From: Prevotella sp.
GTDB lineage: Bacteria; Bacteroidota; Bacteroidia; Bacteroidales; Bacteroidaceae
Assembly: GCA_017395215.1 (NCBI GenBank)
Contig: JAFPVW010000055.1
Coordinates: 1 to 32,772 of the forward strand
Reading direction: 5' to 3'
DNA length: 32,772 nucleotides
The notes under the pieces are model-generated. The model saw only the letters and a list, made by a program, of their open reading frames with translations, ran no database searches and was not told the DNA's origin. The translations under genes were made by a program, and so were the position numbers. Shown one piece after another: positions 1 to 32,772 of the stretch. How positions within the stretch are numbered: the stretch's first letter is position 1; every line of letters begins with the position of its first letter.

Positions 1-108
1 AGACCACAGGATTACGAAAGTACGGACATGCTTTTCTATACCACCAACAGGGCGTTGGCTGACATAGGAAAAGGACTGAATATTCAATATCTTAAACATG
101 CCGCTTAA
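1..108 (+). CDS. C-terminal fragment of an unrecognised protein
   Basis: Frame 1 is open from the first base of the window and ends at TAA 106-108, giving 35 residues that finish LNIQYLKHAA. The fragment looks protein-like (mixed polar and hydrophobic residues, no low complexity), but it is too short to place in a family. The next 50 bases are AT-rich and lead into a promoter, so this gene appears to end here and not continue into the adhesin operon. It could also be a chance open frame. No function is proposed. Confidence 0.4.
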   Translation, partial: RPQDYESTDMLFYTTNRALADIGKGLNIQYLKHAA

Positions 109-161
109 TTTTGATTACATACTTAGCAAATTCATATTATACAAAAATATTCTCCGAATCG

Positions 162-193
162 TTTGGCGGTTCGGATTTCTTTTTGTATCTTTG
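162..193 (+). promoter_or_regulatory. Bacteroidetes-type promoter upstream of the adhesin
   Basis: TTTG at 162-165 and TATCTTTG at 186-193, separated by 20 bases, match the -33/-7 pattern of the Bacteroidetes primary sigma factor. Transcription would begin near base 200, giving a leader of about 360 bases before the ATG at 564. Confidence 0.75.
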
Positions 194-199
194 CACCGT

Positions 200-467
200 C
201 GCTTAGTCAGCCCACTCGTGGGCGGCGGGCGAACTTATATATGAGAAAGACGTTTTCGAACGTCTGTCGTTGTGCATAACGAATCTCGCAAATTCCAAGC
301 CACAGCAGACAGATGACAACGAAGCGTCACGTAGTGCGTTTCTATATAGCTAATTATATAGTCCGTACTGGCGTGGGCTGATGAGCGTTGTCTATCCTGT
401 GTGGCGAGGCAATGCGAGAGCCTGTTATGCCAGGATAGGCAGAAGAACAGACACCTACGCCTTTTTT
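200..467 (+). ncRNA. Structured leader RNA or small RNA candidate
   Basis: Between the promoter and the adhesin start the sequence can form several stems. These are 210-214/219-223 (loop CTCG), 248-254/259-265 (7 bp closed by a TTCG tetraloop), 342-348/355-361 (AU-rich), and a nested pair in which 370-377 pairs with 454-461 (8 bp, one G-U) around 390-399/431-440 (10 bp, one G-U). Six T residues follow at 462-467. A stem followed by a U-run resembles an intrinsic terminator, so this may be an attenuating leader or a separate transcript of about 270 nt. It does not match any riboswitch consensus I can recall. The stems are read by eye, not folded by computer. Confidence 0.35.
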
Positions 468-563
468 GTATATCTGAGGGAACTTTAAGCTATGGATTAA
501 CAGCCGACTCTGGGGTGTTTGTAGGCAAAAGGCAGAATATTGCACAAGTAAACTATAAACATT

Positions 564-3500
564 ATGAAGCGAGAGACATTGTTATTAACAGTGCTGATGC
601 TCCTAACGGTGTTAGTGGGTAAGGCAGCAGAAAAAATTGACGGAATCTACTATAATTTGGATTTAGACAATAATACGGCAGAAGTGACAAAAAGCACAAC
701 CCAATATACGGGAAGTATTACGATTCCAGAAAAAGTAGTTTACGACAGAGTTGAGTACAGTGTGAATACTATAGGTGTTGATGCTTTTCGGGGCTGTGTT
801 GATTTATCTTATGTTTACCTTCCAGAAGGTATTACACGCATCTCGTCAACTGCCTTTACAGATTCTGGTATAAAAAGTATATTGATACCAAGTAGTGTTA
901 CCTCAATTGGATTTGCGGCTTTTTCTGGGTGTGATAATCTTGAAACAATCAAAGTTGCTGAAGGGAATCCTGTTTTCGATTCACGCGAGAATTGTAACGC
1001 TATTATTGAAACAGAAACAAACAAGTTAATTAGAGGTGGATTAAATACAATAATACCTCAAAGTGTAACAATTATAGGTAATCGTTCTTTTGAAGGCTGC
1101 CGAAGACTGGTACGCTTTGTGATTCCCTCAAATATAACACATATAGAAGATGTTGCATTTGCTAGTTGTCCCTCACTATCAGAATTAATAATCTCTGATG
1201 GTGTCACATATATTGGCTCTGATGCTTTCTCTTGGTGCACTAGCTTAAAGACGATAACTATACCAAAAAGTGTAAAAACAATTAAAGATGGCGCATTGGG
1301 GGCAAATGAAAATCTGACCGAAATACTTTCGATGATAAATGAACCTATGGCTGTAACTTTGGGTGGAGGATGTTGGGAAGGTATTAATCTCGATGAAATT
1401 ACTCTCTACGTTCCAAAGGGAACAAAAGGGTTATATCAAGCGACGGAAGGTTGGAATGTGTTTAAGAATATTACAGAGGTTTTTAATGTAGACGGAATTC
1501 ATTACACCGTTACGTCACCAGACGAAATGACTGTTGAGGTTACAAGTGGTGGTTCGTATGAGGGTGATGTTGTCATTCCTGAGAAAGTGGAATTTGGTGG
1601 CAATGAGTTTTCAGTGACGAGCATTGGCGAGGAGGCTTTTTGTGGTTGCCGCGGCCTGACGAGCATCGTCATCCCTGAGGGTGTGACCAGTATAGGTGGC
1701 TATGCTTTCAAATTTTGTTCCGGTCTGACGAGTTTTGCTATCCCCGAGAGTGTGACAAGCATTGGCGACGATGCTTTCTCTGAGTGTTCCGGTCTGACGA
1801 GCATCACCATCCCTAAGGGCGTGAATAGAATTGGCGACTATGCTTTCTGGGATTGCTGCGGCCTGACGAGTATTGTCGTCGATGCTGGCAATACTGCATA
1901 TACCTCGGCGAATGGTTCAAACACTATTATCGAGAAAGCATCAAATAAGCTCATCGTTGGATGTAGTATCACGGTTATCCCTGAAGGTGTGACCAACATT
2001 GCCGGCGGAGCTTTCTATAATTGCTCTGGCCTAACGAGCATTACCATCCCTAAGGGCGTGACAAGCATTTGCCACCATGCTTTCGAGGGTTGCTCTGGTC
2101 TGACGAGCATCACCATCCCTGAGAGCGTAACAAATATCGGCGAACAGGCTTTCTACAGATGCTCTGGTCTAACGAGCATCACCATCCATAAGGGGTTGAC
2201 CAACATTGACAACTGGGGTTTCGCTGATTGCTCCGGCCTGACGAGCGTGACCATCCCGAACTCCGTGACGAACATCGGGGACGGTGCGTTCGCGTCTTGT
2301 CACCGATTAAAGTCTGTCATCTTCTTGAATCCTACCCCAGGAAACTTTCCTGAAACCATAGGATTAGACGACGATTGCATTGTTTATGTTCCAAAAGGCA
2401 GCAAGGCAGCCTATGAAGCAGTATTCCCTCAATATATTATTGTAGAAGAAGGTGAAATATTTACTCCCATATTTACTGCCAAAACGGTAGAGGGTGTTGA
2501 TATGACATTCAAGGTCATCAGTGAGAGAGAAAAAACCTGTATGGTGGGCGATGAAAAAGGTGAGCATGTTCACTCTTTCCCAACCGATTACAATGGGGGT
2601 ATTACTATTCCTTCCACGGCAAATGGTTACAAGGTAACGAGAATCGGAAGTTGGGCTTTCAACTGGTGTGGAGGCTTAACCTCAGTCAATATCCCTGAGA
2701 CTGTGACGAGTATTGGCTACCAGGCTTTCATTGGTACAAGCATAAGAGAAATAGATTTACCTAATAGTTTGGAAAGAATTGAAGATTTTGCTTTCCAGTG
2801 TTGTTATAATCTGATCTCCATTTTCATTCCTAAAAATGTAACAAGCATCGGATATGGATCATTTGAGGGATGTCTAAACTCTATGGTAGTTGATAGCGAC
2901 AACCCAGTCTATGATTCCAGAGATAATTGCAACGCAATTATAAAGACTGCTACAAATGAGTTAATAAAAGGCTGTAAAAATACTATTATTCCAAAGACAG
3001 TAACAAAAATTGGAATCCTATGCTTCTCTCATTGCGGAAACGGCTTTACGTCAATTGTAATACCAGAGAGTATTACGAGCATTGATCACAGGGCTTTTTT
3101 GGATAACAGTGACAATCTGACCGAAATACTATCGATGATAAAGGAACCTATGACTGTAACTTTGGGTGGAGGATGTTGGGAAGGTATTAATCTCGATGAA
3201 ATTACTCTCTACGTTCCAAAGGGTACAAAAGAGCTGTATGAGGCGACGGAAGGCTGGAGCGTGTTTAAGAACATCACTGAAGTCTTTGAAGTTGACGGAA
3301 TCAATTACACTGTCACATCACCTGATGAAATGACCGTTGAGGTTACAAGTGGTGGTTCGTATGAGGGTGATGTTGTCATTCCTGAGAAAGTGGAATTTGG
3401 TGGCAATGAGTTTTCTGTGACCAGTATCGGTTGCGGGGCTTTCCAATATTGCACAAACCTTACAAGCATCAGCATCCCTTTCGGCGTGACGAAAATTGAT

Positions 3501-5615
3501 GACGTGGCTTTCCAGGGTTGCTTCTCCCTGACGAGTATCACCATCCCTGAAAGCGTGACTAACATTGGATGCTTTGCTTTCGAATACTGCTTCGACCTGA
3601 CGAATATCATTATCCCAAACTCCGTGGCCAATATTGGTGAAGGTGCTTTCGCACATTGCCCTGGCCCGACAAGCATCAACATACCTGAGGGCTTGACCAG
3701 AATTGGTATCAATGAAATACGCAATCCTTTCTATGGTTGCTCTGGCCTAATGAGCATTGTCGTAGATGAAGGTAATACTGTATATACATCTGCAAATGGC
3801 GCAAATGTTATTATTGAGAAAGAATCAAACTTACTCATTACTGGATGTAAGAACACTATTATCCCTGACGGCGTGACCAGAATTGGTCGCTATGCTTTCG
3901 CAGATTGCCCCGATTTGACGAGCATCACCATCCCTGAGGGTGTGATTAGCATTGATGACAGGGCTTTCTCTGACTGTTCAGGCCTGACGAGCTTCACTAT
4001 CCCCAACTCCGTGACCAGCATCGGGGGGGCTGCGTTTGCGGTCTGTACCGGCCTGACGAGCATCACCATCCCCAACTCCGTGACCAGCATTGGTGGTATT
4101 GCTTTCGAAGACTGTTCCGGCCTGACCGAAGTCCTGTCAATGATAAGGGAACCCTTTGCAATAAACACAGATTGTTGGGATGGAGTTCCTACAGCAGAAA
4201 TTCCCCTCTACGTGCCAAAGGGAACAAAGCAACTATATAAGGCGACAGAAGGCTGGAGCGTGTTTAAGAACATCATAGAGAAAGATGATGCGTTCTTCGT
4301 TGACAACGCTGTGTATATCAATGACACATTGGCCAGACAGGGACGTAAGATGACGCTTTCGCTGAAGATGAAGAACACGGCAGCGATTCGCGGCTTCCAG
4401 TTCGACCTCTACCTGCCGGAAGGCGTGACAGTGGCCAAGAACTCAAAGGGCAAGATTCTGGGGGCGCTGAGTGCTGGCCGCCTGCCTGATGAGGATGAAC
4501 ACACCCTGTCGCTCAGCGAACAGGCTGACGGAGCCATCCGATTCCTCTGTAGTTCCCAGTACGATGAGACGTTTACGGGCAACGACGGCGAGATAGCCAC
4601 GCTGCAAGTGAACATTGCCGATGGTATGGCCGATGGCGACTATCTCGTGCAGCTGAAGAATATGAAACTGACGGAGTCGGACATCGACAAGTATTATGAG
4701 ACAGATCTTCTGAGGAGCTACTTGAACGTCAATTTATACGTCATTGGCGACATCAACAGAGACAAAAAGGTTGACATCAGCGACTATACGGGCGTGGCCA
4801 ACCATATTCACGGCAACACGCCGCAGAACTTCTTTGTCAATGCTGCCGATGTTGACGAAGACGGCATCATTGACGTGAGCGACTATACGGGCATAGCCAA
4901 TATCATCCATACCGGCAATATCTATGGCATCAGCGGCTCACGAGAGATGTCGCGGAGCCCCAAGAAGGAGAATACGGATGTGAGCAGCAACGACAACGTC
5001 ATCTATGTGGAACCGTTCGCCGTTACACCAGGAACGCAGACGACCATTTCCTTCAAGATGAAGAACACGGCCGAGATTCGCGGTTTCCAGTTCGACCTCT
5101 ATCTGCCTGAGGGCGTGACGGTGGTCAAGAGTCCTAAGGGTAGGATACAGGGCGCATTGATCGCAGGCCGACTGCCTGAGGACGACGAGCACGACCTGAC
5201 GTTCAGCGAACAGGCTGACGGAGCCATCCGCTTCCTCTGCAGTTCCCTGTACGACGAGACGTTCACGGGCAACGACGGCGAGATAGCCACGCTGCAGGTA
5301 AACGTAGCCGAGAACATGGCCGACGGAAACTATCCCGTTGTTATGAAACACGTGAAGCTGACAGAGACCGACATCAGCAAGTTCTACCTGACGGAGGAAG
5401 TGGAGACGACGGTGAGCGTCCTCTCAACGGCAGAAGTGCTGAAGGGCGACGTGACCGGCGACGGTAATGTCAACGCCGCCGACGTGACGGCCTTGGTGAA
5501 CTATATTCTCGGCAAGGGCACGCTGGTCAACGAGCCGGCTGCTGATGTTAACGGCGACACGAAGAATGACATCCAGGACGTGACGGCGCTCATCGGGATT
5601 ATCAAGAAAATGTAG
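564..5615 (+). CDS. Secreted BspA-type leucine-rich-repeat protein with two cohesin-like/dockerin-like pairs
   Basis: This 1683-residue surface or secreted protein starts with a signal peptide (basic start, leucine-rich core, likely cleaved near residue 21). Residues about 23-1245 are BspA/LRR_5 repeats of roughly 23 residues, with the pattern GLTSITIPxxVTSIGxxAFxxC. They fall into four blocks, each closed by a segment resembling LYVPKGTKxLYxATEGW. Residues about 1249-1390 form a cohesin-like beta domain (RGFQFDLYLPEGVTV), followed at about 1394-1450 by two dockerin-like calcium loops (GDINRDKKVDISD and ADVDEDGIIDVSD). A second cohesin-like domain lies at about 1477-1620 and a second dockerin at about 1627-1683 (GDVTGDGNVNAAD). 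BspA proteins of oral and gut Bacteroidetes bind host or bacterial surfaces, so adhesion is likely here but inferred. I see no type IX secretion C-terminal domain. The LRR part is visibly more AT-rich than the C-terminal third. The gene stands alone, with its own promoter and terminator. Confidence 0.9.
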   Translation: MKRETLLLTVLMLLTVLVGKAAEKIDGIYYNLDLDNNTAEVTKSTTQYTGSITIPEKVVYDRVEYSVNTIGVDAFRGCVDLSYVYLPEGITRISSTAFTDSGIKSILIPSSVTSIGFAAFSGCDNLETIKVAEGNPVFDSRENCNAIIETETNKLIRGGLNTIIPQSVTIIGNRSFEGCRRLVRFVIPSNITHIEDVAFASCPSLSELIISDGVTYIGSDAFSWCTSLKTITIPKSVKTIKDGALGANENLTEILSMINEPMAVTLGGGCWEGINLDEITLYVPKGTKGLYQATEGWNVFKNITEVFNVDGIHYTVTSPDEMTVEVTSGGSYEGDVVIPEKVEFGGNEFSVTSIGEEAFCGCRGLTSIVIPEGVTSIGGYAFKFCSGLTSFAIPESVTSIGDDAFSECSGLTSITIPKGVNRIGDYAFWDCCGLTSIVVDAGNTAYTSANGSNTIIEKASNKLIVGCSITVIPEGVTNIAGGAFYNCSGLTSITIPKGVTSICHHAFEGCSGLTSITIPESVTNIGEQAFYRCSGLTSITIHKGLTNIDNWGFADCSGLTSVTIPNSVTNIGDGAFASCHRLKSVIFLNPTPGNFPETIGLDDDCIVYVPKGSKAAYEAVFPQYIIVEEGEIFTPIFTAKTVEGVDMTFKVISEREKTCMVGDEKGEHVHSFPTDYNGGITIPSTANGYKVTRIGSWAFNWCGGLTSVNIPETVTSIGYQAFIGTSIREIDLPNSLERIEDFAFQCCYNLISIFIPKNVTSIGYGSFEGCLNSMVVDSDNPVYDSRDNCNAIIKTATNELIKGCKNTIIPKTVTKIGILCFSHCGNGFTSIVIPESITSIDHRAFLDNSDNLTEILSMIKEPMTVTLGGGCWEGINLDEITLYVPKGTKELYEATEGWSVFKNITEVFEVDGINYTVTSPDEMTVEVTSGGSYEGDVVIPEKVEFGGNEFSVTSIGCGAFQYCTNLTSISIPFGVTKIDDVAFQGCFSLTSITIPESVTNIGCFAFEYCFDLTNIIIPNSVANIGEGAFAHCPGPTSINIPEGLTRIGINEIRNPFYGCSGLMSIVVDEGNTVYTSANGANVIIEKESNLLITGCKNTIIPDGVTRIGRYAFADCPDLTSITIPEGVISIDDRAFSDCSGLTSFTIPNSVTSIGGAAFAVCTGLTSITIPNSVTSIGGIAFEDCSGLTEVLSMIREPFAINTDCWDGVPTAEIPLYVPKGTKQLYKATEGWSVFKNIIEKDDAFFVDNAVYINDTLARQGRKMTLSLKMKNTAAIRGFQFDLYLPEGVTVAKNSKGKILGALSAGRLPDEDEHTLSLSEQADGAIRFLCSSQYDETFTGNDGEIATLQVNIADGMADGDYLVQLKNMKLTESDIDKYYETDLLRSYLNVNLYVIGDINRDKKVDISDYTGVANHIHGNTPQNFFVNAADVDEDGIIDVSDYTGIANIIHTGNIYGISGSREMSRSPKKENTDVSSNDNVIYVEPFAVTPGTQTTISFKMKNTAEIRGFQFDLYLPEGVTVVKSPKGRIQGALIAGRLPEDDEHDLTFSEQADGAIRFLCSSLYDETFTGNDGEIATLQVNVAENMADGNYPVVMKHVKLTETDISKFYLTEEVETTVSVLSTAEVLKGDVTGDGNVNAADVTALVNYILGKGTLVNEPAADVNGDTKNDIQDVTALIGIIKKM
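1351..1612 (+). repeat. Intragenic long repeat, copy 1
   Basis: Bases 1351-1420 are identical to 3154-3223 (70 of 70), and 1533-1612 are identical to 3336-3415 (80 of 80). Both pairs have the same offset of 1803 bases, and the sequence between them aligns without gaps. This is a cap segment plus the next block's opener, duplicated in frame (601 codons) inside the adhesin gene. Confidence 0.9.
3154..3415 (+). repeat. Intragenic long repeat, copy 2
   Basis: Second copy of the 1351-1612 segment at an offset of 1803 bases. It contains the two identical blocks 3154-3223 and 3336-3415. The surrounding leucine-rich repeats are much less similar at the DNA level, so this segment is either a recent duplication or is kept uniform by gene conversion. 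Confidence 0.9.
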
Positions 5616-5637
5616 ACTCACATTCATGAGCAAAAAA

Positions 5638-5671
5638 GGCGGCGGGTTACGAGCAAAACCCGCCGCCTTTT
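5638..5671 (+). terminator. Intrinsic terminator after the adhesin gene
   Basis: GGCGGCGGGTT at 5638-5648 pairs perfectly with AACCCGCCGCC at 5657-5667 across an 8-base loop, followed by TTTT at 5668-5671. Six A residues precede the left arm, so the hairpin may also work in the reverse direction. It begins 22 bases after the stop codon. Confidence 0.8.
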
Positions 5672-5740
5672 GCTTGTAACCCGCCGCCTTTTTGGCAAAA
5701 CCCGCCGCCTTTTGCGGAAAACGCGCCGCCTTTTGCCAAA
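5657..5740 (+). repeat. 21-base tandem repeat, four copies
   Basis: Units begin at 5657, 5678, 5699 and 5720 with an exact 21-base period. Each begins AACCCGCCGCCTTTT, except the fourth, which begins AACGCGCCGCC; the last 6 bases of each unit vary. The first unit is the right arm of the adhesin terminator, so the array looks like a repeated terminator arm. Open frames across it give heptapeptide repeats on both strands, but nothing else supports them as genes. Confidence 0.9.
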
Positions 5741-5847
5741 GTGTCGGTTCAGGTGTCGGTTCCCGCCTCCAAAGGTGGGCAGAGAGCACGCTCATGCCGA
5801 TTATTTCGGCCACTTTTGCTATTATAGTTGCCATTCGCACTTTTTAT

Positions 5848-5914
5848 CCTACACTCCCTGCACTTCCTACACCTAAGAAAGTTCAACAAGTGCAGGAAGT
5901 GTCGGGAGTGTAGG
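5848..5914 (+). repeat. Imperfect 25-base inverted repeat
   Basis: Bases 5848-5872 pair with 5890-5914, with a two-base mismatch in the middle and one G-T near the loop; the loop is 17 bases. No T-run follows, so it is not a typical terminator. It may be a dispersed palindromic repeat. The rest of 5741-5966 shows nothing I can name. Confidence 0.75.
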
Positions 5915-5966
5915 GTGTTTCCTGCGATTGACAATACAGTAGGAAAAATAAAAATCCCGATATTGT

Positions 5967-5997
5967 TTTGAGTTTCGGGGAATTTTGTTTATCTTTG
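5967..5997 (+). promoter_or_regulatory. Bacteroidetes-type promoter of the iron-sulfur/glucan cluster
   Basis: TTTG at 5967-5970 and TATCTTTG at 5990-5997 with a 19-base spacer. Transcription would start about 10 bases further on, leaving a leader of roughly 20 bases before the ATG at 6026. The five genes that follow have small gaps or overlaps and no other obvious promoter. Confidence 0.8.
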
Positions 5998-6025
5998 CAC
6001 ACAAAACTATAAAACAAGTTCTTTT

Positions 6026-7516
6026 ATGCTGAGAAAAATCAGAACCGTATTGGCTGCAGTGATGTTTGTGGGCATTACGCTGCTGTTCCTTGACTTTACG
6101 GGAACGCTGCACACGTGGCTGGGCTGGATGGCTAAGATCCAGCTGCTGCCGGCGGTGATGGCGCTGAACGTGGTGGTCATCATCGCGCTGGCCGTGCTGA
6201 CGCTCGTCTTCGGCCGCATCTATTGTTCGGTTATCTGTCCGTTGGGCATCCTTCAGGACGTGTTGGCGCGGCTGCACCGTAAGAAGAACAAGTACGGCTA
6301 TTCGAAGGAGGTGCGCTGGCTGCGCTATCCCGTGCTGGTGGTGTTTGTCGTGGCAGCGGTGGCCGGCGTCGGTTCGCTGTTCCAGCTGCTGGCGCCCTAT
6401 AGTGCCTTCGGGCGCATTGCGACGATGGTGCTGCAGCCGCTGTGGATGCTGGGCAACAACGTGCTGGGCTTCCTGGCCGAGCGGGCCGACAGCTACGCCT
6501 TCTATACCGTCGACGTGTGGATGAAGTCGCTGCCGGTGCTTATCATTGCCTTGGCGACGCTGATAGTGCTGGCTGTGCTGGCGTGGCGCGGCGGCCGAAC
6601 GTATTGCAATACCATCTGTCCGGTGGGAACGGTGCTGTCGTTCCTTGCGCGCTTCTCGTGGCTGAAGATACGGTTCGACGAGGAGAAGTGCCGTAACTGC
6701 TCGATGTGCTCGAAGAACTGCAAGGCAGCGTGCATCGACTATAAGACTCACTCGGTGGACTACTCGCGCTGCGTGGTCTGCGGCAACTGCATCGAGAGCT
6801 GTAAGTTCGGGGCGCTGAAATATGGTCGGGAGGCCTCCCGCTCTTCTTCATCTAACCAGACACCCCCTCCTTCGGAGGGGCTTGGGGAGGCTTCCCGCCG
6901 CTCATTCCTCATTGGTGCAGCCCTTGTTACGACCGCCGCGATGGCCCAGAAGAAGGAGAAACTGATGGACGGCGGACTGGCCGAACTGGAGGACAAGGTG
7001 GCTCCTGAGCGGCAGACGCCGCTGACGCCGCCGGGCTCGCTGTCGTTCGACCACTATGCCAAGCGTTGTACGGGCTGTCAGCTCTGCGTGTCGGAGTGCC
7101 CGAACGGCGTGCTGCGGCCAACGACCGACCTGATGCACCTGATGCTGCCCGAGATGTCGTATGAGCGCGGCTACTGCCGTCCGGAGTGTACGCGCTGCTC
7201 TGAGGTGTGCCCGGCTGGGGCCATCAAACTGGTTGACCAGGCCGAGAAGTCGTCTGTCCAGATTGGCCACGCCGTGTTTATCCAGAAGAACTGCGTGGCC
7301 GTGACCGACGGCGTCGACTGCGGCAACTGCGAACGCCACTGTCCGACGGGCGCCATCGAGCTGGTGGCCCTCCGTGAGGATGACGAGGAGTCGCCGTGGG
7401 TGCCCGCCGTCAACGAGGAGGCCTGCATCGGCTGCGGTGCGTGCGAGTATGTCTGTCCCGCCCGTCCGTTCTCAGCGATTATCGTTGAGGGGCATGAGGT
7501 GCATAGGAAGATATAA
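6026..7516 (+). CDS. Polytopic membrane 4Fe-4S protein, NapH/NapG-like fusion with an internal Tat-like motif
   Basis: This 496-residue protein probably moves electrons between the membrane and periplasm. About five hydrophobic helices lie within residues 6-187. Two CxxxCP motifs of the NapH type occur at C67/C71 and C194/C198. Two ferredoxin motifs follow at C222-C232 and C249-C259. Then comes a Ser-rich linker, residues 279-289 encoded by a palindromic repeat, and a Tat-like motif with twin arginines R291/R292 and a hydrophobic stretch (SRRSFLIGAALVTTAAMA). The C-terminal half carries four more cysteine clusters starting at C348, C384, C423 and C467. The layout resembles NapH joined to a NapG-like periplasmic ferredoxin. 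The physiological partner is unknown, but the next gene also encodes a Tat-type ferredoxin protein, which suggests a shared redox chain. ATG 6026 lies just behind the promoter. Confidence 0.85.
   Translation: MLRKIRTVLAAVMFVGITLLFLDFTGTLHTWLGWMAKIQLLPAVMALNVVVIIALAVLTLVFGRIYCSVICPLGILQDVLARLHRKKNKYGYSKEVRWLRYPVLVVFVVAAVAGVGSLFQLLAPYSAFGRIATMVLQPLWMLGNNVLGFLAERADSYAFYTVDVWMKSLPVLIIALATLIVLAVLAWRGGRTYCNTICPVGTVLSFLARFSWLKIRFDEEKCRNCSMCSKNCKAACIDYKTHSVDYSRCVVCGNCIESCKFGALKYGREASRSSSSNQTPPPSEGLGEASRRSFLIGAALVTTAAMAQKKEKLMDGGLAELEDKVAPERQTPLTPPGSLSFDHYAKRCTGCQLCVSECPNGVLRPTTDLMHLMLPEMSYERGYCRPECTRCSEVCPAGAIKLVDQAEKSSVQIGHAVFIQKNCVAVTDGVDCGNCERHCPTGAIELVALREDDEESPWVPAVNEEACIGCGACEYVCPARPFSAIIVEGHEVHRKI
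6860..6892 (+). repeat. Palindromic repeat inside a coding region, copy A
   Basis: CCCCTCC (6864-6870) and GGAGGGG (6874-6880) form a 7-bp hairpin with loop TTC, followed by CTTGGGGAGGCT. It is translated as TPPPSEGLGEA. It is flanked by related blocks beginning GGGAGGCCTCCCG (6828) and GGGAGGCTTCCCG (6885), which encode EASR on either side and may be a duplicated target. Confidence 0.75.
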
Positions 7517-7517
7517 A

Positions 7518-7551
7518 AGCCCACCCAAGCCCTCCCGAGGGGAGGGATGTT
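7518..7551 (-). repeat. Palindromic repeat, copy B (inverted, intergenic)
   Basis: This 34-base element begins 2 bases after the 6026 gene's stop codon and is the reverse complement of copy C at 7622-7655 in 32 of 34 positions. It contains the hairpin CCCTCCC (7530-7536)/GGGAGGG (7540-7546) with loop GAG. Confidence 0.85.
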
Positions 7552-7584
7552 TAGATACTTACAATACATTCAAATAATAATAGC

Positions 7585-9024
7585 ATGATGAATCATACAG
7601 ATAATAAACATTCAGGTAATCAACATCCCTCCCTTAGGGAGGGCTTGGGTGGGCTCTCCAGACGCTCTTTCCTGAAACTGTTCGGCGCGGGTGCCGTGGG
7701 CACGGCTGCCGTCGTGGCAGGCTGCAAGGATAAGGTGAGCCAGGAAGTGGCCGACGAGTATAAGAACCAGGTGGAGCCGCCGGTGGGGAAGATGACCTAC
7801 CGCGAGAACCCGAAGACGAAGGAGAAGGTGTCGCTGCTGGGCTACGGCATGATGCGCCTGCCGACGAAGGTAGACAACGACCAGGAGTTCGACCAGGAGA
7901 TGATCAACCGTCAGGTGGACTATGCCATCGAGCACGGCGTAAACTACTTCGACACCAGTCCCGTCTACTGCATGGGGCAGTCGGAGCGCTGCACGGGCAT
8001 CGCCCTGAGCCGCCACAAGCGGTCGGAATACTTCGTGGCCACGAAGCTGTCGAACTTCAACCGCGACTACTGGGCCAAGGAGAAGGCCATCGAGATGTAC
8101 CGCAACTCGATGAAGGAGCTGCAGGTGGACTATCTGGACTACTACCTGCTGCACTCTATCGGCGGCGGCATGGACGAGTTCAACGGCCGCTACGTTGACA
8201 ACGGCATCATGGACTTCCTGCAGGCAGAGCGCAAGGCAGGCCGCATACGCAACCTCGGCTTCTCGTTCCACGGCCAGAAGTCGGTGTTCGACGAGATGAT
8301 GGCGCGCCAGGATGAGTACCACTGGGACTTCGTGCAGATAGAGCTGAACTACCTGGACTGGAACTTCGCCGACGAGATCAACAGCGGCAACGTAGACGCC
8401 AGCTATCTTTACGCCGAACTTGAGAAGCGCGGCATTCCGGCCGTCATCATGGAGCCGCTGCTCGGCGGACGACTGGTGAAGCTGCCGCAGTACCTGATGA
8501 CTGAGCTGAAGCAGAAGAACCCCGAGCGGTCGGTAGCCTCGTGGGCCTTCCGCTATGCCGGTACGCCGGAGGGCGTGCTCACCGTGCTCAGTGGTATGAC
8601 CTATATGGAGCACCTGAAGGACAACCTGCTGACCTACTGCCCGTTGGAACCGCTGACCGACAACGAGCAGGAATACCTGCACGGCGAAGTGGCGCAGAAG
8701 ATTGTGGGCCTGAAGAACATCCCCTGCAACGACTGCAAATACTGTATGCCCTGTCCCTACGGCATTGACATACCGGCCATCTTCGTACATTATAATAAAT
8801 GCAAGAACGAGGGCTCGCTGCCCATGGGCGTGGGCGACAAGGAGTATCGCAAGCACCGCCGCCAGTACCTCATCTCGCTCGACCGCGTCGTGCCCCGCGA
8901 CCGCCAGCCCGACCACTGCATACAGTGCGGCCAGTGTGAGCCCCACTGTCCGCAGGGCATCAAGATTCCCCGCGAACTGATGATGATAGACAAAATGATA
9001 GAAGAACTGAAGAGAAATACATGA
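7585..9024 (+). CDS. Aldo/keto reductase with C-terminal ferredoxin domain, Tat-type lipoprotein
   Basis: The aldo/keto reductase fold covers residues about 60-340 with the expected catalytic tetrad: D123 and Y128 (NYFDTSPVY), K154 (ATKL) and H190 (LLHS). The C-terminal end has two iron-sulfur motifs, C381-C384-C387-C390 and C445-C448-C451-C455. The N-terminus has a Tat-like motif (SRRSFLKLFGAG, R26/R27) and a lipobox (VAGC, C47), so an exported, lipid-anchored protein is likely. Residues about 14-24 come from a palindromic repeat. Family members reduce carbonyl compounds with NAD(P)H; this ferredoxin-bearing subgroup is common in anaerobes but its substrate is not known. Two consecutive ATG codons begin the frame; the first is used here. 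It overlaps the next gene by 4 bases. Confidence 0.9.
   Translation: MMNHTDNKHSGNQHPSLREGLGGLSRRSFLKLFGAGAVGTAAVVAGCKDKVSQEVADEYKNQVEPPVGKMTYRENPKTKEKVSLLGYGMMRLPTKVDNDQEFDQEMINRQVDYAIEHGVNYFDTSPVYCMGQSERCTGIALSRHKRSEYFVATKLSNFNRDYWAKEKAIEMYRNSMKELQVDYLDYYLLHSIGGGMDEFNGRYVDNGIMDFLQAERKAGRIRNLGFSFHGQKSVFDEMMARQDEYHWDFVQIELNYLDWNFADEINSGNVDASYLYAELEKRGIPAVIMEPLLGGRLVKLPQYLMTELKQKNPERSVASWAFRYAGTPEGVLTVLSGMTYMEHLKDNLLTYCPLEPLTDNEQEYLHGEVAQKIVGLKNIPCNDCKYCMPCPYGIDIPAIFVHYNKCKNEGSLPMGVGDKEYRKHRRQYLISLDRVVPRDRQPDHCIQCGQCEPHCPQGIKIPRELMMIDKMIEELKRNT
7622..7655 (+). repeat. Palindromic repeat inside a coding region, copy C
   Basis: Hairpin CCCTCCC (7627-7633)/GGGAGGG (7637-7643) with loop TTA, followed by CTTGGGTGGGCT. 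Translated in frame as HPSLREGLGGL, directly before the SRRSFL motif of the reductase. It matches copy B in inverted orientation and shares its layout with copy A. Confidence 0.85.
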
Positions 9025-11099
9025 TAAACAAAGAACTGCTACAACCGGAAAGTATCGTCGTCATCGGCGGTAGTAATAATGTACATAAACCTGGCGGCGC
9101 CGTAGTCCGCAACCTGCTGAGCGGAGGCTACGAGGGCACGCTCCGGGTGGTCAATCCCAAGGAGGACGAGGTGCAGGGCATCAAGGTGTTCCATGATGTC
9201 CGCGAACTGCCGCCCACCGACCTGGCCATCCTGGTAGTTGCCGCCCGCTTCTGTCCCGACTATGTGAAGGTGCTGGCCGCCGAGAAGCAGGTCAGGGCGT
9301 TCATCATCATCTCGGCAGGCTTCAGCGAGGAGACGGCTGAAGGCGCCAGACTCGAGCAGCAGATACTGGATACCTGTAAGGAATACGGCTGCGCGCTGAT
9401 AGGTCCGAACTGCATCGGACTGCTGACGCGGTGGCATCATTCGGTGTTCACCAAGCCCATTCCGCGACTCACGCCGAAGGGCGTCGACTTCATATCAGGC
9501 AGCGGCGCCACGGCTGTATTCATTCTTGAAAGTGCCGTTACTAAGGGACTGGCTTTCAATAGTGTATGGTCGGTCGGTAACGGCCATCAGATAGGCATCG
9601 AGAGCGTGCTGGAGTATATGGACGAGCACTTCGACCCCGAGAACGACCCGCTGGTGAAGCTGCTCTACATCGAGAACATAGCCGACCCCGACAAGATGCT
9701 CTACCACGCCACCTCGCTCATTCGCAAGGGCTGTCGGATAGCCGCCATCAAGGCCGGTTCGTCTGAGAGCGGCAGCCGTGCGGCATCGAGTCATACGGGA
9801 GCCATCGCCTCGAGCGACTCGGCTGTCGAGGCCCTGTTCCGCAAGGCCGGCATCGTGCGCTGTTTCTCGCGCGAGGAGCTGACGACCGTCGGCTGCATCC
9901 TGAGTCTGCCGCAGCCCCTGCGCCGCAGCCGCGAGAACCCCATCAACTTCGCCATCGTCACCCATGCCGGCGGCCCTGGCGTGATGCTGACCGACGCTCT
10001 GTCGAAGGGCGGCATGAATGTTCCGCCGCTGACGGGTCCTGCCGCCGACGAGCTGAAGTCGAAGCTGCTGCCCGGCAGTAGCGTGGGCAATCCCATCGAC
10101 ATCCTGGCCACCGGCGGCGCCGAGCAGCTGTCGCTGGCCATCGACTACTGCGAGCAGCGGTTCCCTGAGATAGATGCCATCATGGTCATCTTCGGCACGC
10201 CGGGCCTGGTGAAGATATTCGAGGTCTACGACGTGCTCGACAAGAAGATACGCGAGAGCAGCAAGCCGATATTCCCCATCCTGCCCAGCGTCAGCACGGC
10301 CGGCCCCGAGGTGCAGGAGTTCCTGAAGCGCGGCCACGTGAACTTCAGCGACGAGGTGACGCTGGCCACCGCCCTGACGCAGGTGATGAAGACGCCCGAG
10401 CCCGCCGACCAGAACGTTGTGGTGAACGGCGTCGACGTGCCCCGCATCCGTCGCATCATCGATGGGATAGGGGAGAACGGCTACATCTCGCCCAGCCTCG
10501 TCCACGACTTGCTGTCGGCAGCCGGCATACCGACCGTCCCCGAGTTCGTCAGCGACCAGAAGGAAGAGGTCATCAAGTTTGCCGGCGAGTGCGGCTTCCC
10601 CGTGGTGGCCAAGGTTGTAGGGCCAGTGCATAAGAGCGACGTCGGCGGCGTGGCGCTGAACATCCGTTCGAAGGAAGTGCTGGCTGCCGAGTTCGAGCGC
10701 ATGATGCAGATAGCCGATGCCAAGGCGGTGATGGTGCAGAAAATGATCAAGGGCACTGAGCTGTTCATCGGCGCCAAGTACGAGGAGCGCTTCGGCCACG
10801 TGGTGCTCTGCGGCTTGGGCGGCATCTTCGTCGAGGTGCTGCGCGACGTGTCGTCGGGTCTGGCGCCGCTGAGCTATGAGGAGGCCTACTCGATGATTCG
10901 CTCGCTCCGCGCATATAAGATTCTAAAAGGTACGCGAGGCCAGAAGGGCATCAACGAGCGCAAGTACGCCGAAATCATCGTGCGCCTGTCGACGCTGCTG
11001 CGCTTTGCCACCGAAATCAAGGAAATGGACATCAACCCGCTGCTGGCCGATGCCGACGACGTGACGGCTGTTGATGCCCGCATACTTGTTGAAAAGTAG
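9021..11099 (+). CDS. Acetate--CoA ligase (ADP-forming) family protein, fused alpha and beta parts
   Basis: This 692-residue cytoplasmic enzyme belongs to the NDP-forming acyl-CoA synthetases, which convert acyl-CoA, ADP and phosphate to acid, CoA and ATP. The N-terminal CoA-binding domain starts with SIVVIGGSNN (residues about 12-21). The succinyl-CoA ligase-like domains follow, with the phosphorylated histidine expected at H258 in SSHTGA. The C-terminal ATP-grasp domain covers about 470-692 (GFPVVAKVVGPVHKSDVGGV). The length fits single-chain alpha-beta fusions. The start overlaps the reductase stop (ATGA), so translation is probably coupled. The acyl substrate cannot be read from sequence; acetate or an aryl/branched acid are options. 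A link to the upstream redox proteins is inferred from position alone. Confidence 0.85.
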   Translation: MINKELLQPESIVVIGGSNNVHKPGGAVVRNLLSGGYEGTLRVVNPKEDEVQGIKVFHDVRELPPTDLAILVVAARFCPDYVKVLAAEKQVRAFIIISAGFSEETAEGARLEQQILDTCKEYGCALIGPNCIGLLTRWHHSVFTKPIPRLTPKGVDFISGSGATAVFILESAVTKGLAFNSVWSVGNGHQIGIESVLEYMDEHFDPENDPLVKLLYIENIADPDKMLYHATSLIRKGCRIAAIKAGSSESGSRAASSHTGAIASSDSAVEALFRKAGIVRCFSREELTTVGCILSLPQPLRRSRENPINFAIVTHAGGPGVMLTDALSKGGMNVPPLTGPAADELKSKLLPGSSVGNPIDILATGGAEQLSLAIDYCEQRFPEIDAIMVIFGTPGLVKIFEVYDVLDKKIRESSKPIFPILPSVSTAGPEVQEFLKRGHVNFSDEVTLATALTQVMKTPEPADQNVVVNGVDVPRIRRIIDGIGENGYISPSLVHDLLSAAGIPTVPEFVSDQKEEVIKFAGECGFPVVAKVVGPVHKSDVGGVALNIRSKEVLAAEFERMMQIADAKAVMVQKMIKGTELFIGAKYEERFGHVVLCGLGGIFVEVLRDVSSGLAPLSYEEAYSMIRSLRAYKILKGTRGQKGINERKYAEIIVRLSTLLRFATEIKEMDINPLLADADDVTAVDARILVEK

Positions 11100-11101
11100 T
11101 C

Positions 11102-13690
11102 ATGAAACTGAAATTCACCATACACTATAACACCCAATGGGGCGAGAGCATGCACGTCGTGCTGAGCTACCACAGCCCCGACGGCAAGCAGCGCAGGCAC
11201 GACCTGCTGATGGACACCCAGGACGGACAGACGTGGACGCTCGAGACGGCGGCCACCATGAGCCGCCAGCAGACCGTCAGCGCCATCAGCTACGCCTACC
11301 AGGTGGAGGACGGCGAGGGGCGCGTGCTCCGTCGGGAGTGGGCCCAGGTGCCGCGCGTCTACTGGTTCGACGCCTCGAAGAACTACGTATTTTGCGACGA
11401 GTGGCGCGACCGCCCGCTCTGTGCCCATCTCTATACCAACGCCTATCTGACGACCGTCCATGCCCCGCTTGGCGAGCAGGTTGAGGCGCGGCGGCTTCCC
11501 CTTTACCGCCGAACGGTCGTCTTCCGCATCTCGGCGCCCCAGCTGCAGAAGGGACAGTCGGTAGCCCTCCTGGGCAGCCATCCCATGATGGGCGGCTGGA
11601 GCCCGGCCCGCTACCTGCGCATGGAGTACATCGGCCAGCACGACTGGATTTTGTCGGTCAATACCGATGCCGTAGGGCTGCCCTTGGAGTATAAGTATGT
11701 GGTCGTCGACGACAAGACGCACGAACTGCTGACGTGGGAGGAAGGCGACAACCGCGTGGTCACCGACGAGCTGACCGACGGCGAGGTGCGCGTGCTCTAC
11801 GGCGGCGTGTTGCGGATGCGCGAGAAGACGTGGCGGGCGGCAGGCGTCGTCGTGCCCGTCTTTGCCCTGCGCAGCGAGCATTCGTGCGGCGTGGGCGACT
11901 TCGGCGACCTGCGTCAGATGGTCGACTGGGCTGTCAGAACGGGCATGAAGGTCATCCAGCTGCTGCCCGTCAACGATACGACGACCGACGGTTACTGGCA
12001 CGACTCCTATCCCTACAACATCATCTCGTGTTTCGCCCTGCATCCCCACTACCTGAACCTTGAGCAGCTGGGCGAGCTGCGCGACCGCAAGCGCATGACC
12101 GTCTACCGCCGCCACCAGCGCGAGCTGAACGCCCTCGGCTATAGCGACTACGAGGCCGTCCACCGGGTGAAGATGGAGTACGTGGCTGCCGTCTTTGCCG
12201 AGCGTGGCGCGCAAGTGCTGGCTTCGAAGGAGTTCAAGGCCTGGCTGGCCGACAACTCATGGTGGCTGGAGCCTTACGCCAAGTGGCTGGGCGACGACGA
12301 ACTGCAGTACTACATACAGTACAACCTGCACCTGCAGCTGAAGTCGGCTGCCGACTATGCCCGCTCGAAGGGTGTCGTCCTGAAGGGCGACGTGCCCATC
12401 GGCGTCAACCGCCAAAGCGTGGCGACGCTGACGCAGCCGGAACTCTTCAATATGGACAGCCAGACGGGAGCACCCCCCGACGCGTTCTCGCCCTTGGGGC
12501 AGAACTGGGGATTCCCCACCTACAACTGGGACAACGGGCAGCTCGCCGAGTGGTTCCGCCGCCGCTACCGTTGGATGGAGCAGTATTTCGACGCCGTCCG
12601 CATCGACCATATCCTGGGCTATTTCCGCATCTGGGAGATTCCCCAGGAGGCCGTCTACGCCCTGTTGGGCCACTTCTCGCCGGCACTCCCCCTGACGGCA
12701 GGCGAGATAGAGTATTTCGGACTGTCGTTCCGCCGCGAGCTGTTCACCCGTCCGTTTATCAACGACCGCGTGCTGGAGCGCCTCTTCGGCATGCATGCCC
12801 AGTACGTGCGCGACACGTTCCTCATTGCCAAGGCTTACGGGCTCTACGACCTCAAGGCCGACTACGACACCCAGCGCAAGGTGGAGCGCCACTTCGAGGG
12901 CCGCGGCGACGAGAATAGCCTCTGGATTCGCGAGGGCCTCTACCGCCTGATCAGCAACGTGCTGTTCGTCGAAGACCCGCGCCACGCCGAGATGTACCAT
13001 CCCCGCATTGCAGCCTACAAGGAGCCCGTGTTCGATGCCCTCAGCGGCGACGAGAAGGACGCCTACCTGCGACTATACAACAACTACTTCTACCAGCGCC
13101 ACGGCCTGTTCTGGGGCAGCGGGGCCATCCGCCGGATGGAGGACACGCTTGGCGACTGCCGCATGCTCATCTGCGCCGAAGACCTGGGCATGCTGCCCGA
13201 CTGCGTGGAGCCCGTGCTCGACAGCCTGCGCATCCTGCAGCTCGAGATTCAGACCATGCCCAAGCAGGAGGGCTTTGAGTTCAGCCATCTCGACGGCTAT
13301 CCCTACCGTTCGGTGGCCACCTTCTCGACCCACGACATGCCGCCCCTGCGGCTGTGGTGGGAGGAGAGTCCCGAGCGCACCCAGCGCTACTACGTGACCA
13401 TGCTTCAGAAGCAGGGTCGGGCGCCCGAGCACCTGCCTGCCCACCTGGCCGAGGAAATCATAGCGCGCCACCTCTACTCGCCGTCGATGCTCTGCCTGCT
13501 GTCGCTGCAGGACTGGCTGGCGATGGACACCGAGCTGCGCCGCAAGAATCCCCGCGAGGAGCGCATCAACGTGCCCAGCGACCCCTACAACCGCTGGCAG
13601 TACCGCATGCACCTGACCATCGGCCAGCTGCTTGAGGCCAGCAAGTTCAACAACAAGCTACAGACGATGATAACCCGCTCGAAGCGTTAG
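11102..13690 (+). CDS. malQ: 4-alpha-glucanotransferase (GH77), DPE2-like with N-terminal starch-binding domains
   Basis: This 862-residue enzyme transfers alpha-1,4-glucan segments during maltose or glycogen use. Residues about 1-125 and 135-230 resemble tandem CBM20 starch-binding domains (the second contains LLGSHPMMGGW). The catalytic barrel begins at about residue 250. The three GH77 acidic residues appear as D502 (RIDHILGYFR), E693 (CAEDLGMLP) and D745 (STHDMPPL). The D-to-E distance is 191 residues, against about 47 in short bacterial amylomaltases. This fits the large insertion known in plant DPE2 and Bacteroidetes homologs. There is no signal peptide, so it acts in the cytoplasm. It begins 2 bases after the acyl-CoA synthetase stop, so it is almost certainly co-transcribed. 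Confidence 0.92.
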   Translation: MKLKFTIHYNTQWGESMHVVLSYHSPDGKQRRHDLLMDTQDGQTWTLETAATMSRQQTVSAISYAYQVEDGEGRVLRREWAQVPRVYWFDASKNYVFCDEWRDRPLCAHLYTNAYLTTVHAPLGEQVEARRLPLYRRTVVFRISAPQLQKGQSVALLGSHPMMGGWSPARYLRMEYIGQHDWILSVNTDAVGLPLEYKYVVVDDKTHELLTWEEGDNRVVTDELTDGEVRVLYGGVLRMREKTWRAAGVVVPVFALRSEHSCGVGDFGDLRQMVDWAVRTGMKVIQLLPVNDTTTDGYWHDSYPYNIISCFALHPHYLNLEQLGELRDRKRMTVYRRHQRELNALGYSDYEAVHRVKMEYVAAVFAERGAQVLASKEFKAWLADNSWWLEPYAKWLGDDELQYYIQYNLHLQLKSAADYARSKGVVLKGDVPIGVNRQSVATLTQPELFNMDSQTGAPPDAFSPLGQNWGFPTYNWDNGQLAEWFRRRYRWMEQYFDAVRIDHILGYFRIWEIPQEAVYALLGHFSPALPLTAGEIEYFGLSFRRELFTRPFINDRVLERLFGMHAQYVRDTFLIAKAYGLYDLKADYDTQRKVERHFEGRGDENSLWIREGLYRLISNVLFVEDPRHAEMYHPRIAAYKEPVFDALSGDEKDAYLRLYNNYFYQRHGLFWGSGAIRRMEDTLGDCRMLICAEDLGMLPDCVEPVLDSLRILQLEIQTMPKQEGFEFSHLDGYPYRSVATFSTHDMPPLRLWWEESPERTQRYYVTMLQKQGRAPEHLPAHLAEEIIARHLYSPSMLCLLSLQDWLAMDTELRRKNPREERINVPSDPYNRWQYRMHLTIGQLLEASKFNNKLQTMITRSKR

Positions 13691-13716
13691 ACGCATGATA
13701 TAATAAACGATTGACG

Positions 13717-16614
13717 ATGAGACTGTTAAGAACAATTGTTTCCGTGTTTGTTATGCTCCTGTGCGGCTATGCCGCGGCGCAGGAGATTATCGACCTCTCA
13801 GGGCCGTGGGACTTCAAGGTGGAGCCCGGCCCCGACTTCAACTACCGCGTGGCAACGTTCGACGACTATGTGGTGCTGCCCGGCTCGATGCTGACCAACG
13901 GCAAGGGCAACCCCGTGTCGGTCAAGACGCCGTGGACGGGCTCGCTCTACGACTCCAGCTACTACTTCAACCCCTACATGGAGAAGTACCGGCATGAGGG
14001 CCAGATGAAGTTCCCCTTCTTCCTGACGCCCGAGCGTCACTACGTCGGAGGGGCCTGGTATCGCAAGAAGGTCTACATACCCAGCGACTGGAACGACCGC
14101 CGCGTGACGCTCTTCCTGGAGCGTGCCCACATCGAGACCAAGGCCTACGTCAACGGCAACGAGGTGGGGCGGCAGATGTCGCTCTCGACGCCTCATCGCT
14201 ACGACGTGACCAAGTATATCCGTGCCGGCGAGGCCAACGAGATAGCCATCCGCGTCTATAACGGCATTGAGAACGTCTGTGTGGGCCAGGACTCCCACTC
14301 GGTTACCGACCAGACGCAGGGCAACTGGAACGGCATCGTGGGGCGCATCGAGCTGCAGGCCCAGTGGGACCGGCTGAACATTCAGCACGTCAAGATACTG
14401 CCCGACCTGAATAAGAAGACCGTCACCGTAGAGCTGAAACTCGACAGCCACCTCCATCTCCTGGGCGATACGCAGTTCTTTGCCCAGGGCTACATCCACC
14501 CCTTGGACGTCGACTCCACGGTTGAGCGGATACCCGTCAGCATGGCGCGGCGCGAGATTGTCAGCAACACGGTCAAGCTCGACTTCCGCCTGCCCGACAA
14601 GCTGCAGCTGTGGGACGAGTTCACGCCCAGCCTCTACCAGCTGATCGTCCTGGCCGGCGACGATGAGTACACCACCACCTTCGGACTGCGCGACGTGAGC
14701 ATTCGCGGGCGCCAGCTGTATATCAACGACCGTCCCCTCTACCTGCGCGGAACGGTTGAGAACTGCTGCTTCCCCGAGACGGGCTACCCGCCCACCGACG
14801 TGGAGTCGTGGCTCGAGGTGTTTCTTAAGATCAAGGAGTACGGGCTCAACCACGTGCGCTTCCATTCCTACTGTCCGCCTGAGGCAGCCTTTGTTGCCGC
14901 CGACCGGGCAGGTATCTACCTGCAGCCCGAGGGGCCGTCGTGGCCTAACCACGGCGTCCGCCTGCGCCGGGGGCAGGCCATCGACGAGTATCTGCTCGAG
15001 GAGTCGAAGCGCATTGTCGACGAGTTCGGCCACCACCCCTCGTTCGTCATGATGGCAGCCGGCAACGAGCCTGCCGGCGACTGGGTGAGCTACTGCAACG
15101 ACTGGGTGCGCGAGATGAAGGCCTACGACCCCTCGAAGCTCTACTGCGGAGCCTCCGTCGGCGGCGGCTGGGCCTGGGATGACGGTTCGGAGTACCACGT
15201 CAAGGGCGGTGCCCGCGGCCTGGCCTGGGACAGCCATGCCCCCTCGAGCGACGACGACTACCTGAGCCAGATAGAGTTCCCGCGTAACTACAAGGGCACC
15301 GAGCCCAACCAGACGCCCATCGTCGCCCACGAGCAGGGCCAGTGGTGCGCCTTCCCCGACTTCAAGGAGATTTCGCAGTATACCGGCGCCTATAAGCCCG
15401 GCAACTTCGAGATATTCCGCGACCTGCTGCGCGACGGCGGTATGGAGCCGATGGCCGAGAAGTTCCTCATGGCCAGCGGCCGCCTGCAGACGCTCTGCTA
15501 CAAGTACGAGATGGAGCGCAACCTGCGCACGCCTGACTATGCCGGATTCCAGCTGCTCGCACTCAACGACTACAGCGGCCAGGGAACGGCACTCGTAGGG
15601 CCGCTCAACGTCTACTGGCGCGAGAAGGGCTACGTCACCGCCGAAGCCTGGCGCGAGTTCTGCAACTACCTCGTCCCCCTGGCCCGGTTCCCGAAGTTCG
15701 TCTACACACAGGGCGAAACCCTGCGCGTGCCCGTCGACGTCTACAACGCCTACAAGACGCGCGTGAGCCAGGTGAAGGCCACCTACTACATCATGAACGA
15801 CGCCGGGCTCATCCTGAAGAGCGGCGTGCTCTTCACCGACGAGCTGCCCATCGGCAAGAACCAGTCGTTAGGCCTCGTCGAAATGCCACTGGCCGACATG
15901 CCGGCCCCCGCCAAGCTGACGCTCCAGATCAGGTTCTCAAAGGACTTCAAGAACCAGTGGGACTTCTGGGTATATCCCGAGCCGGGCCCCGTGAGCCAGC
16001 CCGCCGCGCCGGTCGTTGCCACGCGCGACTACCAGGAAGCCCTCCGGCTGCTTAGGCAGGGGAAGACCGTGCTGCTCGAGGCTGCCGGACAGGTCAAGCT
16101 GGGCAGCGACGTGGTGCAGCACTACCTGCCCGTGTTCTGGAACACCTCGTGGTTCAAGATGCGGCCGCCCCACACCACCGGCGCCTACATCGACCGCGAC
16201 CACCCGCTCTTCAGTCACGGATTCCCAACCGACTCGTGGTCGAATCTCAACTGGTGGGAACTGCTCAACAAGGCGCAGGTCATGAACCTCATGGAGCTGC
16301 CCGCCGGCTACCAGCCGCCCGTCCAGCCCATAGACACGTGGCACGTCTCGCGCAAGCTCGGCATGATCGTCGAGGCTAAGGTAGGAAAAGGCCGGCTGCT
16401 GATGACGACGATGGACATCAGCAGCCGGCTCGACAGCCGTCACGTGGCACGCCAGATGCGGCAGGCCATTCTCGACTACATGCAGAGCAGCGACTTCAAG
16501 CCCACGCTCACGATGACGCCCGACCAGGTCGCTCACTTCTTCACCCGCCAGGCGCCGGCCGTCAACATGTTCACCAACGACTCGCCCGACGAGTTGAAGC
16601 CGAAAATCAAATGA
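13717..16614 (+). CDS. Secreted glycoside hydrolase family 2 protein
   Basis: A 965-residue enzyme. I chose ATG 13717 because it gives a clean signal peptide (MRLLRTIVSVFVMLLCGYAA, cut near AAAQ); a TTG two codons upstream is possible but unlikely. The N-terminal jelly-roll sugar-binding domain spans about 25-200 (LSGPWDFKVEPG), then an Ig-like domain, then a TIM barrel from about 330. The acid/base is E451 in AGNEPAG and the probable nucleophile is E539 in VAHEQGQW. Both match the GH2 pattern. The C-terminal 300 residues are beta-rich and unassigned. The substrate may be a beta-galactoside, glucuronide or mannoside; the sequence does not decide. It lies 26 bases after malQ at the end of the cluster, converging on htpG with a 33-base gap and no clear terminator. 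Confidence 0.85.
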   Translation: MRLLRTIVSVFVMLLCGYAAAQEIIDLSGPWDFKVEPGPDFNYRVATFDDYVVLPGSMLTNGKGNPVSVKTPWTGSLYDSSYYFNPYMEKYRHEGQMKFPFFLTPERHYVGGAWYRKKVYIPSDWNDRRVTLFLERAHIETKAYVNGNEVGRQMSLSTPHRYDVTKYIRAGEANEIAIRVYNGIENVCVGQDSHSVTDQTQGNWNGIVGRIELQAQWDRLNIQHVKILPDLNKKTVTVELKLDSHLHLLGDTQFFAQGYIHPLDVDSTVERIPVSMARREIVSNTVKLDFRLPDKLQLWDEFTPSLYQLIVLAGDDEYTTTFGLRDVSIRGRQLYINDRPLYLRGTVENCCFPETGYPPTDVESWLEVFLKIKEYGLNHVRFHSYCPPEAAFVAADRAGIYLQPEGPSWPNHGVRLRRGQAIDEYLLEESKRIVDEFGHHPSFVMMAAGNEPAGDWVSYCNDWVREMKAYDPSKLYCGASVGGGWAWDDGSEYHVKGGARGLAWDSHAPSSDDDYLSQIEFPRNYKGTEPNQTPIVAHEQGQWCAFPDFKEISQYTGAYKPGNFEIFRDLLRDGGMEPMAEKFLMASGRLQTLCYKYEMERNLRTPDYAGFQLLALNDYSGQGTALVGPLNVYWREKGYVTAEAWREFCNYLVPLARFPKFVYTQGETLRVPVDVYNAYKTRVSQVKATYYIMNDAGLILKSGVLFTDELPIGKNQSLGLVEMPLADMPAPAKLTLQIRFSKDFKNQWDFWVYPEPGPVSQPAAPVVATRDYQEALRLLRQGKTVLLEAAGQVKLGSDVVQHYLPVFWNTSWFKMRPPHTTGAYIDRDHPLFSHGFPTDSWSNLNWWELLNKAQVMNLMELPAGYQPPVQPIDTWHVSRKLGMIVEAKVGKGRLLMTTMDISSRLDSRHVARQMRQAILDYMQSSDFKPTLTMTPDQVAHFFTRQAPAVNMFTNDSPDELKPKIK

Positions 16615-16647
16615 AAGGCGTGTAGCGTACAGCCCTCCTCAAGCTGC

Positions 16648-18711
16648 TTATTGCTTAATCAGGTCAACAGAGCGCTTCAGGAAACGGTCGAGGGCTTCAC
16701 CCTTCAGCATACCGTTCTGTAACAGAGCGAGGTCGATGAGCTGATGGACGATGCTGTTGCCCTTGGCATAGTCGGCCAAAACAGCCTGCTTCTTGTCCTT
16801 CTCGGCCTGTACGGCTTTCTCGGCCTCGGCCTTCTGGTCGCGGTCTTCCTGTGTCAGTTCGTCGTACTTCTTCTTGTCCTGCTGCTGGCGGATGACGGCG
16901 AGACGGGCTTCCTGTCCCTTCAGCTCAGCATCAATGGGCTTCAGGGCCTCGGCAGTGGCAGTCTTGGTGTCGTCGAGAACCTGCTTGATGAGCGGGTGGT
17001 CACTGTTGAGCACGATATTCATCGAGTCGGGCATCTGTCCGTAGAAGCCCATGCCGGCCTGGAACTTGCTCATTTCCTTCATACGACGCATCCACTCGTT
17101 CTGGGTGATGATGACCGGACGGGCCTCGCTGCCGAGGGCGTCGACCTGGACCATGAACTCCGTCTTGTCGAGCTTTGGCAACTGCGAACGGAATACGGCT
17201 GACAAATTGTCACTGTCATCGGCACTGAGGTCGCTCTTGGGAGCATCGCTCTTCACGATGAGGCGGTCGATGATATCGCTGTCGACACGGGTGAAGCGGC
17301 TCTTCTCGAACTTCTGTTCTAAGGTCTGGATGGTTGGCACGTCGAGCTGGCCGTCTAAAAGCAGCACGGAGTAGCCCTTGTCCTGGGCAGCCTTGATGTA
17401 GGAATACTGCTCCTCCTTGTCGGTGGCGTAGAGGTATATGAGCGTGTCGTCCTTGTCCTTCTGCGAAGCTTCAATCAGCGTTTTGTATTCATCGAAAGTG
17501 AAGTACTTGCCATCGACATCCTTCATGAGCGCGAAATCTTTGGCACGGTCGTAGAAGCCCTCCTCGCTGAGGATGCCATAGTTAATGAAGAGTTTCAGGT
17601 CGTCCCACTTCTCTTCGTACTCCTTACGGTTGTCGTTGAAAATGGCCTTCAGACGGTCTGCCACCTTCTTAGTAATGTATGTTGAAATCTTTTTCACCTC
17701 ACGGTCGCTCTGCAGATACGAGCGGCTGACATTCAGGGGAATGTCGGGCGAGTCGATGACGCCGTGGAGTAGCGTCAGGAACTCGGGCACGATGCCCTCC
17801 ACCTGGTCGGTGACGAATACCTGGTTACAATAGAGCTGAATCTTGTTGCGCTGCAGCTCGATGTTCGACTTGATCTTGGGGAAGTAAAGAATGCCCGTGA
17901 GGTTGAAGGGGTAGTCGACGTTGAGGTGAATCCAGAACAGGGGCTCGTCGCTCATGGGGTAGAGCGTGCGATAGAACTGCTTGTAGTCTTCGTCTTTTAA
18001 CGTCGACGGAGTCGACGTCCACAAGGGAAGGGCGCTGTTGATGATATTGTCCTCCTGGGTGTCGACCATCTTCTTCTCGTCGGAAGACCACTCCTGCTTC
18101 TTGCCGAAGGCTACGGGTACGGCCATGAACTTGCAGTACTTGTTGAGCAGCTGTTCAAGTTTCGAGCGGTCGAGGAACTCCTTTGAGTCGTCATCGATAT
18201 AGAGGATGATGTCGGTGCCGCGGTCGTCCTTCTGAGCCTCGTCAATCTCGTAGGCAGGCGAGCCGTCGCAGCTCCACTTCACAGCCTTGGCATCGTCTTT
18301 GTAGGAGCGGGTGATGATTTCCACCTTTTTGCTGACCATGAAGGCCGAGTAGAAACCGAGTCCGAAGTGGCCGATGATGTTGTTGGCATTGTCCTTGTAC
18401 TTCTCGAGGAAGTCGGTGACTCCTGAGAAGGCTATTTGGTTGATATACTTGTCGATTTCCTCCTCGGTCATGCCGATGCCACGGTCGCTGATGGTGATGG
18501 TGCCTTTGTCGGCATCCATATTGATGTGCACGGTGATGTCGCCCAGCTCACCTTTGAAGTCGCCGCGCTGCTGGAGCGTCTTCAGCTTCTGGGTGGCGTC
18601 GACGGCGTTGGAGACCATCTCACGCAGGAAAATCTCATGATCACTATAGAGAAACTTTTTAATGACGGGGAAGATGTTCTCTGTTGTAACCCCGATGTTA
18701 CCTTTTTGCAT
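16648..18711 (-). CDS. htpG: Molecular chaperone HtpG (Hsp90)
   Basis: This 687-residue cytoplasmic ATP-dependent chaperone has the Hsp90 ATP-binding (Bergerat) motifs in order: E31-MVSNA, D76-RGIGM and G114-HFGLGF. The middle domain includes the catalytic-loop region with RSYLQSDREVKK. A Lys/Glu/Gln-rich segment near residues 600-640 precedes the dimerisation domain. The length is slightly above the E. coli protein, as is usual in Bacteroidetes. The start MQKGNIGVTTENIF is the family's usual N-terminus. It lies downstream of the RNA methyltransferase gene with a 58-base gap that holds a sigma-54-like promoter, so it can be expressed apart from the upstream run. Confidence 0.97.
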   Translation of the reverse strand: MQKGNIGVTTENIFPVIKKFLYSDHEIFLREMVSNAVDATQKLKTLQQRGDFKGELGDITVHINMDADKGTITISDRGIGMTEEEIDKYINQIAFSGVTDFLEKYKDNANNIIGHFGLGFYSAFMVSKKVEIITRSYKDDAKAVKWSCDGSPAYEIDEAQKDDRGTDIILYIDDDSKEFLDRSKLEQLLNKYCKFMAVPVAFGKKQEWSSDEKKMVDTQEDNIINSALPLWTSTPSTLKDEDYKQFYRTLYPMSDEPLFWIHLNVDYPFNLTGILYFPKIKSNIELQRNKIQLYCNQVFVTDQVEGIVPEFLTLLHGVIDSPDIPLNVSRSYLQSDREVKKISTYITKKVADRLKAIFNDNRKEYEEKWDDLKLFINYGILSEEGFYDRAKDFALMKDVDGKYFTFDEYKTLIEASQKDKDDTLIYLYATDKEEQYSYIKAAQDKGYSVLLLDGQLDVPTIQTLEQKFEKSRFTRVDSDIIDRLIVKSDAPKSDLSADDSDNLSAVFRSQLPKLDKTEFMVQVDALGSEARPVIITQNEWMRRMKEMSKFQAGMGFYGQMPDSMNIVLNSDHPLIKQVLDDTKTATAEALKPIDAELKGQEARLAVIRQQQDKKKYDELTQEDRDQKAEAEKAVQAEKDKKQAVLADYAKGNSIVHQLIDLALLQNGMLKGEALDRFLKRSVDLIKQ

Positions 18712-18750
18712 AGTTCTGCTTGTTGTTTGTTCGTTTACAACACCAAGCTA

Positions 18751-18766
18751 TGCAAAAAGCGTGCCA
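18751..18766 (-). promoter_or_regulatory. Sigma-54 (-24/-12) promoter of htpG
   Basis: Read on the minus strand this is TGGCACGCTTTTTGCA, which fits the sigma-54 consensus TGGCACG-N4-TTGCW at every fixed position, with correct GG-to-GC spacing. The predicted start near 18740 leaves a leader of about 29 bases. No TAnnTTTG motif is seen in the gap. The -24 box lies 4 bases after the stop of the upstream gene. Confidence 0.7.
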
Positions 18767-18769
18767 ATT

Positions 18770-19576
18770 TTACGGCAGAGAAGCCCTGAGTTCCCAGAAG
18801 GCGACGGCTGAGGCGGCAGCGACGTTGAGGGAGTCGACGTGATGGGACATCGGGATACGCACAACGTAGTCGGCGGCTTGGATGGTAGCAGGGGAGAGAC
18901 CATCGCCCTCAGTTCCCATGATGATGGCCAGGCGGGGAATGGTTTTCAGCTGGGGAGCATTGAGGGGAATGCTGTCGTCGGTGAGGGCCATGGCGGCAGT
19001 CTTGAATCCTAAGTCGTTAAGACTGCTTATGGGGGCATCGAGCCACGTCCAGGGAACAAGGAAGACGCTGCCCATAGAGACGCGCACGGCACGACGGTTG
19101 AGTGGGTCGCACGACGAGCGGGTGAGCAGCACGGCATCGATGCCCAGGGCGGCTGCCGAGCGGAAGATGGCGCCGATATTGGTGGTGTCGACCACGCCGT
19201 CGATGACCACCACACGGCGGGCATCGCGGCAGACGTCGGCAACGGGCTGTGGCGACGGCCGGCGCATGGCGCAAAGCACACCGCGCGTCAGGGTGTAGCC
19301 CGTCAGCTGCTCGAGGAGTTGTCTCTCACCAGTGTAGACGGGAATGTCGCCGCAGCGCTGAATGATGTTGCGAGCGTCGCCCTCGATGTGACGACGCTCG
19401 CAGAGAAGTGCTGTAGGCTGGTAACCAGCATCGAGCGCCACGCTGATGACCTTCGGGCTCTCTGCAATGAAGATGCCCTTGGCGGGTTCCAGGCGGTTGC
19501 GCAACTGTGCCTCGGTCAAGGTGCTGAACACCTCGACGCCGGGATGCGACAGGGATGTTATCTCGATGACAGCCAT
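18770..19576 (-). CDS. RNA 2'-O-methyltransferase, SpoU/TrmH family
   Basis: A 268-residue cytoplasmic enzyme expected to methylate a ribose 2'-OH in rRNA or tRNA using S-adenosylmethionine. All three SPOUT motifs are present: motif 1 at about 130-140 (DTTNIGAIFRSA, with N133 and R139), motif 2 at 218-226 (IIMGTEGDGL) and motif 3 at 241-256 (IPMSHHVDSLNVAAAS), which forms the knotted cofactor site. Residues about 1-100 form the substrate-binding N-terminal domain found in RlmB/TsnR-like members. The target nucleotide cannot be assigned. Its ATG follows the lysA stop directly (TAA-ATG), so it is translated from the lysine gene run. Confidence 0.9.
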   Translation of the reverse strand: MAVIEITSLSHPGVEVFSTLTEAQLRNRLEPAKGIFIAESPKVISVALDAGYQPTALLCERRHIEGDARNIIQRCGDIPVYTGERQLLEQLTGYTLTRGVLCAMRRPSPQPVADVCRDARRVVVIDGVVDTTNIGAIFRSAAALGIDAVLLTRSSCDPLNRRAVRVSMGSVFLVPWTWLDAPISSLNDLGFKTAAMALTDDSIPLNAPQLKTIPRLAIIMGTEGDGLSPATIQAADYVVRIPMSHHVDSLNVAAASAVAFWELRASLP

Positions 19577-20734
19577 TTAGAACTCGTCGCTGGTGTAGGC
19601 CTGGGGCAGTCGGCGGCAGTTGTACTGCGAGGCCATAATCTCGCCGTAGGCACCGGCAGAGCGGATGGCCAGGAGGTCGCCGCGCTTGGTGCGGTTGAGG
19701 TCGACCTGCTTGGCAAAGACGTCGGTCGACTCGCAGATGGGGCCGACGACGTCGTAGGCTTCTGTCGGCTCGTCGCTGCTGATATTCTCAATCTTGTGGT
19801 AGGCCTGATAGAGGGCAGGACGTATGAGGTCGGTGAAGCCAGCGTCGACGATGGCAAACTGCTTGACGGCCCCTTTCTTAATAAATAAGGTACGCGTGAG
19901 AAGTGTGCCGCATTGTGCGACCACGGCGCGGCCTAACTCAAAGTGGAGCGTCTGGCCTGGGCGCAGCTTCAGCTTCTTGGCGTAGGTATCGAAGTAGGCC
20001 TTGAAGTCAGGGATAGATACACGGTTAGGGTGCTCGTAGTCCACGCCGAGACCGCCGCCGACGTTGATATGCTCCACACGGATGCGGTGACGCTCGAGCT
20101 CGTCCTGCAGTTCGTTGATACGGTTGCAGAGAGCCTGGAAGTCGCCCATGTCGAGAATCTGACTGCCGATGTGGAAGTGGAGTCCGACGACCTGGACGTT
20201 CTTCAGCTGGCTGGCGTGCTCGATGACGGGCACCATGTCGCGCATGGCGATGCCGAACTTATTCTCGGCCAGTCCGGTGGTGATGTTGGCATGGGTGTGG
20301 GCACCTACGTTGGGGTTCAGTCGGAAGGCCACGCGGGCCACCTTGCCCTTGGCGGCAGCCAGCTCGTTGATGACCTCGAGCTCGGGGATGCTCTCGACGT
20401 TGAAGCAGAAGATGTCGCGGTCGAGGCCGATGTTGATTTCCCAGTCAGCCTTGCCAACGCCGGCGAAGACAATCTTCGAGCCGGGGAAGCCAGCCTTGAC
20501 GCAGGCCTCAATCTCGCCGCCGCTGACGCAGTCGGCACCTAGGCCTGCCTCACGGATGATGGTGAGCAGGCGTGGGTTGACGTTGGCCTTGACGGCGTAG
20601 TGGACGTGCCATCCCTCGTGGCGGCTGGTCTCGGCGTTGATGGCGCGTAGTGTCTGTCTGAGCAGTTCTGTGTCGTAGTAGTAGAACGGTGTCTGGATTT
20701 GCTGGAACCGCTCTACGGGGAAGTTACCTTTCAT
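19577..20734 (-). CDS. lysA: Diaminopimelate decarboxylase
   Basis: This 385-residue PLP enzyme carries out the last step of lysine synthesis, converting meso-diaminopimelate to lysine and CO2. The PLP lysine is K49 in HYAVKAN. The fold-III barrel includes SGGEIEACVKAGF and HFHIGSQI, and the C-terminal part has the CESTDVF catalytic-cysteine motif. Gly-rich NVGGGLGVDYEH fits the phosphate-binding loop. It lies 8 bases after lysC, so the pair covers the first and last steps of lysine synthesis from aspartate. The intermediate dap genes are not in the window. Confidence 0.96.
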   Translation of the reverse strand: MKGNFPVERFQQIQTPFYYYDTELLRQTLRAINAETSRHEGWHVHYAVKANVNPRLLTIIREAGLGADCVSGGEIEACVKAGFPGSKIVFAGVGKADWEINIGLDRDIFCFNVESIPELEVINELAAAKGKVARVAFRLNPNVGAHTHANITTGLAENKFGIAMRDMVPVIEHASQLKNVQVVGLHFHIGSQILDMGDFQALCNRINELQDELERHRIRVEHINVGGGLGVDYEHPNRVSIPDFKAYFDTYAKKLKLRPGQTLHFELGRAVVAQCGTLLTRTLFIKKGAVKQFAIVDAGFTDLIRPALYQAYHKIENISSDEPTEAYDVVGPICESTDVFAKQVDLNRTKRGDLLAIRSAGAYGEIMASQYNCRRLPQAYTSDEF

Positions 20735-20742
20735 CTGTCAAA

Positions 20743-22062
20743 TTAAGAATTAAAAAGGTTGTCGCTGAGGCTCTGCAGGGCGCGGCGCTTGTCCTCCTCC
20801 TTGATGAGGAACGAGATGTTGTAGTTGGAACCGCCGTAGCTGATCATGCGCACGGGGATGTTCTTCAGGGCATCCATGACGCGCGTCTCGAAGCCGATGT
20901 TCGACCAGTCGAGGTCGCCGACGACGCAGATAATGCACATGCCGGTGTCGACGGTGACGGTGCCATACTTCTTCAGCTCGTCGACAATCTCGCCGAGGTG
21001 TGACGAGTTGTCAATCGACATTGAGACACCAACCTCGGAGGTGCAGACCATGTCGATAGGCGTCTGGTAAGATTCGAAAATTTCGAAGACCTTGCGCAGG
21101 AAGCCAGTGGCCAGGAGCATGCGGCTCGACTTAATCTTGATGGCGATGATGTTGTCCTTGGCGGCGACAGCCTTGATCTTGCCGTACTCCGTCTGGTTGG
21201 AGATGGTGGTGCCCTCGGCATCGGGGTCCATCGTGTTCAGCAGGCGGACGGGGATGCCGGCGTACTTGGCGGGCTGCACACACGTCGGGTGCAGAATCTT
21301 GGCCCCAAAGTAGGCCAGCTCGGCAGCCTCTTCGAACTGCAGCTGGTGGACGGGCTGCGTCTTGTCGACCACGCGCGGGTCGTTGTTGTGCATGCCGTCG
21401 ATGTCAGTCCAAATCTGAATTTCCTCGGCGTTCAGAGCAGCTCCTATGAGCGAGGCGGTGTAGTCGGAGCCGCCGCGCTGCAGGTTGTCGACCTCGCCGT
21501 AGGCATTGCGGCAGATGAAGCCCTGGGTGACGTAGACCTGCTGGCCCTCGTTCTCCTGCATGACGGCCTGCAGCTTCTCCTTGATATAGACGGGGTCGGG
21601 CTCGGCGTTCTTGTCGGTGCGCATGAAGTCGAGGGCGTTGAGCAGCACGGCCTTGATGCCCTGCTCCTTCATGTAGTTCACCACCATGTTGGTAGACATC
21701 ATCTCGCCCTGGGCCACGATGGCCTTCTCTTCGAACGACGTGAAAATCTCCTTGGTGAACGAGCGGAGGAAGTTGAACTCCTCCTTCAGGAAGTCGCGGG
21801 TGGTCTGCTTCGTCTCGTCCTGGGTGTAGAGTTCCTCGACATGCTTCATGTACTTGGCCTCCAGACGGTTGATGACCTCATTGGCGCCGTCGGCGTTCTT
21901 CTTGTAGAGGTAGTCAGAGATTTCGACCAGCGAATTGGTTGTTCCCGACATGGCCGAGAGTACGACGAAAACAGGCTCGCCCGACTTGATGACGAGCTGC
22001 GTTACTTCCTTCATTCTTTGTGGCGTGCCTACAGAGGTGCCGCCGAATTTCATTACTTTCAT
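20743..22062 (-). CDS. lysC: Aspartate kinase, monofunctional
   Basis: This 439-residue enzyme phosphorylates aspartate, the entry step to lysine, threonine and methionine. The N-terminal kinase motif is VMKFGGTSVG (residues 3-12), with FVVLSAMSGTTN following. The catalytic domain includes GGSDYTASLIGAAL. The C-terminal part from about residue 300 has two ACT-type segments expected to bind an amino-acid inhibitor; which one is not readable from sequence. There is no homoserine dehydrogenase domain. The 40-base gap to ftsE contains a direct repeat of TCTATTTTCGATTTA read on the plus strand. Confidence 0.95.
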   Translation of the reverse strand: MKVMKFGGTSVGTPQRMKEVTQLVIKSGEPVFVVLSAMSGTTNSLVEISDYLYKKNADGANEVINRLEAKYMKHVEELYTQDETKQTTRDFLKEEFNFLRSFTKEIFTSFEEKAIVAQGEMMSTNMVVNYMKEQGIKAVLLNALDFMRTDKNAEPDPVYIKEKLQAVMQENEGQQVYVTQGFICRNAYGEVDNLQRGGSDYTASLIGAALNAEEIQIWTDIDGMHNNDPRVVDKTQPVHQLQFEEAAELAYFGAKILHPTCVQPAKYAGIPVRLLNTMDPDAEGTTISNQTEYGKIKAVAAKDNIIAIKIKSSRMLLATGFLRKVFEIFESYQTPIDMVCTSEVGVSMSIDNSSHLGEIVDELKKYGTVTVDTGMCIICVVGDLDWSNIGFETRVMDALKNIPVRMISYGGSNYNISFLIKEEDKRRALQSLSDNLFNS

Positions 22063-22102
22063 AGCTTTTCTATTTTCGATTTATTGATTTTCTATTTTCG
22101 AT

Positions 22103-22819
22103 TTAGTCCTTCAGTTCTTCTTCGGATAACTGCATCTGGTTGAAGTCGTTGGTGACCTCCTCCAGCCGCTCGTCGCTACAACGGTAGACGATGCCGGGAT
22201 ACTTGTTCAGCAGCGTGCGGTTGTGGGTGGTCAGGATGACGGCGGTGCCCCGAAGCGAAATCTCGCGCAGCAGCTGGATGATGGTGTCGGCCGTCTCATA
22301 GTCGAGGTTGGCGGTGGGCTCGTCGGCAACGATGAGCTCAGGCGCGTTCAAGAGGGCACGGGCAATGCTGATGCGCTGCTGCTCGCCGCCCGACAGCTCG
22401 TGGGGCATGCGGTCTTTCTTGTCGGCCATGCCTACCTGTTCGAGCACCTCGTCAATGCGGTTGTTGATACGTTCCTTGTCTCTCCAGCCCGTCGCCTTCA
22501 TGACGAAGCGCAGGTTACGGTAGACGCTGCGGTCGCTGAGCAGCTGCAGGTCCTGGAAGATGATGCCCATCTTCTTTCGCAAGTCCTGTACCTGCTTGCG
22601 GCGAATGGTCAGCAGGTCGTACTCGAGGACGGTGGCTTCGTCGGCCTCGTCGATGTCCATTTCACCGTAGATGGTCTTCAGCAGCGAACTCTTGCCTGAG
22701 CCAACCTTTCCGATAAGATAGACGAATTCGCCATCTTCAACGTGAAAGTCCACATTGCGGAGCACGGTGTCGCCGTCCTTATGGTAGACGTTGACGTTCT
22801 TATAATTAATCAGCACCAT
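22103..22819 (-). CDS. ftsE: Cell-division ABC transporter ATP-binding protein FtsE
   Basis: A 238-residue ABC ATPase with Walker A at 37-45 (GKVGSGKSS), Q-loop Q89 (FQDLQLLSDRSV), signature LSGGEQQ at 142-148, Walker B with catalytic E167 (LIVADEPTAN) and switch H199. The close Q-loop and D-loop context fits FtsE, which works with the membrane protein FtsX to control peptidoglycan hydrolases during division. No ftsX is adjacent; the gene sits inside an amino-acid biosynthesis run. It could instead be a LolD-type lipoprotein ATPase, but FtsE is the better match. It is 27 bases downstream of hisIE. Confidence 0.85.
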   Translation of the reverse strand: MVLINYKNVNVYHKDGDTVLRNVDFHVEDGEFVYLIGKVGSGKSSLLKTIYGEMDIDEADEATVLEYDLLTIRRKQVQDLRKKMGIIFQDLQLLSDRSVYRNLRFVMKATGWRDKERINNRIDEVLEQVGMADKKDRMPHELSGGEQQRISIARALLNAPELIVADEPTANLDYETADTIIQLLREISLRGTAVILTTHNRTLLNKYPGIVYRCSDERLEEVTNDFNQMQLSEEELKD

Positions 22820-22846
22820 GGGGATTTACGATTTTCGGTTTACTAT

Positions 22847-23494
22847 TTATTCCATTGTTCCGGCAGCCTTGGCGGCGCGGCGCTTCTTGTCCCAGTTGGG
22901 GTCGTGACGCTTGGCCAGTTCGGCGGCGACGTCCTCAATGCGCAGGCCCTTGCTGGTGAGCAGTACGATGAGGTGGTACATCATGTCGCTGACCTCGTAG
23001 ACCAGTTTCTCGTTAGAGCCGTTGGTGGCTTCGATGACGGCTTCAAGCGCCTCTTCGCCCACTTTCTGAGCCATGCGGTTAATGCCGTCCTTGAAGAGCG
23101 AGGTGGTGTACGAGCCCTCGGGCATCTCCTCGTGGCGGCGGTTGATGAAGTCCTGAAGCTCGGTGAGGAAGAGCAGCGGATTCTGCTCGTTGTCCTCGCC
23201 CCAGCAGGTGTCGGTGCCCTTGTGGCAGGTAGGGCCGTCGGGTATAGCGCGAACCAGCAGTGTGTCGTTGTCGCAGTCAATCTTGATGTCGACGAGGTTC
23301 AGGAAGTTGCCGCTGGTCTCGCCCTTCGTCCACAGACAGTTGCGCGAGCGGCTCCAGAAGGTGACCTTCTTCGTCTTCACGGTCTTGTCGTAGGCCTCCT
23401 TGTTCATATATCCTAACATCAGGACATTCTTCGTCTTCGCGTCCTGGATGATGGCAGGTACGAGACCGCCGCACTTGTCAAAGTCTATTTTCAT
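22847..23494 (-). CDS. hisIE: Bifunctional phosphoribosyl-AMP cyclohydrolase / phosphoribosyl-ATP pyrophosphatase
   Basis: A 215-residue enzyme for the second and third steps of histidine synthesis. The HisI part (residues about 1-105) has [20 protein letters not shown] and the Asp/Cys metal sites in DCDND and [12 protein letters not shown]. The HisE part (about 108-200) has the acidic helices of a MazG-like pyrophosphatase ([23 protein letters not shown]). The start overlaps the hisF stop by 4 bases. The C-terminal tail is lysine- and alanine-rich. Confidence 0.96.
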
Positions 23495-24249
23495 AATCTT
23501 ACGTTTATTCCTTCGTTCTTTAAATATTGTTTCAGTTCGGGTATCGGAATCTCGCCGAAGTGGAAGACGCTGGCGGCCAACGCAGCGTCGGCGTGACCAA
23601 GCGTGAATGCGTCGCGGAAGTGCTCTTTACAACCAGCTCCGCCGCTGGCAATGATGGGTATCGACAGGTTGTCGGCCAGCTCGCGCAGAGCCTCGTTGGC
23701 ATAGCCTTCCTTCACGCCGTCGTGGTTCATCGACGTGAAGAGAATCTCGCCGGCACCGCGCTCCTGAGCCTCGTGTGCCCACTCAAAGAGTCCGCGCTCC
23801 GTACGCTCGCGGCCACCCTTCAGGTAGCAGTGCCATCCATCCTCGTCGAGTCGGGCATCGATGGCGCAGACGCACACCTGACTGCCGAACCGACCGGCTA
23901 TTTCGTCGATGAGCTCAGGGCGACGGATGGCAGCGCTGTTGACGCTCACCTTGTCGGCTCCGGCGTAGAGCAGACGCTCCACGTCGCTGAGCTCGTTGAT
24001 GCCGCCGCCGACGGTGAAGGGTATGTTGATTTCAGCAGCCACACGGGTCACCATCTCGGTAAAGGTCTTGCGGCCCTCAAAGCTCGCTGTGATGTCTAAG
24101 AAGCACAACTCGTCGGCACCTTGGTCAGAGTAGGCTTTGCCCAACTCCACAGGGTCGCCAGCGGAACGCAGGTTGACGAAGTTCGTGCCCTTGACGGTCT
24201 CGCCGTCCTTCACGTCTAAACAGGGTATTATGCGTTTTGCGAGTCCCAT
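23491..24249 (-). CDS. hisF: Imidazole glycerol phosphate synthase subunit HisF
   Basis: A 252-residue cyclase subunit that uses ammonia from HisH to turn PRFAR into imidazole glycerol phosphate and AICAR. The TIM barrel begins [18 protein letters not shown] with catalytic D12; the second aspartate lies in [11 protein letters not shown] near residue 130. Phosphate-binding motifs [11 protein letters not shown] and [11 protein letters not shown] are present. It overlaps hisA by 22 bases and hisIE by 4. Confidence 0.97.
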
Positions 24250-24953
24250 AATTCTTTCAAGTTGATTTTACCTTCGTAGATAGCTTTGCCGAAGACGACG
24301 GCAGGTATGCCTGCCGCGTCGAGGGCGCGGATGTCGTCAATAGATGAGACGCCGCCGCTGGCTATGAGGTGCAGTTGCGGGTAGGCCGTCATTACGTCCT
24401 TGTAGAGCCCGATGGCGGGCCCCTGAAGCGTACCGTCCTTTGATATCTCCGTGCAGAGCACATTCTTCACGCCGGCATCAATGTATTTCTTAAGGAAGGG
24501 CAGCAGGTCTTCGGTGGAGTCCTCCTTCCAGCCGTTGATGCTGATCTTGCCGTTGCGCACATCGGCACCGAGAATCATGCGATCGGCACCGTATTTGTCG
24601 AGCCAGCCCATAAACAGCTCAGGCCGGGTGACGGCTATCGAACCGACTGTCACCATACTGGCTCCAGCCTCGAAGGCCTTCTCAATGTCCTCGTCGGTCT
24701 TGATGCCGCCGCCGAAGTCAACGATGAGCTGGGTCTCAGCCGTGATACGGCTGAGCACAGAACTGTTCACAATGTGCTTCGACTTGGCGCCGTCGAGGTC
24801 GACGACGTGCAGCCGCTTGAAGCCTAACTGCTCGAACTCCTTGGCCACTTCAGCCGGGGAGTCGCGGTAGACGGTCTTCCGGTCGTAGTCGCCCTTGGTC
24901 AGTCTGACGCACTGGCCTTCGATGATGTCTATGGCGGGAATCAGTTCTATCAT
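24228..24953 (-). CDS. hisA: ProFAR isomerase HisA
   Basis: A 241-residue TIM barrel that isomerises ProFAR to PRFAR. It begins [20 protein letters not shown] with catalytic D9. Phosphate-binding repeats are [13 protein letters not shown] and [12 protein letters not shown]. The start overlaps the hisH stop by 4 bases and the end runs 22 bases into hisF. Confidence 0.97.
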
Positions 24954-25537
24954 AGCGCTAAGAAGTTTTTGATGATCTGTTCGCCCACGCGACCGCTCTT
25001 CTCGGGGTGGAACTGGCAGGCGTAGAAGTTGTCCTTGTGCATAGCGGCCGAGTAGGGCTGAATGTAGTCGGCCGTCGCGATGGTCTCAACGCACAGGGGT
25101 ACATAGAAGGAATGTACGAAGTAGACGTAGCCGCCCTCGATGCCCTGCATCAGTGGCGACTTGGTGTCGTAGAGCTGGTTCCAACCCATGCACGGCACCT
25201 TGTCCTCATGCTGTTGGGGCTGGAAACGCTTGACCTCGGCATCGAACACACCGATGCAGTCGACGTCGCCCTCCTCGGAATGGCGGCACAGCAGCTGCTG
25301 ACCTACGCAGATGCCCAGAACGGGCTGCTGCAGCGAGCGGATTACCTCGTCGAGGCGGCGGGCCTTCAGGTACTCCATTGCGCCGCGAGCCTCGCCCTGT
25401 CCGGGAAACAGCACGCGGTCGGCCTTCTGCAGCTGCTCGGCATCGTCAGTCAGCAGCGGCTCAAGACCTAACCGCTTCAGGGCGTTCACCACCGAGTAGA
25501 TGTTTCCCGCGTTGTATTTTACGATTGCTACGTTCAT
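24950..25537 (-). CDS. hisH: Imidazole glycerol phosphate synthase glutamine amidotransferase subunit HisH
   Basis: A 195-residue class I glutaminase that feeds ammonia to HisF. The catalytic cysteine is C77 in LGICVGQQLL, and the His-Glu pair is in QFHPEKSG near residues 176-178. The oxyanion region reads PGQGEA. The ATG follows the purU stop directly (TAA-ATG). Length matches the family. Confidence 0.95.
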   Translation of the reverse strand: MNVAIVKYNAGNIYSVVNALKRLGLEPLLTDDAEQLQKADRVLFPGQGEARGAMEYLKARRLDEVIRSLQQPVLGICVGQQLLCRHSEEGDVDCIGVFDAEVKRFQPQQHEDKVPCMGWNQLYDTKSPLMQGIEGGYVYFVHSFYVPLCVETIATADYIQPYSAAMHKDNFYACQFHPEKSGRVGEQIIKNFLAL

Positions 25538-26401
25538 TTAGCTAAAGATGATTGTCTTGTTCTTGTATGTCAGTATCTTGCGCTCTATGTGCTTCTGAAC
25601 AGCGTGACTCAGTACAATCTTCTCCAGGTCCTTGCCCTTCAGCACGAGACTCTCAGGCGTGTCCTTGTGGGTGATGCGCGTCACGTCCTGTTCGATGATG
25701 GGACCGGCGTCCAGCTCAGCCGTCACATAGTGGCTCGTGGCACCGATAATCTTCACGCCGCGCTCCCAGGCCTGATGGTAGGGCTTGGCACCGACGAAGG
25801 CTGGCAGGAACGAGTGGTGGATGTTGATGATGTGGTGCGGATACTCGGCTATCATCTCGTCGGAGATGATCTGCATGTAGCGGGCCAGGACGATGAACGA
25901 GATGTCGAGCTTCTTCAGCAGTTCCATCTCGGCCTGCTCAACCTCGGCCTTGTTCGAATGGTCCTTCTTGATGCTCCAAACGTAGTAGGGAATGCCGAAC
26001 TGCTCAGCGACGTAGCGCAGGTCCTCGTGGTTAGAGACGATGCAGGGAATCTCGCAGGCAAACTCGCCGGCCTTCCAGCGCGCCAGCAGGTCGTAGAGGC
26101 AGTGGCTCATCTTCGAGACAAAGATAGCCATCCTCGGCTTCTTGTCGCTGTAGTAGAGCGAGAACTTCATCTTGTAACGCTGGGCATAGAGCGTAGTGAT
26201 ATATTCGTAGATTTTGTCGCGTGGAATGAGGAAGCCCTCCAGCTCCCATTCAATGCGCATGAAGAACATCCCGTCGAGCTTGTCTACGTATTGGTCGAGG
26301 TACACAATGTTGCCCTTGTTGTCGGTGATGAACTTCGTTACTTCTGTGATAATGCCCTGCTGGTCAGGACAATGCAGAAGCAGAATGGCTGTCTGTTTCA
26401 T
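25538..26401 (-). CDS. purU: Formyltetrahydrofolate deformylase
   Basis: A 287-residue enzyme that hydrolyses 10-formyltetrahydrofolate to formate and tetrahydrofolate, balancing one-carbon pools. The N-terminal ACT domain (residues about 4-80) starts AILLLHCPDQQGIITEVTKF. The C-terminal formyltransferase-like domain has INIHHSFLPAF and the aspartate in TAELDAGPI. The ACT domain separates it from PurN. It is the first gene of the minus-strand his/lys run. PurU recycles folate, while the HisF step releases the purine intermediate AICAR, so a metabolic link is plausible. Confidence 0.95.
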   Translation of the reverse strand: MKQTAILLLHCPDQQGIITEVTKFITDNKGNIVYLDQYVDKLDGMFFMRIEWELEGFLIPRDKIYEYITTLYAQRYKMKFSLYYSDKKPRMAIFVSKMSHCLYDLLARWKAGEFACEIPCIVSNHEDLRYVAEQFGIPYYVWSIKKDHSNKAEVEQAEMELLKKLDISFIVLARYMQIISDEMIAEYPHHIINIHHSFLPAFVGAKPYHQAWERGVKIIGATSHYVTAELDAGPIIEQDVTRITHKDTPESLVLKGKDLEKIVLSHAVQKHIERKILTYKNKTIIFS

Positions 26402-26434
26402 TTAGTTTTCTTTCCTTTTTTGCTTTTAATCGTG

Positions 26435-26442
26435 CAAAGGTA
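26435..26442 (-). promoter_or_regulatory. Promoter -7 element of the purU-his-lys run
   Basis: On the minus strand this is TACCTTTG, matching TAnnTTTG, 33 bases before the purU ATG. A T-run precedes it, but no clear TTTG is seen at the -33 position. Confidence 0.6.
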
Positions 26443-26489
26443 CGAAAAAAAAATGATTCACGCGTAAGAAATAGGTGATTTTTGCTTTT

Positions 26490-28316
26490 TCAGACAAATT
26501 TCTTAATCAGGGCAATGAAGCGAGAACCGTATTTCTGGCGTTTATGGTCGCCGACACCAGGTATAAAGCCAAACTGTTCGGCGGTGACAGGTTTCTGTGT
26601 GGCTAAGGCGTGGAGCACCTTGTCGCTGAACACGATGTAAGGCGGGAAACCCTCTTCCTCGGCACACTGGCGGCGCAGGGTACGCAGGGCATCAAACAGC
26701 TTCGGGTCTTCGATACCCGTTGTCGGGGGCATTCCCGGGATGGTGATGGTGGGAATCTCTAACGTCAGGCGCTGTCGGCGTCGGCGAGGCTCCTCTTTGA
26801 CGCTACGGTCGATGACGCACAGGGCGGCCTGCTTGCGGCCATAGAGCACATCCTCGCCCAACGGCGTGACTACCGTGCGGCGGCCTTCGTTGTAGACTAT
26901 CTCGAAGAACCCCATCTGCATCATCTGCAGCAGATAGTCGTTCCAGTCCTGAACACTCAGGTCGCGCCCTACGCCAAAGGTCTTCAACTGGTTGTAGCCC
27001 TTCTTGACGACGGTCGACGAGTTCATGCCCTTCAGTATCTCGGTGATGGTCGACAGACGTGCCTGCTCCTCCGTACGCTTCATGGCACTGAGCGCCATCT
27101 GGACGTATTTCGTGCCGTCGAACCGTTGCGGCGGATTCTGGCATACGTCGCAGTTGCCGCAGTCGTGGTCGGTCTGTTCGTTGAAGTAGCTCAGCAGGAT
27201 ACGGCGGCGACAGACGCCCGACTCGGCATACTCCCTCATGCGCTTCAGCTTGTCCATATTGACGTCCTGCTGACCGCTGGCCTTGGCAAACTCCGTCAGC
27301 TGGATGATGTCGGCGATGGAATAGAACAGCACGGTGTCGGCAGGTGCTCCGTCGCGCCCTGCACGCCCAATCTCCTGATAGAAGCTCTCGATGCTCTTGG
27401 GCATGTTGAAATGAATCACCCAGCGGACGTTGCTCTTGTCAATGCCCATGCCGAAGGCGATGGTGGCACAGACCACCAGCAAGTCGTCGTTCTTGAACTT
27501 CTCCTGGGTCTCGTTGCGCTCCTGGTTGGTCAGGCCGGCGTGGTAGGGGAGTGCGTTGATGCCCTTGGACCTCAGCGTGCGCGCTACCTTCTCTGTTGTC
27601 TTCCGGCTCAGGCAGTAGATGATGCCCGCATCGTAAGGACGGGCCTTGATGAAGTTCAGGATGTAGTTCATCTTCTCAGCATCACGGAAGCCGCGCTTGA
27701 CGGTGAGACTCAGGTTTGGACGGTCAAAACTTGAAATGAACTCACGGGCATCTTTCAGTTTTAGCTGCTCAATGATGTCGTGGCGGGTAATCTTGTCAGC
27801 GGTGGCCGTGAGGGCCATAATGGGCACGTTGGGGAACTGCTCACGCAATTGCCCTAACTGTGTGTATTCAGGGCGGAAATCGTGTCCCCAGTGGCTGATA
27901 CAGTGGGCTTCGTCGATGGCAAACAGCGAGATTCGCATGCGGTTCAGCAGGTAGGGAATCTCCGTCAGCAGCTTTTCGGGTGAGATATAGAGAAGCTTCA
28001 TGTCGCCCGACATACACTTCCGGCGGATGAAGGTATCGGCATCGGCCGAATTGTCGCTGTTCAGTGCGGCTGCCTCTATGCCGTTCGACTTCAGCGTCTC
28101 CACCTGGTCCTTCATCAGACTGATGAGCGGCGACACGATGACGGCTGTTCCCTCCATTGCCAAGGCTGGAATCTGGTAGCAGATGCTCTTGCCGCCACCT
28201 GTTGGCATTAAGACCAGAGAGTCGTGTCCCGACATGACATTTCGGATGATTTCTTCTTGGTTCTGTCGGAACGAAGAATATCCAAAAAAGTTCTTCAAAA
28301 GTGCAAATATTTCCAT
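26490..28316 (-). CDS. recQ: ATP-dependent DNA helicase RecQ
   Basis: A 608-residue 3'-5' DNA helicase in recombination and repair. Motif 0 is FRQNQEEII; Walker A is MPTGGGKS (37-44); the DEAH box is in FAIDEAHCISHWGHDFRPEY; motif VI is QEIGRAGRDG. The zinc-binding cysteines appear around CRRRILLSYF and CGNCDVC, followed by a winged-helix RQC domain and a C-terminal HRDC domain (about 530-608). The length is close to E. coli RecQ. It is transcribed away from the AraC-type gene and is separated from purU by 88 bases. Confidence 0.96.
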   Translation of the reverse strand: MEIFALLKNFFGYSSFRQNQEEIIRNVMSGHDSLVLMPTGGGKSICYQIPALAMEGTAVIVSPLISLMKDQVETLKSNGIEAAALNSDNSADADTFIRRKCMSGDMKLLYISPEKLLTEIPYLLNRMRISLFAIDEAHCISHWGHDFRPEYTQLGQLREQFPNVPIMALTATADKITRHDIIEQLKLKDAREFISSFDRPNLSLTVKRGFRDAEKMNYILNFIKARPYDAGIIYCLSRKTTEKVARTLRSKGINALPYHAGLTNQERNETQEKFKNDDLLVVCATIAFGMGIDKSNVRWVIHFNMPKSIESFYQEIGRAGRDGAPADTVLFYSIADIIQLTEFAKASGQQDVNMDKLKRMREYAESGVCRRRILLSYFNEQTDHDCGNCDVCQNPPQRFDGTKYVQMALSAMKRTEEQARLSTITEILKGMNSSTVVKKGYNQLKTFGVGRDLSVQDWNDYLLQMMQMGFFEIVYNEGRRTVVTPLGEDVLYGRKQAALCVIDRSVKEEPRRRRQRLTLEIPTITIPGMPPTTGIEDPKLFDALRTLRRQCAEEEGFPPYIVFSDKVLHALATQKPVTAEQFGFIPGVGDHKRQKYGSRFIALIKKFV

Positions 28317-28336
28317 GCTTTTTCTCTAATTCGGCA

Positions 28337-28344
28337 CAAAAATA
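28337..28344 (-). promoter_or_regulatory. Promoter -7 element of recQ
   Basis: On the minus strand this is TATTTTTG, matching TAnnTTTG, 20 bases before the recQ ATG. The -33 region is only T-rich, so this is the weaker of the two divergent promoters in 28317-28442. Confidence 0.5.
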
Positions 28345-28373
28345 CAACTTTTTTGTAAAAAAAGGGAAGATTA

Positions 28374-28405
28374 TTTGGAAATTATTTGAAAATTTCTTAT
28401 ATTTG
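28374..28405 (+). promoter_or_regulatory. Bacteroidetes-type promoter of the AraC/M49/AlkD run
   Basis: TTTG at 28374-28377, a 20-base spacer and TATATTTG at 28398-28405. The predicted start near 28412 lies after the upstream in-frame ATG at 28386, which decides the gene start in favour of 28443. Confidence 0.75.
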
Positions 28406-28442
28406 CACTCGACAGAAGATTCACATTCTTCTTTTTGGGCAT

Positions 28443-28904
28443 ATGGCAAAGTATAACATTACTGAAAAGAAAGAGAAAGAGGCTCACTACAGAAGTATGG
28501 TGAGCCCTAAGCTGATGGACGAGATGAAGGAGAAAATCCTTAACATTATCGTCATGCAGAAAAAGTACAAGGACAAGGACTATTCGGCCAAAAAGCTGGC
28601 GGAGGACCTGGGGACGAACACCCGTTACGTGTCGGCAGTTGTCAACGTACGCTTCCACATGAACTACGCTTCGTTCGTCAACAAGTATCGCATTGAGGAG
28701 GCGATGTCTATTTTGGTTGACAAGCGCTACCAGAACTTGCGGATGGAGGAGGTGAGCGATATGGTTGGCTTTGCCAATCGCCAGTCGTTCTATGCGTCGT
28801 TCTACAAGATTATGAATATGACACCGCGCGACTACCGTCTTAAGCATCTGCAGCAGCACCCGTCGCAAGCAGCTAAGAAACCAAAGAAGCATAATCCTGA
28901 ATGA
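28443..28904 (+). CDS. Small AraC-family DNA-binding protein
   Basis: A 153-residue protein consisting almost entirely of an AraC-type DNA-binding domain. The first helix-turn-helix is YSAKKLAEDLGTNTRYVSAV (about 43-62), and the second is MEEVSDMVGFANRQSFYASF with the family ending MTPRDYR (about 104-133). There is no ligand-binding or receiver domain, so its signal is unknown. The tail is Lys/Gln-rich. The frame could extend 19 codons upstream, but that start lies inside the promoter. Its stop overlaps the peptidase start (ATGA). A local regulator of its own operon or of the divergent recQ is possible, but unproven. Confidence 0.88.
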   Translation: MAKYNITEKKEKEAHYRSMVSPKLMDEMKEKILNIIVMQKKYKDKDYSAKKLAEDLGTNTRYVSAVVNVRFHMNYASFVNKYRIEEAMSILVDKRYQNLRMEEVSDMVGFANRQSFYASFYKIMNMTPRDYRLKHLQQHPSQAAKKPKKHNPE

Positions 28905-30847
28905 AAGACTTCTGTTATACAGACGAGCGTTTTGCTGATTTGCAAATGCTTCGTTACCGGCTGACGGGATTTGAACAACTATCATTACAGCAGAAGACAC
29001 TTGTTTATTACTTATCGAAAGCAGCACTGTTCGGGCGCGACATAACGTTCGACCAGTACGGTCGTTATAACCTCCGCATCCGCAAGATGCTGGAAGTGGT
29101 CTATACCGACATGCGTATCGACCATGATACCGACGATTTCCGTGCCCTCGAACTTTACCTGAAGCGTGTCTGGTTCTCAAACGGTATCTACCACCACTAC
29201 GGCTGTGAGAAGTTTATACCTGGCTTTGGCGAGGAGTATCTGCGACGGGTGCTCCACGAGGTGGAAGCCTGCCGCCTGCCACTGAGCGAAGGACAGAGCG
29301 TGGACGGTCTGTGCGACGAACTGTTCCCTGTTATCTTTGCCCCGCAGGTGCTGCCCAAGCGCGTGAATAAGGCTGACGGCGAAGACCTGCTGCTCACTTC
29401 AGCCTGCAACTTCTATGACGGCGTGACGCAGGCTGAGGCTGAAGACTATTACAATAGCAAGAAAGATGCTCAGGATCAGCAGCCACCATCTTACGGTCTG
29501 AACTCCACGCTCGTGAAGCGTGACGGACAGATTTCCGAGGAGGTATGGAGTGCCAATGGGCGTTACGGGAATGCTATTAGCCATATCGTCTATTGGTTGC
29601 GCAAGGCCGCTGAAGTGGCAGAGAACGACAGCCAGCGCTCTGTTATCGAGAAACTGATTGAATATTACGAAACGGGCGACCTGCGCCTGTTCGATGAATA
29701 TAGCATCGAGTGGCTCCAGTGTCTGGAGGGTAGGGTAGACTTTATCAACGGTTTCATCGAGGTTTACGGTGACCCATTGGGACTGAAAGGCTCGTGGGAG
29801 TCGCTTGTGGAGTACATCGACGAGGAGGCTACCTACCGCACACGTACTATTGCCCAGAACGCGCAGTGGTTTGAGGACCACTCACCTGTCGACCCGCGCT
29901 TCCGCAAGCCTATAGTAAAAGGTGTTTCGGCCAACGTCATCTGTGCTGCTATGCTTGGCGGTGAGGAGTACCCTTCAACGGCCATAGGCATCAATCTGCC
30001 CAATGCTGACTGGATTCGGGCCCAATATGGCTCGAAGAGCATCACCATCTCGAATATCACCGATGCCTACAATAAGGCTGCTCACGGTAGTGGGTTCAAG
30101 GAGGAGTTTGTCATCGATGCCGAGACACTGGCGCTCATTGAGAAGTATGGCGACGTCTGCGACGATCTGCATACCGACCTGCACGAGTGTTTGGGACACG
30201 GGAGCGGACAACTGCTGCCGGGTGTTAATCCTGATGCGCTGAAAGCCTATGGTAACACCATCGAGGAAGCCCGTGCCGACCTTTTCGGACTCTACTATAT
30301 TGCCGACCCCAAGCTCGTTGAGTTAGGTTTGGTTCCTGACGCTGAGGCCTACAAATCGCAGTACTACACCTACATGATGAACGGCCTGATGACTCAGCTT
30401 ATCCGCATCACACCAGGCAACCAGATAGAAGAAGCACACATGCGCAACCGCGCCCTTATCGCCCATTGGTGTGCCGCCCAATGTTCAGTGGTCTCGCTTA
30501 TCAAGAGAGACGGTAAAACCTACTTAAAAATAGACGATTACGCCGAATTGCGAAAGCTTTTCGCGAAGCTGCTTGCTGAGGTGCAGCGCATCAAGAGCGA
30601 AGGCGATTTCGAGGCTGCCCGCGACCTGGTAGAGTGCTATGCCGTCAAAGTAGATGCCGACCTCCACGCCGAGGTCTTGGAGCGTTACAGGCGCCTGAAC
30701 CTTGCTCCTTACAAGGGCTTCATCAATCCGCAGATGTTGCCCGTTCTTGGCCCGGACGGAAAGATAACCGATATACAACTAAACTATGCAGAACAGTATG
30801 CTCACCAGATGCTGCGCTACAGTTCTGAGTACGCAACACTAATATGA
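28901..30847 (+). CDS. Dipeptidyl peptidase III-like zinc peptidase (M49)
   Basis: A 648-residue metallopeptidase that should remove dipeptides from peptide N-termini. The zinc motif is HECLGH (H428-H433, catalytic E429), and the third ligand is E456 in EEARAD. The 23-residue H433-to-E456 spacing matches the Bacteroides thetaiotaomicron enzyme as I recall it (H453, E476), not the longer spacing of eukaryotic DPP III. There is no signal peptide, unlike some Bacteroides members, so a cytoplasmic role is likely. It overlaps the genes on both sides by 4 bases. The substrate is not readable from sequence. Confidence 0.9.
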   Translation: MKDFCYTDERFADLQMLRYRLTGFEQLSLQQKTLVYYLSKAALFGRDITFDQYGRYNLRIRKMLEVVYTDMRIDHDTDDFRALELYLKRVWFSNGIYHHYGCEKFIPGFGEEYLRRVLHEVEACRLPLSEGQSVDGLCDELFPVIFAPQVLPKRVNKADGEDLLLTSACNFYDGVTQAEAEDYYNSKKDAQDQQPPSYGLNSTLVKRDGQISEEVWSANGRYGNAISHIVYWLRKAAEVAENDSQRSVIEKLIEYYETGDLRLFDEYSIEWLQCLEGRVDFINGFIEVYGDPLGLKGSWESLVEYIDEEATYRTRTIAQNAQWFEDHSPVDPRFRKPIVKGVSANVICAAMLGGEEYPSTAIGINLPNADWIRAQYGSKSITISNITDAYNKAAHGSGFKEEFVIDAETLALIEKYGDVCDDLHTDLHECLGHGSGQLLPGVNPDALKAYGNTIEEARADLFGLYYIADPKLVELGLVPDAEAYKSQYYTYMMNGLMTQLIRITPGNQIEEAHMRNRALIAHWCAAQCSVVSLIKRDGKTYLKIDDYAELRKLFAKLLAEVQRIKSEGDFEAARDLVECYAVKVDADLHAEVLERYRRLNLAPYKGFINPQMLPVLGPDGKITDIQLNYAEQYAHQMLRYSSEYATLI

Positions 30848-31482
30848 ATGAGAAAATCAAGGAAATCAAGCAGTCGTTCCGCCTGATGATGGATGGCTCT
30901 GTGGCTCAGTCAATGCGCGACAAGGGCGTTGACTACCACCTCAACTGGGGTGTCACACTACCCAGACTGCGCGAAAAAGCCGATGAAATCGGCAAAAATT
31001 ACGATTTGGCCATCGCCCTGTGGAAAGAGAATGTCCGCGAGTGCAAGATTCTGGCCACGATGATCATGCCGCCTGACGTCATACTGCCCGAAGTGGTTGA
31101 CATTTGGATGGAGCAGACAGAAACCGTTGAGATTGCCGAACAGGCCTCGATGAACCTCTATCAGTATTTGCCCTATGCCCCCATGAAGGCATTCGAATGG
31201 ATGGCTTCTGACAAGGACCTCTATCAGCTTTGTGGTTTCCATGTCCTCAGCCGACTCTTTATGAACCGACAAGAGCCTAACGAGCGTGGTATCAATGAGT
31301 TTCTTGACCAAGCTCAAGTGGCACTTCAGTCCCAAAACTTGACTGTCCGTAAGGCTGCTCTCAATAGTCTTAACCGCTTTGCCGACCTCGGTTTGGTCTA
31401 TCAGCGTCTGGCTGAAAACATTCTCCGTATGGTGAAGATTCCCGAACCTCATATATCCTCTTCCTCTGACATTTTGGAGTAA
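30844..31482 (+). CDS. AlkD-like DNA alkylation repair family protein
   Basis: A 212-residue protein with the HEAT-repeat-like helices and early motifs of the AlkD family (LNWGVTLPRLREKADEI and AIALWKENVRECKILATMIM, residues about 35-80). Relatives in Bacillus cereus are glycosylases that remove alkylated bases; not every member is active, and I did not confirm the catalytic residues. The last ten residues are Ser-rich and probably disordered. Its start overlaps the peptidase stop. The link between a peptidase and a repair-like protein is unexplained. The stop codon lies in the loop of a hairpin. Confidence 0.75.
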   Translation: MNEKIKEIKQSFRLMMDGSVAQSMRDKGVDYHLNWGVTLPRLREKADEIGKNYDLAIALWKENVRECKILATMIMPPDVILPEVVDIWMEQTETVEIAEQASMNLYQYLPYAPMKAFEWMASDKDLYQLCGFHVLSRLFMNRQEPNERGINEFLDQAQVALQSQNLTVRKAALNSLNRFADLGLVYQRLAENILRMVKIPEPHISSSSDILE

Positions 31483-31495
31483 TCTCTCCAAAATG
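31470..31495 (+). other. Perfect 10-bp hairpin over the stop codon
   Basis: CATTTTGGAG (31470-31479) pairs with CTCCAAAATG (31486-31495), leaving loop TAATCT that contains the stop of the AlkD-like gene. There is no T-run, so it may stabilise the 3' end or act as a weak terminator. Confidence 0.55.
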
Positions 31496-31567
31496 ATGTA
31501 GGACATATATATGGCAGCTATTCTAACGTCATTCCGTGTTTTTCTGTGCTTAAAGACAAATATGTAT

Positions 31568-31831
31568 ATATCCGTCAATCCGTCACTTTCTACCTATCCT
31601 CCTCATGCTGAGTGTGTTACGTGGTGACGGATGATGGTGGTGGGTGACGGATGGCTGCAAGCTCCAACGGCTGCAATGATTCACGGGCGGTGAACAATGA
31701 TTCACCGCCCGTGAACATTAGGCACAGAGGCTTAGCGCACTGGAATGCACCGTACATCCGTCACCCATCACCATTATCCGTCACCATGTATCTACTTGAT
31801 TGTCTGACGTTTACGCGGCTGTGACGGATAT
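31568..31831 (+). repeat. Nested inverted-repeat element upstream of tkt
   Basis: Three inverted pairs sit inside one another. The outer pair is ATATCCGTCA (31568-31577) with TGACGGATAT (31822-31831). The middle pair is 31623-31653 with 31755-31785 (31 bases, 29 identical, both differences able to form G-U). The inner pair is 31680-31694 with 31701-31715. The heptamer ATCCGTC occurs seven times here counting both strands. There is no open frame of note and no clear target duplication. It resembles a non-autonomous palindromic element, but identity is unknown. The flanks (31496-31567 and 31832-31970) hold nothing I can name, except a weak hairpin at 31903-31936. Confidence 0.8.
31680..31715 (+). 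repeat. Perfect 15-bp inner palindrome
   Basis: TTCACGGGCGGTGAA (31680-31694), loop CAATGA, then TTCACCGCCCGTGAA (31701-31715). With one bulged A the stem extends by AATG/CATT to 19 bp. It is GC-rich with no T-run. Confidence 0.9.
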
Positions 31832-31970
31832 GGCGGATTTAAATTCATATCGCACGCAAAGCGGCTAAGAAACTTTGACATAACCAAGGCTTCGGGAACT
31901 CTTCAACTTGCGGAGAAAACAGTCTCCATAGGTTGATTTGATTATTAACGTGAAAAGAAAAGAGAAAACA

Positions 31971-32002
31971 TTCGGTTGTTTCGGATTTTTTGTGTATCTT
32001 TG
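31971..32002 (+). promoter_or_regulatory. Bacteroidetes-type promoter of tkt
   Basis: TATCTTTG at 31995-32002 is a strong -7 element. At the -33 position lies TTCG (31971-31974), a one-base variant of TTTG, with a 20-base spacer. The leader would be about 30 bases. Confidence 0.7.
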
Positions 32003-32038
32003 CACGCAAAATCATTTTTAATAAATTAATTATTCATT

Positions 32039-32772
32039 ATGAACGACAACAAAGTTATGAACATGGCTGCCGACAACATCCGAATCCTGGCAGCTTCGAT
32101 GGTTGAAAAGGCTAAGTCGGGACACCCCGGCGGCGCTATGGGTGGTGCTGACTTCATCAACACCCTGTACAGTGAATTCCTCGTCTACGACCCTGAGAAT
32201 CCCGCTTGGGAGGGTCGTGACCGCTTCTTCCTCGACCCCGGCCACATGGCTCCGATGCTCTATTCGCAGCTTGCCCTCATCGGGAAGTTCACGCTCGATG
32301 ACCTGAAGAACCTGCGCCAGTGGGGCTCGGTTACGCCCGGCCACCCCGAGCGCGAGATTGAGCGCGGCATTGAGAACACTTCTGGTCCCCTCGGCCAGGG
32401 CCACACCTTCGCCGTGGGTGCTGCCATCGCCGCCAAATTCCTGAAGGCTCGTCTGGGCAACGTGATGAACCAGACCATCTACGCCTACATCTCTGACGGT
32501 GGCGTGCAGGAGGAGATTTCGCAGGGTGCAGGCCGCATTGCCGGTAATCTGGGCCTCGACAACCTCATCATGTTCTACGATGCCAACGATATTCAGCTCT
32601 CGACGAAGACCGAGGTGGTGACCTCCGAGGACACCGCCAAGAAGTACGAGGCATGGGGCTGGTACGTGCAGAAGATTGACGGTAACGACGTCGACCAGAT
32701 TCGCGAGGCCATCAAGAAGGCCCAGGCTGAGAAGGAGCGTCCGTCGCTCATCATCGGCCACTGCGTCATGGG
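32039..32772 (+). CDS. tkt: Transketolase, N-terminal part
   Basis: The frame is open from ATG 32039 to the window end (244 codons), so only the thiamine-diphosphate-binding half is present. It carries out two-carbon transfers in the non-oxidative pentose phosphate pathway. Seen motifs are AKSGHPGGAMGG (H29), DPGHMAPMLY, GPLGQGHTFAVG, and the metal/cofactor motif SDGGVQEE at 152-159, which replaces the more common GDGCxxEG. The SDGG form is familiar from Bacteroidetes transketolases. The catalytic-domain remainder lies outside the window. The start is fixed by the nearby promoter and the family's N-terminus. Confidence 0.95.
   Translation, partial: MNDNKVMNMAADNIRILAASMVEKAKSGHPGGAMGGADFINTLYSEFLVYDPENPAWEGRDRFFLDPGHMAPMLYSQLALIGKFTLDDLKNLRQWGSVTPGHPEREIERGIENTSGPLGQGHTFAVGAAIAAKFLKARLGNVMNQTIYAYISDGGVQEEISQGAGRIAGNLGLDNLIMFYDANDIQLSTKTEVVTSEDTAKKYEAWGWYVQKIDGNDVDQIREAIKKAQAEKERPSLIIGHCVM

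What the first reader, a model, noticed from the sequence alone, without database searches (positions are those of the whole stretch)
6860..7655. In-frame palindromic repeats placed before two Tat-like motifs
Copies A and C are translated (PPPSEGLGEA and PSLREGLGGL) and both end just before SRRSFL in neighbouring genes. The hairpin arms differ between copies but co-vary (CCCCTCC/GGAGGGG versus CCCTCCC/GGGAGGG), so hairpin structure seems to be maintained. This resembles protein-inserted palindromic elements such as those in Rickettsia, and the repeated placement before export signals is striking.
Basis: partly seen in the sequence, partly recalled or inferred. Interest (0 to 1): 0.7.

Follow-up and report, generated by a model that had tools for sequence, protein, structure and literature searches.

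The report
In-frame palindromic elements in Prevotella genes
Short hairpin-forming repeats spread through a Prevotella genome, many of them inside housekeeping genes in a single reading frame so that the proteins simply gain an extra loop; the two copies next to export-like motifs belong to this general pattern.

Summary
Named relatives suggest the window comes from a rumen-type Prevotella metagenome bin. Copy A (6860-6892) is the surviving right arm of an in-frame element inside gene 1. Copies B and C (7518-7551, 7622-7655) are the two arms of one 138-bp inverted-repeat element, which supplies the start codon and first 24 residues of gene 2. The bin holds 35 arms at up to 2 mismatches (reversed-pattern control 0). 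By my reading 18 of the 35 lie in frame inside open genes, among them CTP synthase, DapB, MetRS, aconitase and GltB. Around sister genome G157's closest matches, 38 of 57 perfect-stem arms are internal. Codon phase is nearly invariant. Most orthologs compared lack the inserts, so they look mobile, not ancient. A second palindromic family, and other hairpins, occupy some of the same loops in the own bin. The Rickettsia-palindromic-element comparison is supported. The Tat placement is not a rule: 2 of 35 own arms precede a Tat-like motif, both in this window. No Y1 (RAYT-type) transposase was found in 8 of 20 genomes examined, six of which carry 41-105 arms; the mobilising enzyme is unknown.

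The parts
6026..7516 (+). Gene 1: NapH-like membrane domain fused to a NapG/polyferredoxin-like part, with an internal SRRSFL segment; host of copy A in its variable linker
   Evidence: ORF; Pfam Fer4 families; NCBIfam NapH (175-266) and NapG (290-486), both below their curated cut-offs
6832..6839 (+). Remnant (GGCCTCCC) of the deleted left arm of the gene-1 element
   Evidence: DNA alignment with L082, L083, L102, L167, which keep the left arm
6852..6891 (+). Copy A: surviving right arm unit (CTA variant of the GTA tag, ACAC, 7-bp stem 6864-6870/6874-6880, tail CTTGGGGAGGC), in frame
   Evidence: consensus; tag variants
7518..7551 (-). Copy B: left arm of the second element, just behind the stop codon of gene 1
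   Evidence: inverted repeat I1
7622..7655 (+). Copy C: right arm of the same element, coding for QHPSLREGLGGL in the N-terminus of gene 2
7518..7655 (.). Complete second element (B + 70 nt + C), containing the start codon of gene 2; folds as one long hairpin
   Evidence: same element in G157 (L082), absent from most orthologs read
7585..9024 (+). Gene 2: aldo/keto reductase with ferredoxin-like C-terminus and Tat-lipoprotein-like start; first 24 residues come from the element
   Evidence: Pfam; many orthologs start MEKKNISRRSFLK or similar

Best explanation
A and B/C are copies of a dispersed, REP-like mobile palindromic element. Its unit is about 40 nt (GTA tag, ACAY, 7-bp hairpin, G-rich tail CTTGGGGAGGC), often present as an inverted pair of about 95-150 bp. 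It inserts between genes, at gene ends and inside genes. Insertions inside genes persist where they fall in a permissive loop, linker or terminus and are read in the one phase that gives a Pro/Ser/Gly/Glu-rich peptide (ASPSPSEGGDV...GNQTPPPSEGLGEA) without a frameshift. The protein then carries an extra, probably flexible, loop. In gene 1 the permissive place is the variable linker before the SRRSFL segment; in gene 2 it is the unconstrained N-terminus. That is why both copies lie before a Tat-like motif. Shown: dispersal, in-frame location, fixed phase, lineage-specific presence. Inferred: mobility by a hairpin-based (probably single-strand) process with an unidentified enzyme, flexibility of the added loop, and purifying selection as the cause of the phase bias.
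For: Copy number: 35 arms in the own genome at up to 2 mismatches, control 0; found in 134 of 200 genomes of the genus, 0-128 arms each. Location: 18 of 35 own arms internal and in frame, 7 overlapping an N-terminus, 2 a C-terminus, 8 intergenic or unassigned (my reading); automatic rule: 15 of 32 own and 38 of 57 G157 perfect-stem arms internal. Host genes by Pfam in the own genome: GltB, DapB, CTP synthase, MetRS, aconitase, DsbD, GH97, biotinyl protein, and at 3-mismatch arms MetH, FeoAB and GH3; in G157: DnaE, UvrA, Mfd (TRCF), class I tRNA synthetase, Era-type GTPase. Phase: 22/23, 24/24, 5/5 and 1/1 arms by stem type and side. Internal pair distances are divisible by 3 in 19 of 19, other pairs in 7 of 13; this follows from the fixed phases and is not independent of them. 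Recent insertion: most gene 1, gene 2, DapB and CTP synthase orthologs aligned lack it; a clean empty site in an ABC-F gene.
Against: No target-site duplication or exact boundary could be fixed. No autonomous copy or dedicated transposase was found. The internal class relies on open frames, a home-made codon score and Pfam, not on proteomics. The own genome is an 85%-complete bin with 5.9% contamination, and it may be mixed: it holds two MetRS-like genes, C78 with the element (about 90-92% DNA identity to G157) and C45 without it (about 80-82%), so some arms could come from a foreign contig. Some insertions are shared by related species (MetRS, gene 1), so counts of copies are not counts of events.
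Confidence: 0.85

Rival explanations
1. The elements are classical REP/REPIN sequences moved by a Y1 (HUH) REP-associated transposase, and are merely unusually often intragenic.
For: Inverted pairs of a short hairpin with a conserved GTA tag 12 nt before the stem look like REPINs; Y1 genes occur in 12 of 20 genomes searched, two of them in the own genome.
Against: No PF01797 match in 8 of 20 genomes, which carry 105, 57, 63, 41, 43, 50, 9 and 13 arms (of the eight, G196 is 89% and G157 93% complete, the other six 99%). Of 24 Y1 loci, with about 1.5 kb on each side or less, one (L159) has a single weak match and 23 have none. In own locus L039 the Y1 gene lies between copies of a different palindrome (read by eye). 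The tag is GTAA or GTAT in 59 of 89 arms and GTAG in none of the listed variants.
Confidence: 0.25
2. The repeats were placed before Tat motifs for a function, e.g. as hairpins or linkers tuning export.
For: A and C both precede SRRSFL; other N-terminal copies precede what look like lipoprotein or other signal peptides (L044, L047, L048, L050; judged by eye); TatC is present. All 4 linkers with an arm precede RR, against 26 RR of 67 overall, but these are related species.
Against: 2 of 35 own arms; many coding copies are in enzymes that are normally cytosolic; gene-1 linkers mostly precede KR, not RR; most orthologs read lack the insert.
Confidence: 0.05
3. The inserts are old linkers that became alike by gene conversion or convergent low complexity, not by movement.
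For: Gene-1 linkers are variable and often low-complexity, and some of the same loops carry different palindromes in sister species.
Against: Near-identical 40-nt units in many unrelated genes; alleles without insert in relatives; intergenic copies.
Confidence: 0.07
4. Assembly or binning artefact of metagenomes.
For: Own genome is a fragmented bin, possibly mixed (two MetRS-like genes); repeats favour misassembly.
Against: Same inserts at the same gene positions in other genomes (L082, L083, L102, L244); 99%-complete genomes in two contigs (G146, G132) carry 41 and 43 arms; CTP synthase with three palindrome types lies inside one ORF of one contig.
Confidence: 0.03

Closest known systems
Rickettsia palindromic elements (RPE); Wolbachia counterparts are known to me from memory and a search listing
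   Same: Dispersed palindromes inserted in frame into unrelated genes, adding a peptide (PMC10969869 passages; PMC3733652 section 15)
   Different: Different phylum; gut bacteria, not obligate intracellular; here one codon phase holds almost without exception, and two families occupy some of the same loops in sister species. Sequences were not compared.
Intragenic GTAG/CGTC REPs (e.g. Opitutus terrae, Rickettsia conorii, Thauera)
   Same: REP singlets and dimers within ORFs, often DNA repair genes such as uvrA, also tRNA synthetases; tags giving stop codons to neighbouring genes (PMC3733652 section 15)
   Different: Tag GTAA or GTAT in 59 of 89 arms, GTAG not among the variants listed; 38 of 57 arms internal in the G157 loci by the rule
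REPIN/BIME with RAYT (TnpA-REP)
   Same: Inverted pair of short hairpin units
   Different: No Y1 gene found in several high-copy genomes, and no Y1 locus clearly flanked by the element
MITEs
   Same: Short, terminal inverted repeats, multicopy
   Different: No target duplication or parent transposon found; each arm is itself a palindrome

Membership tests
Rickettsia-type protein-inserted palindromic elements (as a kind) | multicopy palindromic DNA | tested here: met
Rickettsia-type protein-inserted palindromic elements (as a kind) | in-frame insertion in unrelated conserved genes, absent in orthologs | tested here: met
Rickettsia-type protein-inserted palindromic elements (as a kind) | host proteins expressed with the insert | not testable with these tools
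   needs proteomics
Rickettsia-type protein-inserted palindromic elements (as a kind) | sequence homology to RPE families | not tested
   no RPE sequences were compared
GTAG/CGTC REP superfamilies | GTAG or CGTC tetranucleotide at one end of the unit | tested here: not met
   of 89 arms 38 have GTAA and 21 GTAT at the tag position, no GTAG; CGTC or its complement near the 5' side in 1
RAYT-mobilised REP/REPIN | cognate Y1 transposase in the genome | tested here: not met
   no PF01797 match in 8 of 20 genomes that carry copies
RAYT-mobilised REP/REPIN | transposase gene flanked by the repeats | tested here: not met
   23 of 24 Y1 loci without a match, one weak match in L159
MITE | terminal inverted repeats | tested here: met
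MITE | target-site duplication and a parent transposon | tested here: inconclusive
   one clean empty site (ABC-F) too diverged to fix boundaries; no systematic search for a parent transposon was made

The most novel reading that the evidence does not exclude
Rumen Prevotella carry several unrelated families of hairpin-forming mobile DNA (the window's family, the GCCCCCTCGGGGGC family, and unclassified hairpins) that repeatedly land in the same loops of essential proteins. The elements have evolved so that one reading phase, readable from either strand, encodes a tolerated flexible peptide, and they are moved by an enzyme other than the REP transposase. Protein loops would thus serve as the main habitat of a selfish DNA class and as an engine of loop diversity.
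Probability: 0.4. Interest if true: 0.82.

Novelty: new variant of a known kind. Interest (0 to 1): 0.66.

Why it matters
In the papers I saw, in-frame palindromes are described in Rickettsia and a number of other bacteria. A Prevotella lineage with dozens of copies in DnaE, UvrA, MetRS, CTP synthase and similar genes, and closely related species that differ copy by copy, makes the old question testable: how does selfish DNA survive inside essential genes, and does it create new protein segments? Some of the same loops being occupied by different palindrome families in sister species is not mentioned in the passages I read, apart from recB of two Xanthomonas species carrying different REPs at about the same site (PMC3733652 section 15). 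It also warns annotators and structure predictors about non-homologous loop insertions in Prevotella proteins.

Tried and rejected
Tat-linked placement: rejected. A target duplication GGGAGGC-TCCCG around copy A looked possible at first; the alignment with relatives explains the left part as the remnant of the lost left arm. RAYT as mover: not supported. Autonomous copy: I only looked over the arm coordinates and the groups for a widely spaced outward pair and saw no obvious one; the DNA between arms was not scanned for transposases. Regular-expression attempts on gene-1 linkers missed many or all rows; replace them (14 of 81 sources still unread). Pfam of the two internal ORFs C24 and C119 was not obtained, so these 2 of the 18 internal arms rest on open frame and codon score alone; C98 (2 arms at 1286 and 1402) lies in low-complexity sequence before a DUF5675 domain. 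Of the 79 own hits at up to 3 mismatches the statistics use the 35 at up to 2 mismatches; the own set is drawn from the regions I chose among these hits; the G157 set is the surroundings of its 45 hits at up to 1 mismatch, not all 105 arms. In DapB and CTP synthase only the 30 best loci each were aligned, of 106 and 105 genomes with a match. The list (21 rows, one an antisense reading) was made with a phase-specific expression, so it is not used as evidence for phase; one search is. Of 15 G157 sites sought in the own genome, 11 were found and read; 4 gave no usable match.
Full report
What is there. In gene 1 (6026-7516; NapH-like membrane part fused to a polyferredoxin-like part) the segment 6860-6892 reads PPPSEGLGEA in frame, directly before SRRSFL. 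In gene 2 (7585-9024; aldo/keto reductase with ferredoxin-like end) 7623-7655 reads PSLREGLGGL, again before SRRSFL. A third, reverse copy at 7518-7551 forms with the gene-2 copy a 34-nt inverted repeat 70 nt apart. As single-stranded DNA this 138-nt stretch folds far better than shuffles (z -9.7), whereas the single arms do not. The motif is found 3 times in the window at up to 3 mismatches against none in 100 shuffles.

A dispersed family. With up to 2 mismatches the own genome (3.6 Mb, 211 contigs, 85% complete, 5.9% contaminated) has 35 arms, reversed-pattern control 0. In the genus 134 of 200 genomes have at least one, up to 128. In the order 44 of 198 genomes have a match, most of these only one to four, with separate expansions such as G373 (33) and G201 (19). 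Arms often come as outward-facing pairs. The consensus unit is GTA, then mostly A or T, ACAY, a 7-bp stem with a 3-nt loop, then CTTGGGGAGGC (class I) or CTTGGGTGGGC (class II). A third class ends GGGGGTGG. Stem covariation is one split between two classes: 63 and 26 of 99 arms. Many of the 80 named orthologous contigs bear rumen or other ruminant-gut names, or RUG numbers (rumen genomes, by recall); the own genome itself is unnamed.

Inside genes, in one phase. I classified the 35 own arms from the table: 18 internal (open frame running at least 60 codons both ways), 7 overlapping an N-terminus with an upstream in-frame start, 2 forming a C-terminal tail, 8 intergenic or unassigned. Pfam places own-genome inserts in or beside domains of glutamate synthase, methionine synthase, glycosidases, MFS and RND transporters, FeoA-FeoB, CTP synthase, DsbD, DapB, MetRS, aconitase and a biotinyl protein; these include weaker-match copies beyond the 35 arms. 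With a fixed rule, 15 of 32 own and 38 of 57 G157 perfect-stem arms are internal. G157 host genes include DNA polymerase III alpha, UvrA, Mfd, a class I tRNA synthetase, an Era-type GTPase, an ABC-F protein and GltD-like oxidoreductases. The codon phase is nearly invariant: class I left arms 22 of 23, right arms 24 of 24; class II left arms 5 of 5, right 1 of 1. Inner distances of internal pairs are divisible by 3 in 19 of 19, of other pairs in 7 of 13; the first number follows from the fixed phases. Some N-terminal copies show other phases, so I infer that selection, not the insertion mechanism, sets the phase.

Recent insertions. Many gene 2 orthologs begin MEKKNISRRSFLK or similar. Inserts are present in the window, G157 (L082) and G151 (L084) of 30 genus loci, and in L165 of the 77 readable named loci; L165 and L084 carry another class than the window. 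Gene 1: the full pair is present in frame in L082, L083 and L102, with a remnant in L084. Of 67 linkers read from the window and 80 named loci, 4 have an arm (window, L167, L191, L199), L199 of another class; L191 and L102 have the same linker. The window allele has lost most of its left arm. DapB: 3 of 30 aligned loci carry an insert at one loop, two class I and one class III. CTP synthase: palindrome-derived inserts at four loops in different species; a solved CTP synthase (9kao) lacks them at three of these places, the fourth not being cleanly separated in the alignment.

Same loops, other palindromes. I looked up 15 sites where G157 has the window's family in the own genome; 11 were found and read. 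One, MetRS on contig C78, has the same element. Four (DnaE, Mfd, amylase, one ABC-F site, the last with only the right arm clear) have a second palindromic family (unit ...GTAATGAAGCCCCCTCGGGGGCAGTAGGGGGGGCTT; peptide GNEAPSGAVGGA). One is empty, and five have other loops. Three of those five contain an 8-bp perfect hairpin (0, 2 and 6 of 1000 shuffles do as well) and two do not. The bin also has a second MetRS-like gene on contig C45 without the element, mostly about 80-82% identical to the other two, while C78 is about 90-92% identical to G157; the bin may therefore be mixed, and C78 need not belong to the window's organism. Gene-1 linkers without the element also hold more hairpins than expected: 10 of 63 with a stem of at least 7 bp against 1.5 (these rows are related species, so this is suggestive only).

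Tat motifs. Only A and C among 35 own arms precede an SRR motif. In gene 1 the twin arginine is KR in 41 of 67 linkers read. The genome has TatC, so gene 2 may well be exported, but the repeat does not mark export signals. Several other N-terminal copies overlap what look like lipoprotein or signal-peptide starts (L044, L047, L048, L050), which fits tolerance of N-terminal extensions.

How it may move. The paired hairpin layout suggests a single-strand hairpin process as in REPINs, but a Y1 transposase was not found in 8 of 20 genomes with up to 105 arms, and 23 of 24 Y1 loci show no copy nearby, the other one weak match. The mover is unknown; this step is inference.

Against the literature. 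I read section 15 and passages of PMC3733652, and passages of PMC10969869, PMC12306157 and PMC6006769. Intragenic REPs, RPEs and their frequency in repair genes are known. My nine searches, seen as listings, showed no report of in-frame palindromes in Prevotella; the library lacks most subscription papers. I file this as a new variant of a known kind.

Noticed in passing
own-genome loci L004, L023, L042, L372, L373, L380, L381, L385, L391; no clear copy in the window: Second palindromic family (GCCCCCTCGGGGGC core), seen in frame in DnaE, Mfd, amylase, ABC-F and CTP synthase, at four loops where G157 has the window's family.
   Followed up: partly
L039:1200-2700 (own contig C48): A Y1 transposase gene (YIHQNP type) lies between copies of a different palindrome, GGGGACAGTCCCC...TGTGAG, which looks like its own REP system.
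   Followed up: no
L291-L300 (CTP synthase) and intergenic DNA before gene 2 in L095, L101, L205: Other short repetitive sequences (peptides like SEELRVKSEE and NSSLFTLHSSL; DNA such as AACTTTGAACTTTAAACTTTG) also sit in the same protein loops and in the operon gap.
   Followed up: no
L358-L370 (G373, another family of the order): A homogeneous expansion of a related palindrome with an internal third hairpin, several copies nested between longer flanking inverted repeats (CAGTCTGTAAATAATCCATTGATAAGC).
   Followed up: partly
antisense strands of L336, L337, L338, L341, L351, L353: Because the element is an inverted repeat with matched phase, the strand opposite the gene also reads ASPSPSxGG...PPxEGLGEA.
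   Followed up: no
own contigs C78 and C45 (L076, L375): Two MetRS-like genes in the bin, one with and one without the element; a sign of a mixed bin or a paralogue.
   Followed up: partly
window 6026-7516: Gene 1 looks like a fusion of a NapH-like membrane protein and a NapG-like ferredoxin with an internal signal-like segment that is KR in most linkers read.
   Followed up: partly
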